NCBI RefSeq assembly: GCF_000422345.1
Contig: NZ_AULP01000004.1
Location: 186,001 to 250,000 of the forward strand
Length of the DNA stretch: 64,000 bases
Direction: 5' to 3'
From: Neomelitea salexigens DSM 19753
GTDB taxonomy: Bacteria; Pseudomonadota; Gammaproteobacteria; Pseudomonadales; Spongiibacteraceae
A program made the translations under genes and the position numbers. The notes under the pieces are model-generated. The model made no database searches and had not been told where the DNA came from. It saw nothing but the letters and a program-made list of their open reading frames with translations. Shown piece after piece: positions 1-64,000 of the stretch. Each line of letters opens with the position of its first letter. Within the stretch, counting starts at the first letter, position 1.

Positions 1-599
1 TGGGTCTGCTTGCGAATGCGGTAAATGATCGGGTCGCGCAAATTGATATTCGGCGCTGACATATCGATTTTGGCGCGCAGCACTTTCGCGCCCTCTTCGT
101 ACTCACCGTTGCGCATCGCCTCGAACTCAGCGAGGTTCTCTTCAGGGCTGCGCTCGCGAAAGGGGCTGTTTCGGCCCGGCTCAGTTAACGTGCCGCGATA
201 CTCTCGCGCCTGCTCTGCGCTAAGTTCGCACACGTATGCCTTACCGGCGTTGATCAATGCCACCGCGTACTCGTAGAGCGTGTCAAAATAATCAGAGGCA
301 TAGCGTACTGGCCCCGCCCACTGATAGCCCAGCCACTGAATATCTTCCTGAATAGCATCGATGTAGGCCTGCTCTTCCTTGGCAGGGTTGGTGTCGTCGA
401 AACGTAAATGACACTGGCCGCCAAAGTACTCGGCCAGACCAAAGTTCAAGCAAATCGACTTGGCGTGACCAATATGTAAAAAGCCATTGGGCTCCGGAGG
501 GAATCGGGTGACCAGTGAACCACTCAGGCGGCCTTCCTCGATATCCTTGCGGATGATGCCGCGCAAAAAGTTATTACCAGTGACGTCTTGTTCACTCAT
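1..599 (-). CDS. glnS: Glutaminyl-tRNA synthetase, N-terminal part (cut by window edge)
   Basis: Class I aminoacyl-tRNA synthetase that charges tRNA-Gln with glutamine in the cytoplasm. The reading frame starts at the ATG at 597-599 and runs off the left end of the window, so only about 199 residues (roughly a third of the usual 550) are present. The class I HIGH signature appears as [15 protein letters not shown] at about residues 33-47, followed by the FDDTNPAKE block typical of Glx-tRNA synthetases and the Gln-type segment [11 protein letters not shown]. The gene is divergent from ppiB, the same neighbourhood as in Pseudomonas. GlnS rather than GltX is favoured by the N-terminal [14 protein letters not shown] context; confidence is high. 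Confidence 0.95.
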
Positions 600-749
600 T
601 GAATCGCATATCTCTTGGTTTATTGCGCCAGTGACAGGCGCACGATGCATAAAGGTTGTCGACGGCAAACGTAGGCCCGGTTTCGCCGCCAATACAAAAA
701 CCGTATTATAGCGGCTTTAATTTCGGCTTATAAGCGAGAATCAACGCAA

Positions 750-1244
750 ATGGTTATCTTTAAAACAAATTTTGGTGACATCAAGATCGAACTCGACTTC
801 GAAAACGCGCCCAAGACCGCAGAAAATTTTAAGCAGTACGTTGAGGAAGGCTTTTACGACGGCACCATCTTCCACCGCGTTATCGACGGTTTTATGATTC
901 AAGGCGGCGGTTTCGAGCCCGGCATGAAGCAAAAAGCAACCCGCGAGCCCATTGAAAACGAGGCAGACAACGGCCTCAAAAACACCGTCGGCACCCTGGC
1001 AATGGCACGCACCATGGATCCACACTCTGCCAGCGCTCAATTCTTTATCAATGTGAAAGACAACGACTTCCTGAACCACAGCGGCAAAAACATGCAGGGC
1101 TGGGGCTACGCGGTATTTGGCAAAGTCAGCGAAGGTATGGACGTGGTTGAAAAAATTAAAGCGGTACGCACTACCAGCGCCGCGGGTCATCAAGACGTTC
1201 CCGCTGAAGACGTGATCATCGAAAAAGCGGAGTGGCAAGGCTAG
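750..1244 (+). CDS. ppiB: Peptidyl-prolyl cis-trans isomerase B (cyclophilin)
   Basis: Cytoplasmic cyclophilin that speeds cis-trans isomerisation of proline peptide bonds during folding. The 164-residue protein is the normal PpiB length and has no signal peptide, which separates it from periplasmic PpiA. Family motifs are visible in order: [13 protein letters not shown] (about 49-61), the MA-containing core [20 protein letters not shown] (about 88-107) and [14 protein letters not shown] near the C terminus. The start ATG at 750 gives the typical N terminus [15 protein letters not shown]. lpxH starts four bases after the stop codon, so the two genes are probably co-transcribed, as in Pseudomonas. 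Confidence 0.96.
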
Positions 1245-1247
1245 GCT

Positions 1248-1970
1248 ATGCGCAGTCTGTTTATTTCAGACTTGCACCTAGACGAGCAGCGCCCGGATAT
1301 CACCCGGGCGTTCTGCCAGTTTTTGCAAGACGACGCCTCCCAGGCGAACGCGCTCTACATTCTTGGCGACTTCTTTGAGAGCTGGCTGGGCGACGATGAC
1401 AGTAGCCCCCTCATTGAACAGGTCAAAACCGCCCTCCTCGAACTCAGCAATACCGGCTGCCAAGTGTATTTTATGCACGGCAATCGCGACTTCTTAGTCG
1501 GTGATGCATTTTGCCAAGCGGTCTCGGCAACACGCCTCGACGACCCCTGCGTGATCGACTTACTCGGCGAACCCACGCTGTTGATGCATGGCGATAGCCT
1601 TTGCACTGGCGACACCGAATATATGCAGTTTCGGGCAATGGCTCGCTCGCCAGAGTGGCAGGCACAGGTGTTAAGCAAAAGCCTAAGCGAGCGCCGCGCC
1701 CTCGCCAAACAGCTGCGCGCCGCCAGCAGTGAAGCCAATAGCAACAAGGCCGAAGATATCATGGACGTCACGCCCTCAGAGGTAGAACGCATCATGACCC
1801 AGCATCATTGCCAGCGACTGATTCACGGCCACACTCATCGTCCCGCGCGACATGCATTTACCCTGAACAATAAGCCAGCCGAACGCATCGTACTCGGCGA
1901 CTGGCACCGCCAGGGCTGGGTGCTCGATTGCCGGGATAACGAGATCGCGCTTCGCGCCTTCGACATTTAA
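1248..1970 (+). CDS. lpxH: UDP-2,3-diacylglucosamine diphosphatase
   Basis: Membrane-associated calcineurin-like phosphoesterase of lipid A synthesis; it hydrolyses UDP-2,3-diacylglucosamine to lipid X and UMP. The 240-residue product has the dinuclear metal site motifs in the usual order: FISDLHL (D8, H10), LGDFFESWLGDD (D41), MHGNRDF (N79), LMHGDSLCTGD and the C-terminal IHGHTHRPARH. Length matches the Pseudomonas/E. coli enzyme. It sits four bases downstream of ppiB. The presence of LpxH indicates a lipopolysaccharide-bearing outer membrane and places the organism in the beta/gammaproteobacterial group that uses LpxH rather than LpxI or LpxG. Confidence 0.96.
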   Translation: MRSLFISDLHLDEQRPDITRAFCQFLQDDASQANALYILGDFFESWLGDDDSSPLIEQVKTALLELSNTGCQVYFMHGNRDFLVGDAFCQAVSATRLDDPCVIDLLGEPTLLMHGDSLCTGDTEYMQFRAMARSPEWQAQVLSKSLSERRALAKQLRAASSEANSNKAEDIMDVTPSEVERIMTQHHCQRLIHGHTHRPARHAFTLNNKPAERIVLGDWHRQGWVLDCRDNEIALRAFDI

Positions 1971-2168
1971 ATTACGCACCAATTTTGGGCGCTCGCAAGA
2001 GACCACCCCAAACTCGCGCACTTTTTTTCTGCCGGGGCGGTATGGCATGCTCGTCATTAGCGCCCACACTGCACAGCGTAATCCGAAAGGGCCCAAAAAG
2101 ACTGGCATAAGTATTGCTTTATTACCCCGTAAATAACGACCAATACGGCAATATCAGGAACTCTCGGC

Positions 2169-3467
2169 ATGCCCCACCCCACAACGGCAACACCGCCAGA
2201 AAAGCCGCGCCTGCGGCTGGGCTTCATCCCCCTTACGGATTGCGCCCCCCTGGTCATTGCCTTTGAGAAAGGCTACTTCGCAGCGGAAGGTCTTGACGTT
2301 GAGCTTTGCAGGGAAACCTCATGGGCCGCCATTCGCGATAAAGTAGGCTTGGGAATCCTGGACGGGGCGCAGATGCTCGCCTCCATGCCACTAGCCAGCC
2401 GACTCGGCATTGGCGGTCCGCGTTTCGATTTTGTCAGTGGCATGGTTCTGGATCTCAACGGCAATGCTATTACGCTCAGCAATGAGCTGTTCCAACACCT
2501 GGCCGCCATTGACCCCCATTCCGCCCGCTGCCCCAGCGCCGCCGCAGGGGCGCTAAAGCAGCACCTTCAAGTGCGCGAGGCGTCGGCGGCGCCTTTGCGT
2601 CTGGGCATCGTCTACCCCTGCTCAACCCAGAGTTTTGAGCTGCGTTATTGGCTGGCGAGCGCCGGCATCGACCCCGAGCGCGATGTCGAGCTGGTCGTGG
2701 TACCACCACCGAAGATGGTGACCGCGTTGAGCGAGGGTAATATCGACGGCTTTTGTGTTGGCGAACCGTGGAATACGCTGGCAGTTCAACAACGACTCGG
2801 GCATGTCGTGGCGACCAAATACCAATTGTGGAACAACAGCCCAGAGAAAGTTTTTGCCGTCACCAAACAATGGAGCCACCATCACCCCAACAGCCACAAG
2901 GCAGTGCTTCGTGCACTGCTACGGGCCTGCCAATGGCTGGATAAAAAAGAAAACCGTCGCCGCGCCGCCAAGATCATTAGTCAAGCAGCCTATATCGCGC
3001 TACCCGAGGACACTGTTGCGCTATCACTCCGCGGCTTTTCTCAGCGCCATCACGGCGAAGCCCCGGAAGAAGTGGCCGACTTCCATGTTTTCCACCGCTA
3101 TTGCGCCAACTTTCCCTGGCTGAGTCACATCGACTGGTACATCTCACAAATGTACCGTTGGCAACTGTTAAAAACACCCATCAAGCTCGACGACACGGCA
3201 AGGGCCATTTTCAAACCCGACTTGTATCGCCAGGTAGCCGCGTCACTGGGTATTGATAGCCCGCAGATCGACCGCAAAACCGAGGGCAATCTGCCTCAGA
3301 AAATGCTGTTTTCAGACTCCCAGCAGTTGGGCCCCAATCAGTTTATAGATGGAAAAATCATTGCGGTGGGCGGGACCTTAACGTATCTCGAAGAGCTGCC
3401 GCTACCAGAGTCTGAGTTGTCGGCACTGCGACTTATGAACCCTCAACAGGCATCGGCACACGCATGA
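2169..3467 (+). CDS. nasS: Nitrate/nitrite-sensing NasS-type protein (cytoplasmic NrtA-like)
   Basis: Homologue of the nitrate ABC-transporter binding proteins NrtA/NasF. The protein starts directly with the binding fold (RLGFIPLTDCAPLVIAFEKG at about residues 17-36) and has no signal peptide or lipobox, so it should stay in the cytoplasm. That, and the overlapping downstream ANTAR gene, identify it as NasS, which in Azotobacter, Pseudomonas and Paracoccus holds the antiterminator NasT inactive until nitrate or nitrite binds. The length of 432 residues fits. Its ATG overlaps nothing upstream; the last codon and stop overlap nasT as ATGA. No nitrate transporter or reductase gene is present in the window, so the regulated operon must be elsewhere. 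A transporter subunit is the less likely alternative. Confidence 0.85.
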   Translation: MPHPTTATPPEKPRLRLGFIPLTDCAPLVIAFEKGYFAAEGLDVELCRETSWAAIRDKVGLGILDGAQMLASMPLASRLGIGGPRFDFVSGMVLDLNGNAITLSNELFQHLAAIDPHSARCPSAAAGALKQHLQVREASAAPLRLGIVYPCSTQSFELRYWLASAGIDPERDVELVVVPPPKMVTALSEGNIDGFCVGEPWNTLAVQQRLGHVVATKYQLWNNSPEKVFAVTKQWSHHHPNSHKAVLRALLRACQWLDKKENRRRAAKIISQAAYIALPEDTVALSLRGFSQRHHGEAPEEVADFHVFHRYCANFPWLSHIDWYISQMYRWQLLKTPIKLDDTARAIFKPDLYRQVAASLGIDSPQIDRKTEGNLPQKMLFSDSQQLGPNQFIDGKIIAVGGTLTYLEELPLPESELSALRLMNPQQASAHA

Positions 3468-4030
3468 GAGCGCTACTTATCGACCTAGCACCGGAGGATG
3501 CCAAGCACTTGACGACGGCTCTCGCTCGCGCCGGTATCGAATGCAGAAGCACTAAAAAGGATAGCGACCTATACGATGAGCTAGAGCGCTGGCCACCGGA
3601 GCTCATTTTCGCCCGCACTGGCTCGTCGCGGCGCGATGTGCTCGAACATGTCGCCCATACCCGGCGTGATAGCCCCCAAACCATTATCAGTCTCTTCGGC
3701 AGACCATCTGAGGGGATCGCTCGGCTAGCCGCCGAACTCGATATCAGTCTTTACGCGATCAGCAGCCTTCGCGACAGCTTGTTGCAAGCGTTGATTGATA
3801 TCGCGATTAGCGAGCTTCACAGCCATCAGCAGTTGCACACTGAAGTCGCCGCTGCACAATTTTCATCTAAACAGCGGCTGAAAACGCATGAAGCTATCAC
3901 CTTTATCGTTGATAACTTTTCGCTTGCCCCTCACCAAGCCGAAGCCCTGCTAAAGAAAAATGCACAGCGACAAAACCGCAGTGTCGAAGACATAGCGGAC
4001 CAACTGCTCTGCACCGGCGCAATGGGCTAG
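3464..4030 (+). CDS. nasT: ANTAR-domain antitermination regulator NasT, pseudo-receiver type
   Basis: RNA-binding antiterminator of the NasT/AmiR family, 188 residues. Residues about 1-120 resemble a response-regulator receiver fold (MRALLIDLAPED with D7 of the acidic pocket), and residues about 130-185 form the three-helix ANTAR domain, including HQAEALLKKNAQRQNRSVED. At the position where the phosphoacceptor Asp is expected (strand ELIFA followed by RTGSSRRD) there is Arg51, so phosphorylation is unlikely. This suits the known mode in which NasS, not a kinase, controls NasT. The gene overlaps nasS by four bases (ATGA), indicating coupled translation. It ends nine bases before the convergent miaE. 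Confidence 0.85.
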   Translation: MRALLIDLAPEDAKHLTTALARAGIECRSTKKDSDLYDELERWPPELIFARTGSSRRDVLEHVAHTRRDSPQTIISLFGRPSEGIARLAAELDISLYAISSLRDSLLQALIDIAISELHSHQQLHTEVAAAQFSSKQRLKTHEAITFIVDNFSLAPHQAEALLKKNAQRQNRSVEDIADQLLCTGAMG

Positions 4031-4038
4031 ACCAGATC

Positions 4039-4650
4039 TCACGCTGCAAGCAACGGCCCGCTATGGAACCGGAATACCTCATCAGGCGTGAGAATCAACT
4101 CTTTCTCTCGCTCACAGAGCAGCGCGACACGGGGCGCGATGGGCTCGTCTGAATAGCGCTGCGCAAGGCTTAAATAGTCTTTGAAATGCCGGGACTCGGA
4201 CTTGAGCAAGGAGAGGTAGAATGCACTCAGTTCGTCATCGAGTTCCGGTGCGATCCGCGCAAAACGCTCGCAACTGCGGGCCTCTATCAACGCACCACAG
4301 ACCAGGATATCCACTAATTTACCGGGATCGCTGCTACGGCACAGCTCTCGCAACCCGTTTGCGTAGCGTGCCGACGAGATGTGTCGGTAGGCAACCCCGC
4401 GTTTTTTCATTATCGCCAGCACCTGCTCAAAGTGTCGCAACTCTTCACGAGCAAGCCGGGACATTTTGTTGAGAAGATCCAGCTTATCCACATAGCGAAA
4501 CATTAGGTTCAGCGCAGTGCCCGCGGCCTTTTTTTCGCAGTTGGCGTGATCGATGAGCAGCTCTTCGGGGTGGGCTAAGGCCGCATCAACCCATTCATTG
4601 GGCGTCTCGCAGGAGAGAAAATCCAGAATTTCAGAAATGTCGACGGCCAT
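4039..4650 (-). CDS. miaE: tRNA 2-methylthio-N6-isopentenyladenosine-37 hydroxylase
   Basis: Non-haem diiron monooxygenase that hydroxylates the isopentenyl group of ms2i6A37 in tRNA to give ms2io6A. Diiron ligands of the ferritin-like fold are visible as E39, E70xxH73 (in REELRHFEQV), E123 (LIEARSCERF) and E152xxH155 (SESRHFKDYL). I chose the ATG at 4650 over the GTG two codons upstream because an AGGG lies eight bases before it; this gives 203 residues, within the range of family members. The gene is transcribed away from the DUF1289 gene upstream and converges on nasT with nine bases between them. Confidence 0.92.
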   Translation of the reverse strand: MAVDISEILDFLSCETPNEWVDAALAHPEELLIDHANCEKKAAGTALNLMFRYVDKLDLLNKMSRLAREELRHFEQVLAIMKKRGVAYRHISSARYANGLRELCRSSDPGKLVDILVCGALIEARSCERFARIAPELDDELSAFYLSLLKSESRHFKDYLSLAQRYSDEPIAPRVALLCEREKELILTPDEVFRFHSGPLLAA

Positions 4651-4699
4651 ACTCACTGCCCTGAAAAACGCGGAAGTATATCAGCACGATGGGCCGGCC

Positions 4700-5167
4700 T
4701 CAGCCCTCTTTTTGCATGTAACGACCGATGTAGCGCTCGTAGTGAGCCTGCGAAAGCAGATAGAACTCGCGGTCAATGGCCTCCCGCAATTCCATCAGGC
4801 TACTGTCGCGCCAGACACTATCGACAACAAAGCCATACTTTCGCGGCTCTGTTATTTGCCCGGCACCGGCGCGCAGCAATTGAAACAACCATATATAAGG
4901 GTCTTTCTGAGCGGGATAGCGCACACGTTGCACGCCCAACTGCCAGGCCAGCAGCTCCGCATTAATAATATGAAGTTTGTCCTGCATCACCTGCACCAGG
5001 AACTGGTCCAGGCGTTCGTCAATGATGCGCTTCTGCTCCTGGCTGTAGCTATTCCAGTGAATCACCTCGTGACAAAAACGCTTGCAGCCACGGCAAACAT
5101 CGTCACCGATACCAGTAGAGCAAACACCAATACAGGGTGTCGCCACACGGCGTAGCAAATCAGACAA
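4700..5167 (-). CDS. DUF1289 cysteine-cluster protein with long C-terminal extension
   Basis: Small cytoplasmic protein of unknown function. The N-terminal part carries the DUF1289 pattern: CIGVCSTGIGDDVCRGCKR followed by E and W residues, four cysteines presumed to bind a metal or iron-sulfur cluster. I place the start at the TTG at 5165-5167, five bases after a GGGAG ribosome-binding site, giving 155 residues; a longer in-frame TTG at 5230 lacks such a site. Most DUF1289 proteins are about 60-90 residues, so the roughly 95-residue C-terminal region here, rich in aromatic residues and ending YIGRYMQKEG, is an added part I do not recognise. It lies just upstream of miaE on the same strand and may be co-transcribed with it. 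Confidence 0.75.
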   Translation of the reverse strand: MSDLLRRVATPCIGVCSTGIGDDVCRGCKRFCHEVIHWNSYSQEQKRIIDERLDQFLVQVMQDKLHIINAELLAWQLGVQRVRYPAQKDPYIWLFQLLRAGAGQITEPRKYGFVVDSVWRDSSLMELREAIDREFYLLSQAHYERYIGRYMQKEG

Positions 5168-5581
5168 AACAACTCCCGAGAACGTTTTTAAACGAGGCAA
5201 AAGAGTAAGCGAGCGCGCCCCCTGAAACAAGGGTCAGCCCACTGCCAAAAATAGGTGAATACCAGTGCCCCCGCGCCGACCTTTCCAGGCGGGGCGGCAC
5301 ACTCACCACTTGCGGCACCAACGCCGCTATCGTCGTTAAGGTAGCCAAATCACTGCATTATTCACGTTTATGTTACGTCGGCGGTGGCTTTTTGGAGGAA
5401 AACCGCAGCAGTGGTAATAATCCTGTCGATATCCGCGCCCTATTCTTAACAAACCTTAACCTGGGTAGGGTTTTTCAGTATACTTGCCACCCCATTTCGC
5501 ATCGATGACGGGCATCGATAGCCCCGGCCTCCGGCGATCCCGGACTACGGGTACCGAAACTGATAGAGAGAGGAGTTAACA
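5168..5581. other. 414-bp intergenic region before acnB
   Basis: The only stretch longer than 300 bp without a gene. The part nearest the DUF1289 gene (about 5168-5340) is GC-rich and I see no conserved gene in it; the short reading frame there (5160-5348, minus) has no family resemblance. The acnB-proximal half holds a sigma70-like promoter and a direct repeat of GCATCGAT (first copy near 5499-5506, second about 15 bases later) between the promoter and the acnB start. The region must also carry the promoter for the minus-strand DUF1289/miaE genes, which I could not locate. Confidence 0.5.
5456..5484 (+). promoter_or_regulatory. Probable sigma70 promoter of acnB
   Basis: TTAACC (5456-5461) and TATACT (5479-5484) are separated by 17 bp, matching the -35/-10 consensus at 4 of 6 and 5 of 6 positions. 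The spacing and orientation suit transcription of acnB, leaving a leader of about 90 bases. Identified by eye only. Confidence 0.5.
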
Positions 5582-8209
5582 GTGCTAGAAGCATATCGCA
5601 AGCATGTCGAGGAGCGCGCGGCGCAGGGCATCGTCCCCAAGCCCCTGAACGCAGAGCAAGTAGCCGGCTTAGTTGAGCTACTCAAGAATCCGCCAGCCGG
5701 TGAAGAAGAGACGCTGGTGGACCTGATCTCGAACCGCGTGCCACCGGGCGTAGATGAAGCCGCCTACGTAAAAGCAGGCTTCCTGTCTGCCATCGTTAAA
5801 GGCGAGGCTAGCAGCCCTCTCATCACCAAAGAAGAAGCCGTTAAACTGCTGGGCAATATGCACGGCGGCTACAACATCGCAACACTGGTTGAACTCCTCG
5901 ACGACGCAGCACTGGCTCCTCTGGCTGCCGAAGAGCTCAAGCACACATTGCTGATGTTTGATGCCTTCCACGACGTGGAAGAAAAAGCCAAAGCCGGTAA
6001 CGAGCTGGCTAAAGCGGTTATGCAAAGCTGGGCAGATGGCGAATGGTTCACCAGCCGCGATGACGTGCCCGAAAGCATTGTTAAAACTGTCTTCAAGGTG
6101 ACTGGCGAAACCAACACCGATGACCTGTCACCCGCGCCAGACGCGTGGTCGCGTCCTGATATCCCGCTGCACGCACTGGCCATGTACAAAATGGAGCGCG
6201 ACGGCATCAAGCCTGACGAGCAAGGCAAAATTGGTCCCTTGGCCCAAATTGCTGAGCTGGAGAAGAAAGGCCACCCAATCGCAATGGTTGGCGACGTTGT
6301 TGGCACGGGCTCTTCACGTAAATCTGCTACCAACTCGGTACTGTGGTTCTTCGGTGACGACATCCCCGGCGTGCCTAACAAGCGCGGTGGCGGTGTGTGT
6401 ATTGGCGGCAAGGTTGCCCCTATCTTCTACAACACCATGGAAGATGCTGGCGCCCTGGTTTTTGAAGCCGACGTTGAAAAACTCAACATGGGCGATGTGA
6501 TTGAAATTCGCCCCTATGACGGCGTGATCAAGAACGTTGAAACTGGCGAAACTCTCAGCGAATTCAGCCTGAAATCCGACGTCCTGCTGGATGAAGTGCG
6601 CGCTGGTGGCCGTATCAACCTGATCATCGGCCGTGGTCTGACCACAAAAGCACGCGAATCATTAGGCCTGGAGCCCTCGACTCTGTTCCGCGTGCCTTCG
6701 CAGCCCGCCGACACTGGCAAAGGCTTCACATTGGCCCAGAAAATGGTCGGACGCGCTTGCGGCCTGCCCGAAGGCCAAGGCGTACGCCCCGGCACTTACT
6801 GCGAGCCCAAAATGACTACCGTCGGCTCTCAGGACACCACTGGCCCGATGACCCGCGACGAGCTGAAAGATCTGGCCTGCCTCGGTTTCTCTGCCGACCT
6901 GACCATGCAGTCTTTCTGCCACACCGCGGCTTACCCCAAGCCCGTTGACATCGACACCCAGCACAGCCTGCCAGACTTCATTATGACGCGCGGCGGTGTC
7001 TCTCTGCGCCCCGGCGACGGCATCATCCACAGCTGGCTGAACCGCATGCTGCTTCCTGACACAGTCGGTACTGGCGGCGACTCTCACACCCGCTTCCCAA
7101 TGGGTATCTCCTTCCCTGCGGGTTCTGGTCTGGTCGCTTTTGCTGCAGCCACTGGCGTTATGCCACTGGATATGCCCGAGTCTGTGCTGGTGCGCTTTAA
7201 AGGCGAAATGCAGCCCGGTATTACCCTGCGCGATCTGGTTCACGCGATTCCCTACCAAGCCATCAAAGATGGTCACCTGACGGTTGAGAAAAAAGGCAAG
7301 AAGAACATCTTCTCTGGCCGCATTCTCGAGATCGAAGGTTTGGAAGGCCTGACGGTAGAACAAGCCTTTGAATTGTCTGACGCCTCTGCTGAGCGCTCTG
7401 CTGCGGGCTGTACCATCAAGCAAGGTATCGAGGAAATTTCAGAATACCTGCGTTCAAACATCACCCTGCTGCGCTGGATGATCAGCGAAGGCTACGGCGA
7501 TGCACGCACACTTGAGCGTCGCGCTCGCAAAATGGAAGAGTGGCTAGCCAACCCAAGCCTGCTCGAAGGCGATGCAGATGCGGAATACGCAGCAGTTATC
7601 GAAATCGACCTGGACCAGCTGACCGAGCCCGTGGTTTGCTGCCCGAACGACCCAGACGATGCCAAACTGTTGTCTGAAGTTGCCGGCGACAAAGTTGATG
7701 AAGTCTTTATCGGTAGCTGCATGACCAATATCGGTCACTTCCGCGCAGCCGGTAAACTGCTGGACGCCCACAAAGGCAGCCTCTCTACCCGTCTGTGGTT
7801 GTCGCCACCAACCAAGATGGACCAGCACACGCTGATGGAAGAAGGTTACTACAACATCTTCGGTGCCGCTGGCGCGCGTATGGAAATGCCAGGATGCTCG
7901 CTGTGTATGGGTAACCAAGCACGTGTTGCCGATGGAGCCACGGTGCTGTCTACGTCTACACGTAACTTCCCCAACCGCTTGGGTACTGGCGCCAACGTTT
8001 ACCTGACCTCAGCCGAGCTGGCAGCGGTTGGCGCGATTGTTGGTCGCCTGCCTACGCCTGCAGAGTACTTGGAATACACTCAAAACCTGAAGAGCATGTC
8101 AGCGGACATTTACCGCTACATGAACTTCGATCAAATTGAGTCCTTCCAGAAAGGCGCTGAAGAAGGTGCGCGCATTGCCTCAGTAGAGATTACTGAAGTT
8201 TCTGCCTAA
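5582..8209 (+). CDS. acnB: Aconitate hydratase B
   Basis: Main TCA-cycle aconitase, interconverting citrate and isocitrate through cis-aconitate with a [4Fe-4S] cluster. At 875 residues it is slightly longer than E. coli AcnB (865). The domain order is that of AcnB: an N-terminal HEAT-like helical region (about 1-160), the swivelling domain next ([22 protein letters not shown] near 180-200, with [12 protein letters not shown]), then the catalytic domains. Cluster ligands are in [12 protein letters not shown] (about 710) and [11 protein letters not shown] (about 772-775). The start is a GTG at 5582-5584 preceded by AGAGAGGAG. It is a single-gene unit with its own promoter and intrinsic terminator. 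Confidence 0.98.
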
Positions 8210-8226
8210 GCCATTGCGTTAAAATC

Positions 8227-8251
8227 AAGCCGCCTTCGGGCGGCTTTTTTT
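8227..8251 (+). terminator. Rho-independent terminator of acnB
   Basis: An eight-base stem, AAGCCGCC / GGCGGCTT, with a stable TTCG tetraloop and a following run of T residues ending at 8251, located 18 bases after the acnB stop codon. Classic intrinsic terminator. Confidence 0.93.
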
Positions 8252-8443
8252 GTGCCTGCAAAACGCGAAAGTCTATTAGCGCTAATCGTCATTGCATGGG
8301 CTGCGGCGATAACCTCGCCAATCAACTGGGCGCGGCACGGAGAAACAAAGAAGTTAGCTACAAGGCATAGCGTAGTGGCTGTTTTGCCACAACTCAAAGG
8401 GCTAGAAGCGACACTCGCCTCCAGCGGCACGTATTAACCCGGT

Positions 8444-8800
8444 CTAGAAAGCCTCAGGGGAAAAGCCTGTCACCTCATCAAGCCCCATCTCGCGCCCCAG
8501 TGCGGTAAGCGGGTGCACAACCACCAAGCCTTTTACCGATTTTTTCAATTTACCCATGTCAGCTTGCTCGGCCTTGCTTAGCGCCCGCTTGAACTTCATT
8601 GCCTGCAACATTTCAGCCTTGCTGTTGTTACTGCGTGACTGCTGCCCTTTTATACTGGCACGTCGTTTTTCCAATGCCGCAATTTCACGGTCAAATTGAG
8701 CGATCAAGATATCATCACCCCGACTCACCGCCGCTTGACGCTTTCGGCGCTGTAAATCGAGCTTGTTATTAATTTGCTGAATTTCTTTATTGAGGTTCAC
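8444..8800 (-). CDS. yibL: YibL-family (DUF2810) ribosome-associated protein
   Basis: Small 118-residue protein. The C-terminal 45 residues closely match E. coli YibL: QADMGKLKKSVKGLVVVHP followed by TALGREMGL and the ending TGFSPEAF. The N-terminal part (about 1-60) is a charged helical segment with heptad spacing, likely coiled coil. E. coli YibL has been found with ribosomes, but its function is not established. The start is GTG at 8798-8800 with AAAGGA seven bases upstream. It is divergent from yebG, and the LexA box between them could in principle affect both genes, though it is closer to yebG. No partner gene on its strand nearby. Confidence 0.85.
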   Translation of the reverse strand: MNLNKEIQQINNKLDLQRRKRQAAVSRGDDILIAQFDREIAALEKRRASIKGQQSRSNNSKAEMLQAMKFKRALSKAEQADMGKLKKSVKGLVVVHPLTALGREMGLDEVTGFSPEAF

Positions 8801-8874
8801 TACCCGGTCCTTTTACCCACGGCTACGGCGCGCAGTGTAACAAAAGCGACGCCTTATTCCCCTTGAAACAATAA

Positions 8875-8890
8875 CTGTATACATATACAG
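8875..8890. promoter_or_regulatory. LexA (SOS) box upstream of yebG
   Basis: CTGTATACATATACAG is a perfect palindrome with the CTGT-N8-ACAG form of the gammaproteobacterial LexA operator. It ends 32 bases before the yebG ATG and lies just downstream of a possible -35 element, TTGAAA (8863-8868), so bound LexA would block the promoter. yebG is an SOS gene in E. coli, which supports the assignment. Confidence 0.92.
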
Positions 8891-8922
8891 TTATAAAAAA
8901 TCACTACAGCAAGAGGTGAACC

Positions 8923-9207
8923 ATGGCGGTTGTAGCCAAGTGGATGTGCGACAGGGACAACACGATGTTTGACAGCAAAAAAGACGCGGACGCTTACGAC
9001 AAAATGCTCGAGCTCGCCGAGCAATTTACCGCGCTACTACAGCGTGAAGTTCCCGGTGTAGACGATGCCAAAGCAGAGAATTTCGGTATTTTACTCGCCA
9101 AAAATAAGGATGCACTCGTTCAGGCCTGCAAGGGCAAAGTCGAAGCCTTAGAGACCTTGTCGCAGGAACAGGACGACAACGTTCATGCATTGGCTCAGGG
9201 TCAGTGA
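8923..9207 (+). CDS. yebG: YebG-family SOS-induced protein
   Basis: Small 94-residue protein similar to E. coli YebG (96 residues), a LexA-controlled, DNA-damage-inducible protein of unclear function. Recognisable features are the N-terminal MAVVAKW, the central SKKDADAYDKMLELAEQ (about 23-39; E. coli has SKKEADAYDKMLDTAD) and an acidic C-terminal tail. The ATG at 8923 has AAGAGGTG upstream. The perfect LexA box at 8875-8890 predicts SOS control. It is monocistronic: a hairpin follows the stop and the next gene is convergent. Confidence 0.93.
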   Translation: MAVVAKWMCDRDNTMFDSKKDADAYDKMLELAEQFTALLQREVPGVDDAKAENFGILLAKNKDALVQACKGKVEALETLSQEQDDNVHALAQGQ

Positions 9208-9214
9208 GAAAAGC

Positions 9215-9243
9215 CTAGCGGCTGCAAACAAGACAGCCGCTAG
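9215..9243. terminator. Hairpin between convergent yebG and RND pump genes
   Basis: A perfect 10-base inverted repeat, CTAGCGGCTG (9215-9224) and CAGCCGCTAG (9234-9243), with a nine-base loop, placed in the 54-bp gap between two convergent genes. There is no T-run on either side, so it is not a textbook intrinsic terminator, but the position suggests a bidirectional transcript end or RNA 3'-end stabiliser. Confidence 0.55.
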
Positions 9244-9261
9244 CCCACTCCTTCGCGCACA

Positions 9262-12200
9262 CTAAAGCGGCGCTGAGAGCTGTTCTTTAGGCTCAGCTTT
9301 CAACTCATCCTCAGCCAAGCCGGGGAAGTATTTCATCAAGTAAGGACGGCGCAGCACCAGGAAGGTTGTGGGTACGAAGACCAGCGAAAGAATAGTGGTC
9401 AATACCGTGCCGCCAGCAAGCACCACCGCAAAGGGCGGCCAAAACGTCCCCTCAGCGATCAACAGCGGAACGAGTCCGGCTACCGTGGTAATCGTCGTCG
9501 AGGAAATGTGACGTGTACACTCAGAAACCGTTTCAACGATCTCTGCGCGATTGCCCGCCATCGCCAACGGCGATGCCTTTAGCTCCGTAAGAATAACAAT
9601 CGCTGCGTTGACCGCCAGCCCCATCAGCCCCATCAAACCAATGATCGCGGTAAAACCGAAGGGATAACCTGCCAACCACAGGCTAAAAATACCCAGTCCC
9701 GCTGACTGAAAGGCCACTGCAAACACCAGTGCCGACAGACGGAAAGAGTTGAAGGCCATTACCACGGTCACGATCAACAACACCAATATGATACCAACGC
9801 TGCTCATCAACTTACCAACGGCCCGGTTGCGACCCTCAGCCTCTCCGCCGACCTCTAACTCGTAGCCCACTGGAACGGCAAAGTTGTGTTCATCCAGGGA
9901 CTGGCGCACTGCTGCTAACACCACCGCTGGCAGTACGCCGTCGCGAATATAAATTTCAACCTTATTCATTCGCCGACCATCACGCCGGGTGATCTGGGCT
10001 TGCGCGGGACGCAGTTCTGCGCTGGAAATCGCCGACAATGGCCGCGACCCTGTCGGTAAAATAAGGGGGAAGGACAGGAAGCGGTCGACACTGGTTTCCT
10101 TCACACCTGCGCCTGACACCCTAACCGGCAGCTGCTCACTGCCATCGAGTAAACTGCTGCTAATCACACCATCGACACTTGCCGCGAGCAGTTGTGAAAC
10201 ATCTCGCAGCCCAACCTGACTACGCTGCGCCTCACTCTCTTCCACGTCCAGCCACAATTTCGGCACCACTTCGCCGAGAGAATCTCGCACGTGCACAACA
10301 TCATCGAGGTCTAGCGCAATACGCCTCACTTCATCGCCAAGGCGTTTTAGCTGCGCAATATCACTGCCGTATATACGCAGCTCAACCGGGGCAATCGTTG
10401 GCGGCCCCTGGCCCAAACGCCGAACAATTGTCTGATACTCGGGAAATGCCTGGTCCAGCTCATCTTGCAGCACTGATACGAGACGGTTTGCATTGGTTGG
10501 GTCACTAACCGTTGTCATCGCCTGTGCGTAATTCGGCGTGCCGTCGCGATTATCTAACAGGTTGTAGTAAAACGAGGGAGCACTGCGTCCAACAAACCAA
10601 TGCAGGGCCTCAATCTCACTGTGGCTATTGATCCACTCAGACATGCGCTCAGTGGCGCGCTGGGTTTCGCGTATGCCGGTACCTGCCGGTAAATACACCT
10701 CGATATCAATCATGTCCCGATCCGAGGGCGGAAAGAATTGCTCGGGCAGGGTTTTCAACACCATAAAGCCAATAAGCGGAAGCACACAGCACAACAATGC
10801 CACGCGTCGCGGCCACATCAGCGCGCGACTGAGAAATGCGCGAAACCAGCGGTTGATGACCGACGACGACATTCCCGGCGTCTGTTCGGCCGACAGCCAG
10901 CGTCCAGCAATAGGCGCGATGATAAAGAGCGAAATAATCCAGCTACCGAACAGCGCAAAAATCACCGAGTTCGCCAACGGCCCAATAAATTCGCCGGCGG
11001 AGCCCGGCATCATGGCAATCGGCATAAAGGTGAGCATGGTCGTTAGCGTGGAGCCAAGCAGCGGTACCCACAAGTGTTTAAATGCCTTAACCGAAGCAGC
11101 AACCGCCGAATAGCCGGATTCGCGATAGCGGCGCACCATATCAGCAACAACAATGGCGTTGTCGACCATGATGCCCAGTGCCACGATTAAGCCCGTAACC
11201 GACATCTGATGAATGGGCAAACCGCTGATATTCATGCAGGCCAGCGCGTAGAGCATGGTCAGCGGTAGCGACAAAGCGACGATTACCGCCGAACGCCAGC
11301 CCAGGGTAAATAGCAAAATGGAGAAGATAAACAAAAAGCCCAAGGCGATATTACTAACTAACTCGCTGAGCCTCGCACTGGTATAGCGCTCCTGGGAAAA
11401 CAGCTCTTCAACAACAATTTCATCGGGGAGGTTCTTGGTAAACTCTTGCAATTCGTGGCGAAGATCCTCGGCCCACAAGTCCCCGCGCACGGTTGGCAAC
11501 ATTCGCACTGCAATGGCGATACTGCGCTCGCCATCAATAATCGCCAGCTCACTGGGTACCACCGGCTCACCGCGATAGACTCTGGCAATATCTTGCAACT
11601 GCAACGAGCCACCATCAGCCAGGGTCAACAGCGGTGTGCGACGAATACGTTCAATCTGGTCAAAGCCGCCAAGCAGCTCCATTGACAGACGCTGCTTGTC
11701 ACTGACCAGCTCGCCAGCTGCAGTTTTCGCATCACTGTTGCCCAACAGCTTGGCAATGGCGGGCACGTCTAGCCCGACAGCGCCGGCCTTGATCACATCC
11801 ACCTTAACTTGAACTTCCTCGGCCGGCGCTCCCCACAACTTAACAATATCGGTACCGTGAAGATTGCGCAGATGGCTGGCCAATTCTTCAGCATAACGCC
11901 CCATACGCAGTAAATCCGCCTGCCCCTCCCCCTGCCAGCGAAGGCTACCAATCCAGGTAAAGGCGTAGTTTCGCTCGTGATCCAACTGCGGTGGCGCCGC
12001 ATCAGCGGGCAGATTTTTCGCTGCCTTTTCCAGTTTGTCGCGAACCTCAGACCACAAGCGGTCGGTATCATCGGGCTTTACTTCATCGGCAAATTCAATA
12101 CTGATCGCGGCAACCCCGGATTTGGCCGTGGAATCCAGGTGGTTGATCTCAGGGATGCTGCGCAGCTCCGTTTCTATCGGTTCAACGATCAGCGTTTCCA

Positions 12201-12357
12201 CGCGTTCGGCACTGGCACCGGGTAGGCTCGACAACACGATTCCGTGACGATTACCAAAACGCGGATCTTCCAGCCTTGGCAGACTGGCCACCGCCGCCAA
12301 ACCGGCGACGAGGATCAACGCAACGCCGAGGGCGATGTAGCGCGGATTATTCAGCAT
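9262..12357 (-). CDS. RND-family efflux pump, inner-membrane transporter
   Basis: Proton-driven resistance-nodulation-division transporter of the AcrB/HAE1-like superfamily, about 1031 residues with the usual two halves of membrane helices and large periplasmic loops. In helix 4 the proton-relay pair of AcrB (DD) reads VDNAIVVAD, one Asp retained; in helix 10 the AcrB lysine position reads AVNAAIVILTE, with no lysine. Both variants occur in a broad RND subgroup. I chose the ATG at 12357, seven bases after GGGGAG, over a GTG two codons upstream. It overlaps the end of the adaptor gene by 11 bases. No outer-membrane channel gene is nearby, so a shared TolC-like protein is presumably used. The substrate cannot be told from sequence. 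Confidence 0.93.
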   Translation of the reverse strand: MLNNPRYIALGVALILVAGLAAVASLPRLEDPRFGNRHGIVLSSLPGASAERVETLIVEPIETELRSIPEINHLDSTAKSGVAAISIEFADEVKPDDTDRLWSEVRDKLEKAAKNLPADAAPPQLDHERNYAFTWIGSLRWQGEGQADLLRMGRYAEELASHLRNLHGTDIVKLWGAPAEEVQVKVDVIKAGAVGLDVPAIAKLLGNSDAKTAAGELVSDKQRLSMELLGGFDQIERIRRTPLLTLADGGSLQLQDIARVYRGEPVVPSELAIIDGERSIAIAVRMLPTVRGDLWAEDLRHELQEFTKNLPDEIVVEELFSQERYTSARLSELVSNIALGFLFIFSILLFTLGWRSAVIVALSLPLTMLYALACMNISGLPIHQMSVTGLIVALGIMVDNAIVVADMVRRYRESGYSAVAASVKAFKHLWVPLLGSTLTTMLTFMPIAMMPGSAGEFIGPLANSVIFALFGSWIISLFIIAPIAGRWLSAEQTPGMSSSVINRWFRAFLSRALMWPRRVALLCCVLPLIGFMVLKTLPEQFFPPSDRDMIDIEVYLPAGTGIRETQRATERMSEWINSHSEIEALHWFVGRSAPSFYYNLLDNRDGTPNYAQAMTTVSDPTNANRLVSVLQDELDQAFPEYQTIVRRLGQGPPTIAPVELRIYGSDIAQLKRLGDEVRRIALDLDDVVHVRDSLGEVVPKLWLDVEESEAQRSQVGLRDVSQLLAASVDGVISSSLLDGSEQLPVRVSGAGVKETSVDRFLSFPLILPTGSRPLSAISSAELRPAQAQITRRDGRRMNKVEIYIRDGVLPAVVLAAVRQSLDEHNFAVPVGYELEVGGEAEGRNRAVGKLMSSVGIILVLLIVTVVMAFNSFRLSALVFAVAFQSAGLGIFSLWLAGYPFGFTAIIGLMGLMGLAVNAAIVILTELKASPLAMAGNRAEIVETVSECTRHISSTTITTVAGLVPLLIAEGTFWPPFAVVLAGGTVLTTILSLVFVPTTFLVLRRPYLMKYFPGLAEDELKAEPKEQLSAPL

Positions 12358-13456
12358 CGACACGCTCCCCGCCCTGCCACAGGGTGACCTTTTGACCCGG
12401 TGCTAAGCGATGCGTGCCGGCCTCAACAAGCTGGTCGCCCTCATTAAGCTCAGCTTGCACATAAACGCGCCCGCGGTATTGGTAAAGAGGCTGCACCGAA
12501 CGTTTGCGCAGGTGGTATTCACCCTCGTCATCTTGACTCACCTGATAGACCGCCCAAGTACCGCGCACATCACCCAACAGTGCACTCATCGGCAGCCAGA
12601 ATCCCGCGCTTTTACGCACAACCGGCAGAATCAAATGCACGGTCTCGCCATCAACAAGTGGGGTGTCGTCCACCAACTTCACGCGAATGCTGCGAGTCTG
12701 TGTGCGCCAGTCCAGGTTTCGCGACACCGACAACAGTTTCACCGCCCACAATTGTGAGCCACGCCTGATCTGCATCTCTTGGCCGAGAACCAGGTCCCTG
12801 CCGAGCTGGTCGGAAACGCCAAATACCGCTTCGTTGCTGCCCGTTTCAACCAGCTGCATAACCGCCTGACCCGGGCCAACAACCACCCCCTCCTCAATTT
12901 GTAGCGAGGCAATCTCCCCGTCAAAAGGAGCCAGTAGCCGCGATTTTTGCAAGCGTAGCTTTACGCCTCGCAATTTTTCTTCCACTTGATTCAGCTGCGC
13001 GCTGGTCGCCCTTTGGCGACTATTGATATCGTCCATCTGCCCAGCGGACACATACCCTTTTTCCGACAGAGCAGTGAATCGCTCCAAGTCCCGTTTAATC
13101 TGCTGCAAGCGTGCCTGAACTTCTAAGCGAGCAGCCCTCAGCTCGCCCTGCTCGATACGCAGCGCCTCGGTATCGAGTTCGGCCAACACCTCGCCACGCA
13201 TCACTGGCTGGCCATTTTCGACGTGTAAGGTCACTACCCGCCCGGCAAATTCAAAGCCTATATCCGCACGCTGACTACCGACAACACGTCCGGCAAATAA
13301 TCGCTGTACCTGATAACTGTCTTGGCGTTCCACCACCACCGTTTTCACCGGATGCGTGTTCGCCATCGTGCAATCCGCCGCCAACATCAGCGATACGCCC
13401 ATCAACAACGGCAGTAATACACTGGTCAGGCGGCAGGGAAAGTTCGGATATAACAT
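12347..13456 (-). CDS. RND pump periplasmic adaptor (membrane fusion protein)
   Basis: Periplasmic adaptor that links an RND transporter to an outer-membrane channel. The N terminus has a hydrophobic signal segment (SVLLPLLMGVSLMLA, about 12-26). Then come the split lipoyl/barrel-sandwich motif (GRVVTLHVENGQPVMRGEVL near 70-89), an alpha-helical hairpin (about 95-160, charged coiled coil) and the second lipoyl half (LLAPFDGEIASLQIEEG near 175), followed by a beta-barrel and membrane-proximal domain. At 369 residues it is of normal size. It is the first gene of the pump operon and is divergent from a TetR gene; the promoter region between carries two inverted repeats, the likely operators. Confidence 0.93.
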   Translation of the reverse strand: MLYPNFPCRLTSVLLPLLMGVSLMLAADCTMANTHPVKTVVVERQDSYQVQRLFAGRVVGSQRADIGFEFAGRVVTLHVENGQPVMRGEVLAELDTEALRIEQGELRAARLEVQARLQQIKRDLERFTALSEKGYVSAGQMDDINSRQRATSAQLNQVEEKLRGVKLRLQKSRLLAPFDGEIASLQIEEGVVVGPGQAVMQLVETGSNEAVFGVSDQLGRDLVLGQEMQIRRGSQLWAVKLLSVSRNLDWRTQTRSIRVKLVDDTPLVDGETVHLILPVVRKSAGFWLPMSALLGDVRGTWAVYQVSQDDEGEYHLRKRSVQPLYQYRGRVYVQAELNEGDQLVEAGTHRLAPGQKVTLWQGGERVDAE

Positions 13457-13472
13457 AGGGCGGAACTCTAAT

Positions 13473-13488
13473 TAGACTCGGTAGTCTA
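13473..13488. promoter_or_regulatory. Inverted repeat, candidate TetR operator 1
   Basis: TAGACT-CGGT-AGTCTA: six-base arms, four-base spacer, in the 110-bp region between the adaptor gene and the tetR gene. It shares arm sequence and spacing with the repeat at 13508-13523 (consensus TRGACT-N4-AGTCYA), and the two centres are 35 bp apart. Confidence 0.8.
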
Positions 13489-13507
13489 GAATATAGGGAA
13501 ATGAGAC

Positions 13508-13523
13508 TGGACTGTCTAGTCCA
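13508..13523. promoter_or_regulatory. Inverted repeat, candidate TetR operator 2
   Basis: TGGACT-GTCT-AGTCCA, the second copy of the TRGACT-N4-AGTCYA palindrome. The arm change A to G on one side is matched by T to C on the other, so the symmetry is kept, which argues for a protein-binding site rather than chance. Confidence 0.8.
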
Positions 13524-13566
13524 TTTTAGTTACGGTATTTCAACAATCTAAAGTAAGGCCTAAGAA

Positions 13567-14184
13567 GTGAGTCAAGAGAAAAATCGCGGTCGTAGTAAGA
13601 GCGAGGAAAAACGCCGCTTAATCATTGATGCGGCAGGCGACCTATTTATGGAGCAAGGCTATGAAAATGCCAGCATGGACGGTATCGCCAAGCTCGCGGG
13701 CGTCTCTAAGCAGACGCTCTACAGCCATTTTGGCGGCAAAGAGCAACTATTTAGCGCCGCGATTGAATGCAAATGCGAGGAGTACCAACTCGACTCCAGC
13801 CTGAGCAACACCGACAACAACTACCGAGACAGCCTGCAGGAATTTTGCGAGCAGCTTGCCCGCCTACTGGTAAGCCCTGAGGCCTTGCAGGTTTTCCGTG
13901 TATGTGTGGCAGAGGCTGACCGCACAGAGGTCGGCAACTTGTTTTGGCAGGCAGGCCCTGAAAAAATCCGCAATCAACTGCACGTTTTTTTGAATAAACA
14001 ATGTCAGTTGGGCAATTTGGTTATTCCCAATATCGACCAAGCCTGCAGCCAATTGATTGCCATGCTCCACGGTGAGGCTCATGCCTGCGCTCTACTCGGC
14101 ATGCCCTGCGATGAAAGCAACAGAGACCTGTCGAATTACAGCCGCGCCTGCGTTGATATGTTTCTCTGCCGCTACGAGGCCTGA
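13567..14184 (+). CDS. TetR/AcrR-family transcriptional regulator
   Basis: 205-residue one-component repressor. The N-terminal TetR DNA-binding domain spans about residues 15-65: RRLIIDAAGDLFMEQGYENA, then the helix-turn-helix GIAKLAGVSKQTLYSHFGGK. The C-terminal ligand-binding part is similar to the AcrR-type C-terminal domain; it holds several cysteines (residues 76, 78, 97, 115 and others), which might sense reactive compounds, but that is only a guess. The start is GTG at 13567. Divergence from the RND pump genes and the two palindromes between them indicate that it represses the pump and probably itself. Its 3' end overlaps the convergent mscS gene by 13 bases. Confidence 0.92.
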   Translation: MSQEKNRGRSKSEEKRRLIIDAAGDLFMEQGYENASMDGIAKLAGVSKQTLYSHFGGKEQLFSAAIECKCEEYQLDSSLSNTDNNYRDSLQEFCEQLARLLVSPEALQVFRVCVAEADRTEVGNLFWQAGPEKIRNQLHVFLNKQCQLGNLVIPNIDQACSQLIAMLHGEAHACALLGMPCDESNRDLSNYSRACVDMFLCRYEA

Positions 14185-14702
14185 TCGTCCTCTTTCAATG
14201 TCTTCGGCGGCGCTACCCACCCCGGCGGTAATTTAATCACCGGCTTCTGCAATAGCGCGCTATTCGGGTAGGTGATCGTGCCGCCGTCGTCGCGCCGAAT
14301 CAGCACATGGAACGAGGCAATTTCCACTATCTCGCCGGAAATATCTTCATCGGCATCAACCACCTTTACTCGGTCGCCAACCCGGTACGGGAAGGCAAAG
14401 AAGATAATCACCCCCGCCGTTAAATGACTCAGAATCGACCACTGAGCAAACAGGGCAATACCAATTACTGCGAGCACAGAACTGAGGAAGATATATACCT
14501 GGTGATACCCCAGGCCCAGCACGAAACACGCCGCCAATATAGAGAGAAGCACCATAGAAAAGTTGAGTAGCTTGCGCAGCGCAAACACTCGGCGGCTCGC
14601 TATCGAGCGCCGCTCAGCAAAGTCGTCCACCAGTCGATTAAGGGCTCTATTGAAATAAATAAGGGCCACAACCACAGCAATGGCCAACAGTGCCTTAAGC
14701 AT
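14172..14702 (-). CDS. Small MscS-type mechanosensitive channel protein
   Basis: 176-residue membrane protein of the MscS family. It shows three hydrophobic helices (about 3-17, 46-66 and 70-105), the third followed by the conserved beta domain, with FFAFPYRVGDRVKVVD and GEIVEIASFHVLIRRDDGGTI in one block and the PNSALLQKPV motif. It is much shorter than E. coli MscS (286) because the C-terminal vestibule is missing, as in many small MscS-like proteins. Its ATG overlaps the end of the transglutaminase gene by eight bases, so it is the last gene of the moxR-DUF58-tgpA operon. Whether it opens under osmotic downshock cannot be told. Confidence 0.88.
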   Translation of the reverse strand: MLKALLAIAVVVALIYFNRALNRLVDDFAERRSIASRRVFALRKLLNFSMVLLSILAACFVLGLGYHQVYIFLSSVLAVIGIALFAQWSILSHLTAGVIIFFAFPYRVGDRVKVVDADEDISGEIVEIASFHVLIRRDDGGTITYPNSALLQKPVIKLPPGWVAPPKTLKEDDQAS

Positions 14703-16665
14703 TTGCTATTTCCTTCTCACTGAGTTTTTTCGGGCGCTTTAATGCCCGCAACTGGGATAACGCGTCACTGTCCCGGCGGTACTGACAGCGCTCAAAGGCG
14801 CTGCTCAGCGCGGCAAACCACGGCGCCCACTCCGGTGCTTGCTCACCGACCCGCCGAGAAAAAGCAGCAACCGTTTCCCCTGGCTCACGCCGCAGGCCCG
14901 TTCGCCGAGCAAGTCGCCGACACGCCGTATGATAATAACGCAATGCTGGCTCGCGGCGAGACGCACGCCAGGCGGGTTTGAACATCATTAATGCCACAAG
15001 TGCCATCGGCAATGCACCAAATATCAATAGACCCACCAACATGCGCTTAACACTGATCCCACCCATCAGCGACGACAGCACACCACTCTGACGCTCGCTA
15101 TCGTAATTCAGCACCCAATTTGCCCACGCGTAGTTCACGCTATCCAAGTACAGCCGTATGTCGCGCGCCCAGTCGAAGCGCCGCAAAGACAGCGGTGATT
15201 TACCGAGAAAGCCCTGTTGCGTACTCAGCAGAGAATCTGCACCCAATGCAACACGATCCGGCGCCACCGTCGATGTCGGATCAATTCGCTGCCAGCCTCG
15301 CGCTGGTAACCATACTTCGGCCCAGGCGTGGGCATCACTCTGGTGAACCAATAAATAGTTGTCGGTGGTATTGACCTCGCCACCTTGATAGCCCACTACC
15401 AGTCTTGACGGCACACCGGCGGCGCGCATCAAGAATACAAAGCTACCGGCGTAATGCTCGCAAAAGCCCTGCCGACTCTCAAAAAGGAACTCGTCGACAT
15501 TATTCCGTCCCAATAACGCTGGCTTAAGCGTATATTCAAACGGGCTGTTACTGAAATACCGCAAGGCGGCAGCGACGCGATCAGCGGGGTCCGGATATTG
15601 TCGCGCCCACTGCAACGCCAGTTCCCGAGCCCTGGGGCTATCGTTCCCGGGCAGCCGCAGGTTTCGCTGCAATACGCGATTACTGGCCTCGGTTCGCGGT
15701 TGCATCAGCACAGAGTCCACGGTGTACTGAAGGCGCCCCGTCAGCGGCGCTTTTGGCAACCACTGATAGGCGCCAGCGTATCGGATATCCTCCCGGTTTA
15801 CCCGCGCGACTGGCAAGCTGTAAAGCCACTCATGGGCACCCGGCTCCAGCGTGACCACGTAGCGCTGTCTCTCCCCTTGTAAAGGCGGTGGTGGTGGCGT
15901 TGTCAGTCGCCCCATGCGGTTAACCGTCCAGCGCTGGGAATCGTAATTTTCCAGCACCAATCCGCGCCAATAGCGCTGCGACGGGGGAGGCAATTGACCG
16001 CCCTCAAAGCGCACACGAAAGGCTAATGCAGCGTTTTGACTCAGCTCCGCAATATCCCCAAAACGCAGCTCATCCGACATACCGGTCTGGGCCTTTGCGC
16101 TCGGCAAAGGCATGGACCACAGCGGGCCAATGCGCGGAAACACCAAAAACAGGAAAAGCATTAGCGGTAATGCCTGAATCAACATCAACGCTGAAAGGCG
16201 TACACTCGCGGCAACAGCGGGCTTTTCTCGATACAACATTTGCTGGGCGGCAAGTATGGCCAGCAGTTGCAAAACGGCAACAGGCACCGCGTTGATTTGC
16301 TGCTCGAAAAGAAAGCGGCAAGCAACAACAAAATAGCACAGCAGCAGTACCAACCAGTGATCGCGGCGCTGCTTCAGCTCCAGGACTTTGAGAATGACGG
16401 CCAGTACCAGTGTCGCCACCATTGGCTCTAGTGCCAACCACTGGCGATATTGTAAGTAAATGCCTGCGACAGAGAACACCACCAACGCCACCTTCACCAG
16501 TGCCGACGGAAAGCTCCAGGCGGCTGTCACGATGCGCCAATACCACCACGCCACCGCCCCCCAGACCAAGACCATCCAAACAGGTATGGTTGGCGCCAAG
16601 GGCGCAATCGCGGCGAGCTGCGCCAGCAGCAGCCACATAACAGCGGGGGCAGAAGTCCTGGTCAC
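14695..16665 (-). CDS. DUF3488/transglutaminase-like membrane protein (TgpA type)
   Basis: 656-residue integral membrane protein related to Pseudomonas aeruginosa TgpA (PA2873). The N-terminal half has several hydrophobic helices (about 8-175, DUF3488), followed by a periplasmic transglutaminase-like domain with a complete Cys-His-Asp triad: RQGFCEHYAGSF, QSDAHAWAEVWLP and RIDPTST. A further helix (MLVGLLIFGALPMALVALMMF) precedes a cytosolic DUF4129-like tail. The GTG start overlaps the stop of the DUF58 gene (GTGA). TgpA-type genes nearly always follow moxR and DUF58, as here. The substrate is unknown; TgpA is essential in P. aeruginosa. Confidence 0.92.
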   Translation of the reverse strand: MTRTSAPAVMWLLLAQLAAIAPLAPTIPVWMVLVWGAVAWWYWRIVTAAWSFPSALVKVALVVFSVAGIYLQYRQWLALEPMVATLVLAVILKVLELKQRRDHWLVLLLCYFVVACRFLFEQQINAVPVAVLQLLAILAAQQMLYREKPAVAASVRLSALMLIQALPLMLFLFLVFPRIGPLWSMPLPSAKAQTGMSDELRFGDIAELSQNAALAFRVRFEGGQLPPPSQRYWRGLVLENYDSQRWTVNRMGRLTTPPPPPLQGERQRYVVTLEPGAHEWLYSLPVARVNREDIRYAGAYQWLPKAPLTGRLQYTVDSVLMQPRTEASNRVLQRNLRLPGNDSPRARELALQWARQYPDPADRVAAALRYFSNSPFEYTLKPALLGRNNVDEFLFESRQGFCEHYAGSFVFLMRAAGVPSRLVVGYQGGEVNTTDNYLLVHQSDAHAWAEVWLPARGWQRIDPTSTVAPDRVALGADSLLSTQQGFLGKSPLSLRRFDWARDIRLYLDSVNYAWANWVLNYDSERQSGVLSSLMGGISVKRMLVGLLIFGALPMALVALMMFKPAWRASRREPALRYYHTACRRLARRTGLRREPGETVAAFSRRVGEQAPEWAPWFAALSSAFERCQYRRDSDALSQLRALKRPKKLSEKEIANA

Positions 16666-17630
16666 CGGCCTGCCTCTGCGGGATAAATGGCCAGTTCGCG
16701 CAACACCGCAGCGAGATGGGCAGGCCCCTGGCCCGCCGAAATATCAGCGGTCGGTAAATGCAGGGAAAACGGCAACTCTCGGCGGTCACATTCCAGCGCC
16801 CAGGCACACAGGGTGCTCAACCGGTCCTCCACTGCCAATTCGGGCAAACTCTCCCAATCCAGCGATAAGTCATCGGCCCTGCTCTCTTCGTAGCGCTTGC
16901 TAAACAAGCCCTGCCCTTTGGCATATGCCTTCCAAAAAATGCGTCGCGGCGACTCACCCGGCTGATATCGTTCGAAGCCACTGAACTCGTCGCTGTCACT
17001 GCGCATATCGAACACCTCTCCGTGCCCATCACCGCGCGCGCTGCTCATAAGTGGCCGCAGCGCTTTCGGGCGCGGGTACACCAAGCAGTGCCAGTCCAGA
17101 GCCGGCATTGCCCAGCAACGAATCACACCCAATGGGTAGTCGGAGCGAATTTGCATGCGGCCGGGATAGAGCCGTCCGCGGCGCGGTGCCGGACAGGGCA
17201 CCCTAATTTCAACGCCCTCGCCTTTAGCTAGCTCGCTCACCTGCTTGCGCTGCTGGGGGAAACCAACCTGCAACTGGAAGCGCGGGCGTTGCTGGCTGTT
17301 GATATGAACGTGAAAATGCGCGGTATCACCGGCGAAAACCGGCTCACAGGCACCCGCCCGAATCTGCAAGCCCGACAAATTGGTATAGGTGTGCAGAATC
17401 ACCACTAAGAACAAGCTGAACAGCAGGAATGCCAGCGCAAAAATAAGGTTATTTTGGTAGTTAATGGCCAGCAGTAGCAAGCTGGATAGCATCAATAAAA
17501 AACCGAGACCCGCTGAGGATGGGAAAATGAAGATCTTATTTTGACTCAGCACCCACTCGTTGCGCCGGGGGTTTCGCTTATCCAGCCACGCTTCGAAGCG
17601 TCGCTGAATTGCCGAGCGCAATGCTGACAT
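16662..17630 (-). CDS. DUF58 domain protein
   Basis: 322-residue protein with two N-terminal hydrophobic helices (about 33-76, FPSSAGLGFLLMLSSLLLLA and the following segment) and a von Willebrand-like DUF58 domain. The family signature RYQPGESPRRIFWKAYA lies near residues 225-241. DUF58 proteins work with MoxR ATPases; the pair is thought to act in folding, assembly or modification of protein partners, here probably together with the TgpA-like protein. It starts two bases after the moxR stop and overlaps tgpA by four bases, indicating one transcript. Confidence 0.92.
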   Translation of the reverse strand: MSALRSAIQRRFEAWLDKRNPRRNEWVLSQNKIFIFPSSAGLGFLLMLSSLLLLAINYQNNLIFALAFLLFSLFLVVILHTYTNLSGLQIRAGACEPVFAGDTAHFHVHINSQQRPRFQLQVGFPQQRKQVSELAKGEGVEIRVPCPAPRRGRLYPGRMQIRSDYPLGVIRCWAMPALDWHCLVYPRPKALRPLMSSARGDGHGEVFDMRSDSDEFSGFERYQPGESPRRIFWKAYAKGQGLFSKRYEESRADDLSLDWESLPELAVEDRLSTLCAWALECDRRELPFSLHLPTADISAGQGPAHLAAVLRELAIYPAEAGR

Positions 17631-17632
17631 GG

Positions 17633-18559
17633 TTAGGCCAGTACCGAGACCCGCTCGAGCATCTTTGCAACCAGCTCGGCGCCATCGGCATTGCTATCAG
17701 CTGCAGGCTGCAAACGGTGCGCCGCCACCGGCTCTAACACAGCCTGCACATCGTCGGGCAGCAGGTAGTCCCGACCCTCGAGCAAGGCCCACGCCTTGGC
17801 ACACTGCAGCAGGGCGAGACCAGCGCGCGTCGAGAGACCAAAGGCTATTTCGGCATCCTGACGGCTAAAAGCGATGAGGCGCTGAATGTAGCTGACAACG
17901 CTACTGCGCACCTCCACTCGTTTTACCAATTCCTGCAAACGCTGTATTTGCGCGTCATCGAGGCAACTTGGGAGCGTCGTCAGCATCTCTCTAGGGTCAC
18001 CACCCTCCAGTAGCTGTCGCTCGGAGCGCTCGTCGGGATAGCCGAGAGAAATACGCATTAAGAAGCGGTCCAGCTGGGACTCGGGCAGCGGAAAAGTGCC
18101 CGACTGGAACCATGGGTTCTGCGTTGCAATAACGAAAAAGGGTTTCGGCAACGACCGCGTTTCACCTTCGGTGGTCACCCTGCCCTCTGCCATCGCTTCC
18201 AACAGCGCACTCTGGGTTTTGGGGCTCGCCCGGTTGATCTCATCAACGAGCAAAAACTGAGTGAATACCGGGCCGGGGTGGAAGTGAAAGGCGTTACTAT
18301 TGCGGTCAAATACCGACACGCCAAGGATATCCGAAGGCAGCATGTCACTGGTGAATTGCACCCTGCGGTAAGCCAAACCGGTCACCGCCGCAAAGGCCTG
18401 GGAAAGGGTCGTTTTGCCGACACCGGGTAAATCTTCGACCAGCAGGTGCCCACCGGCAAGCAAACAACACATGGCCTGCTGTATCTGCCGATCCTTACCC
18501 AGCAGGACTTTCCCAATCTCTGCGCGCGCGGCGCTCAGTTGCTCCAGTTCAGACGGCAT
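17633..18559 (-). CDS. MoxR-family AAA+ ATPase
   Basis: 308-residue chaperone-like AAA+ ATPase. It shows Walker A in EDLPGVGKTTLSQAF (about 42-56), Walker B in LLVDEINRASPKTQ (about 103-116), sensor 1 in VIATQNPW and an arginine-containing PESQLDRF segment. MoxR proteins cooperate with the adjacent DUF58 proteins. The gene overlaps metZ by 11 bases, so the membrane-protein operon is joined to metZ-purF transcription, although the functions have no obvious connection. Confidence 0.95.
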   Translation of the reverse strand: MPSELEQLSAARAEIGKVLLGKDRQIQQAMCCLLAGGHLLVEDLPGVGKTTLSQAFAAVTGLAYRRVQFTSDMLPSDILGVSVFDRNSNAFHFHPGPVFTQFLLVDEINRASPKTQSALLEAMAEGRVTTEGETRSLPKPFFVIATQNPWFQSGTFPLPESQLDRFLMRISLGYPDERSERQLLEGGDPREMLTTLPSCLDDAQIQRLQELVKRVEVRSSVVSYIQRLIAFSRQDAEIAFGLSTRAGLALLQCAKAWALLEGRDYLLPDDVQAVLEPVAAHRLQPAADSNADGAELVAKMLERVSVLA

Positions 18560-19760
18560 CTAGCCCTCTCTGCAAATCAGCCTTGAGATCGGAGAGCTCT
18601 TCCAAGCCCACGGCAAGACGAATTAAATTGTCACTGATACCACTCTCAGCGCGCTGCGCGTCACTGAGACGGCCATGAGTGGTGGTCGCTGGATGAACAA
18701 TCGTGGTCTTTGCATCACCCAAATTGGCGGTGATTGACACCAAGCGGGTAGCATCGATAAAGCGCCAGGCGGCATCGCGCTGCCCTCTCACGGTGAAAGA
18801 CAATACACCACCAAAGGCTTTTTGTTGCTGCGCCGCAAGTTTGTGCCCCGGGTGCGAAGGCAAACCGGCATAATAGACCGTTTCAATCTTATCTTGCTGC
18901 GCTAACCATTGCGCCAGTGCCAGCGCACTCGCACTGTGCGCCATCATACGCAGACGCAATGTTTCCAGGCCCTTTAAAAATACCCAGGCATTGAAAGGGC
19001 TCATTGTGGGGCCGGCGGTGCGGATAAACCCGAGGATCTCATCCATATGTTCGCGGCGCCCAACCACAGCGCCACCTACGCATCGTCCCTGGCCATCGAG
19101 ATATTTGGTCGCCGAATGCACAACGATATCTGCGCCCAGAGCCAAGGGCTGCTGTAGCGCAGGGGTGCAGAAACAGTTGTCGACCACCAGCAAACTGTCG
19201 CTCGCTTTTGCAAGCGCTGACATCGCCGCAATATCGGCGACTTCGGCCAAGGGGTTGGAGGGCGACTCCAGAAACAGCAGGCGAGTCTGTGGGCGAATCG
19301 CATCGCGCCACGCGTCCATATCCAGCGGCGAAACAAAGCTGGTTTCAACGCCAAGTTTGGCCATGTACTTGCTCAGCAAGTTGGTAGTGGTGCCAAACAC
19401 ACTGCGCGAGCAAACGATGTGATCGCCGGCTTTTAACAGTGCGATACAGGTGCTGAGAATTGCTGCCATGCCCGACGAGGTCGCCACAGCCGCCTCACCA
19501 CCTTCTAGCGCGGCAATACGCTCTTCAAATGTGCGAACGGTGGGATTGGTATAGCGGGAGTAGACATTGCCGGGCTGCTCACCGGAAAAGCGCGCAGCGG
19601 CTTCCGCCGCAGAGGCAAACACGTAGCTGGACGTGGTAAAAATAGGCTCGGCGTGCTCACCTTCAACGGTGCGGCGCTGCCCCGCCCTGACAGCCAGGGT
19701 ATCCAACTCGCACTCAGCGAGCACATCGAGGCGCTGCTGTTGGTAATCCGGTTCTGTCAT
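18549..19760 (-). CDS. metZ: O-succinylhomoserine sulfhydrylase
   Basis: PLP-dependent Cys/Met-metabolism enzyme that makes homocysteine from O-succinylhomoserine and sulfide in the direct sulfhydrylation route to methionine. The 403-residue sequence has the PLP lysine in HSATKYLDGQG (about residues 206-216), the NVYSRYTNPT motif and SGMAAILSTCIALL. MetZ rather than MetB is favoured by its place next to purF-cvpA-folC, the Pseudomonas arrangement. It begins 12 bases after purF and overlaps moxR. Confidence 0.92.
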   Translation of the reverse strand: MTEPDYQQQRLDVLAECELDTLAVRAGQRRTVEGEHAEPIFTTSSYVFASAAEAAARFSGEQPGNVYSRYTNPTVRTFEERIAALEGGEAAVATSSGMAAILSTCIALLKAGDHIVCSRSVFGTTTNLLSKYMAKLGVETSFVSPLDMDAWRDAIRPQTRLLFLESPSNPLAEVADIAAMSALAKASDSLLVVDNCFCTPALQQPLALGADIVVHSATKYLDGQGRCVGGAVVGRREHMDEILGFIRTAGPTMSPFNAWVFLKGLETLRLRMMAHSASALALAQWLAQQDKIETVYYAGLPSHPGHKLAAQQQKAFGGVLSFTVRGQRDAAWRFIDATRLVSITANLGDAKTTIVHPATTTHGRLSDAQRAESGISDNLIRLAVGLEELSDLKADLQRGLDAV

Positions 19761-19772
19761 AGTTGGCGCTCC

Positions 19773-21293
19773 CTACGACACATCGTTGTGTAAGCCTACC
19801 AGGGCACCATCGCCCACCGCCGCGTTACGCGCAGTTTGCTTACTGTCGTTGCGATCGGCAGCCAATTTATCCAGATAGGCCTGGTCGACATCGCCCGTGA
19901 CGTAATTGCCGTCGAATACTGCGCAGTCAAAGGCGTCGATGTTGGGGTTGCCCTCTGCGGAACACTCCACTAGGTCATCCAGATCTTGATACAGCAGCCA
20001 GTCTGCCCCTATTTCCTTTTCGATCTCTTCGACACTGCGATCATTGGCGATCAGCTCTTGCGCCGATGGCATATCAATACCGTAGACATTGGGGTAACGA
20101 ACCGGTGGCGCAGCCGAGGCAAAATACACCTTGCGCGCACCCGCATCTCTGGCCATTTCAATAATTTGCTGGCAGGTGGTACCACGCACAATGGAGTCGT
20201 CTACCAGCATCACGTTCTTACCTTTGAATTCCAGGCCAATGGCGTTGAGCTTCTGTTTAACCGACTTCTTGCGCGCGCTCTGGCCCGGCATGATGAACGT
20301 ACGACCGATATAGCGGTTCTTCACCAAGCCTTCACGGAATTTAACGCCAAGAACCGAGGCCATGGACTGGGCAGCGATACGGCTGGAGTCCGGAATGGGT
20401 ACGACAACATCAATATCGTGATCCGGGCGCTCGCGCAGAACCTTCTCGGCCAGGCGCTCACCCTGACGAAGGCGCGACTTGTACACCGATACGCCATCCA
20501 TGATGGAGTCGGGTCGGGCAAAGTATACGTGCTCAAAGATACAGGGGCGGCAATGCGTCTCCGCCGCGCATTGGCGAACGGTGATCTCGCCCGCATGACT
20601 TATATAGACCGCTTCGCCCGGCGCAACATCGGCCACCAGCTGAAAACCCAGCGCATCCAGAGCCACGCTTTCCGACGCGAGCATGTACTCCTTGCCCTGT
20701 GCGGTTTCACGCACGCCGTAAACCAGGGGGCGAATGCCGTTGGGGTCGCGAAAGCCAACAACGCCGTAGTTTGCGATCATTGCCACTACCGCATAGCCAC
20801 CACGGCAGCGTTTATGTACGCCCGCGACCGCAGCAAAAATATCGTCGTCGCTGGGCACCAGTTTGCCCAACTTTTGCAGCTCGTGAGCAAAGACATTCAG
20901 CAAAACCTCCGAGTCTGACTCCGTATTCAAGTGGCGGAGATCCGACTGGAATAACTCTTGCGAAAGTTGCTCAGAGTTGGTCAGGTTACCGTTGTGGGCC
21001 AGGCTAATGCCGTAGGGTGAATTCACGTAAAACGGCTGTGCCAGCGCCGGGCTTGAACTGCCCGCTGTTGGGTAGCGCACATGGGCAATCCCCATGGTGC
21101 CCACCAGGCGCTGCATATGCCGCGTGTGGAAAACATCTCGCACCAGGCCATTGCCCTTGCGTTGGTTCAGGCGGCCATCCTGGCAAGTAACGATGCCCGC
21201 AGCGTCCTGGCCACGATGCTGGAGTACAGTCAGGGCATCATAGAGATCCTGATTGACGTTGCGTTTGGCGACGATGCCAGCGATACCACACAT
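19773..21293 (-). CDS. purF: Amidophosphoribosyltransferase
   Basis: First committed enzyme of purine synthesis, forming 5-phosphoribosylamine from PRPP and glutamine. The 506-residue protein starts MCGIAGIV, with Cys2 as the N-terminal nucleophile of the class II glutaminase domain (about 1-235). The phosphoribosyltransferase domain contains the PRPP-binding loop [17 protein letters not shown] (about 364-380). It is located downstream of cvpA, as in E. coli and Pseudomonas, with 33 bases between the genes. Confidence 0.97.
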
Positions 21294-21326
21294 GCAGCCT
21301 TACCTCGTTGTTGCATATTGGTTAAA

Positions 21327-21848
21327 TTAGCGGTGAGCATCCCACAATGAGGACACCCAGCCGACGAGATCGTGAAAACTTTGTTCAGACCAGTCTCTCA
21401 TCAATAGAAACTCAGGAATCAGCGTCGACTCCTGCCACCATTGGTCGTTTTCAATGCCGGTAAGTAATGACGGCAGCAGCACCAGGGCCGCAAGCACCAC
21501 AATCATTCCTCTGGTGGTGCCAAAAATCATGCCCAACAACCGATCGGTGCCGCTCAAACCACTGCGTTTAACGACTTCGGCAATCAGGTGAGTCGCCAGG
21601 CTCCCCAGTACCAGCGCCCCCGTGAACAACAGCACGTAAGCGAGAATATCGCGCAGGTACGGCTTATCGACCAGAGGTGCCAACACCTCGACCATTTGCA
21701 TGTGGAATGCAACGGCAATAAAAAAGGCGACCGCCCATGACACAAGGGATAGCGCCTCGCGGACAAAGCCGCGCAGTAAGCTGATCAGTGAAGAAACAAT
21801 GACGACAGCAAGGATGGCCCAATCAGCCCAATTAAAGCTCGTCAGCAC
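21327..21848 (-). CDS. cvpA: CvpA-family membrane protein
   Basis: 173-residue inner-membrane protein with four predicted hydrophobic helices (about 9-23, 27-47, 62-84 and 100-122). It starts NWADWAILAVVIVSSLISLL, then RGFVREALSLVSWA, the well-conserved CvpA signature. CvpA is linked to colicin V production and to envelope tolerance of bile salts in enteric bacteria, with no defined biochemical role. The start is GTG at 21848 with a GGAG nine bases upstream. The gene stands between the SPOR protein gene and purF, the order shared with Pseudomonas and E. coli. Confidence 0.95.
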   Translation of the reverse strand: MLTSFNWADWAILAVVIVSSLISLLRGFVREALSLVSWAVAFFIAVAFHMQMVEVLAPLVDKPYLRDILAYVLLFTGALVLGSLATHLIAEVVKRSGLSGTDRLLGMIFGTTRGMIVVLAALVLLPSLLTGIENDQWWQESTLIPEFLLMRDWSEQSFHDLVGWVSSLWDAHR

Positions 21849-21914
21849 CGCGTGCGACTCCAGCGACCCGTGAAGGGGCGAATTCTACCAAGCTGTGCAG
21901 CCCAGCCCAAGCGT

Positions 21915-22577
21915 TTATCCTTCAAAGCGGCTGAGTATCGACTTCAGTGAGAAGCGGCGGTTAATTTCCGCCTGCAAGGCCTCGGCGCGCTCGCGGCTCA
22001 GAGCCGGCCCGACAAGCACCCGATAAAGCGTTCTATCGCCGCGCTTCAAAGGCTCGCTGTAGGCTTTGTAGCCGCCCTTGCGCAGGCGCTGCACAAGGTT
22101 ATCAGCGTTACTTTGCTGGCCAAAACTGCCACATTGAATCACCCAGGCAACAGGCAAGCCGCGTGCTTCCTTACTGGGTTCAGCGGGCGGTGTTTTGCTG
22201 ACGGTTGGCGCGGCTGGCTTGGCGGCCGGTGCAGTTGGTGCAGGTCGGCTACCGATCGCTACTTTCTTTTTAGCGACTTGGTTTTGCGATACCGGCGGCC
22301 GCTCTGGCAGCGCCGCTGCCGCTTTTACGCCATCGCCACTGTAGCGACCATCGCTGGGCTCGAGCACTTGCTGCGGCTCAACGATCGGCGCCAACGCCGA
22401 GGGGATATCTTTGGGCTTCTGGGGCTCTTGGACTTCTGGGGCCTCAATACGCGGCGCTGGCGGGATTTGAGTGCTGCGATCCAATTTGTACTCGGCGGGT
22501 CCCGTAAAGAGTAGCGACCAAAGTATCACGCCACCACAAAGCAAGACCAAGGTTCCAACTAATCGCTGTCTCATCAT
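21915..22577 (-). CDS. dedD: SPOR-domain membrane protein (DedD-like)
   Basis: 220-residue bitopic protein: a short cytoplasmic N terminus, one membrane helix (about 7-24, LVGTLVLLCGGVILWSLL), a Pro/Ala/Lys-rich periplasmic linker (about 25-140) and a C-terminal SPOR domain (about 143-218; WVIQCGSFGQQSNADNLVQR at its start). SPOR domains bind glycan strands stripped of stem peptides at the division septum. It follows folC with stop and start joined as TAATG, the folC-dedD-cvpA-purF order of Pseudomonas and E. coli. Confidence 0.9.
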   Translation of the reverse strand: MMRQRLVGTLVLLCGGVILWSLLFTGPAEYKLDRSTQIPPAPRIEAPEVQEPQKPKDIPSALAPIVEPQQVLEPSDGRYSGDGVKAAAALPERPPVSQNQVAKKKVAIGSRPAPTAPAAKPAAPTVSKTPPAEPSKEARGLPVAWVIQCGSFGQQSNADNLVQRLRKGGYKAYSEPLKRGDRTLYRVLVGPALSRERAEALQAEINRRFSLKSILSRFEG

Positions 22578-23869
22578 TAGTGCAAAGTCTCAACAAAAGC
22601 GGTAGCAGGCATTGCCTGCATAACCGCCGAAACGGTAAAAAATGAGCCGAAGACGACCAAGCAGTCCCTCTCACACAACGTCGCCCGGATCGCGGGCAAG
22701 GTGCTGGCAACATCACCAACAGTATGTACTGCAGCGCTTTCAACACCTTCATCTAACAAGTGACGCGCCAACACAGCTGGCGCCATCGCTCGCACTACGC
22801 CAGGTAGTTCTGGCAGATACCACTGATCAATGTAGGGGCTTAATTCCCTCAAGCTCCCCGCTATTTTTTTATCTTCCATCACCGCCAGCACAGCTGTGCA
22901 TTTGCCACTGTTGGGCATGTCGGCCAACTGCTTGGCCAACCGCGACAGGGCCGCTGGGTTGTGGGCAACATCAAGCAGCAAACCATGCTCACGCAAGGGA
23001 AGTACCTCCCCACGGGCAGCGATTTGAACCTGCGCCAAGCCCTCTCGAATCGCCGTTTCACTGACTGGTAGTTCAAACAGACAAACAGCTTGCAGGACTG
23101 CCGCCGCGTTGTCCAACATCACCGGCGGTAGCGGTAGTGACTGCAACGAGCGCTCAGAGCCATCTCGCCGCTGCCCCCGCCAATGCCAGCAATCTGCGCC
23201 CTCTTCGAAGGAAAACTCACTGCCCCGAGCATAGAGCGGCGCATCAAGTTGCTGCGCAATATCGACGACCGCCGCACTGCTGCGAGGATCACCGAAGATC
23301 AACGGCGTGTTCGCCCTGGCAATGCCGGCTTTCTCGCGAGCAATGGTTTCTCTGTCATTACCCAGCCATGCCTCGTGATCGAGATCCACAGAACTGATCA
23401 AGGCGAGGTCGGCATCGACAATATTGACGGCATCCAAGCGCCCTCCTAAGCCAACCTCAAGAATCAGGACATCAAGCTGAGCATCGGAGAAAAGCTGCAG
23501 CGCAGCCAGGGTGCCAAATTCAAAGAAGCTCAGCGGCATTGAGCCGCGAGCCCGATCGACTTTATCGAAAACTCGTACAAGGGCGGCATCTGCCACCTCT
23601 TCGCCATCAATACGAACCCGCTCGTTGTAGCGCAGTATATGCGGTGAGGTATAGGCCCCTACTCGGTACCCTTCTGCTTCCAAAATTGCCGACAACACTG
23701 CCACACAGGAGCCTTTGCCGTTGGTACCAGCAACGGTGATCACAGGCATGGTCAGCGCGAGATTCATTTCCTGAAAGACCGCTGAGACACGGTCTAGGCC
23801 GAGGTCGATCTGGCGAGGGTGCTGCGCCTCCATCCATTGCAACCAATCTTGCAATTGCACAAACCGCAT
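22577..23869 (-). CDS. folC: Bifunctional folylpolyglutamate/dihydrofolate synthase
   Basis: Mur-ligase-family enzyme that adds glutamate to dihydropteroate and then to tetrahydrofolates. The P-loop is TVAGTNGKGSCVAVLSAIL (about 46-64). Other family elements are YTSPHILRYNERVRIDG and FFEFGTLAALQLF, and DVAHNPAAL lies in the C-terminal domain. I chose the ATG at 23869, which has AAGGTAA seven bases upstream and gives 430 residues; a longer frame to 23956 would run into accD with no family similarity. It lies between accD and the SPOR gene. Confidence 0.95.
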   Translation of the reverse strand: MRFVQLQDWLQWMEAQHPRQIDLGLDRVSAVFQEMNLALTMPVITVAGTNGKGSCVAVLSAILEAEGYRVGAYTSPHILRYNERVRIDGEEVADAALVRVFDKVDRARGSMPLSFFEFGTLAALQLFSDAQLDVLILEVGLGGRLDAVNIVDADLALISSVDLDHEAWLGNDRETIAREKAGIARANTPLIFGDPRSSAAVVDIAQQLDAPLYARGSEFSFEEGADCWHWRGQRRDGSERSLQSLPLPPVMLDNAAAVLQAVCLFELPVSETAIREGLAQVQIAARGEVLPLREHGLLLDVAHNPAALSRLAKQLADMPNSGKCTAVLAVMEDKKIAGSLRELSPYIDQWYLPELPGVVRAMAPAVLARHLLDEGVESAAVHTVGDVASTLPAIRATLCERDCLVVFGSFFTVSAVMQAMPATAFVETLH

Positions 23870-23885
23870 GGGGCGCTTACCTTGT

Positions 23886-24758
23886 CTAGTTTTGGTAGAA
23901 AGTGAGGTTACCCAGCACTCTGGCAAGGGTATCGCGCATATCTGCACGACGAACAATCATATCTATGGCGCCATGCTCCAGCAAAAACTCGCTGCGCTGG
24001 AAGCCTGGCGGGAGTTTTTGACGAATGGTCTGCTCGATGATGTTCGGTCCAGCAAACCCAGCGCGAGCACCAGGCTCTGCCACATTGATGTCGCCAAGCA
24101 GCGCCAAACTGGCGGAGACGCCGCCATAAATCGGATCGGTCATTACCGAGATATAGGGCACGCCATTTTGCTTGAGGCGCTCAAGTACGGCACTGGTCTT
24201 CGCCATTTGCATTAAAGAAATCAGTGCTTCCTGCATGCGCGCTCCGCCAGATGCGGAAAAGCACACCAACGGACGACGCTCTTGCAGGGCGATATTCGCA
24301 GCCTGGGTGAATTTCTCCCCCACTGCCGAGCCCATCGAGCCGCCGTGGAAATTAAACTCGAAGGCCACCGTCACGACAGGTACGTCTTTAACTGTGCCTT
24401 TGTAGGCGATGAGAGCATCTTTTTCGCCCGTGCTTTTTTGTGCCGCAGCGAGGCGGTCTTTGTACTTTTTCTTGTCTTTGAATTTCAGGCGGTCAACAGG
24501 CTCGATGCCGCTGAGAATCTCTTCGCGACCCTGCTCGTCCAAAAACAGTGCAATCCGACGTCGGGCCCCAATGCGCATATGGTGGTCGCACTTCGGACAT
24601 ACATCCTGATTTTCTTCAAGCTCAGGCCGGTATAACACCGCCTCACATTTTACGCACTTCTTCCACAGCCCTTCTGGAACAACACCACCCGACTTCCGTT
24701 TTTCCGAAGGATCTGAACGGCGCACCCCTGAGGGCAGAATTTTATCAACCCAGCTCAT
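23886..24758 (-). CDS. accD: Acetyl-CoA carboxylase carboxyltransferase, beta subunit
   Basis: Subunit of the heterotetrameric carboxyltransferase that makes malonyl-CoA for fatty acid synthesis. The 290-residue protein has the N-terminal zinc ribbon CVKC...CPKC (cysteines at about 36, 39, 55 and 58) and the crotonase-like core with [13 protein letters not shown] (about 160-172) and [16 protein letters not shown]. The gene lies between trpA and folC, a neighbourhood found in many proteobacteria. Confidence 0.97.
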
Positions 24759-24807
24759 TGTTATTTCCTGTCTGTTATCTGCTTTTAGTTTTTACTGTGG
24801 CGCCGCT

Positions 24808-25629
24808 TCAAGCGTCGGCTACCGCATCAATGGCTTTGCGAATATCGGCGATCAGTGACACCGCCTCCGCTATTTGTTTGTCAGTATCTGCAGCGTTATC
24901 CCATTTGGCAAGACGGTCTACCAGTGCACTACCGACCACAACGCCCTCACACAAAGGCGCAATCGCCGACGCAGACTCACCGTCTTTGATACCGAAACCA
25001 ACGGTTACCGGCAGGTCGCTATGCTGGCGAATGCGCTGCATTTGTTCACGCACACTGTCTATGTCCAAGTGACCCGCGCCGGTGACGCCCTTTAACGACA
25101 CGCAATACAGGTAACCACTCGCCAAAGCGGCCACTTTCGCAACGCGCTGATCACTACTCGTTGGCGCCAGCAAAAAGATGTTATCCATACCGGCGTCACG
25201 CAACAATCGACTGGTTTCCCCGGCTTCTTCAGGGGGCATGTCGACGGTGAGCAGCCCATCGACGCCTGCCTGCTTGGCGCGCTCAGCAAAATGCGAGTAG
25301 CCCATGTGCTCAACCGGGTTGGTGTAGCCCATCAACACCACTGGGGTATCCGCGTTGGTTTGGCGAAACTCGGCCACCATGTCCAATACTTGGGAGAGCG
25401 ACACATGATGTTCCAACGCGCGCTCGTGAGCCAGCTGAATGGTTGGCCCCTCAGCCATGGGGTCTGAAAATGGCACCCCCAGCTCAATAATGTCTGCACC
25501 GCTGTCGACCAGCGCATGCATCAGCGAGACCGTATGCTTCGGCGCAGGATCACCCGCAACAATATACGGCACCAGGGCTTTAGCACCGCGCTCGGCAAGT
25601 TGTTCAAATACTTTCGCTAGACGACTCAA
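24808..25629 (-). CDS. trpA: Tryptophan synthase alpha subunit
   Basis: Cleaves indole-3-glycerol phosphate to indole and glyceraldehyde 3-phosphate; the indole is channelled to TrpB. The 273 residues contain the catalytic Glu in DIIELGVPFSDPMAEGPTIQ (about residues 46-65) and the catalytic Asp in GLLTVDMPPEE. The start is a TTG at 25629: the N terminus aligns with E. coli TrpA, GGGGA is six bases upstream and no in-frame ATG is near. It is 12 bases from trpB. Confidence 0.96.
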   Translation of the reverse strand: MSRLAKVFEQLAERGAKALVPYIVAGDPAPKHTVSLMHALVDSGADIIELGVPFSDPMAEGPTIQLAHERALEHHVSLSQVLDMVAEFRQTNADTPVVLMGYTNPVEHMGYSHFAERAKQAGVDGLLTVDMPPEEAGETSRLLRDAGMDNIFLLAPTSSDQRVAKVAALASGYLYCVSLKGVTGAGHLDIDSVREQMQRIRQHSDLPVTVGFGIKDGESASAIAPLCEGVVVGSALVDRLAKWDNAADTDKQIAEAVSLIADIRKAIDAVADA

Positions 25630-25641
25630 TGTCCTTCCCCG

Positions 25642-26865
25642 TCAATCAATTCCAATACCGTCAATGCCGGCTACCGTATGAATATCCTTGTCTCCGCGCC
25701 CGGATAAATTCACAACAATGCTTTGATCTGGGCGCATTGTTGCGGCCAACTTCTCCGCGTAAGCGATGGCGTGGCTGGACTCTAGTGCAGGCATAATACC
25801 TTCAACCAGGGTGAGCTTACGGAAGGCATCAAGCGCTTCATCGTCATTAATCGCCACGTAGTTAACACGGCCAATGTCTTTCAACCATGAATGCTCGGGG
25901 CCAACACCGGGGTAATCCAAACCCGCTGATACCGAGTGCGTATGAATAATCTGTCCCGCCTCATCCTGCATCAGATAGGTGCGGTTGCCGTGTAATACCC
26001 CGGGGGTACCATCGCTGAGCGGCGCGGCGTGCTCACCGGTGGCAACACCGTGCCCACCCGCCTCTACACCGTACATTGCCACGGATTCATCATCGAGGAA
26101 GGGGTGGAACAAACCAATCGCATTCGAGCCACCGCCGACACAGGCCACCAGGGCATCGGGTAGTTTGCCCGTCTGCTCCAGGTGTTGCTCACGCGCTTCG
26201 CGACCAATTACCGATTGGAAATCACGAACCAGCATCGGATAGGGATGCGGACCAGCCGCCGTACCGATAATGTAGAAAGTATCATCTACATTGGTAACCC
26301 AGTCGCGCATCGCTTCGTTCATCGCATCTTTGAGCGTGCGTGAACCCGATTTAACCGAGATCACTTCGGCACCGAGTAATTTCATCCGATATACATTCAG
26401 CGCCTGCCGACGAATATCCTCTTCGCCCATAAAGACCTGGCATTCCATACCCAGTCGGGCCGCAACGGTCGCCGAGGCAACACCGTGCTGGCCGGCGCCA
26501 GTTTCAGCAATCACGCGCTTTTTGCCCATGTACTTTGCGAGCAGGGCCTGCCCGATAGTGTTGTTAACTTTGTGAGCCCCGGTGTGGTTTAGGTCCTCAC
26601 GTTTCAGGTAGATTTGCGCCCCGCCTACTTCGCGAGACCAGCGCTCAGCGTGATACAGCGGCGATGGTCGGCCTACGTAGTAGGCAAGATCGCGATCAAA
26701 CTCTGCCCGAAACTCAGGGTCCTGGCTCAAGCGCTGGTAATTCTCAGCAAGTTCATCCAAGGCGAAAATCAGCGTTTCCGACACAAATCGGCCACCATAA
26801 GGGCCAAAATGCCCCTCCGCGTTGGGGAACTGGCTAAAATCAACGTGTTCGTGCTGCTTACTCAC
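25642..26865 (-). CDS. trpB: Tryptophan synthase beta subunit
   Basis: PLP enzyme that condenses indole with serine to tryptophan. The 407-residue sequence carries the PLP lysine in [18 protein letters not shown] (about 92-109), [11 protein letters not shown], and the phosphate-binding [10 protein letters not shown]. The GTG start at 26865 follows GGGAG by six bases and directly abuts the trpF stop (TGAGTG). With trpF and trpA it forms a trpFBA unit that flows into accD. Confidence 0.97.
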
Positions 26866-27501
26866 TCAATACTCCCGTCGGTCTGCTTCTGCGACCGCTT
26901 GAAAAAACTGCCGAATACGCCCGGCGCACTTAACACCGGGCGCACTTTCCACTCCGCCACTGACATCCACTGCCCAAGGACGACAACTCGCAATCGCCGC
27001 GCCGACATTTTCACTGTTCAAGCCACCGGCTAACAACAGCGGAAATGCCCTTTGCTCCGGAATCTTTTGCCAGTCGAAGACCTCGCCCGTGCCACCTGGA
27101 ACACCCGGCTTGTAGCTGTCGAGCAGAATGGCCCGGGCGCCGCTGTAACTTGAGGCAACACCACTCACGTCCATCCCTTCTCGCATTCGCAGTGCACGCA
27201 TATAGGGATGTTCCAGCGATTCGCAGAACTCAGGCGACTCATTGCCATGAAACTGCACAAGGTCGAGTGGGCATGCGGCCAAGGTATCTCGCAATACCTC
27301 GATCGGTGCGTCGACAAACAAACCAACGCTAGTAACAAAGGCGGGCAGTTGCGCAATGATGTCAGCAGCCTGTTCAGGGCTCACTGACCGCGGACTCTTT
27401 TCATAAAAAACAAAGCCCAGCGCGTCCGCACCGGCGTTGACTGCGGCTTGCGCATCTTCCAGCCGGCGAATGCCACAAATTTTTACGCGGGTTCGAAACA
27501 C
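26866..27501 (-). CDS. trpF: Phosphoribosylanthranilate isomerase
   Basis: (Beta-alpha)8-barrel enzyme of tryptophan synthesis, an Amadori rearrangement of phosphoribosylanthranilate. The 211 residues begin RVKICGIRRLEDA, with Cys8 the catalytic base, and contain ALGFVFYEKSPRSVS, VQFHGNES and the catalytic Asp region in AILLDSYKPGVPGGTGEVFDW, read as two adjoining blocks. The C-terminal phosphate site is LAGGLNSENV and DVSGGVESAPGVK. The start is GTG. It is the first gene of trpFBA; 43 bases separate it from truA. Confidence 0.96.
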   Translation of the reverse strand: MFRTRVKICGIRRLEDAQAAVNAGADALGFVFYEKSPRSVSPEQAADIIAQLPAFVTSVGLFVDAPIEVLRDTLAACPLDLVQFHGNESPEFCESLEHPYMRALRMREGMDVSGVASSYSGARAILLDSYKPGVPGGTGEVFDWQKIPEQRAFPLLLAGGLNSENVGAAIASCRPWAVDVSGGVESAPGVKCAGRIRQFFQAVAEADRREY

Positions 27502-27544
27502 TCAGATTCAGCCAAGCTATTAAAGGCTGGAAATACTAGCAAAT

Positions 27545-28432
27545 TTACGGCCTGTCTGCCGCAAATTCAGCACCGAATGAGCGGATAAATTCCGGCCCTG
27601 GCGATAGCTGTGGGAGATCAAACTCGGAAGGGTAATTCACATCTACAAGATACAGGCCGTGGGGTTTAGCCGTGACGCCCCCTTGACTGCGATCTCGACT
27701 GGCAAGCACTTGTGCGGTCCAACCAGCGGGCTGCGCCCCACTTCCTACCGCCACCAGGACACCGGCGATATTGCGCACCATGTGGTGAAGAAAGGCATTG
27801 CCCTGAATATCTATCACCACGTAACGGCCATGACGGCTCACGTTGACGTAATGAATATTGCGCATCGGGCTCTGGGACTGGCAAGACGCCGCGCGAAAAG
27901 CGCTAAAATCCTGTTCACCCACTAACACTTGCGCCTCTCGATGCATCAAGGCTTCGTCCAGTGGCACATCGATATGGGTAACGCCGCCCACTAAGTGCGC
28001 TGAACGCCGCAGCTGATTCAAAATAACATAGCGATAACGGCGTGCAGTTGCGGAGAAACGGGCATGAAAATCACCGGCTACAGGGCGCACCCAGCGCACG
28101 GCGATATCCTTGGGAAGCAAGGCATTACAGCCCGCGTGCCACGCCTTTACACTGCGCCCCACCGGGGCATCGAAATGAACGACTTGATGACTGGCGTGAA
28201 CGCCTGCATCGGTCCTACCCGCACAAATCAAGGTTACCGGGCTAGCCGCAACGGAAGACAGGGCCGACTCCAACGCGTCTTGAATGGTTGCAACCTTTGG
28301 CTTGTCCTGGCTCTGCCAACCCCGATAGGCGCCACCTTGATATTCCAGCGCCATAGCTATGCGCGTTCCTTCAGGTAGCGTTTCGGTATCGGCGCGCTCG
28401 AATGCTTGCGGCTCGAAACTAGGCGTGCTCAA
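27545..28432 (-). CDS. truA: tRNA pseudouridine(38-40) synthase
   Basis: Converts uridines 38-40 of the tRNA anticodon arm to pseudouridine. The catalytic Asp is in CAGRTDAGVHASHQVVHF (about 70-87). Other motifs are YRYVILN and FLHHMVRNIAGVLVAVGSG near the C terminus. At 295 residues from a TTG at 28432 it is slightly longer than E. coli TruA (270); a later in-frame ATG at 28354 would cut into the first conserved strand, so the TTG is preferred. It begins two bases after the fimV stop, as in Pseudomonas. Confidence 0.94.
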   Translation of the reverse strand: MSTPSFEPQAFERADTETLPEGTRIAMALEYQGGAYRGWQSQDKPKVATIQDALESALSSVAASPVTLICAGRTDAGVHASHQVVHFDAPVGRSVKAWHAGCNALLPKDIAVRWVRPVAGDFHARFSATARRYRYVILNQLRRSAHLVGGVTHIDVPLDEALMHREAQVLVGEQDFSAFRAASCQSQSPMRNIHYVNVSRHGRYVVIDIQGNAFLHHMVRNIAGVLVAVGSGAQPAGWTAQVLASRDRSQGGVTAKPHGLYLVDVNYPSEFDLPQLSPGPEFIRSFGAEFAADRP

Positions 28433-28434
28433 TG

Positions 28435-31400
28435 TTACTTCAACTGCTCCATTAATGCCTGGGCTGCCGCTTTCTGTTCGTCGCTACCCGCCTCCAGCAC
28501 TTCATTAATAATATCCCGGGCACCGTCTTCGTCGCCCATGTCGATAAACGCGCGGGCGAGATCCAGCTTGTTCGCAATATCATCACTGTCTGACAACTCA
28601 GGCATGTCCTCCTCGGCCGAATCAGCAGAGAATTCATCAAAAACCAAGTCATCCAAATTCAGCGCACCGACCTCGTCGGCGTCACCCTGAGCTTCGTCGA
28701 GCGCCACGCCATCGGTTGACGTTAGCGGCTCCTGATCAGCATCGGCATCGGCGGCATCGACCAAGGCTTCAATGGCCTGGTCCTCGGTATCCGCGCCCGC
28801 ATCCTCGGCCAGTGACAAACCCTCTACCTCGGCATCCAGGTCCGCCAATGCGGCGTCGAGATCATCCAGATCAGACAACTCCTCAGCCGCCACCTCCGGT
28901 TGGGGCTCGCTATCATCAGTGCTCAATATTGACTCACCGAGATCGCTGTCTTCTAAACTAAAGTCAAAGTCGCTGAGGTCTGCCCCTAGATCATCACCTT
29001 CAACAATAGTGTCGCTCTCTGCAACAGCGTCATCGCCAACGGATAACTCTCTCAGGTCTAGATCAGACTCACCAAGCTCTTCCAAGGCATTAAAGCTACC
29101 GTCGTCTAACTCAAGGTCGCTACCTTCTGTCGCTAATGCGTCCAATGCCAACTCGTCACCACCATCGACGTCGAGGCTATCATCGGAACCAAAATCAAAG
29201 TCCTCGAGCCCTCCCAAAACCGGCTCGTCGACTGCCGCTTCGCTGCCAGCGCTGGAATCATCACCCAGAGAGAGCTCCTCAGCACCAGCTGCCGAATCCG
29301 GATCAGTTTCTGGCATCAGCGTGGCGTCCGCCTCGTCGCCAAGGGCTGGTTCGGCCTCGCTGTCATCATCCTCGCGGTGATCTTCTCCATCCAGGAAGGC
29401 CAGCTCTTCATCTAGGTTATCGAGAGACTCCAGCTCTTCGGTCACCGCTGACGTCGGCTCCTCACTCAACCAACCGCTAACACCTTCGATAGCGGACATC
29501 GACTCTTTAACACGCGCCAGCGCATCGGCATCGCCGTGCATCTCTAGCTGCTGATAGGCCTCGAGGAATGCCTCTCGGTCGCGCGTATCCAGATAGATAT
29601 CAAGCAACTTAACACGCAGCTCAGTGTTTTCCGGCTCATTGGCGATAGCGCTCTTCAGTAAGCTCGCCGCCTGATCGTAACGACCATAAGCCACATAAAT
29701 TTCAGCCTCTGAAATCGCGTCGCCGGTCTGCGGCTGAACCGCCTCCTCCACCGAATCTTCTGCTGATTCGCTGCTGGGCTGCTCAGAAAAGTCATCATCT
29801 AAACTGTCGAAATCGAAATCACCGGCAACCTCTTCGGCCGCGGCGTCAGCCTCAATGCTCGGCTCATCGAACTCATCGGCAGGCGCTAATTCCTCAGCCG
29901 CGGGCGCATCCAGGTTATTGAGCGCACCGGCATCGGCGAGTGGTGGCTCGATCTGAGGCTCTGCATCATCGTTGGCGGCAGATCGGCGACGCACCAGTAT
30001 TAGAAGCAGCAGCAATACCCCCAGCCCTGCCGCTGCGTATTGATATAGCGGTACTAGGTACCACGGCGTCTCGGCTGGCGCTGGCGAGCGCTTCTGTTCA
30101 GCAGGCATTGGGGAGACGGACTCTGCGGCTTGGCTCGCTACTTCGGGGGCGTCAGAAGCGGGCTCGCCATCACCGCCCTCTTCATTCGTATTCAGGGCAG
30201 TCGCGTCAAGGGCATTGCGCGCCGCCGCAGTAATCTCAGCTTCGCGCTCTTCCAAGGCGCGCTGATCTTCCTCGAGGCTGGCTTCCACCTCGGCAATTTC
30301 AGCTGCGATGGCGTTAGCTTCCTCTGCCGCGTCGGCAGAATTGGCCGCCAAGCCAGCCTGCAGCGCGGCAAGCTCGCGGTTTTTCAGTGCAATCAGCTTT
30401 TGCAAGGTATCAACTTGCTTCTCCATCTCTCGCACACGGCTCGCCATGGAGGCATTCTCAAGCTGTACTTTCTCAAGCACTTCTTGCTCTTCGACCAGTC
30501 GGCGACGCAGCTCATCAACCTCTTCACTGGACGCGGTGTCACCCGCACTACCAATACTGAAGCGCACGTCATCACTGGTCGCGGCATCAACCGGTGCTTG
30601 TTCTGCCTTTTTTGTTGCGTCGAGTTGAGGCGCCTTTTGCTCGGACGCAGCACCCGTCTCTGCGGAAACCGCGCTGGAAGTCCGGCGTTGGCGCCAATCT
30701 TTCGCTTGCTGCCTAATCGTCTTAAGCGCTGTTTCATGATCGAGTGCGTTAATCTCATCCTCACTGGGGACCTCGAGAACGTAACCCGACTTAACGCGGT
30801 TGATATTATTGCCAATGAAGGCCTCGGGATTTTTGCGCAGCAGCGCGATCATGGTTTGTTCGGTTGTTACAAAGGCGCTAGGGCGAAGCTTTGCCGCCAC
30901 CTGCCACATCGTATCGTGATGTTGCACTCGGTATTGCCCGTCTTGATCACTCGACGGCAACGCGGTCTTTTTTTCTAGCGGCCGCGGCTGCAGGGTTTTT
31001 GCCGAATCATCTTGAACTGACGACACCGGAACCGGTGGCGCCACGCTAACGCTACCGCGCGAGCCACCAGGTTCGCGCTCAGTAACCGGGGAAGACGGCT
31101 GCGCCCGTGACGGCGAGATATTGGACGCCGGCACCCGTGCAGCCTGGGTAGGGGCAAGATCAGATTCAAAAACAGGCAAATCCAACAGCACCGTGTATTC
31201 ACGGAGCATACGACCGTTCGGCCAGCGAACTTCTATAATAAAATCTAAATAGGGTTCAACAACGGGCTGGATTGTGGTGACAATAATTCGGCCGCGGCCG
31301 TTTTCGCCCACCTCGACAATAAAGTCCAAACTATTGAGAAATTGTGTGCGATCAATGCCTGCATTGTCGAAGGCCGACGCGTCAGCAAGATCAACGCGCA

Positions 31401-31563
31401 ACTGAGCGGCTTCCAAACCCTCGGCCTCGCGCAACGGAATAAAGGCCTTGAACGGCTGGTTCAGCGAAGACGCCAGGGCGATGTCCCCTACCCCAAGTGC
31501 ACTCACAAAACCACTTTGAATGGCGCCCACCAATACTGCTACACGGGCCAGACTCTTGCTCAT
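28435..31563 (-). CDS. fimV: FimV/HubP-family polar scaffold protein
   Basis: Large inner-membrane protein, 1042 residues from the ATG at 31563 (GGTGGA upstream; the longer frame adds 12 residues before the signal peptide). Parts in order: signal peptide (1-23), N-terminal FimV domain starting with LNQPFKAFIPLREAEGLEA, a peptidoglycan-binding LysM motif (about 206-258), coiled coil (about 346-443), one membrane helix (about 500-522), a very acidic cytoplasmic region with TPR-like helices, and the conserved C-terminal FimV domain DIANKLDLARAFIDMGD (about 990-1042). In Pseudomonas FimV supports type IV pili; in Vibrio and Shewanella HubP recruits FlhG, FlhF and chemotaxis proteins to the pole. 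The place between asd/usg and truA is the same as in Pseudomonas. Confidence 0.94.
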   Translation of the reverse strand: MSKSLARVAVLVGAIQSGFVSALGVGDIALASSLNQPFKAFIPLREAEGLEAAQLRVDLADASAFDNAGIDRTQFLNSLDFIVEVGENGRGRIIVTTIQPVVEPYLDFIIEVRWPNGRMLREYTVLLDLPVFESDLAPTQAARVPASNISPSRAQPSSPVTEREPGGSRGSVSVAPPVPVSSVQDDSAKTLQPRPLEKKTALPSSDQDGQYRVQHHDTMWQVAAKLRPSAFVTTEQTMIALLRKNPEAFIGNNINRVKSGYVLEVPSEDEINALDHETALKTIRQQAKDWRQRRTSSAVSAETGAASEQKAPQLDATKKAEQAPVDAATSDDVRFSIGSAGDTASSEEVDELRRRLVEEQEVLEKVQLENASMASRVREMEKQVDTLQKLIALKNRELAALQAGLAANSADAAEEANAIAAEIAEVEASLEEDQRALEEREAEITAAARNALDATALNTNEEGGDGEPASDAPEVASQAAESVSPMPAEQKRSPAPAETPWYLVPLYQYAAAGLGVLLLLLILVRRRSAANDDAEPQIEPPLADAGALNNLDAPAAEELAPADEFDEPSIEADAAAEEVAGDFDFDSLDDDFSEQPSSESAEDSVEEAVQPQTGDAISEAEIYVAYGRYDQAASLLKSAIANEPENTELRVKLLDIYLDTRDREAFLEAYQQLEMHGDADALARVKESMSAIEGVSGWLSEEPTSAVTEELESLDNLDEELAFLDGEDHREDDDSEAEPALGDEADATLMPETDPDSAAGAEELSLGDDSSAGSEAAVDEPVLGGLEDFDFGSDDSLDVDGGDELALDALATEGSDLELDDGSFNALEELGESDLDLRELSVGDDAVAESDTIVEGDDLGADLSDFDFSLEDSDLGESILSTDDSEPQPEVAAEELSDLDDLDAALADLDAEVEGLSLAEDAGADTEDQAIEALVDAADADADQEPLTSTDGVALDEAQGDADEVGALNLDDLVFDEFSADSAEEDMPELSDSDDIANKLDLARAFIDMGDEDGARDIINEVLEAGSDEQKAAAQALMEQLK

Positions 31564-31711
31564 ATTTCCACCGTCTCGTTGCTGCACCGCGTCTGTCAAT
31601 CTCGAAACGAGGCGCAGCGCGGCGTGAATATCGAATAGCTTCGCAGTGTGGACCGCAAACTACAGGCGTTGTTATCTAGAATTATTCTTCGATAGTAAGC
31701 GTAAATATTAG

Positions 31712-32677
31712 CTATGTGTCGGTTTTTATCAAGATTTTAAGCGCTTCAATAATGTTAAGTGCGGCACCTTTACGCAAATTGTCTGCCACAATCGTCGCGC
31801 GCAAAACACGTTCGTCGCGACGATCGACAGCCCACTCAGCAATATCTATCGTTTCACTACCCTGCAGACCCGCCGGACTCGCCAGTGCTTCCGCGCTGCC
31901 ATCACGCAAGCGGAACCCGTCGCTTGCCAGCAACTGCTCACGCCATTGCGCGGCAGCCACGGCGTCACGAAACTCCGCTCGCAGCAACGTGCAATGGCCG
32001 TAAAACACCGGCGCCAACACAGCCTGACAGTGAACCTGCGCGATTTCACCCCGCTCCTGTGTCAACAGGGTAGCCAGATTGTGCTCAATATCTGCACTAT
32101 TATCGGCAGTTAGCGGCAAAACATTAAAGGCTATCTGTGCTGGCAGCTGACTGGACTCAAGCGACTGTGCATTCAGCAGGCGCGCCGTTTCTGCCGCGAG
32201 GGTCTCAACACCATTGCTGCCCGCACTCGACACGGGTTGCGCGACCGCCAAGTCGATACGCTGCGGTGTCGGCAGCTGCGCAAGCAAAGCGTACACATGG
32301 CTACTCACCGCATCGGCAATCGCGACAATTTTTGCCCCATCAGCCAAGTCGCTGCCTGCACAAAATACGGGCACGTCACCGCGCTGAGACAACACATTGG
32401 CGGCATCAACGACCACGCAGCCCGCACACTCTGCGGCATCAACCAACTGCGGCAAGGGCTTGCCAGGCATAAATACCGCAACGTCCACAGCGCTGAAATC
32501 CACCTCTTCCAGAGGCCGAAAATCCAGCGGACGTCCACGATACATTGCCGGCTCAGCGTCATAAGCAGCAGCGCTGTATAGTCGCAGCGTTGATGGCGCA
32601 GCTTCCCACTCACCGAGCGCTTCGAGCAGGTGCTTTCCCTCCAGGCTATCGGCGGCAAAAATGGCATAGTGGGTCAT
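31712..32677 (-). CDS. usg: Asd-like protein lacking the catalytic cysteine (Usg-1 type)
   Basis: 321-residue paralogue of aspartate-semialdehyde dehydrogenase, corresponding in position to usg-1 between asd and fimV in Pseudomonas. The Rossmann start (HYAIFAADSLEGKHLLEAL) and the substrate-domain segments (VSSAGSNGVETLA, FYGHCTLLRAEF, VADNLRKGAALNIIEALK) are kept. Where active enzymes have NxNCxT, this protein reads IADAVSSHVYALL, so the nucleophilic cysteine is missing and dehydrogenase activity is not expected. Its ATG overlaps the asd stop (TAATG), suggesting coupled synthesis. It may be a partner of Asd or have a separate role; this is unknown. Confidence 0.85.
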   Translation of the reverse strand: MTHYAIFAADSLEGKHLLEALGEWEAAPSTLRLYSAAAYDAEPAMYRGRPLDFRPLEEVDFSAVDVAVFMPGKPLPQLVDAAECAGCVVVDAANVLSQRGDVPVFCAGSDLADGAKIVAIADAVSSHVYALLAQLPTPQRIDLAVAQPVSSAGSNGVETLAAETARLLNAQSLESSQLPAQIAFNVLPLTADNSADIEHNLATLLTQERGEIAQVHCQAVLAPVFYGHCTLLRAEFRDAVAAAQWREQLLASDGFRLRDGSAEALASPAGLQGSETIDIAEWAVDRRDERVLRATIVADNLRKGAALNIIEALKILIKTDT

Positions 32678-33792
32678 TAGGCAATATCACCTCGGATAAT
32701 GCGCAACATCCGGCGCAAAGGCTCAGCAGCGCCCCACAGCAATTGATCGCCAACCGTGAAAGCTGAGAGGTATTGCTCGCCCATATTCAGTTTTCGCAAA
32801 CGGCCAACGGGTACGCCCAATGTACCGGTCACCGCCGTTGGGGTCAGCCGCTCAAGTGTTGCATTGCGCTCGTTGGGAACCACATCGACCCAGTCATTGG
32901 CGCTAGCAAGGATGGACTCAATGTCATCCATTGGTACATTTTTGTTCAACTTGATGGTTAATGCCTGGCTGTGGCAGCGCATAGCACCGACGCGCACACA
33001 GTTGCCGTCAATCGCAATCGGCGAGTCGTCGCGACCCAGAATTTTGTTTGTCTCAGCCTGACCTTTCCACTCTTCACGGCTTTGACCGTTCTCAAGCTGG
33101 GTGTCAATCCAAGGCAACAGGCTGCCGGCCAACGCATGACCAAACTCCTGTGTGGGGAAAGCATCACTGCGCATTGCCTCGGCGACCTTACGATCAATAT
33201 CCAGGATATTACTGCGTGCATCAGCCAACTCCGGCGCCACCGCGTCGCGAATACTCCCCATCTGCGAGATCAGCTCACGCATATTTTTGGCACCGGCGCC
33301 GCTGGCCGCCTGGTAGGTTTGCGCACTCACCCACTCAACCATGCCCTCGCGGAACAGACCGCCAACGGCCATGAGCATCAAACTTACCGTGCAGTTGCCG
33401 CCAATGTAGTTTTTAACGCCACGCTGCAACCCCTGCTTAACCACATCGAGGTTAACCGGATCCAGTACGATGATGGCGTCATCGCTCATACGCAGTGATG
33501 ATGCCGCATCAATCCAGTAGCCTTGCCAACCGCTGGCGCGCAAATCGGCGAATACCGCCTTCGTGTAATCACCACCCTGACAGGAAATAATGGCGTCCAT
33601 GGCAGCGAGTTCAGTGATGTCGTGCGCATCCTTCAAGGGCGCGATATCGCGACCGATGTCCGGGCCCTGCCCACCGACATTTGAGGTGGTAAAAAATTGT
33701 GGTTCGATACCGTCAAAGTCGTTTTCTTCGAGCATGCGACCCATCAATACTGAGCCGACCATGCCTCTCCAACCAACAAAACCTACTTTCAT
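32677..33792 (-). CDS. asd: Aspartate-semialdehyde dehydrogenase
   Basis: NADPH enzyme that makes aspartate semialdehyde, precursor of lysine/diaminopimelate, threonine and methionine. The 371-residue protein begins [20 protein letters not shown], the nucleotide-binding loop. The catalytic cysteine is in [12 protein letters not shown] (about 132-143), and ASGAGAKNM and [16 protein letters not shown] (catalytic His) follow. This is the Gram-negative enzyme type found in E. coli and Pseudomonas. It lies between leuB and the Usg-like gene. Confidence 0.97.
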
Positions 33793-33878
33793 TACTCATT
33801 CCTCCTTTCCTACATGGCGACCAGCCAACTCACTGGCGGGTGCCCCATTAGCCGCCGCAAGCGGCCAACGATGAGTGT

Positions 33879-34976
33879 TTACACTTCTGATAAAGCGGCC
33901 AAAACGGCATCGCCCATCTGCGCTGTACCAACTTTCTGGCAGCCTTCAGAGTAGATATCTGCGGTACGCAGCCCTTTATCCAATACACGGCTTACCGCGT
34001 CTTCAATGCACTGCGCAGCATCGGGCTCAGACAGGGAGTAGCGCAACATCATTGCCACCGACAGAATGGTCGCCAGCGGATTCGCAATACCCTGCCCGGC
34101 GATATCGGGCGCACTGCCGTGGCAGGGCTCATACATGCCGCGGCCATTCACATCCAGTGACGCCGAGGGCAGCATGCCAATTGACCCGGTCAACATCGCT
34201 GCGGCGTCAGAGAGAATATCACCAAACATATTGCCGGTAACGACAACGTCAAATTGCTTCGGCGCACGCACCAACTGCATGGCGGCGTTATCCACATACA
34301 TATGACTGAGCTCGACGTCCGGATAATCTTTTGCCATCTCGTCGACGACTTCACGCCACAGCATGGTCACTTCCAGCACGTTGGCCTTGTCGACACTGCA
34401 CAGACGACCTCCGCGTTTTTGCGCCAACTCAAAGGCCACCTTGGCGATCCGGCGGATTTGCGACTCGTTGTAAACGTAAGTGTTGTAGCCTTCGCGCTCA
34501 CCATTTTCGAGCTCGCGAATGCCGCGTGGTTGGCCAAAGTAAATACCGCCAGTCAACTCGCGCACAATTAATATATCCAAACCGGCAACCAGTTCCGGCT
34601 TTAACGAAGACGCATCGGCTAACTGCGGATAAAGAATGGCAGGACGCAAATTGCCAAACAAATCCAAGCGCTTGCGAATCTCTAGCAGACCACCCTTTTC
34701 TGGACGCTCTGCGGGGGGCAACTGATCCCACTTTGGCCCACCTACAGCACCCAGCAAAATGGCGTCAGCAGCCTGGCATTTCTCGAAGGTTTCATCCGGC
34801 AGTGCCTTGCCTACCGCGTCGATAGCGGCGCCGCCAAGCAGCGCATCGTCTAGCGACAAATTGAGTTGGTGAGAGTTATTGATCGCTTCCAAGACCTTGC
34901 GGGCTTCGGCCATAATTTCCGGGCCGATACCATCACCGGCCAACATCAATACTTTGCGAGCAGTTTGTTCAGACAC
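33879..34976 (-). CDS. leuB: 3-isopropylmalate dehydrogenase
   Basis: NAD-dependent oxidative decarboxylase of leucine synthesis. The 365 residues begin [18 protein letters not shown] and include [11 protein letters not shown], the substrate-binding [14 protein letters not shown] (about 137-150), the Mg-binding [19 protein letters not shown] and the NAD loop [15 protein letters not shown] (about 277-291). The start is GTG at 34976. Genes leuC, leuD and leuB follow each other on the minus strand with short gaps, as one leucine operon that continues towards asd. Confidence 0.97.
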
Positions 34977-35009
34977 GTTTCTATTCCCGTATGTAGTTTG
35001 TCAGTGTGT

Positions 35010-35660
35010 TTACGCGCGATGCTCGCGGAACAACCAAGGAGATTTTTGCTGCCAGTTTTTCTCAAAATCGCGGATAGCATCGGCATCCTGCAGGGTTAAG
35101 CCGATATCATCCAGACCATTGATCAGGCAGTGCTTGCGAAAGGCATCAACGTCGAAGTTTATGACGTCACCGGCCGGTGTGGTAATCGTCTGCGCGGGCA
35201 GGTCAACCAACAAGCGATAGCCCTCTGAGCTGTACATTTCGCTGAACAAATTCTCGACAACATCTGCCGGCAGCACTATCGGCAAGATGCCATTTTTAAA
35301 GCAGTTGTTAAAAAAGATATCGGCAAAACTCGGCGCGATAACGCAACGAAAGCCGTAATCCTCCAATGCCCAGGGGGCGTGCTCGCGGCTTGAACCGCAA
35401 CCAAAATTTTCCCTCGCCAACAACACTGAGGCACCCTGGTAACGAGCGTGATTGAGCGGAAATTCTGGGTTGATCGGGCGCTGACTGCAGTCTTCGCCCG
35501 GGCGCCCTTCGTCCAGGTAACGCAGCTCGTCGAACAAATTTGGCCCAAAGCCACTGCGCTTAATCGACTTCAGGAACTGCTTCGGAATGATCATATCCGT
35601 GTCGACATTCGCGCGATCCATTGGCGCCGCGAGTCCGTCTAATTGGGTAAACGCTTTCAT
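35010..35660 (-). CDS. leuD: 3-isopropylmalate dehydratase small subunit
   Basis: Swivelling-domain subunit of isopropylmalate isomerase, partner of LeuC. I use the ATG at 35660, six bases after GGAG, giving 216 residues; the longer frame would add 16 residues overlapping leuC. Motifs are [22 protein letters not shown] in adjoining blocks, [16 protein letters not shown] (about 75-90) and [19 protein letters not shown]. It begins 10 bases after leuC. Confidence 0.97.
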
Positions 35661-35670
35661 TGTTTGCTCC

Positions 35671-37092
35671 TTATATCCACTCGCGCACGTCGACGAAATG
35701 CCCTGCAATCGCCGCTGCTGCCGCCATCGCCGGACTCACCAAATGCGTTCGACCACCAAAGCCCTGACGCCCCTCAAAATTTCGGTTAGACGTTGAGGCA
35801 CAGTGCTCACCCGCCCCGAGCTTATCGGCGTTCATCGCCAAACACATAGAGCAACCTGGCTCACGCCACTGCAGCCCCGCCTCAGTAAAGATTTTATCCA
35901 ATCCCTCTGCTTCGGCTTGTTTTTTGACTAGGCCTGAACCGGGAACAACCAGCGCTTCTTTCAAACTCTCGGCCACTTTTTTGCCTTTCACTACCGCCGC
36001 CGCCTCGCGAAGATCTTCAATACGAGAGTTGGTACAGGAACCGATAAACACCCGGTCGAGCGTGATATCGGTAATGGCTTGCCCCGCGCTAAGTCCCATA
36101 TACGTTAACGCCCGCTCACAAGCACTGCGCTTGACAGGGTCGCTAAAGTCATTGGGAGCGGGGACTACCGCACCGACCGCCGCCACCATCTCCGGGCTGG
36201 TACCCCAGGTCACTTGTGGCTCGATACTGCTGCCATCAAGTTCAACCACCGCGTCAAAATGAGCATCGGGGTCACTGTGCAGCGTTTGCCAGTAACTTAC
36301 CGCCTGCTCCCACTCTTGCTCATTGGGGGCAAACGGCCGGCCTTTCACATAGTTGATGGTCGTTTCGTCCACGGCAACCATACCCACACGCGCACCGGCC
36401 TCTATGGCCATATTGCAAATGGTCATGCGGCCTTCCATCGACATGTCGCGGATCACTTGCCCGCCAAATTCAATGGCATATCCTGTGCCGCCAGCAGTGC
36501 CGATTTTCCCAATTACGGCAAGCACGACATCTTTGGCTGTGACACCCGCACCGAGTTTGCCATCGATGCGAACCAACATGTTTTTGCTCTTCTTCTGGAT
36601 AAGGCACTGGGTCGCCAACACATGTTCGACCTCAGAGGTACCAATACCGTGGGCCAGCGCGCCCAGCGCGCCGTGGGTTGCGGTATGCGAGTCACCGCAG
36701 ACCACAGTCATACCCGGCAGCGTTGCCCCCTGCTCTGGGCCGACAACATGAACAATCCCCTGCCGCTCATCGTTGATCGAGAACTCAGTGATCCCGAACT
36801 CGTCGCAGTTATCATCGAGTGTTTGAACCTGGATACGCGATATTTCATCTTGAATACCGCTCACACCCGCACTGCGCTCAGCAAGGACTGTGGGCACATT
36901 GTGATCCGGTGTTGCGATATTGGCACTCACGCGCCAGGGCTGACGCCCAGCAAGCCTAAGACCTTCAAATGCTTGAGGCGATGTCACCTCGTGGACAAGC
37001 TGGCGATCAATGTAGATCAAGGCCGTACCGTCATCGCGCTCTTTTACCAGATGCGCGGCCCATAATTTGTCGTAAAGCGTTTGTGAAGCCAT
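35671..37092 (-). CDS. leuC: 3-isopropylmalate dehydratase large subunit
   Basis: Aconitase-family [4Fe-4S] enzyme that isomerises 2- and 3-isopropylmalate with LeuD. The 473 residues include the substrate segment [18 protein letters not shown] (about 131-148) and cluster cysteines in [13 protein letters not shown] (about 347) and CSMCLAMN (about 407 and 410). It is first in leuCDB. The divergent LysR gene is about 115 bases away from its ATG and may control the operon. Confidence 0.97.
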
Positions 37093-37176
37093 GAATGATC
37101 CCCCAGTCTTCTCTCATTGCCGGCAATTTTACGCAGACACGCAAAATAAAACAAATTCATATTTTTTATTATTTCA

Positions 37177-37191
37177 ATTCCAAAAAGGAAT
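37177..37191. repeat. Short inverted repeat in the leuC-lysR intergenic region
   Basis: ATTCC-AAAAA-GGAAT, five-base perfect arms in an AT-rich stretch. It overlaps the possible ribosome-binding AAGGA and lies just before the LysR coding region. It could be part of an autoregulatory LysR site, but with such short arms chance is not excluded. Confidence 0.3.
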
Positions 37192-37207
37192 GAATAAACT
37201 TAATCCC

Positions 37208-38092
37208 ATGGACACACAATCACTACAAGCGTTTCTATGCGTTGCCGAATGCCGTTCATTCTCAGGCGCGGCCGAGCAGCTCCACCTGACCCAGCCAGCT
37301 ATCAGCAAGCGCATTGCCACACTGGAAAAGCAGCTCAATGCCAAGCTATTTGATCGCATTGGCCGGCATATTCACCTTACCGAAGCTGGTCGCGCACTGC
37401 TGCCGGAGGCGCAGCGCATTCTTCAAGACATCCGCGAAGCCCGCCGACGCATAGACGACCTTCGCGGCAGCGTATCCGGCCGCCTATCCATGGGCATCAG
37501 CCACCACATTGGGCTACACCGCCTGCCGCCGGTGTTGAGGGAATTCAGTCAACGATACCCAGACGTCCAACTGGATATTGATTTTATGGATTCAGAACAG
37601 GCCCACCACCGCATACTCCATGGCGAGATGGACTTGGCAGTGATCACCCTATCTCCTAGCCAGGAGGAACATCTAAGCTTCCTCCCGGTGTGGCAAGACC
37701 AACTCACCGTGGCAGTCGCCAACGACCACCCACTGAGTGATGCCGGCGTGGTTACCGCCGAGATGTTGAGCCAGCACACCGCCCTGCCACCCGGACTGAA
37801 CACCTATACCGGGCAAATTATCAAACGTCTGTTCGATGAGGCCGGGCTGGAAATGAATATTGGTATGTCCACCAACTACCTTGAGACCATCAAGGTCATG
37901 GTGAGCATCGGGTTAGGTTGGAGCATCCTGCCGCAAACCCTTCTAGATGACAGTGTTACCGCCCTGAAACTGAAGAACATGCAACTGAGTCGCACCCTGG
38001 GCTGCGTACACCACCGCAACCGCAGTCTGTCGAATGCATCGCGGGCCTTCATAGACCTTTTACCGAATATTGATCACGGCGGCGTGAAGTGA
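37208..38092 (+). CDS. LysR-family transcriptional regulator
   Basis: 294-residue regulator from the ATG at 37208 (MDTQSLQAFLCVAE, the usual LysR beginning). An ATG at 37190 is also possible, though AAGGA directly abuts it; the longest frame back to 37091 overlaps leuC and lacks similarity. The winged helix-turn-helix is at about 1-60 (FSGAAEQLHLTQPAISKRI), followed by a periplasmic-binding-like effector domain. It is divergent from leuCDB, and LysR genes in this position are common in Pseudomonas relatives, so leucine operon control is likely but not shown. Its end overlaps the convergent MobA-like gene by 19 bases. Confidence 0.9.
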   Translation: MDTQSLQAFLCVAECRSFSGAAEQLHLTQPAISKRIATLEKQLNAKLFDRIGRHIHLTEAGRALLPEAQRILQDIREARRRIDDLRGSVSGRLSMGISHHIGLHRLPPVLREFSQRYPDVQLDIDFMDSEQAHHRILHGEMDLAVITLSPSQEEHLSFLPVWQDQLTVAVANDHPLSDAGVVTAEMLSQHTALPPGLNTYTGQIIKRLFDEAGLEMNIGMSTNYLETIKVMVSIGLGWSILPQTLLDDSVTALKLKNMQLSRTLGCVHHRNRSLSNASRAFIDLLPNIDHGGVK

Positions 38093-38718
38093 GGAGCCAA
38101 CGCCAGCAATTGCTCTGGCGTATCGACGTCGCTGTAAATACCTGGGTCGCTGACATCGACAAACCGACGCGTCGACGCCGGGTCTTGGATTACTCCCTTC
38201 CCCCCCTGCGTACCGATTACCGCACATAGCGCCGGCCAATATTTTCTGCCAAAGGCCACAGGGTGACCGGCCCGCCCCTGACAGCGCGGCACGACAATAT
38301 CGTCCGCACAGGCAGCATTAATAAGCTGAGAAATTGTGGTAATTCGCAGCAGCGGCAAATCCGCTGGCATGATTAATACGGCCTCAGGCAGGCTTGACGG
38401 CAGCGTGTGAGAGCGCAACTGTTCCTCCGTGCAGCCGAGGTGCTGCAACAACGCGCGCATGCCCTCGGCCAAGGAGAAGCCCATGCCTTCTTCCGCTCGG
38501 CGTGCATAGAAACACGGCGCATCGAGCTTTGCCGCAACGTTATTATGGCGGTCGGACTCGCTCAGCACCGCGAAAGCTTGCGCCCCCGCCTTACCTGCCC
38601 GCCGGATTAAGGCCGGCAGCATCTCGCCACCTTTGGGTAGCGGCGTAAATCGCTTGTCCTGTTCGCCAAAGCGACGACTGCGGCCAGCCGCCAGCAACAG
38701 TAACGGCAACGCGGCCAT
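38074..38718 (-). CDS. MobA/MocA-like molybdopterin nucleotidyltransferase
   Basis: 214-residue NTP-transferase. The nucleotide-binding loop LLLLAAGRSRRFGEQDKR is at about 5-22, the ADLPLL metal-binding segment is near 119, and GHPVAFGRKYWPAL lies towards the C terminus. It transfers CMP or GMP to molybdopterin; MocA (CTP, for the xanthine-dehydrogenase class) is favoured because the gene is coupled to xdhC by a TAATG overlap, but the sequence alone does not separate MocA from MobA. No molybdenum enzyme gene lies in the window. Confidence 0.82.
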   Translation of the reverse strand: MAALPLLLLAAGRSRRFGEQDKRFTPLPKGGEMLPALIRRAGKAGAQAFAVLSESDRHNNVAAKLDAPCFYARRAEEGMGFSLAEGMRALLQHLGCTEEQLRSHTLPSSLPEAVLIMPADLPLLRITTISQLINAACADDIVVPRCQGRAGHPVAFGRKYWPALCAVIGTQGGKGVIQDPASTRRFVDVSDPGIYSDVDTPEQLLALAPHFTPP

Positions 38719-39674
38719 TACGCCGCCCGCTTGCCGCTGCGTAACTGGGTTAATTCTGCCATTACCGCCACAGCGATCTCCATCGCCGACTTACTGCCAA
38801 TCGGCAAACCTACCGGAGCGTGAAGACGATCAATTTGCTCGGCGCTTAAGTCGAGCTGAAGCAAGCGTTGACGGCGCTTTTCAGACGTTCGCAATGAACC
38901 CAGAGCACCGACGTAGTAGCAGTTTTCGCGCAAGGCCTGCATCAAGGCCATATCGTCGATACGCGGGTCGTGAGTTAGGGTAATGACGATGCTATGAGCA
39001 TCTGCGGCATGCTCGGCTACCACGTCATCAGGCATACCAGGCAACACCGTAACCGCAGGCAAAGACCATCGCTGGCGCCGGTCATCGCGCGGATCGCATA
39101 CGAGCACGCGATAGTCCATCGCTAAGGCGAGCTCTGCTATACAGCGAGCCAGCTCGTTGGCCCCAACCAGTAATAGCTGAAAGCGGGGGCCAAAATCCTG
39201 CTGCAAGGTCGTCTCGCCCAGGCTCAACGTTTGGCAGTGCGCCACACCTTGCAGAGACCAATCCCCGCTTTGCAAATCAACCTGTCTGCGCACCGCCCTG
39301 CGCTCATCCAAGGCAAGCAAGAGGCGGCGAATATCCGCTAGATGACCGGCGGTAAGCGGCTCGACGAATATTTTCATACGGCCGCCACAAGGCAGACCGA
39401 AGCGCTCGTTTTCCTCGGGGCTAACACCATACTCCAGCAACTCACAGTGAGTCGCAGCGAGTTGCCCAGATGCCAGCTTCTCTAACAGGTCATCCTCTAT
39501 ACACCCACCCGACAGCGAACCTGTTAACGCACCATCAGCGGCCAAAAACGCCATCGCCCCGAGCGGCCTGGGCGATGCTCCAAATGTCGCTGCAATCGTG
39601 CACAGCCAGCCGCCCTGCCCCTCGTCAACGGCGCTCGCCGCAGCAGCCAAAACCAGTTGATCCGTATTTTTCAA
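38718..39674 (-). CDS. xdhC: XdhC/CoxI-family molybdenum cofactor chaperone
   Basis: 318-residue protein that in other bacteria binds molybdenum cofactor and promotes its sulfuration and insertion into xanthine dehydrogenase-type enzymes. The N-terminal XdhC/CoxI part has CTIAATFGASPRPLGAMAF and GSLSGGCIEDDLLEKL (about 47-66), and the C-terminal Rossmann domain has LLLVGANELARCIAELAL (about 167-184). The TTG start at 39674 has GGGGA six bases upstream. It is the first of a two-gene operon with the nucleotidyltransferase. The client enzyme must be encoded elsewhere. Confidence 0.88.
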   Translation of the reverse strand: MKNTDQLVLAAAASAVDEGQGGWLCTIAATFGASPRPLGAMAFLAADGALTGSLSGGCIEDDLLEKLASGQLAATHCELLEYGVSPEENERFGLPCGGRMKIFVEPLTAGHLADIRRLLLALDERRAVRRQVDLQSGDWSLQGVAHCQTLSLGETTLQQDFGPRFQLLLVGANELARCIAELALAMDYRVLVCDPRDDRRQRWSLPAVTVLPGMPDDVVAEHAADAHSIVITLTHDPRIDDMALMQALRENCYYVGALGSLRTSEKRRQRLLQLDLSAEQIDRLHAPVGLPIGSKSAMEIAVAVMAELTQLRSGKRAA

Positions 39675-39742
39675 ATGCCATCCCCAGATTTACACAACCG
39701 CAAAATTCTCGAACATTATGAAACCAGCCATTTACAAAAGGC

Positions 39743-39770
39743 AAAAAAAAACGCCGCATAAAGCGGCGTT
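39743..39770 (-). terminator. Rho-independent terminator after TonB receptor 1
   Basis: On the minus strand an AACGCCGC / GCGGCGTT stem with a five-base loop is followed by nine T residues. It lies 21 bases after the stop of the receptor gene and insulates xdhC from it. Confidence 0.93.
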
Positions 39771-39790
39771 TATTAGGTGCGATCGCTAGA

Positions 39791-42385
39791 TCAATACCAG
39801 CGGTACGTACCTTGGATTGCAAAACTACGTGGCGGCTCAACAAAGCCGTAGTGACTAACTGCACCAAAGATATTGCTCGACAGAGGTGTATCGTTGGAGT
39901 AAGAAATCACTGTCTCGTCAGTTAGGTTTTTAGCTAACAACGCCACTTCCCATCCAGCAGACACATCAGACAAGCCTAAGCGAAGATTGGTCTTCACGTA
40001 GCCATCTTGCTCCTGACTTGGGTCGAGGTTCTGTGATGAGTTGTAATCACCAGTAAAGACGAAGTCCGCGCCACCGCGAAACTCGATATCGCTGGTCAGC
40101 ATCGTGGTGTATACAAAGGTCAAGTTACCTGAATAATCCGCGACGTACTGGTTGGTCTTACCTTTGTAGTTACAGTATTCAACGCCATCAACAACGCTGT
40201 CTGCGGGCTGCCCCTGGTAGCACTGACCGTTGTCGTAATCCGTGAATTCGAAGTCGAGGAATGCCAAAGCACCCGTCATCATCAAATTTTCAGTCAGAGC
40301 AATACGGCCATCCAGCTCGATACCCATGGTCGTCGCTGCACCGGCATTACCGACATTAAAGCCCAGCGTGCCGTCAAAGATACTCACCTGCAGATCATCG
40401 TATTCGGTGTAGAAGGCGGCGATATTCAGCTCAGCAGCACCATCGAGCAAAGTCGTCTTGGCACCGATTTCTAAACTGGTCGCTTGCTCTTCTTCGTACT
40501 CAAAACTACCAACAAGGATTAACGGATCACTGTCTGGGTTTTGCAGAGGGCGAATCTGGTTGTTGTCTGGAGACGCATTCGAACGCGCATCATAACCACC
40601 AGATTTAAAGCCGCGAGACAAGGTACCGTAAAGCATGGCGTCGTCATTGAGGTCATACTGCAAATTCAGCGACGGCGAAATATTCTCTTCCGTTCGTGAA
40701 CCTTTCAAGTCGTGACGCTCTGCAGAAAAGTTTTTCGCGACAACCGTATCAATTTCACCCACATCCGGGCGCTCACCAGTGGCGCGATTTTCGAAGTCAA
40801 GGCGGCGGCTACCATCCTTGGTTTCATGCGAGTATCGCAGACCCAAGGTTGCGCGGAACAAGTCGGTGACATTCCAAGTCGTTTGCAGGAATGCCGAGAA
40901 CAACTCTGTTTCAGTAGTAAAGTAACGTGGTGTACCAAGATCTCTGATCTCATCACCCGCATCACCAATACCACCAAGCTCCAATAAGCCCAGATCAAAC
41001 AAAGGTTGGAACAGTGCCACAGCCTGAGGACCACCCAAAGCAAGCAATTGCGCCTGAGTCACGTCGTCCAGTGGACCTCCCTGCGTATCAAAAGGCGGAC
41101 GCTCGCCACGAGCACCACCTTCTTGCAAGTCGGCGGCGTTAAGCAGCTGGGGCAGGATATCGCTGTCTACACGAATACTATCGAAGAATTCCAATTCACT
41201 CTTCTGATAAAAACCGCCAGCAATGAACTCAAACGTTTCGCCCACGGGTGATACCCAGCGGAATTCCTGGCTGAACTGGTCGTAGGTCTCTTCTGCTCCA
41301 ACACTGAATACCGAGGCGCCGGTAAAGTCACAGTCACAAAGCTCTTCGGTTTCATAACCCAGCAAGCCAGTGATGAAGGTGAACTGATGGCCTTCACGGT
41401 AGTAGTCAACATTCAGCGTAACGTTCTGCGTATCGTTATAGCTGTAGTCGCCATTGGAGGAACGCTTAAAGTCTTGCTTGTTATTCAACACCGAGGAGTC
41501 AGCATCAACGTCAACGAGTGTTACCGGGCCAACGGCAATAGTCGTACGGTCGAGAATCTCACCGTAGGTGCGGCCGTTGAATGAGCCAGTTTCTGACGTC
41601 GACGGCTGATCGTTAATGATCTCAATTTGGCGACCATCTACATCAAACTTACCCGCCTCAAGTTTTAACGCGGCAACCAAGTTTTCAGTCGCATCCCACT
41701 CAAAGATTGCCCGAATGGTCCCCTCGTCGCGCGTTGGCTCATCGCGATTCAAGGTCAGGTTTTCCATGTGGCCGTCGATATCGCGCTTACGGACCGCAAG
41801 ACGCGCACCCACGGTATCCGTTAACGGGCCAGACAATACCAAGTCAATAATTTGCTCGTTGAAGTCGGGCTCGTATGTCGCCGACACAGAGCCTTCAAAC
41901 TCTTGTCCCGGACGCGCAGAAATCAAGCTCAGCGCACCAGCGATACTGTTTTTACCAAACAGAATATTTTGCGGGCCACGCAGAACTTCGACGCGGGCCA
42001 GGTCGAGAAAGGGTGCGCGCGTCAGCTGAGCACGGCCGTAGCTGACACCGTCAAAATACATACCCACGGACTGTTCGAAACCCGGGTTGATGCCCGAGCC
42101 GATACCGCGAATGTAAATGTTTGTACCAATACCCGTCTCCGACATTGTCAGGTTGGGTACGTACGCTTGCAGGTCTTCAACTTTGGCGATACCCGCCTCA
42201 GCCATTTTGTCGCCGCTCACAGCGTTCACTGATACCGGAACATCCTGCAAGCTCTCTGCCCGCAGTGTTGCAGTAACAATAACTTCTTCCAAAGCGGGCG
42301 CTGCAAACAGCGGTGTTGCTGCTACAGAAACCGCCGCTGCCAGCGCCGAGCGCCGAAAACGTGCTAATGATTTATTCAAGGTCAT
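39791..42385 (-). CDS. TonB-dependent outer-membrane receptor 1
   Basis: 864-residue receptor with a signal peptide (about 1-28, ending PLFAAP), a TonB box-like LEEVIVTATLR (about 32-42), a plug domain (about 45-160; VEVLRGPQNILFGKNS) and a 22-strand-type barrel ending in the aromatic residue of TYRWY. It resembles iron-siderophore/uncharacterised substrate receptors common in marine gammaproteobacteria, with no recognisable ligand. It is paralogous to the next upstream gene (42627-44999), from which it differs mainly by an extra stretch of about 45 residues in the middle of the barrel. The ATG has GGAGG four bases upstream. Terminator-like hairpins on both sides make it its own unit. Confidence 0.95.
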   Translation of the reverse strand: MTLNKSLARFRRSALAAAVSVAATPLFAAPALEEVIVTATLRAESLQDVPVSVNAVSGDKMAEAGIAKVEDLQAYVPNLTMSETGIGTNIYIRGIGSGINPGFEQSVGMYFDGVSYGRAQLTRAPFLDLARVEVLRGPQNILFGKNSIAGALSLISARPGQEFEGSVSATYEPDFNEQIIDLVLSGPLTDTVGARLAVRKRDIDGHMENLTLNRDEPTRDEGTIRAIFEWDATENLVAALKLEAGKFDVDGRQIEIINDQPSTSETGSFNGRTYGEILDRTTIAVGPVTLVDVDADSSVLNNKQDFKRSSNGDYSYNDTQNVTLNVDYYREGHQFTFITGLLGYETEELCDCDFTGASVFSVGAEETYDQFSQEFRWVSPVGETFEFIAGGFYQKSELEFFDSIRVDSDILPQLLNAADLQEGGARGERPPFDTQGGPLDDVTQAQLLALGGPQAVALFQPLFDLGLLELGGIGDAGDEIRDLGTPRYFTTETELFSAFLQTTWNVTDLFRATLGLRYSHETKDGSRRLDFENRATGERPDVGEIDTVVAKNFSAERHDLKGSRTEENISPSLNLQYDLNDDAMLYGTLSRGFKSGGYDARSNASPDNNQIRPLQNPDSDPLILVGSFEYEEEQATSLEIGAKTTLLDGAAELNIAAFYTEYDDLQVSIFDGTLGFNVGNAGAATTMGIELDGRIALTENLMMTGALAFLDFEFTDYDNGQCYQGQPADSVVDGVEYCNYKGKTNQYVADYSGNLTFVYTTMLTSDIEFRGGADFVFTGDYNSSQNLDPSQEQDGYVKTNLRLGLSDVSAGWEVALLAKNLTDETVISYSNDTPLSSNIFGAVSHYGFVEPPRSFAIQGTYRWY

Positions 42386-42576
42386 ATGACCTCCAGATGC
42401 CTTGTTTTATTATGACTGACCCCACCGGCGCGAATGCTCCGGTAATGTCCCCTCCAGGATTCCCGCGTCGCATTGCTGCGCGCTAGGTAATGTAATCGCC
42501 GACAACATATACGAAATAAACTATCTTCGCAATGTCACGAAAGCTTATCGTTGAAGAGCATTTAGCTCAAGGTTAA

Positions 42577-42606
42577 AAGCAGAGGCGCCGCTATAACGCA
42601 GCGCCT
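42577..42606 (-). terminator. Terminator-like hairpin after TonB receptor 2
   Basis: On the minus strand AGGCGCTGC pairs with GCGGCGCCT (one G-T wobble) around GTTATA, followed by CTGCTTTT. It starts 20 bases after the stop codon of the gene at 42627-44999. The T-run is short, so confidence is lower than for the other terminator. Confidence 0.65.
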
Positions 42607-42626
42607 TGGTGTAAGCCAGTTTGTGC

Positions 42627-44999
42627 TTACCAGCGCCAGCTTGCTTGAACCGCTACACTGCGCGGTCTTTCAATGAACGCATAATGGTTAACGCTGCCGA
42701 AGCTGCTGTTCGCCAAGGGCGTGTCATTGGAATACGACACCACCTCTTCGTCAGTCAGGTTTTTACCAACCAGCGCCAACTCCCACCCGTCCTTCACATC
42801 GGCAATCGCCAAGCGCATATTCACTTTCACGTAGCCATCTTGCTCCTGGCTAGGATCGAGGTTTTGCGACGAGTTGTAGTCATCGGTAAAGACAAAGTCA
42901 GTAGCCGCACGAAACTCCATGGCGTCGCCGAAGCTATGCGTGTAGTTGAAAGCCAAGTTGCCTGAGTAGTCTGCAACGTATTGGTTAGTCTTGCCCTTGT
43001 AGTCACAGAAGGCGACCCCATTTACCACCGAGTCTGGAGTTTGCCCCTGGAAACACTGACCGTTTTCAAACTCAGTGAACTCGAAATCAAGGAAGGCGAT
43101 CGCTGCACTCATCACCAATTCATCGGTGAGCGCAATACGGCCATCGAACTCAATACCTTGGGTTTCCGCTTTACCAGCATTACCGACATTAAAGCCGAGG
43201 ATACCGTCAAAGATACTCACTTGGAGATCATCGTACTCGGTCATGAACACGGCAACGTTAAGCTCAGCACGACCGTCCCAAAAGCTACTTTTGGCGCCGA
43301 TTTCTAAGCTGGTTGCTTCCTCTTCGTCGTACTCAAATGAGCCGATAATCACATTCCCGGCCGCATTTGGCGCCGCACTGGGCGATGCATTGGAGCGTGC
43401 ATCAAAGCCACCGGACTTGTAACCACGGCTCGCCGTTGCATACACCATCACTTCATCGGTGGCATCAAACTGAACATTGATCGACGGTGCGAGTTGATCA
43501 GTGTCTTGAGTGTCTTTCAAATCATGTCGCTCAATTTTAAACACCCCATCCAAGACACCGTCGACTGTGCCTAGCGGCCGTTCGTTGCCCTGCAGGTCAG
43601 CAACTGTCAGGCTACGTGAGCCGTCTTTTTCCTCTTCAGAATAACGAAGGCCGAAGTTGGCGCGTAAGCGATCGGTAACGTTCCAGGTGGTCTGCCAGAA
43701 CACTGACCACAGTTCAGCGTCTGAAGTGAAGTAGCGTGGTGTTGTCGTATTGGCAATGGAGTTACCCGCCGCCTGCGAGCCGGTTCTCAGTGCTACTGCT
43801 GTAGGGATAATCGAACTGTCAATCACAATGCTGTCATAGAAATCGAGCTTGCTGGTTTGATAGTAAAAACCACCGATATGCTCAAGTGTTTCACCGACCG
43901 GGGAGGCCCAGCGAATTTCCTGGCTGTATTGCTCGTAATCTTCGCTGAACGGCACGCTGAAGACATTGGCGCCGGTGAAGTCGCAGTCACAGAGCTCGTC
44001 AAATTCGTACTCCAATGCGGCAGTGATGAATGTCAGCGTGCCCTCACCCAGAGCGTAATCCACATTCAAGGTAAAATTACGCGTACGGTTATTGCTGTAG
44101 TCCCCGTTGGAGGAACGCTTGTAGTCCAAACCGGTATTCAGCACCGAGGGGTCCGCACCAAACTGCGCGGCAAGAATTTGACTGTAGCTCGCGCCACCAA
44201 AGGCTGGGTTAGTTGAGGGCTGGTCGTTCACAATTTCAATTTGGCGGCCATCGACATTGAATTTACCCAATTCAAATTTCAGCATTGCCGTCAGATCCGC
44301 GCTCGCCTCCCAATCCAGAATCGCACGGAAAGTACTCTCTTCACGAGCAGGCTCATCGCGGTTCAGCGTGAGGTTTTCAATGTAGCCGTCCATAGAGCGT
44401 TTGCGCATCGCGATACGCGCACCTAAGGTATCGGTTAATGGGCCAGAGAGAATGAAATCAACGACTTCTTCCCCATGATCAGGTTCATACAAAACCGATA
44501 TCGAGCCTTCCTGCTCGTCTCCAGGGCGGGCAGAAATAAGACTCAGTGCGCCGGCGATACTGTTCTTCCCGTAAAGAATATTTTGTGGACCACGCAGAAC
44601 CTCGACGCGGGCTAAATCTAGGAAGGGTGCCCGTGTTAACTGGGCGCGGCTATATGAAACGCCATCAAAATACATACCCACAGACTGTTCAAAACCGGGG
44701 TTGATCCCAGACCCGATCCCCCGAATATAGATATTAGTGCCAATGCCTGTTTCCGACATTGACAAATTGGGCACATAAGCCTGCAAATCCTCGATTTTGT
44801 CGATACCGGCTTCCTGCATTTTTTCGCCACTGACCGCGTTAACCGATACCGGCACATCTTGCAGACTCTCGGTTCGCAGGGTTGCGGTTACCAGTACCTC
44901 TTCAAGCGCTGGGGCAGCAATTGCCGACGACAGCGGGCTTAACCCCGCTGTCATCGCCGCCGAAGCCAGACCAATGGAGCACACACGCATTATCTTCAT
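42627..44999 (-). CDS. TonB-dependent outer-membrane receptor 2 (paralogue of 1)
   Basis: 790-residue TonB-dependent receptor, signal peptide about 1-28, TonB box-like LEEVLVTATLR, plug domain about 45-160 (VEVLRGPQNILYGKNS) and barrel ending in ASWRW. The plug is almost identical to that of the neighbouring receptor, while the surface-loop regions differ. Both proteins keep ELCDCDFTGA and a second cysteine pair in a loop (NGQCFQGQ and, 11 residues after it, FCDYKGKTNQYV), probably disulfides on the cell surface. The ATG at 44999 has AGGAGA eight bases upstream. It is followed by its own hairpin; ligand unknown. Confidence 0.95.
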   Translation of the reverse strand: MKIMRVCSIGLASAAMTAGLSPLSSAIAAPALEEVLVTATLRTESLQDVPVSVNAVSGEKMQEAGIDKIEDLQAYVPNLSMSETGIGTNIYIRGIGSGINPGFEQSVGMYFDGVSYSRAQLTRAPFLDLARVEVLRGPQNILYGKNSIAGALSLISARPGDEQEGSISVLYEPDHGEEVVDFILSGPLTDTLGARIAMRKRSMDGYIENLTLNRDEPAREESTFRAILDWEASADLTAMLKFELGKFNVDGRQIEIVNDQPSTNPAFGGASYSQILAAQFGADPSVLNTGLDYKRSSNGDYSNNRTRNFTLNVDYALGEGTLTFITAALEYEFDELCDCDFTGANVFSVPFSEDYEQYSQEIRWASPVGETLEHIGGFYYQTSKLDFYDSIVIDSSIIPTAVALRTGSQAAGNSIANTTTPRYFTSDAELWSVFWQTTWNVTDRLRANFGLRYSEEEKDGSRSLTVADLQGNERPLGTVDGVLDGVFKIERHDLKDTQDTDQLAPSINVQFDATDEVMVYATASRGYKSGGFDARSNASPSAAPNAAGNVIIGSFEYDEEEATSLEIGAKSSFWDGRAELNVAVFMTEYDDLQVSIFDGILGFNVGNAGKAETQGIEFDGRIALTDELVMSAAIAFLDFEFTEFENGQCFQGQTPDSVVNGVAFCDYKGKTNQYVADYSGNLAFNYTHSFGDAMEFRAATDFVFTDDYNSSQNLDPSQEQDGYVKVNMRLAIADVKDGWELALVGKNLTDEEVVSYSNDTPLANSSFGSVNHYAFIERPRSVAVQASWRW

Positions 45000-45083
45000 G
45001 AACAGACTCTCCTAGGAGCTACTTATTGTTTTAAACATAACCTTACGCACTTTTTGTCGCGCACGATCATGTCCCAATGAAGT

Positions 45084-45101
45084 CTATATAGTCGAATATA
45101 G
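45084..45101. promoter_or_regulatory. Inverted repeat upstream of TonB receptor 2
   Basis: CTATAT-AGTCGA-ATATAG, with six-base arms and six-base spacer, 85 bases upstream of the receptor start. AT-rich short palindromes are expected now and then by chance, and the match to a Fur box is poor, so a regulatory role is only possible. Confidence 0.3.
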
Positions 45102-45151
45102 CTGTCTAATGTGGGATTTACCTATTCGTTAGCGTGAATAGTAGTAGTTTT

Positions 45152-45610
45152 TTAATAAATACCCATCTCCAGTCCCGCCACCATCGCTTCCGCGAGCTCC
45201 TCTACCCCCGCAAAGTCTTCAGCTTGCGGCGGTCCTTTACAAATAATCGCCTCGGCGACCGGCTTCAATACCATGCCTTTAGCAATGCGCTGAAGCGCTC
45301 GCACTGCACCTTCACCATCATTGCCGGTACACAAGTATGCCGCGTAAGGAAGAATCAGTTCGCGCGCACAGGCGGGGTAGAAACTTCTATCCAAAAAATC
45401 TTTCAATGCGCCAGGAAGCTGACCAAAATTTTCAGGAAAGATCAACAACAGCGCCTCAGCCCATATGACATCTCTGCTACCCGCGTCGCTCGCGCGAAGC
45501 AGGCGCACGCTAGCGCCGGCCGCCTCAGCGCGACGCGCTGCCGCGTAGGCGAGTCGTAAATTTCTGCCCGACTGACTGTGGTACACAACAAGCAAATTGC
45601 TTTTTGACAC
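45152..45610 (-). CDS. Flavodoxin/NAD(P)H-dependent FMN reductase-like protein
   Basis: 152-residue protein with a flavodoxin-like fold. The phosphate-binding loop is VVYHSQSGRNLRLAYAA (about 8-24) and the flavin-ring loop is LLIFPENFGQLPGALKDFLDR (read as adjoining parts, about 55-75), with YLCTGNDGEGAVRALQR after it. It probably carries or reduces FMN. The GTG start at 45610 follows GGGG by five bases. It is divergent from gloA with 114 bases between; no partner gene points to a specific process. Confidence 0.8.
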   Translation of the reverse strand: MSKSNLLVVYHSQSGRNLRLAYAAARRAEAAGASVRLLRASDAGSRDVIWAEALLLIFPENFGQLPGALKDFLDRSFYPACARELILPYAAYLCTGNDGEGAVRALQRIAKGMVLKPVAEAIICKGPPQAEDFAGVEELAEAMVAGLEMGIY

Positions 45611-45724
45611 ACTAACCCCGCCTGATATTTTGTTGATACTGTGTTCACTCTGCTCTGCTCCTAGCGGTAAGATAGCGCAGCACAGCCATCACCATCCATA
45701 GACCACGAATAGAAGTCAGAACTT

Positions 45725-46165
45725 ATGAAGTATCTACATACCATGGTGCGGGTCGCGGACCTCGAGGCATCAATGCATTTTTACTGCAACCTGCTGGGCC
45801 TGACAGAAGTTGCGCGCTATGACAGCGAGCAAGGGCGCTTCACATTGGTTTACCTGAGTGCGAGCGCAGATAAAGAACAAGCAGAAAGGGAAAAGTGCCC
45901 CACGCTGGAGCTGACCTACAACTGGGATCCTGAAAAGTATGATGGCGGGCGTAATTTCGGCCACTTGGCGTACCAGGTAGACGACATTTATGCTTTGTGT
46001 AAAAAGCTGCAAGACGGCGGGGTCGTCATTAACCGACCGCCTCGCGATGGCCATATGGCCTTCGTGCGATCGCCAGACAATATTTCCATTGAGCTTCTGC
46101 AAGCGGGTAAGGCGCTGCCTCCGGCAGAGCCTTGGCAATCCATGCCCAACACCGGCGAGTGGTAG
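45725..46165 (+). CDS. gloA: Lactoylglutathione lyase (glyoxalase I)
   Basis: Metalloenzyme that converts the methylglyoxal-glutathione hemithioacetal to S-lactoylglutathione. The 146-residue protein has all four metal ligands of the E. coli-type enzyme: His5 (KYLHTMVRV), Glu62 (TLELTYNW), His80 (NFGHLAYQV) and Glu123 (ISIELLQ). The short form without the insertions of the zinc-type (human, yeast) enzyme suggests nickel activation, as in E. coli. It is a single gene, converging on the lipoprotein gene with three bases between the stops. Confidence 0.95.
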
Positions 46166-46168
46166 ACC

Positions 46169-46773
46169 TTAGAAAAGACCGAAGAACCAACCGCCCTTTT
46201 TAAGGTCCTCTTCGCAACGTGCCAACTGCGCAGCATAGCTGCGCGAGCGCGCCGATACTTTGCCAGCAACACGCTGTAACCAAGGCTTGCCGGCAAAGGT
46301 CCGGCGTTTAAAGCCGCCGTGGCCTTCGTGGTAAGCCAGATACAATGAATAGGTATCGGTGTTGGCGATGCCATTGGTGCGTCGGCTGACATTGTTGTAC
46401 CAGCCAATAAAGTCTATGGCATCTTCAAAGTCATCGCGATCGGCGCCCCAATTGCCCGACTTATCCTTGTACCAATCCCAGGTTGCATCTTTAGCCTGAG
46501 GATAGCCGTAGGCGTCAGACATACGCCCTGCAGGAATAAAGCCCAACCAGTATTTGCGTGGCGGCTTGGCGTCAGCTACGAAACGCGATTCCTGATACAT
46601 AATCGACATCATCACTGGAATGGGCGAGTCCCAGCGTTTAGACGCCTCGCTGGCATCGTCATACCAGTCGTCTTTTTCGCGAAAAATCGCGCAAATATCA
46701 CCGGGGTTGCGCGGGGGCGCCGTCGTACACGCCGTCGATAGCAGCAGTGCGAGAACCAAGAAAACATAGCGCA

Positions 46774-46774
<1 letters not shown>
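46169..46774 (-). CDS. Lytic-transglycosylase-like (SLT fold) lipoprotein
   Basis: 201-residue exported protein. The N terminus MRYVFLVLALLLSTAC is a lipoprotein-type signal ending in Cys16. The mature part resembles soluble lytic transglycosylases: MMSIMYQESRFVADA carries the likely catalytic Glu, followed by GRMSDAYGYPQAKDATW and LAYHEGHGGF. It would cleave peptidoglycan glycan strands from the outer membrane. I chose the ATG at 46774, which overlaps the ligA stop (TGATG), over a TTG one codon earlier. A lipoprotein of this type follows ligA in Pseudomonas too. Its role there is not known to me. Confidence 0.82.
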
Positions 46775-49729
<2,955 letters not shown>

Positions 49730-49838
49730 TATTCGGCCCTTATCTGCCTGTTATACGGCCCGCTCAACACACTCGACACGGACTTCGTCCTGTTCGAGTC
49801 GCAATTGGCGATATTGTTCCACGCGGGCACCGAAATAT

Positions 49839-52800
49839 CTAGGAAGCGATCATCTCTGCCGCTTTTTCCAAATCCACCGACACAAGGCGTGAGACACCCG
49901 GCTCATGCATGGTGACCCCCATGAGTTGGTCGGCCATTTCCATCGCGATTTTATTGTGGCTGATGTAGATAAACTGCACGTCGCGGGACATCTCTTTTAC
50001 CATGCGAGAGTAACGGCCAACGTTGGCGTCATCCAGCGGCGCGTCAACCTCATCCAACATACAAAATGGCGCAGGATTAAGCTGAAAGATTGAGAATACC
50101 AAGGCAATTGCGGTGAGTGCCTTTTCCCCACCGGAGAGCAGGTGAATGGTCGCATTGCGCTTACCCGGAGGCCTCGCCATGATAGAAATACCGGTATCCA
50201 GTAGGTCGTCGCCGGTCATTTCCAGATAGGCACTACCGCCGCCGAACACTTTCGGGAACAGTTCCTGCAAGCCGTTGTTCACGCGGTCAAAGGTCTCTTT
50301 AAAGCGGTTGCGCGTTTCTTTGTCGATACGACGAATGGCATTCTCAAGCGTTTCCAACGCGTCCTCTAAATCGGCGTTCTGTGCATCCAGATAATTTTTG
50401 CGCTCTGACTGTTGCTTGTATTCCTCTATCGCCGCCAGGTTAATCGGCCCCAGGCGGGCAATGCGTCGACCCACCGCCTCTAACTGCTCCTGCCAGGCGG
50501 CTTCGCTTGCCTCATCGGGCAAGCTTTCGAGAACCGACTGAAGGTCAAATTGTGCCTCTTGAAGCTGGTCCTGCAGACCTTTGCGCCGTACCTGCAAGCC
50601 CTGATTCTCAACCCGGGCACCCTCGAGCTTACTGGCGACTTGTTGCAGGCGCTGCTCGATGTCGTGCCGTCTTTGCTCGTGCTGACGAAGCTTCTGGTCT
50701 ACCTCTTCCAATGCGCGACGCGCGGCGCTGAGCTCTTCTTCAACAAGCAGGCGCTGCTCAAGGCGGGCTTCCAAATCCAGCTTCAAATCATCGATTGGCG
50801 AGTCATTGTCGTCCAGGTTCTCTCTGAGCTGTTCTTTGCGCTCGCGCAATTGCTCTAACTGTTCCTCTGTGCGGGCAATATTTTGCAGGGCGGCATCGCG
50901 CTGAGTTTGCAGCGACTGATAGCGCATCGCCAGTTGGTGGGCGTGATCCTTGCTCTGCCGCGCCTGTTGACGAACAGCATCGAGCTGCGAGCGGTTGTTG
51001 TCGCGCTCGCTAAGCAGCTGTTCGCGACGACCCGAGTCTTGCTCCATCGCTTCAATGGCATCCTGCAAAGTCATACGTGCATCGGCCAGCGATTCCTGCT
51101 CCATCTCAAATTGGTTGCGCAACTCGTGAATATCACTGTCCAAACGTTGGCGGCGCTGGCTCTGCTGCTCGCTCTTTGCTTGCTGAGCACTTAGCTGCGC
51201 CCGCAATTCACTCTGCTGCCGGCTGTGTTGCTGAAGCTCGCGCTGCACAGCTTCGCGATCGGCTTCCAGCTGCTTCAGCTGCTCCCGGCTTGCATCCAGC
51301 TGTTCGGTGAGCGCCTCTAGTGCCGTTTCGCCCTCTTCTATCGCGGCTTTGAGTTCTTGTAATTCTTCCTGGCGCTGCAATACGCCGCCTTGCGCCGTGT
51401 CTCCGCGCCGAACGCGCAGCCAATCTCTCCCCAGCCACAAGCCCTCCGGGGTCACCAGTGACTCGCCCGCTGCAAGACTTTTTCGACGCGCCAGGGCGTC
51501 CGCCAAACTGTCAGCCGTTCTCACATTCGCTAATACGCCTTGCAACGCCGGCGAGCCGGAAACCATCGCGGCGAGGCTATCCGCCTGCACGCCGACGTCG
51601 CCACTTTGTACCTGCTCAACAACGCAGAGCTGGCCCTCTTGAAGCTCTGATAACAGGCTCTGCACACCCTCCAGACTGTCGATGCACAGCGACTGCAGCT
51701 GCTCGCCGAGTACCGTTTCGACGGCGGTCTGCCAGCGCTCTTCCACTTGCAAGGTCTCAGCGACAATAGGCTTATCTGCCAAGCCATGTTGCTGCAACAA
51801 TTCAGACAGAGCTTTATCACCCTGCCCTAAGGCCGCCTGTTGCAAGGCCTCTAGAGACGCCATCCGGCCACGCAAACGCTGCATTTCACTGCGCTGACGG
51901 TCGACCTCATCACTGGTTTCACGAATGCGCTCACGACATTGGCTAATTGACGGTTGCAGCTGGTCGTGACGTTCCTGCAAGGCCTCACCTTCGAGCTCAA
52001 AGGCTATTGCTTGTTCCTGCAGTAACTCCAGATCGCCGTCGTCACCTTCAGCCAGCCCGGCGCGCTCTCCTTCGGCTTTCTGAATACGCTCCTGCAGGCG
52101 CTGCATGCTCAGCTCTAAGTGCTGAATGCGAGACTGCTCCACTTCAGCCCGTTGACGCGGCCCCGCCGCATTCTGGTTAAACTCGTCCCAGCGCTGCTGC
52201 CATGACTGCATCGCATCTTCTGCTGCCAACAGGGACTCAGAGGCACTCTCCTCTTCTGCCTGGCTGATTTCCAGCTCAGGTTCGATGCCCGTTAACTCCT
52301 CTTCCCACAACTGAATTTTACTGCGGTCACCGTCCAGCAGCCCGGCCGTCTCCTGAATGTTGATTTCAAGCCGCTGCAGGTCAGCGTCCAATTGGCTGCG
52401 GCGCTCCTGCTGATGCTGGATACTCTGTTCTACGCGGGCGATATCGGCGCCAATACTGTAAAAGCGCCCCTGCACCTCATTGAAGGTATCATTGAGCTGA
52501 GTGTGCTCGTCGCGCGACTGCTCAATGGCAGTGCCCAGCGATACTTGTTCGGTGACAACCGCTTCCCGATCCAGCTCCAGCTCGCGTATCACGGCCTCTT
52601 TCTCGCTGACCTGGCCATCCAGCGCCTTCCACTGCAACACCTGCAGTTGCGCTCGCAACAGACGCTCTTCTTTTTTGTATTCGGTGTATTTTTCGGCGGC
52701 GGCGGCTTGGCGTTGCAAATGTTGAAGTTGCCGCTCTAACTCGTCGCGCAAATCTGTTAAACGTTCCAGATTTTCATGCGTTCTGCGCATGCGGTTTTCG

Positions 52801-53339
52801 GTTTCGCGGCGGCGCTCCTTGTACTTAGAAATACCCGCCGCCTCTTCGATAAACACCCGCAGTTCTTCTGGCTTAGATTCGATCAAGCGCGAAATCATAC
52901 CCTGCTCAATAATGGCATAACTGCGCGGCCCAAGACCGGTTCCAAGAAAGATGTCGGTGATATCACGGCGCCGACACTTGGTGCCATTCAGGTAGTATTC
53001 TGAGGCGCCTTCGCGGGTGACTTTGCGCCGAATGGCAATTTCGTTATAACGGGCATATTCGCCGCCTAACTTTCCCGCCGTGTTGTCAAACACGAGTTCG
53101 ATAGAGGCTTGGCCTACGGGCTTGCGGTTAACCGACCCGTTGAAGATGACGTCCGTCATCGATTCGCCGCGCAAATTTTTTGCCGAGCTCTCCCCCATTA
53201 CCCAGCGCACTGCGTCGATAATATTGGATTTTCCACAGCCGTTTGGACCAACAACCGCAGACAGGTTGCTGGGAAAATGGGCTGTGGTCGGGTCGACAAA
53301 AGACTTAAAACCCGCCAGTTTGATACTTTTCAGACGCAT
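49839..53339 (-). CDS. smc: Chromosome segregation protein SMC
   Basis: Structural-maintenance-of-chromosomes ATPase that condenses and separates sister chromosomes. From the ATG at 53339 the protein has 1166 residues: N-terminal head with Walker A GPNGCGKSNIIDAV (about 31-44), long coiled coils, a hinge (about 510-650, GLADKPIVAETLQVEERW), second coiled coil and C-terminal head with signature LSGGEKALTAIAL and Walker B FCMLDEVDAPLDDANV. It is SMC-ScpAB type rather than MukB. It is preceded by 125 bases without a gene before the divergent-side ccmI end. Confidence 0.97.
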   Translation of the reverse strand: MRLKSIKLAGFKSFVDPTTAHFPSNLSAVVGPNGCGKSNIIDAVRWVMGESSAKNLRGESMTDVIFNGSVNRKPVGQASIELVFDNTAGKLGGEYARYNEIAIRRKVTREGASEYYLNGTKCRRRDITDIFLGTGLGPRSYAIIEQGMISRLIESKPEELRVFIEEAAGISKYKERRRETENRMRRTHENLERLTDLRDELERQLQHLQRQAAAAEKYTEYKKEERLLRAQLQVLQWKALDGQVSEKEAVIRELELDREAVVTEQVSLGTAIEQSRDEHTQLNDTFNEVQGRFYSIGADIARVEQSIQHQQERRSQLDADLQRLEINIQETAGLLDGDRSKIQLWEEELTGIEPELEISQAEEESASESLLAAEDAMQSWQQRWDEFNQNAAGPRQRAEVEQSRIQHLELSMQRLQERIQKAEGERAGLAEGDDGDLELLQEQAIAFELEGEALQERHDQLQPSISQCRERIRETSDEVDRQRSEMQRLRGRMASLEALQQAALGQGDKALSELLQQHGLADKPIVAETLQVEERWQTAVETVLGEQLQSLCIDSLEGVQSLLSELQEGQLCVVEQVQSGDVGVQADSLAAMVSGSPALQGVLANVRTADSLADALARRKSLAAGESLVTPEGLWLGRDWLRVRRGDTAQGGVLQRQEELQELKAAIEEGETALEALTEQLDASREQLKQLEADREAVQRELQQHSRQQSELRAQLSAQQAKSEQQSQRRQRLDSDIHELRNQFEMEQESLADARMTLQDAIEAMEQDSGRREQLLSERDNNRSQLDAVRQQARQSKDHAHQLAMRYQSLQTQRDAALQNIARTEEQLEQLRERKEQLRENLDDNDSPIDDLKLDLEARLEQRLLVEEELSAARRALEEVDQKLRQHEQRRHDIEQRLQQVASKLEGARVENQGLQVRRKGLQDQLQEAQFDLQSVLESLPDEASEAAWQEQLEAVGRRIARLGPINLAAIEEYKQQSERKNYLDAQNADLEDALETLENAIRRIDKETRNRFKETFDRVNNGLQELFPKVFGGGSAYLEMTGDDLLDTGISIMARPPGKRNATIHLLSGGEKALTAIALVFSIFQLNPAPFCMLDEVDAPLDDANVGRYSRMVKEMSRDVQFIYISHNKIAMEMADQLMGVTMHEPGVSRLVSVDLEKAAEMIAS

Positions 53340-53464
53340 AAGAACCGTAACCAAGCTTTTTGCCTATCCCTTTGTTGTTATCCGCAGAGTGCCTGCGTTG
53401 GGATAGGACCAGATGTATGCAAAGCGCGATTATAGCCCGAGAACCGGGCAACATCAGTAGAAAT

Positions 53465-54682
53465 TCAACGTGTGGCGGGCTGCAGCTGATCGATAAGCAG
53501 ACTGAGCGGCTGCGACGTGGCGTCACCACTCAGAGTAGCGGCTGCCGACACCCAGTCACCGGGGCTGCGCATCGCCACCCCTTTAACACTAATGTGGGCG
53601 GAAACGCGCAGCGAATCAAAATCACTGAGGGTCGCGCCCTGGCGAATCACGTCACTGTCTGTCACATACACCGTCAGCGGAAAGGCCGCCGTGCCAGCCC
53701 GCACTGGAATCCGCACTGCGGCAACCGGCATAGGCGAGCCACTGGGCTCTCGCACAACCACAAACAGCACGCCATTTGGGAAGTTGCCAAGCGACGGTGC
53801 AATATCCACACTTAGCTGCAAGCCTTCAATAGACCCAGCGTCAATTGCCAAACGCTTCGCTTCATTTAAGCCGGCGGCGATGACCATCGCCTCGCCCGTC
53901 TGTGGATCGAGCCCCATCTGAAGGCGCTGCCAATATTTTATCGCGTTGAGATAGTCACCGGCAGCGAACGCGTCGATACCGAGCACGCCCAGAGCCGTGC
54001 CCTGCTGAGGATTCACCGCCAGTGAGCGCTCGAGCAGGCTGCGTGTCTGCGCATCAATCACGCGGTTGGCCGACAAATAGCGCGCCTGAGCCAGCTGGGC
54101 GAGAATATCGGCATCCTGGGGAAATAAATCAAGCAGGCGCTCGTAGTACTGCGCCGCCTCGGCGTAATTGCCCTGCTGTCGGCGTATTGATGCCATCGTC
54201 ATCAATAACTCCGCGTTCTCAGGCCGGCGAACTAAAATATCATCGACCAGCGCCTCGAAACGATGCAGATCATCTTCGCTGGGCTGATCGGCGGCAAACA
54301 ACTGCTGCTGAACGTCGAGAAGCCGATAATCCAGCCGATAGCCAAGATAGTCGTACAATGGCAGGGCAAGCGCGGGAAGCAATAGCAATGATAACCAAAG
54401 CACTAGCCCGCGAGAAATTCCAGCGCGAGCGGTAAATTCTGCATTCTCTTCCAGCAACTGCTTGTCCAGCTCGGCGTTGAGCTCCGCCATTTGCTCCTCG
54501 CTGATCAAGCCCATCTCACGGTCTTTGAGTAGCTCACGCTGTCGCTGACGATAAAAATCGCGCTGCGCTTGTCGGTGCTGTGCTTTATCGTCACCGATCA
54601 CCCGGCGCGAACGAAACGCCAGCAAACACAGGCCCATGGCTAGCGCCAATAGCAAGATTAAACCGAGTACAATTGGACTCAT
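53465..54682 (-). CDS. ccmI: Cytochrome c maturation protein CcmI (CycH)
   Basis: 405-residue apocytochrome chaperone of the haem lyase complex. It has two N-terminal membrane helices (about 3-23, PIVLGLILLLALAMGLCLLAF, and about 98-115, LVLWLSLLLLPALALPLYD), a cytoplasmic loop with an arginine-rich RQAQRDFYRQRQREL segment between them, and periplasmic TPR repeats (about 140-290) that bind the C terminus of apocytochrome c. The ATG overlaps the ccmH stop (ATGA). It is the last gene of the ccm operon, and having a separate CcmI is the Pseudomonas-type arrangement. Confidence 0.94.
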   Translation of the reverse strand: MSPIVLGLILLLALAMGLCLLAFRSRRVIGDDKAQHRQAQRDFYRQRQRELLKDREMGLISEEQMAELNAELDKQLLEENAEFTARAGISRGLVLWLSLLLLPALALPLYDYLGYRLDYRLLDVQQQLFAADQPSEDDLHRFEALVDDILVRRPENAELLMTMASIRRQQGNYAEAAQYYERLLDLFPQDADILAQLAQARYLSANRVIDAQTRSLLERSLAVNPQQGTALGVLGIDAFAAGDYLNAIKYWQRLQMGLDPQTGEAMVIAAGLNEAKRLAIDAGSIEGLQLSVDIAPSLGNFPNGVLFVVVREPSGSPMPVAAVRIPVRAGTAAFPLTVYVTDSDVIRQGATLSDFDSLRVSAHISVKGVAMRSPGDWVSAAATLSGDATSQPLSLLIDQLQPATR

Positions 54683-55167
54683 GAATCGCCCCCAGCGCGT
54701 TCAGAAGGCTTTTCTTCGTCGCTGAGCAACGAGTCGAGCGCAGCACGATCGTGATCATCCAGCGGCTGGATCGGCACGCGCCGGGCTCGCCGCGACGCCA
54801 TCATCGCCCAGATAGCTAAACCACCGAGCAGCAAGCCCACCGGCAACAGCCAAAGAACCGCCGTCGCGGCATTAAATCGCGGCCGGTACAGAATGAAGTC
54901 GCCGTAGCGATCAACCATGTATTGCGTAATTTCAATGTCTGATTTGCCGGCCATGATCATGGCATGTAACTGCCGTCGAAGATCCTGAGAGATTGCCGAA
55001 TCAGAACCAGACAAATTTTGGTTTTGACACTTTGGGCAGCGCAGCTCTTCGATAAAGGCATTGTAGCGCTGGCGCTGCAAATCGGTATCGAACTGGTAGG
55101 TTTCAATAACCGCCCAAGACGGCAACGCCAAAAGCAGCAGTACTGCGAGCAACACGCGGTGGTTCAC
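54679..55167 (-). CDS. ccmH: Cytochrome c maturation protein CcmH
   Basis: 162-residue thioredoxin-pathway component of cytochrome c maturation: signal peptide (about 1-19), then the conserved LRCPKCQNQNLSGSDS (about 42-57) with the CXXC pair that reduces apocytochrome haem-binding cysteines, and a membrane helix near the C terminus (about 105-125, AVLWLLPVGLLLGGLAIWAM). The GTG start overlaps the ccmG stop (GTGA). The CcmH function is the short form, with CcmI separate. Confidence 0.96.
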   Translation of the reverse strand: MNHRVLLAVLLLLALPSWAVIETYQFDTDLQRQRYNAFIEELRCPKCQNQNLSGSDSAISQDLRRQLHAMIMAGKSDIEITQYMVDRYGDFILYRPRFNAATAVLWLLPVGLLLGGLAIWAMMASRRARRVPIQPLDDHDRAALDSLLSDEEKPSERAGGDS

Positions 55168-55712
55168 GGCGACGCTTCCTCCAGTGAGCTGAGCATGGGC
55201 GCGAACTGCTCATCCCAGACTTCTTGATCCAGTGCCCCCTGATAACGGAAACGCACAATGCCCTCGGCGTCGACGAGGTAGGTTTCCGGCGCACCGGTCA
55301 CCCCCAAATCCAAACCTAATGTGCCCTGCTCATCAAATAACGTCGCAAAGTAGGGGTCGCCTTTTTCCGCCAACCACTTCAGTGCGGGGTCGCGTCGATC
55401 CTTGTAGTCAACGCCTAAGATTGGCACGCCACGTTCCGCTAACTCCACCAAAAAGGGATGCTCATAATGACAAGTTGGACACCACGTTGCCCAAACGTTG
55501 ACCAGCAACCACTGTTGGGGAAGATCAGCCCGGCTGAGCGACTCACCTTGCAAGGTTGGCAGAGAGAACTCCGGAAGGGGCTTATTGAGCAATGCCGATG
55601 GCAGCGCCGTGGAGCTGTAGTCACCGGTTTGCACTCGGCGCTGAACGCCGAAGAAAATTGCCACGAGTACTAAAAAGATAATAAGCGGCAAAAATAGTTT
55701 AATCCTGCTCAC
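55164..55712 (-). CDS. ccmG: Thiol:disulfide interchange protein CcmG/DsbE
   Basis: 182-residue membrane-anchored thioredoxin-like protein in the periplasm; reduces cysteines of apocytochromes during haem attachment. It has one N-terminal helix (about 5-22, KLFLPLIIFLVLVAIFFG) and the active site NVWATWCPTCHYEHPFL (about 71-87). GVDYKDRRDPALKWL and GAPETYLVDAEG are the CcmG-specific segments. The GTG start overlaps the ccmF stop. Confidence 0.96.
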   Translation of the reverse strand: MSRIKLFLPLIIFLVLVAIFFGVQRRVQTGDYSSTALPSALLNKPLPEFSLPTLQGESLSRADLPQQWLLVNVWATWCPTCHYEHPFLVELAERGVPILGVDYKDRRDPALKWLAEKGDPYFATLFDEQGTLGLDLGVTGAPETYLVDAEGIVRFRYQGALDQEVWDEQFAPMLSSLEEASP

Positions 55713-57673
55713 GCGTTCCCCCTCGAGCTACCAGTAATTTTTCCCCGGTAACGTTTATCGCAAATCGCTAACAAACCACCCAACGCCATAAGGATGCCCC
55801 CCAGCCAGATCCAGCGCACAAAGGGTTTAATATGTATTCTGACCGCCCAGGCACGCTCGGCAACGGGCTCGCCAAGCGCGATGTACACATCGCGCAGCAC
55901 ACCGGCATCGATCGCCGCCTCGGTCATCACCTGCGATGCGCGGGCGTGATAGCGGCGTTTCTCAGGTGTTAACTGCGCCAGTAGCGTGTCACCGTCATAC
56001 AAACTAAAACGCCCCTGCTGGCCCTGATAGTTAGGGCCGTTAATGGCTTGAAGGTCGTCGAAAACAACCCGATAGCCAAAGGCGGTTTCGGTGCTCTCTC
56101 CCACATTCATACGCAGGTCGCGCTCGTCTTGAAAACTGGTCACCATACCCACGCCGATCAAGGCAAAGGCCAACCCAAGATGGGCCACAAGCATGCCGTA
56201 GTAAGACGGTGTCAGCCGCCGCAAGCCCGAAACAAAACTTGACGCATTGCGGGTCTTATCGCGCAAATTAATCAGCGTCGTCGCAACAATCCATACAAAT
56301 AGCAACGCCCCGGCACTGGCAGCGAAATGAAATTCGCCGCCGTACAACCACGGCACCGCTACTCCCAACAGCATTGAGGCCAGCAATGCCGCAAGCATCG
56401 CACTCATCCAGCGCTGGGTATTGCTGCGTTTCCACTGCGTACTCGGCCCAATGCCGACCAACAGCGCGAGCAAGCACGTAATGGGTACAAACAAGGCATT
56501 GAAATAAGGCGGCCCCACTGAGTATTTACCCAGGCCGGCAAAATCCATAATAAGGGGGAACAGCGTGCCAAGTAGCACGGTCAATGCGGCAACCACCAAC
56601 AAAATATTGTTAGCCAGCAGCAGCGCTTCTCGCGATAACAACTCGAATGGCTTGGCACTATGTTGCGACGGCGCTTTTAAGGCATACAGGGTTAACGAGC
56701 CGCCAACCACAACAACGAGAAAAGCGAGAATAAACATTCCTCGGGTGGGGTCTGCTGCGAAGGCGTGGACCGACGTTAGCACCCCAGAGCGGACCAGGAA
56801 GGTGCCGAGCAAACTCAATGAGAAGGCAAAAATCGCCAGTAACAGAGTCCAGGACTTAAAGATGCCCCGCTTCTCTGTGACCGCCAAGGAGTGGATCAAC
56901 GCGGTGCCTACCAACCAAGGCATGAAAGAGGCATTTTCAACTGGGTCCCAAAACCACCAGCCACCCCAGCCAAGCTCGTAGTAGGCCCACCAGCTACCCA
57001 GTGTGATACCAATGGTTAAGAACAACCACGCGATATTGGTCCAGGGTCGTGACCACCGCGCCCAGCTGGCATCCATACGTCCGCTAAGCAGGGCTGCGAT
57101 GGCAAAGGCGAACGCCACGGAAAAGCCCACGTAGCCGATGTAGAGCATCGGCGGGTGAATGACCATGCCAGGGTCTTGCAGCAGGGGGTTGAGGTCTTGG
57201 CCATCTGCAGGCGTATTCAGAAGATTGCGCGCAAACGGGTTCGAGGTAAACAAGGCAAAGCCGAAGAAGCCAATGGCAACCATGCCCATCACCGACAGCA
57301 CTCTCGCCAAAATATCCAAGGGGAGTTGCTTGGAAAACACCGCCACGGCAACGGTCCACAGGGTCAGAATCTCCAACCACAATAACAACGAGCCCTCGTG
57401 CCCACCCCACAGCGCACTGAATTTATACGCGACTGGCAACTGAGAGTTGGACTGCAGCGCCACAATATTGACGGAGAAATCATCGCTGAGAAAAGCGTAA
57501 AACAAGCCGCTTATGGCCAGCGTTGTGAACAGGCACTGCCCCCAGGCCAGGGTCGCGCCGGCAGCCATTGCGCGCCGGTCTCCACGCCAGACACCCAACA
57601 TTGGAACAACCGCTAACAGCAGCGCAAAAGCAAAACCTAGAATGAGCGAGAAGTGCCCCAGTTCAATAATCAC
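55709..57673 (-). CDS. ccmF: Haem lyase CcmF
   Basis: 654-residue membrane subunit of the cytochrome c haem lyase. About 14 hydrophobic helices are visible. The WWD haem-binding segment is WGGWWFWDPVENASFMPWL (about 233-251), and PPMLYIGYVGFSVAFAFA and MNPFAR-like SNPFARNLL are recognisable. The GTG start overlaps the ccmE stop (GTGA), and its own stop overlaps ccmG. Confidence 0.97.
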   Translation of the reverse strand: MIIELGHFSLILGFAFALLLAVVPMLGVWRGDRRAMAAGATLAWGQCLFTTLAISGLFYAFLSDDFSVNIVALQSNSQLPVAYKFSALWGGHEGSLLLWLEILTLWTVAVAVFSKQLPLDILARVLSVMGMVAIGFFGFALFTSNPFARNLLNTPADGQDLNPLLQDPGMVIHPPMLYIGYVGFSVAFAFAIAALLSGRMDASWARWSRPWTNIAWLFLTIGITLGSWWAYYELGWGGWWFWDPVENASFMPWLVGTALIHSLAVTEKRGIFKSWTLLLAIFAFSLSLLGTFLVRSGVLTSVHAFAADPTRGMFILAFLVVVVGGSLTLYALKAPSQHSAKPFELLSREALLLANNILLVVAALTVLLGTLFPLIMDFAGLGKYSVGPPYFNALFVPITCLLALLVGIGPSTQWKRSNTQRWMSAMLAALLASMLLGVAVPWLYGGEFHFAASAGALLFVWIVATTLINLRDKTRNASSFVSGLRRLTPSYYGMLVAHLGLAFALIGVGMVTSFQDERDLRMNVGESTETAFGYRVVFDDLQAINGPNYQGQQGRFSLYDGDTLLAQLTPEKRRYHARASQVMTEAAIDAGVLRDVYIALGEPVAERAWAVRIHIKPFVRWIWLGGILMALGGLLAICDKRYRGKITGSSRGNA

Positions 57674-58149
57674 GAGCCGCTGTACTCCTTGCCTGCTGTC
57701 GCCTCCTCGGCACGTGACTGCGCAGATTTTTCCAAGGCTTCGCTGACTTCCGGCGGCATATAATTTTCGTCGTGCTTGGCCAGCACTTCATCTGCGTAAA
57801 ACACCCCGTCTTCTGCAAGTCGACCGGTAACCACGACGCCTTCGCCCTCGGCGAAGAGATCAGGCAAGATCCCTTCATAGGCCACCGCTACGCTGGCACT
57901 GTAATCCGTCACGCGAAAGCGAACTTTCAGGCTGTCAGTGGCGCGCTCCACGGAGCCCTCTTCCACCATCCCGCCAGCGCGAATCTTTTTGTCGAGCGGC
58001 GCTTTGCCCGCGACAATATCGGCGGGCGGATAAAACAGGTTAATATTCTCTCGCAAGGCGTAACCCAAGAACGCCGCCGCTGCCGCACTGGCAAGTAATA
58101 TAAACACGACGATTCCAAGGCGTTGTTTACGCAGGGGGTGCATGGCCAT
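57670..58149 (-). CDS. ccmE: Haem chaperone CcmE
   Basis: 159-residue periplasmic haem chaperone with an N-terminal membrane anchor (about 10-28, LGIVVFILLASAAAAAFLG). The OB-fold domain ends with the haem-binding histidine in ADEVLAKHDENYMPPEV (about 118-134), the standard H-D-E-x-Y-x-P-P-E motif. The protein receives haem from CcmABCD and passes it to CcmF. Its start is an ATG at 58149 (a second one lies two codons later). Confidence 0.97.
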   Translation of the reverse strand: MAMHPLRKQRLGIVVFILLASAAAAAFLGYALRENINLFYPPADIVAGKAPLDKKIRAGGMVEEGSVERATDSLKVRFRVTDYSASVAVAYEGILPDLFAEGEGVVVTGRLAEDGVFYADEVLAKHDENYMPPEVSEALEKSAQSRAEEATAGKEYSGS

Positions 58150-58170
58150 TACAGCCTCCGTAGCATTAAT

Positions 58171-58356
58171 TTAAAACTGATTTTCAGCCCGACGACGGCG
58201 GGCTGCCGCTGCCGCTAGCGCCCGCGCATTGCGACCGCGACGCCGCGATTCAAATACCAGAGCGCACAACACGATCGCGCTGGTGGCAAAACTGAACCAC
58301 ACGTAAGGGCCGTGACCATCCATTTGCCAAAGCTGTTGAAGATTTGCAAATACCAC
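58171..58356 (-). CDS. ccmD: Haem exporter accessory protein CcmD
   Basis: 61-residue membrane protein that helps release of holo-CcmE from CcmABC. The start is GTG at 58356, five bases after GGGGAGG; a longer frame from a GTG at 58380 would overlap ccmC. It has DGHGPYVWFSFATSAIVLC (about 12-30), the conserved G-x-Y-VW helix beginning, and then an Arg-rich cytoplasmic tail. Its position between ccmC and ccmE fits. Confidence 0.93.
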   Translation of the reverse strand: MVFANLQQLWQMDGHGPYVWFSFATSAIVLCALVFESRRRGRNARALAAAAARRRRAENQF

Positions 58357-58369
58357 TACTACCTCCCCC

Positions 58370-59113
58370 TTACTTGCCACTCACCAACGCTTGCACCCAA
58401 CGGGTATTTTTCTCTCGCTCAATAATCTCGGCGCGAACGAACAGCAACAGTACCCAGCCAAAAAACAGATACATGCCACTGAGCGTGGCCATCAACGGGC
58501 GCAACATCGTCGGGTGAATCGTTGATTCACCGACAAACTTGATGCTGGCAGGCTGATGCAAGCTGTACCACCACTCCACAGACCAGTAGATGATTGGGAT
58601 GTTCACCGCGCCAACAATTGCCAGCACCGCGCAAGCGCGCGCAGCGGCGTCGCGGTTTTCAAAGGCTTGATGTAGAGCAATCAAACCCAGATACAGGAAA
58701 AACAAAATCAACACGGACGTGATGCGGGCATCCCACACCCACCATGTTCCCCAGGTGGGCTTTCCCCACACCGCGCCAGTCAACAGCGCAAGAAATGTTA
58801 GCGCTGCGCCAATCGGCGCCGCGGATTTCATGACGATGGCCGCCAGCTTCATACGCCATATCAAATGTACCGCGGCGGCGGTTGCCATCAGCATATAGCC
58901 GCCCATCGCAACGGCGGCGGCGGGAACGTGGATATAGATGATGCGGAAACTATTACCCTGCTTAAAATCAGCGGGTACAAAGGCGAGCCCCCACACGCAG
59001 CCCCCAACAAGCAGCAGCAAGGCGGGAATCGCCAACCAAGGCAACAGGCGCCCGCTAAATTGGTAAAACCAGCGTGGGGAGCCCCATTTGTGAAACCATT
59101 GCCAATTTGCCAA
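58370..59113 (-). CDS. ccmC: Haem exporter CcmC
   Basis: 247-residue six-helix membrane protein that loads haem onto CcmE. The WWD domain is seen as WGTWWVWDARITSVLILFF (about 121-139), flanked by conserved histidines in IIYIHVPAAAVAMGGYML and in YSLHQPASIK. The start is TTG at 59113, with AGGAA eight bases upstream. 30 bases separate it from ccmB. Confidence 0.96.
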   Translation of the reverse strand: MANWQWFHKWGSPRWFYQFSGRLLPWLAIPALLLLVGGCVWGLAFVPADFKQGNSFRIIYIHVPAAAVAMGGYMLMATAAAVHLIWRMKLAAIVMKSAAPIGAALTFLALLTGAVWGKPTWGTWWVWDARITSVLILFFLYLGLIALHQAFENRDAAARACAVLAIVGAVNIPIIYWSVEWWYSLHQPASIKFVGESTIHPTMLRPLMATLSGMYLFFGWVLLLFVRAEIIEREKNTRWVQALVSGK

Positions 59114-59143
59114 AGCCAGTCTTTCCTCAATTCAAACTAACAC

Positions 59144-59830
59144 TTACTGATCCACGCTAATGCGCAGGGCACCGCCAATAGCCAGCGGCGCCAACGCGAG
59201 GGCCGCCATCAGCAGCGCCGCCAACACCGCCAGCGGCGGCAGATATGCCATGCCATCAATGGCGCTTTTCACCGCTGCACTGCCAAAAATCAACACCGGA
59301 ATATACAGGGGTAAGACAATCAACGACAGCAATAGTCCCCCCTTGCGCAAGCCGACCGTCAAGGCGGCGCCAATCGCGCCAATAAAGCTCAGTACCGCGG
59401 TGCCAAGCAGCAGGCTCACCATCAATACGGCAAGCCCCTCTGAGGGCAACTGCAGGATGGTTGCCAACAAGGGCGACAACAGGCTCAGCGGCAAACCGCT
59501 GACCAGCCAGTGACCGAAGGTCTTTGCCAACACCAGAGGGTACAACGGTAGCGGGCTCAACAGGAGCTGCTCCAGGGTCGCGTCGTCGTAGTCTCCGCGG
59601 AACAGGCCATCTGTTGCCATCATCGACGCCAGCAAGGCCACCACCCAGATAATGCCCGGTGCTAACACGGCCAATTGCTGACGCTCTGGGCCGATACCCA
59701 GTGGGAACAAACTGCAAACCATTAAGAAAAACAGCAGAGGGTTGCTCCACTCGCTACCGCGTCGCAGCGCAGCCTGCAAGTCGCGTCGCAACACGGCAAA
59801 CATCACCGTACTGGTACCCATTGGGGTCAC
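59144..59830 (-). CDS. ccmB: Haem exporter permease CcmB
   Basis: 228-residue permease with six predicted helices; with the ATPase CcmA and CcmC it forms the ABC-type complex that releases holo-CcmE. The start is GTG at 59830, four bases after GGGGGAG and overlapping the ccmA stop as GTGA; the long frame back to 59935 inside ccmA is rejected. Segments typical of CcmB: RRGSEWSNPLLFFLMVCSLF and the ATDGLFRGDYDDATLEQLLL block (about 65-84). Confidence 0.95.
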   Translation of the reverse strand: MTPMGTSTVMFAVLRRDLQAALRRGSEWSNPLLFFLMVCSLFPLGIGPERQQLAVLAPGIIWVVALLASMMATDGLFRGDYDDATLEQLLLSPLPLYPLVLAKTFGHWLVSGLPLSLLSPLLATILQLPSEGLAVLMVSLLLGTAVLSFIGAIGAALTVGLRKGGLLLSLIVLPLYIPVLIFGSAAVKSAIDGMAYLPPLAVLAALLMAALALAPLAIGGALRISVDQ

Positions 59831-60465
59831 GACGCTCCCCCCAGTTCTATGCGGCGCAATGGACGGGGCAAGGACAGCGGGTGGTGAGTGGTTAACAACA
59901 CCATTCCCCCGTTGTCGGCAAAGTCGCAGATCCACTGCTCTATTTCCGCGACACCGCGCTGATCTATCGCAGTGAAAGGCTCATCCAATAACCAGAGCTG
60001 GGCCGGGCAGCAAAAAAGTCGCGCCAGATTTACACGTCGCTGCTGACCCGCAGACAAGCTGTAACACGGCTGCTGAATAAATTCCCCCAGCCCCACTTTA
60101 GTCAGGGCGCGATGCAAGTCGGCGTCGGCAACATGCTGCCCTCGCACCGCACAACTCCAACGCAGGTTTTCCAGGGCGGTCAGCTGCGCTTTGATACCGC
60201 TGCCGTGTCCCAGGTACAAACTGTGCTGCCGAAAGTCTTCGCGCTGGGTGATCAAATTCTCACCCCGCCAGTAAATGTCGCCCTCGTAACGCGAAGACAA
60301 ACCGGCGAGAACCTTTAGCAACGTGGTCTTGCCACTGCCATTGGGGCCGGCCAGTTGCACAACGTCTCCAGCGCTAACAGACAGCGACAAGCCCGCAAAC
60401 AATACGCGTTCATCTCGCTCGCTGTATAGGTTGTGTAACTTGAGGTCTGGTGGCGACAAACTCAC
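59827..60465 (-). CDS. ccmA: Haem exporter ATP-binding protein CcmA
   Basis: 212-residue ABC ATPase. Walker A is GPNGSGKTTLLKVLAGL (about 39-55), the ABC signature LSAGQQRRVNLARL (about 136-149) and Walker B LWLLDEPFTAID (about 157-168). It powers release of haem-loaded CcmE. It is first in the ccmABCDEFGHI operon; the 164 bases upstream separate it from the CheA-like gene. The start is GTG at 60465. Confidence 0.96.
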   Translation of the reverse strand: MSLSPPDLKLHNLYSERDERVLFAGLSLSVSAGDVVQLAGPNGSGKTTLLKVLAGLSSRYEGDIYWRGENLITQREDFRQHSLYLGHGSGIKAQLTALENLRWSCAVRGQHVADADLHRALTKVGLGEFIQQPCYSLSAGQQRRVNLARLFCCPAQLWLLDEPFTAIDQRGVAEIEQWICDFADNGGMVLLTTHHPLSLPRPLRRIELGGAS

Positions 60466-60629
60466 TCTCGCTGCTCAAGGCCACCGCATTGCGGCAGTCC
60501 GATTTAAAACGCGGCTAAGTATATACGAAATAACATCGAAATCCGCGCCCGGAATCTAGCGCGGCAATTTGTCGCAGCGGCAACAGCTTCGCTGACAGGC
60601 CGATAAGAGCACCCACTTCGCGGTGATGA

Positions 60630-61445
60630 TTACTGACCGCCGGATTGGTGGCGTTGTAGCCAGCGCTCCATATCCTGGGTCACTAGGTCGAGGTAGGCTA
60701 ACGCCTTATTCAGTTTGTCGCCCTCACTCTCAGCCCGGAACCCCATCAAGCGATTGCGCACCCAGGCCAATTCGCTGACGAGGTCACTGATTTGCGGCTC
60801 GCTGACACGCGCCGCGGCGGGTGCCGATTTCAATTTCTTGTCCACCACCGAAGTCGCTGGGCTATACAGGCTATCCAGCAAGGTGTTCAATTTTGCATCG
60901 GATTGCAGCGCGCGACCGGAAGTGGCCGCAGGCCGTGCATTCACTGCCGATGACCGCCCTCCTGCTGCCGCGTCGAAAAACACATCTAGTAAGGCATCGC
61001 CACTGCGCGGCGCTGACCCCTCTAGCTTCGCTTTCGACTCGTCAATAGCCTGCCCTGCCGCCTTCAGTAGGCGCCCTCTGAGCTCGTCCGGAATGCGATT
61101 GACAGTTTGGTGGTTGATCAACCGGCTCAACATCACTTCTATCGCGCTTGTCGCGCCGACAATCAATGACACCAGGCTCGGGCTGAGGGCAATTCGCCGC
61201 GTTCTGAGCCTATCCATCACGCGTTCACTTAAACGCGCACACTCGGTTAGCTCGACCAGCTCCAAGACGGCAGCGCCGCCATAGAGGGTGTGAAAGCCGC
61301 GGTGGATATCATCCAGTATTCGCTGGCCATCATAGCCGTACTGCAGCTCTTCCAGCTGCGCAAACAAGCCCTTAACAATATCCTCGGCTTCCGCCAAAAA
61401 TATCGCCAGGATACCTTCGTGTTCGTTTGCGTCCACAGTATGCAC
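60630..61445 (-). CDS. Truncated CheA-derived protein (Hpt domain plus partial P3)
   Basis: 271-residue protein. Residues about 8-110 form a P1/Hpt domain with the phosphorylatable His52 in RGFHTLYGGAAVLELVELTE (CheA has HTLKGSAG here, so Lys and Ser are changed to Tyr and Gly). A low-complexity linker follows (about 120-215). The last 53 residues, including SELAWVRNRLMGF and KLNKALAYLDLVTQDM, align with the beginning of the CheA P3 dimerisation domain. The P4 ATPase and P5 CheW-like domains, about 400 residues, are missing; no remnant is seen in the 164 bases after the stop. It starts with GTG at 61445, 128 bases after cheY. It can plausibly receive or pass phosphate but cannot autophosphorylate. 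Confidence 0.8.
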   Translation of the reverse strand: MHTVDANEHEGILAIFLAEAEDIVKGLFAQLEELQYGYDGQRILDDIHRGFHTLYGGAAVLELVELTECARLSERVMDRLRTRRIALSPSLVSLIVGATSAIEVMLSRLINHQTVNRIPDELRGRLLKAAGQAIDESKAKLEGSAPRSGDALLDVFFDAAAGGRSSAVNARPAATSGRALQSDAKLNTLLDSLYSPATSVVDKKLKSAPAAARVSEPQISDLVSELAWVRNRLMGFRAESEGDKLNKALAYLDLVTQDMERWLQRHQSGGQ

Positions 61446-61534
61446 TCTATTGTTATTGATCTCAGACCAGCTGGATCAGCGAATCCGGATTCGTAATGGC
61501 TGGCAATTATGCGCAAAGTCTTGCAGTAACACTG

Positions 61535-61557
61535 TTGGCCCGGTCACAAAGGGCCAA
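61535..61557. repeat. Inverted repeat between cheY and the CheA-like gene
   Basis: TTGGCCC and GGGCCAA with a nine-base loop, 17 bases after the cheY stop. There is no T-run on the minus strand, so termination is uncertain; it might reduce transcription into the CheA-like gene. Confidence 0.4.
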
Positions 61558-61573
61558 TTTTGTAATCAAATGG

Positions 61574-62041
61574 TCATATTTTCGACGTATTCGTGCAAAA
61601 CAGCTCACGAATTTTGCTTTCCAGCATTGCCGCCGTAAACGGCTTAACGATATAGGCATCAACCCCAGCCTGCGCAGCGGCGAGGATTTTTTCCCGCTGC
61701 GCATCAGCGGTGACGATCATCACCGGTATATGCCTCAGGGCACTATCGGCGCGAATAACCCGCAACAGCTCCAACCCTCCCATTTCAGGCATCAACAGAT
61801 CGGTAATCACTAAGTCAAAGTGTTGGTTGTGAAGCATGGGCAATGCCACGCTGCCATCATCAGCTTCACTAATGCGCGCATACCCCAGATCGTTGAGCAG
61901 ATTGCGCATTACACGACGCATGGTGGCGAAATCCTCGACCACCAAAATTCTGATGTCGCGCAAGGACGACGCCCCCCGGGCGGGCGAGTCGCTGTCGACA
62001 TCAGTGCTGGCAAAAGGATCGGGGGAGCGCTCATCACTCAT
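61574..62041 (-). CDS. cheY: CheY-type response regulator with N-terminal extension
   Basis: 155-residue single receiver domain close to flagellar CheY. It has the acidic pair E36-D37 (VVEDFATMRRVMRNLLNDLG), the phosphoacceptor D81 (ITDLLMPEMGGLELL), T111 (MIVTADA) and K133 (IVKPFTA). About 28 residues precede the fold, absent in E. coli CheY (129 residues). The first acidic residue is Glu rather than Asp. It overlaps flhG by eight bases, so the two are translationally linked. In Pseudomonas fliA lies between fleN and cheY; here it does not. No cheZ follows. Confidence 0.9.
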   Translation of the reverse strand: MSDERSPDPFASTDVDSDSPARGASSLRDIRILVVEDFATMRRVMRNLLNDLGYARISEADDGSVALPMLHNQHFDLVITDLLMPEMGGLELLRVIRADSALRHIPVMIVTADAQREKILAAAQAGVDAYIVKPFTAAMLESKIRELFCTNTSKI

Positions 62042-62861
62042 GCGGCGCCTCCATTCCAGCGGGCTGCTGAATCAGGCTCTCTAGAAAAAACGCAAGCTGC
62101 CCAGACGGCTTGCGCGGCAGGGGCCAATCGCTCACCCGCATCGCCAAGTCTCGGAACGCCCGTGAGGCCGGTGCACTCGGGGCATAATCGACCACTGGCC
62201 GCTGTTTTTTCACCGCCTCTCTGAGCGCCGGATCAAAAGGAATGCTGCCGCTGTAGATGAGACTCACGCTTAGAAATTGCTCGCAGACACCTGCCAGCTT
62301 TTGCACTAAGCCGCGCCCCTCATCTTCGTCGCCAACCATGTTGGCCAGAATGCGGAAGCGTTGGCGACCGAAATCACGATTCAATAATTTGATCAGCGCA
62401 TAGGCATCAGTCAGCGACGAGGGTTCATTACAGACCACCACCAGCACCTCCTGACAGGCGTTGGTAAAGGTTAAAACGGTGTCGGTGATCCCCGCTGCCG
62501 TGTCGACAATCAATACATCCAACTGCGCGGCCAAATCACTGAACGCTCGGATCACGCCAGCATGCTGCAACTCACTCAAACGAGTCAGCTGCCTGGCACC
62601 GGAAGACGCCGGGATAATGCGCACACCGGAGGGTCCGCTAATCATTGCTTCTTCCAGTGAGCATTCGCCACTAAGGACCTGCTCAATAGTCCGCGGGGCC
62701 GACAGCGACAACAAAACATCGACATTTGCCAAGCCAAAGTCGGCGTCGAGAATCGCCACACGCTTACCCTGGTGCGCCAGCGCCACAGCGGTATTGATGG
62801 CGACATTGGTTTTTCCTACCCCGCCTTTGCCGCCGCTTACCCCAATAACCTGAACCGTCAT
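62034..62861 (-). CDS. flhG: FlhG/FleN MinD-like ATPase
   Basis: 275-residue MinD/ParA ATPase closely resembling P. aeruginosa FleN, which limits flagellar number by opposing FleQ and acting with FlhF. Deviant Walker A is SGGKGGVGKTNVAIN (about 9-23), DADFGLANVDVLL at 39-51, VDTAAGITDTV near 119 and the C-terminal ending SDWPLPRKPSGQLAFFLESL that matches FleN. flhF, normally just upstream, is not there; a membrane protein gene overlaps its start by four bases instead. Confidence 0.9.
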   Translation of the reverse strand: MTVQVIGVSGGKGGVGKTNVAINTAVALAHQGKRVAILDADFGLANVDVLLSLSAPRTIEQVLSGECSLEEAMISGPSGVRIIPASSGARQLTRLSELQHAGVIRAFSDLAAQLDVLIVDTAAGITDTVLTFTNACQEVLVVVCNEPSSLTDAYALIKLLNRDFGRQRFRILANMVGDEDEGRGLVQKLAGVCEQFLSVSLIYSGSIPFDPALREAVKKQRPVVDYAPSAPASRAFRDLAMRVSDWPLPRKPSGQLAFFLESLIQQPAGMEAPHE

Positions 62862-63415
62862 AAAGCGCCTCTCCCAGTAAGGGAGTTTTGCGGGTATCGA
62901 TAGCTACCAAAATAGCGGTGCCGAGTATCGAGGTATCGCAATCCGATTTGGGCCAGCTCGCGTCTAAGCAGACGCTGATGAAGCGTGGGGCAATCAACAA
63001 ATACCAGGCCGCTGGCACTCGACCACGCTTCCCGGTATGTCTCATACACGGGATTTACGCGCATGGTGCCGAGTAAACCGCCCAGCCAAAGCCCAAAGAA
63101 AATCAACGCGCTGGGCAGGGCGTAGCGAACCACTGCCTGCATCGCCCCGGAGAGCTCGCGGCTATATGGCCAGAGTACGGTAACCAACACCGCTGAAATG
63201 ACCGCGGCCCAGACTGCACCACGCCAGCTGAGCCCAGGAATATCGCTCAGCTGCAGCTCATTAAGATGTGGCAACGACGCTGCCGGAGAACGCGTCTCGT
63301 CCCTCGCCCACAGTCGCAGGCGCCAGTGCGCCCCCTGCTCACACTGCATCTGCGCCCAACATTCCAGTGCAGACAGTGCGGATGCATCGGGAATAACAAA
63401 TACCATTTTATTCAT
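62858..63415 (-). CDS. Two-helix membrane protein of unknown function, DUF1269-like layout
   Basis: 185-residue protein that I do not recognise with certainty. It has an N-terminal alpha/beta piece (MVFVIPDASALSALECWAQM), two membrane helices (about 67-86 and 95-115, the second glycine-rich with FFGLWLGGLLG), and a C-terminal alpha/beta piece (SGLVFVDCPTLHQRLLRREL). The two outer parts look alike, and the whole layout recalls DUF1269-type proteins of Pseudomonas. It is wedged between fliN (two-base gap) and flhG (ATGA overlap), where fliO-flhF would normally be. It is too long and wrongly organised for FliO. It may anchor the neighbouring proteins at the membrane. Confidence 0.6.
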   Translation of the reverse strand: MNKMVFVIPDASALSALECWAQMQCEQGAHWRLRLWARDETRSPAASLPHLNELQLSDIPGLSWRGAVWAAVISAVLVTVLWPYSRELSGAMQAVVRYALPSALIFFGLWLGGLLGTMRVNPVYETYREAWSSASGLVFVDCPTLHQRLLRRELAQIGLRYLDTRHRYFGSYRYPQNSLTGRGAL

Positions 63416-63417
63416 AG

Positions 63418-63807
63418 CTATCGCAGCGACTGCAAACGTTCGGTGGCGCTCACAACCTCAGTCAGCCGAATACCAAGTTTGTCATCAACCACCACCACCT
63501 CTCCTCGCGCAATCAGCCGACCATTGACGAGGACATCCAGCGGCTCGCCTGCTTGGCGGTCCAGCTCCACCACCGCGCCCTGCTGCAACTGCAAGAGGTC
63601 ACGGATGGCCATGTCACTGCCCCCCACCTCCAGGGTGACGCGGACGGGAATGTCCATCACCATATCGAGGTCCGGCGCCGCCGCTGCGCGCTCTCGAAGC
63701 CGGGCCTGCCCCAGCAGGTCAGACGCTCCAGACGGCTCGCCCTCTTCCGCTTCTATTTGTTGGCGCAGCATCTCACGCTCTCGCCGCAGGTTTTCTGGCT
63801 CAGTCAT
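63418..63807 (-). CDS. fliN: Flagellar motor switch protein FliN
   Basis: 129-residue protein from the ATG at 63807 (GAGGAG seven bases upstream; a GTG five codons earlier is possible). The N-terminal 45 residues are charged; the C-terminal SpoA domain (about 48-128) contains DMVMDIPVRVTLEVGGSDMA, LLQLQQGAVVELDRQAGEPL and VNGRLIARGEVVVVDDKLGIR, all typical of FliN. FliN forms the C-ring bottom with FliM. It follows fliM closely as usual, but instead of fliOPQR the next gene is a membrane protein of unknown function. Confidence 0.92.
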   Translation of the reverse strand: MTEPENLRREREMLRQQIEAEEGEPSGASDLLGQARLRERAAAAPDLDMVMDIPVRVTLEVGGSDMAIRDLLQLQQGAVVELDRQAGEPLDVLVNGRLIARGEVVVVDDKLGIRLTEVVSATERLQSLR

Positions 63808-63825
63808 TGCCTCACTCCTCACACG

Positions 63826-64000
63826 CTATGCGCGCCCTTTTATTTTTAACGCCAACTGCCCCTTGCTCATGCCGACACTGGCCTTGAGCAGCGATACGCC
63901 GGATGCACGAATTTCGGCTTGCTGACAACTCCCCAAGCTCAGCACATCCCCCACCTTTAAATTTGCCACTTGCCCCAGTGTCATCGCTTTATCTGCCAAC
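63826..64000 (-). CDS. fliM: Flagellar motor switch protein FliM, C-terminal end (cut by window edge)
   Basis: Only the last 57 codons are in the window; the frame runs off the right edge. The residues LGQVANLKVGDVLSLGS, EIRASGVSLLKASVGMSKG and QLALKIKGRA at the end are those of a FliM C-terminal SpoA domain. The stop TAG is at 63826-63828 and fliN begins 18 bases on. A FliN-like protein is the alternative, but order and sequence favour FliM. Confidence 0.75.
   Translation of the reverse strand, partial: LADKAMTLGQVANLKVGDVLSLGSCQQAEIRASGVSLLKASVGMSKGQLALKIKGRA

Follow-up and report, generated by a model that had tools for sequence, protein, structure and literature searches.

Beside the ccm genes of Neomelitea salexigens DSM 19753 lies a set of flagellar switch genes that probably encodes a switch complex outside any motor, stripped in place from an ancestral flagellar cluster and perhaps wired as a partner switch. 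We consider it very likely that this module is a non-motor signalling scaffold kept by selection. Its non-motor character and its selection are well supported; its output is what we infer. A literature search found no description of such a module.

Gene content of the module

The window analysed is a stretch of 64,000 nt (GCF_000422345.1, contig NZ_AULP01000004.1, positions 186,001-250,000, forward strand). Genomes are labelled G000 and so on and contigs C1, C4, C5 and C9, with the window on C4. The following features lie at its end:

57670..60465, minus strand, ccmA, ccmB, ccmC and ccmE, neighbours outside the module (ccmA identified with a family model, the other three from their sequence)
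60630..61445, minus strand, cheA', 271 aa
61574..62041, minus strand, cheY2, receiver, 155 aa
62034..62861, minus strand, flhG2, fleN-type MinD-like ATPase, 275 aa
62858..63415, minus strand, transmembrane (TM) protein, 185 aa, two TM helices
63418..63822, minus strand, fliN2, 134 aa
63826..64000, minus strand, C-terminal part of fliM2, open at the window edge (whole gene C4:249826-250803, 325 aa)

Beyond the window edge, the operon adds the rest of fliM2, a gene for an Hpt protein of 112 aa and one for FliG2, a fusion of a TM segment, a FliF tail and FliG (426 aa). The gene set that the preliminary description had placed at 60630-64000 is present in full, intact, in the order given and on the minus strand. 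Its account of tight packing was confirmed: the TM protein gene and flhG2 overlap by 4 bp, flhG2 and cheY2 overlap by 8 bp, and 128 bp separate cheY2 from cheA'. The key residues it named, CheY2 D81, the FlhG2 P-loop (from residue 10) and CheA' His52, are all in place. In a scan for promoters and terminators, 5 were found against 3.7 expected and 4 against 7.8, none clear of chance.

The claimed lack of export genes, flhF, fliA and cheZ holds for the module locus. References for export, rod, hook and filament proteins gave zero matches in 19 module loci, and inspection by eye of the window's own locus showed no such gene. CheZ, CheB and CheW are likewise absent from the module locus, as is a linked full-length MS-ring FliF; the loci carry only a mini-FliF, a TM segment or a tail. 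An injectisome remnant was rejected, as export gate and ATPase genes were not found in module loci. The injectisome ring protein SctQ (e.g. Spa33, PMC4832279) resembles the module in having FliM/FliN-fold proteins outside a flagellum, but the injectisome is an export machine, whereas the module locus has no export gene.

FliM2 and FliN2 retain switch domains and the FliM N-terminus

Homologues of FliG, FliM and FliN were all found in 20/20 module loci, and their domains are intact in the window's genome. FliM2 matches PF02154 (E 2.9e-41) and PF01052 (E 9.2e-13) and scores 230.1 bits with NCBIfam fliM_switch (cut-off 219.6); FliN2 matches PF01052 (E 3.9e-25) and scores 112.5 bits with NCBIfam fliN (cut-off 84). 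The window's FliM2 carries LSQAEIDALL at residue 13, and the motif (L/M)SQxE(I/V)DALL is found at the FliM2 N-terminus of all 20 module loci. The working FliM1 carries L(D/E)PEE(L/I)EAL instead, in the 9 genus rows read. Judged from these motifs, the canonical N-terminus has been lost from the genus's working FliM1 and retained by FliM2. In the sister genus, FliM1 retains EIDAL and the module is retained as well. A second FliM (E <=1e-8) occurs in 10/10 family genomes versus 0/165 of the remaining order-sample genomes that have a FliM. The option that the module is a duplicate did not survive in its plain form, since FliM2, not FliM1, clusters with the order's flagellar FliM in an unrooted tree.

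FliG2 has lost torque residues and is tied to FliF remnants

The charged residues of the torque helix and the FliM-docking motif EHPQ are defining for a flagellar switch FliG. FliG2 of the window's genome scores 150 with NCBIfam fliG, below the cut-off of 226.7. Scored by alignment columns, the torque-helix Arg and the second Asp are each present in 0/20 module FliGs versus 38/38 flagellar FliGs. A motif regex undercounts (5/16 main, 20/22 order and 0/20 module FliGs), because many working FliGs have E-D in place of D-D. EHPQ is intact in all 20 module FliGs. By pairwise score, FliG1 is closer than FliG2 to the order's FliG, which fits fast change of FliG2 and lends no support to FliG2 descent.

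FliG2 is tied to a predicted membrane helix in 19/20 genomes, where either a TM segment or a shortened FliF supplies the link; a simple hydropathy scan found no TM helix in that of G010. In 15/20 module genomes the FliF fragment includes RBM3, which was not found in the other five (G000, G001, G007, G010 and G013). This mini-FliF is the RBM3 of FliF plus the FliG-binding tail. In relatives with a separate fragment (216-340 aa, RBM1 and RBM2 missing), the RBM3 fold and tail were matched by hhalign (97.0%, E 8.4e-11) and by structure comparison (VIA, Z 12.4, rmsd 3.2 over 95 residues). Of the 570 FliF columns, the part aligned with the fragments starts at 404 in the 12-row alignment and at 342 in the 15-row one. 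Pfam gave zero matches for the 3/3 separate fragments tried, a sub-cut-off FliF_C match for the G004 fusion (E 0.0085) and no FliF_C match for the G018 fusion. In the control runs of hhalign, the three fused rows gave FliF matches of 96.7% and 94.4%, and the FlhA control was raised (16.8%). The reduction states of FliF within one family are thus mini-FliF, fused mini-FliF, TM segment with tail, and tail only.

Phosphorelay proteins, FlhG2 and the TM protein

CheA' is a CheA without its kinase. It consists of P1 (Hpt, His52; PF01627, E 1.1e-9) and a P3-like segment assigned by alignment only, and matches the P1 of an order-mate's CheA (hhalign 99.3%, E 2.4e-20). Pfam detected no HATPase_c or CheW domain, and the CheA alignment stops at the P3-like segment. 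The phospho-acceptor His is present in 16/17 alignment rows, with Asp in G004, and the Lys of HxxKG is replaced in 18/20 copies (by Tyr in the window copy). The window's CheY2 matches PF00072 (E 5.2e-29) and scores 152.8 bits with the CheY model, below the cut-off of 189; it retains the Asp, Thr, Tyr and Lys equivalents. The phospho-acceptor Asp (D81) is kept in 18/20 copies, and 9/20 lack the metal pocket's second acidic residue. As neither the CheA' His nor the CheY2 Asp survives in G004, and Glu replaces the CheY2 Asp in G014, phosphotransfer is not needed in every genome. The HptB-like protein is absent from the G018 and G019 loci. Compared with CheA and CheY of polar flagella in Pseudomonadales, the module shares the CheA P1 and P3-like sequence, with an internal repeat in CheA' of G007, and the CheY Asp, Thr, Tyr and Lys; it differs in lacking a kinase and CheW-like domain in CheA', in the HxxKG Lys, and in having no CheZ, CheB or CheW at the locus.

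FlhG2 has ParA/MinD-type Pfam matches and an intact P-loop. In a quick, unrooted tree, rebuilt without the odd long-branch rows G029 and G034 and with no locus FlhG available as outgroup, it groups with the order's FlhG, away from its own genome's main FlhG1. It is absent from the sister-genus loci G018 and G019. The TM protein has two TM helices by hydropathy and, in a structural model (mean pLDDT 77.5), an alpha/beta lobe on each side; it gave no Pfam match and no PDB match under E 1e-3. It belongs to a family of membrane proteins with profile matches in 123/244 order genomes, about half of those searched, and is the copy specific to the module; G000:C5 carries a second one. It is missing in G010 and G019.

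The module is conserved beside the ccm genes

Gene-set conservation in relatives, which the preliminary description had proposed to check, is extensive: the module lies, as a second and paralogous set, at the same site in 18/18 genus genomes and in 2/3 other family genomes (Spongiibacter/Zhongshania lineage). Within Spongiibacter, gene deletions have been reported for S. nanhainus CSC3.9 (PMC8805636). Site and core order are kept in all 20 module loci read, with the frames read open. ccmA and/or ccmB follow in each of the 20, and ccmA also follows the fli-che cluster of the order-mate G026; the ccm neighbourhood marks the ancestral site. The module has the appearance of a collinear remainder of the fli-che cluster known from the order, cut to C-ring and phosphorelay genes.

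Module dN/dS spans 0.013-0.33. FliM, FliN, FliG and FlhG gave 0.025-0.099 in three genome pairs, and mini-FliF 0.20-0.33 in two. In the window's own pair, where some dS values are low (0.046-0.27) and single ratios rough, CheA' and the TM protein reach 0.28-0.29 versus 0.085 for the neighbouring ccmB. The module is under purifying selection, with CheA', the TM protein and mini-FliF only loosely constrained. Selection rather than decay, as earlier proposed, thus stands; decay was rejected on dN/dS and retention.

A complete flagellum is encoded elsewhere

The suggestion that the module was repurposed instead of a flagellum stands in part. The loss of torque residues with retained FliM docking in 20/20 FliGs speaks for repurposing, but not in place of a flagellum: another contig, C1, carries a full flagellar locus that has fliF, fliG, fliM, fliN and flhG of its own. 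This locus holds the export genes, flhF and fliA (the last two named from sequence) and the genome's only FlhA-family gene. Full-length CheA is encoded on C9, and no CheZ family member was found in the genome. Export genes elsewhere with a single fliM/fliN copy had been named as the case against repurposing; the export genes are indeed elsewhere, but there are two fliM/fliN copies. A split ordinary flagellar locus is ruled out by the second set of fliF, fliG, fliM, fliN and flhG.

Every module genome has a second, ordinary FliG, and FlhA was found in all 10 sampled, so the module might serve that flagellum. No clear case of the module in a flagellum-less genome was found; by-eye comparison of the lists gave five FliM-bearing genomes without an FlhA match (G042, G131, G161, G220 and G246, 65-89% complete). 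A single MotB match was found in 12/13 genus genomes, in G000 on a contig other than the module's. In a quick FlhA tree, the main flagellum falls among other orders, and an AU test did not reject the union of the main FlhA with the order (p 0.454); lateral gain of the main flagellum is only a lead.

A candidate partner switch

The module shares with the flagellar C-ring on its FliF MS-ring the FliG N, M and C, FliM and FliMN_C domains, EHPQ, the FliM N-terminus and the FliF C-terminal FliG-binding tail. It differs from it in the missing export, rod and filament genes, the lost torque residues and the cutting of FliF to RBM3 with tail, TM segment with tail, or tail. In the evolution we propose, an ancestral polar fli-che cluster beside ccm would have been stripped in place to fliF'-fliG-hpt-fliM-fliN-flhG-cheY-cheA' and joined by a recruited membrane protein, with swimming served by the other, complete flagellar locus. 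Membrane-tied FliG2 would recruit FliM2 and FliN2 through its EHPQ surface, giving a membrane-bound C-ring-like patch. Since the FliG torque residues are gone, this patch would, at the level of sequence, be unable to take torque in the usual way. Phosphate may reach CheY2 by way of two Hpt proteins, CheA' and the HptB-like one. CheY2 and FlhG2 may both dock on the FliM2 N-terminus, so that CheY2~P would displace FlhG2, freeing it to act elsewhere, e.g. on a FleQ/FlrA regulator, at the pole or on flagellar number.

PMC12826062 reports that FlhG binds the FliM N-terminus and inhibits FlrA/FleQ in monotrichous flagellates. The module likewise encodes a FleN-type FlhG beside a FliM with the N-terminal motif; unlike the FlhG/FleN-FliM-FlrA partner switch, its FliM is a different one from that of the complete flagellar locus, and its operon also encodes CheY and Hpt proteins. 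Blagotinsek 2020 is said to be the primary paper on that switch. The chances that CheY2 acts on FliM2 seem about even. Slightly less assured is the full picture, in which a flagellar switch complex converted in place serves as a membrane platform that stands by itself, does not rotate, reads a CheA'/HptB-like to CheY phosphorelay and controls a MinD-family ATPase in cells swimming with a different flagellum. Release of FlhG2 as the output in the genus is a rather doubtful proposal. It cannot be the universal output, as G018 and G019 lack FlhG2; in that sister genus the output would have to be CheY2 or the membrane protein itself.

Other explanations fit parts of these data. FliM2 and FliN2 might be spare parts that join the FliG1-based C-ring and supply the CheY-responsive N-terminus lost by FliM1, with CheY2 as regulator. 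The missing motif in the genus FliM1, its presence in FliM2 and the failure to see the module in a flagellum-less genome agree with this. We nevertheless regard it as unlikely: the module retains its own FliG2, tied to FliF remnants and conserved in its docking motif, 5/13 genus genomes searched lack a flagellar-size CheA yet keep the module (G003 among them, 84% complete), and the sister genus keeps the module beside an EIDAL-bearing FliM1. Somewhat less probable is a decoy of the nascent MS-ring/C-ring that titrates or mimics the rotor checkpoint sensed by flagellum-associated kinases and so tunes flagellar expression. In polar flagellates, sensing of the MS-ring, the rotor and the export core is reported (PMC7064773), and a truncated FliF with FliG amounts to this checkpoint in its minimal shape. 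The checkpoint, however, depends on the export core and probably on multimerisation of FliF, while RBM3 was not found in 5/20; FliM, FliN, CheY and CheA' would also be superfluous.

The uneven erosion of the module (fast mini-FliF, CheA' and TM protein above ccmB in dN/dS, phospho-acceptors lost in G004, TM protein missing in G010 and G019) could be that of a slowly decaying, functionless relic, but open frames, core dN/dS of 0.025-0.099 and presence in all 18 genus genomes make this very improbable. That the module rotates as a miniature motor, with the cell's stators driving it, is nearly refuted. FliG, FliM and FliN are present, as is a FliF fragment with RBM3 in 15/20, but the torque-helix residues are gone in 20/20, the loci are without rod, export and filament genes, and the lone MotB match of 12/13 genus genomes lies, in G000, on another contig.

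Established roles of the C-ring are those of a motor part and a platform for export. A C-ring set selected without torque residues or export genes would, if true, mean that binding of CheY and FlhG can persist by itself, the signalling role of the switch having been parted in nature from its mechanical one. The series of FliF reduction states offers a way to ask which parts of a machine persist once its first job ends. A reduced, apparently non-rotating switch with signalling proteins, retained by this marine bacterium and its relatives beside a complete flagellum, suggests that part of a rotary motor has been turned into a signalling device.

Gene content of the module

The window spans positions 186001-250000 of contig C4 in Neomelitea salexigens (genome G000). 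Its right end carries, on the minus strand, the end of fliM, followed by fliN, a gene for a protein with two TM helices, then flhG and cheY, a short cheA-like gene (cheA') and ccmA-B-C. The operon starts outside the window edge, with a FliG homologue, an Hpt protein and the whole FliM. Proteins of this module are given the suffix 2 and those of the main flagellar locus the suffix 1. The parts at or beyond the edge are:

FliG2, minus strand, 426 aa, matching the family models FliG_N (E 2.2e-19), FliG_M (9.9e-21) and FliG_C (1.9e-14)
Hpt protein of the module (HptB-like), minus strand, 112 aa, with His57 in AHTLKGG
FliM2, minus strand, 325 aa at full length, reaching beyond the window edge
ttcA, upstream of the module in Neomelitea salexigens (genome G000), named from sequence

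The N-terminus of this FliG2 contains two hydrophobic helices. The FlhA gene is present as a single copy in G000 (contig C1, 504796-506763), and a full flagellar locus surrounds it:

C1, about 499-538 kb, flagellar locus with fliC, fliD, flg genes, fliE to fliN, fliP-Q-R, flhB, flhA, flhF, flhG and fliA, most named from sequence

Family models were used to check FliM1, FliG1, FlhG1, FlhX and a FliK-like protein of this locus; the remaining names come from sequence. With the complete locus and the module together, fliM, fliN, fliG and flhG are therefore each present in two copies. No che or mot genes were recognised in the C1 locus. A 688-aa CheA is encoded on C9, and MotB gave one match in 12 of 13 genus genomes, that of G000 lying on C3. 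A ChpA-size CheA was found in all 13, and a flagellar-size CheA was absent in 5 of them (G001, G002, G003, which is 84% complete, G011 and G012). The CheZ family was found in 0/13 genus genomes searched and in 4/6 other members of the order.

Immediately upstream of the module and beyond the window edge lies a block of about 8.7 kb (G000:C4:252789-261605, or L002:7789-16605 in the extracted locus) that recurs in two further loci (L059:1-8817 and L061:1-8733). By sequence, its genes include two P450, AraC, MarR, HlyD and others. The block is 98.4-98.6% identical in three genomes of two genera, and its flanks align only piecemeal, at 72-86%. It enters ttcA at one common site close to the PP-loop and takes the place of the gene's 5' part; the ttcA of Spongiibacter marinus has its usual start intact. 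The block looks like a mobile island that would target ttcA. Contig C4 terminates within a gene resembling orfA of an IS3-type transposase (C4:265520-265760, named from sequence).

Conservation in the family

FliG2 was searched in 57 genomes. A second FliG was found in 18/18 genus genomes and in 2/3 other family genomes, the third (G020, 70% complete) having none; among 36 genomes of other families, 25 gave one FliG match and 11 none. Among 244 order genomes, and at E 1e-8 or better, a second FliM was present in 10/10 family genomes and in 0/165 others with FliM. The carriers include S. marinus (G013), S. thalassae, S. pelagi, Zhongshania antarctica, Z. marina, Z. aliphaticivorans and Z. aquimaris.

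The second-FliG loci of 19 relatives were read together with the window's own. FliG, FliM, FliN and CheY are encoded in all 20, and ccmA and/or ccmB lie downstream in all 20; ttcA precedes the module in 10/10 loci whose upstream gene was read. FlhG and the HptB-like protein occur in 18/20 and are missing in the sister genus (G018 and G019), where fliG adjoins fliM. The CheA-like gene reaches 20/20 only when the weak copies of G018 (26 bits) and G019 (40 bits) are counted. The TM protein was found in 18/20, 16 by single-sequence search and 2 by profile (G014 and G018); the G010 locus has no room for such a gene and the G019 locus no such frame. An ordinary copy of this 185-aa protein's family lies at G000:C5:135800-136354 (L126:5801-6355); the family occurs in 123 of 244 order genomes searched and has no Pfam match above the cut-off.

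Conserved and lost residues

In FliG alignments, the torque-helix Arg and second Asp, which are torque residues, are each present in 0/20 module, 16/16 main and 22/22 order proteins. The first acidic position of the helix is D or E in 38/38 main and order FliGs and in 0/20 module FliGs. The motif EHPQ, which serves FliM docking, is kept in 58/58 FliGs (20 module, 16 main and 22 order). The N-terminus of FliM2 reads (L/M)SQxE(I/V)DALL in 20/20. Among FliM1 proteins, 9 rows from the genus have L(D/E)PEE(L/I)EAL and 2 from the sister genus L(D/E)QEEIDAL. Within the genus, the N-terminus of FliM1 (G000:C1:510513-511466) is degenerate; 9/11 order-mate FliMs read have LSQ(D/E)EIDALL, and one (G034) has LTPEELEAL.

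A profile of CheA' (17 rows) aligned with the P1 domain of order-mate CheA (99.3%, E 2.4e-20), and the kinase and CheW-like domains are absent. By alignment alone, the C-terminal segment resembles P3 (LVxELxWVRxxL...YLDLVTxD) in 7/10 module rows shown; G004 has no match to it, G018 and G019 stop short of it, and G007 retains an internal repeat of CheA. The Lys of HxxKG survives in G018 and G019; it is replaced by Tyr in 16/20, by His in G009 and by Gln in G004. The phospho-acceptor Asp of CheY2 is kept in 18/20 (Ala in G004, Glu in G014), and the second acid-pocket residue is gone in 9/20. The G004 module (L056) has lost the phospho-acceptors of both CheA' (His) and CheY2 (Asp) while retaining all module genes, a single case consistent with the two proteins acting as a pair.

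FliF remnants

A separate gene of 216-340 aa precedes fliG2 in 12 genomes, with an N- and a C-terminal TM helix predicted in each product. A FliF fragment is fused to FliG2 in G004, G018 and G019; in G000, G013, G007 and G001 all that remains is the FliF tail with a TM segment, joined to FliG2. In G010 the tail is present, and neither the TM segment nor an upstream RBM3-size frame was found. A profile made from the 12 unfused fragments matched order FliF at 97.0% (E 8.4e-11) and main FliF at 94.7%, and two control membrane profiles gave 0.1% and 1.3%. For a structure model of one fragment, built from seven sequences (mean pLDDT 73, pTM 0.40), each of the top 13 rows of a Foldseek search was FliF RBM3 (E 1.9e-4 to 1.7e-3). 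VIA gave Z 12.4 against FliF RBM3 (rmsd 3.2 over 95 residues), with unrelated OsmC-type folds reaching Z 9.2.

Origin of the module

In the order-mate G026, a cluster flhG-fliA-cheY-cheZ-cheA-cheB-mot-parA-cheW continues into ccmA; in the other three order-mates inspected (G021, G024 and G025) the che cluster does not. An Hpt gene lies between fliG and fliM in 3/3 order-mate loci showing all three (G023, G025 and G040), and Hpt matched in 7/22 order loci overall, several of which are incomplete. The module order, fliF', fliG, hpt, fliM, fliN, flhG, cheY, cheA', ccmA, is thus collinear with the old cluster. In an unrooted FliM tree (42 rows), the 20 module rows form one clade (support 100/98), and module and order rows together split from 11 main FliMs (100/100). 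A quick, unrooted FlhG tree (33 rows, only 4 from the order) agrees. The FlhA tree hints, without settling it, that the working flagellum was acquired from elsewhere.

Selection and possible role

Nei-Gojobori dN/dS was computed for three close genome pairs (two for mini-FliF, the truncated FliF). Values were 0.025-0.035 for FliM2, 0.050-0.056 for FliN2, 0.034-0.038 for FlhG2, 0.039-0.099 for FliG2, 0.018-0.12 for CheY2, 0.013-0.19 for the HptB-like protein, 0.063-0.29 for the TM protein, 0.12-0.28 for CheA' and 0.20-0.33 for mini-FliF. In the pair including G000, main flagellar genes gave 0-0.033 and the adjacent ccmB 0.085. The module is under constraint, parts of it less so than the working flagellum.

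CheY docks on the same end of FliM as FlhG. Because both bind the FliM N-terminus, we favour a reading in which the module would be a docking platform where CheY2 and FlhG2 may compete. In monotrichous flagellates, according to a review, FlhG both attaches to the FliM N-terminus and inhibits FlrA/FleQ (PMC12826062). Such competition cannot explain everything, as shown by the sister genus, which has no FlhG2. Titles and abstract openings of papers listed for C-ring repurposing, Spongiibacter/Zhongshania flagella and FlhG-FliM-FlrA describe no such module; the collection searched covers a minority of subscription papers, and a description may exist elsewhere. The same holds for those on non-flagellated FliG/FliM, second FliF/FliG/FliM, flagellar relics, FliM with gliding, and orphan FliM/FliG/FliN. 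The module has retained the parts for switch-complex assembly and for binding CheY and FlhG, and has lost those for rotation or export.
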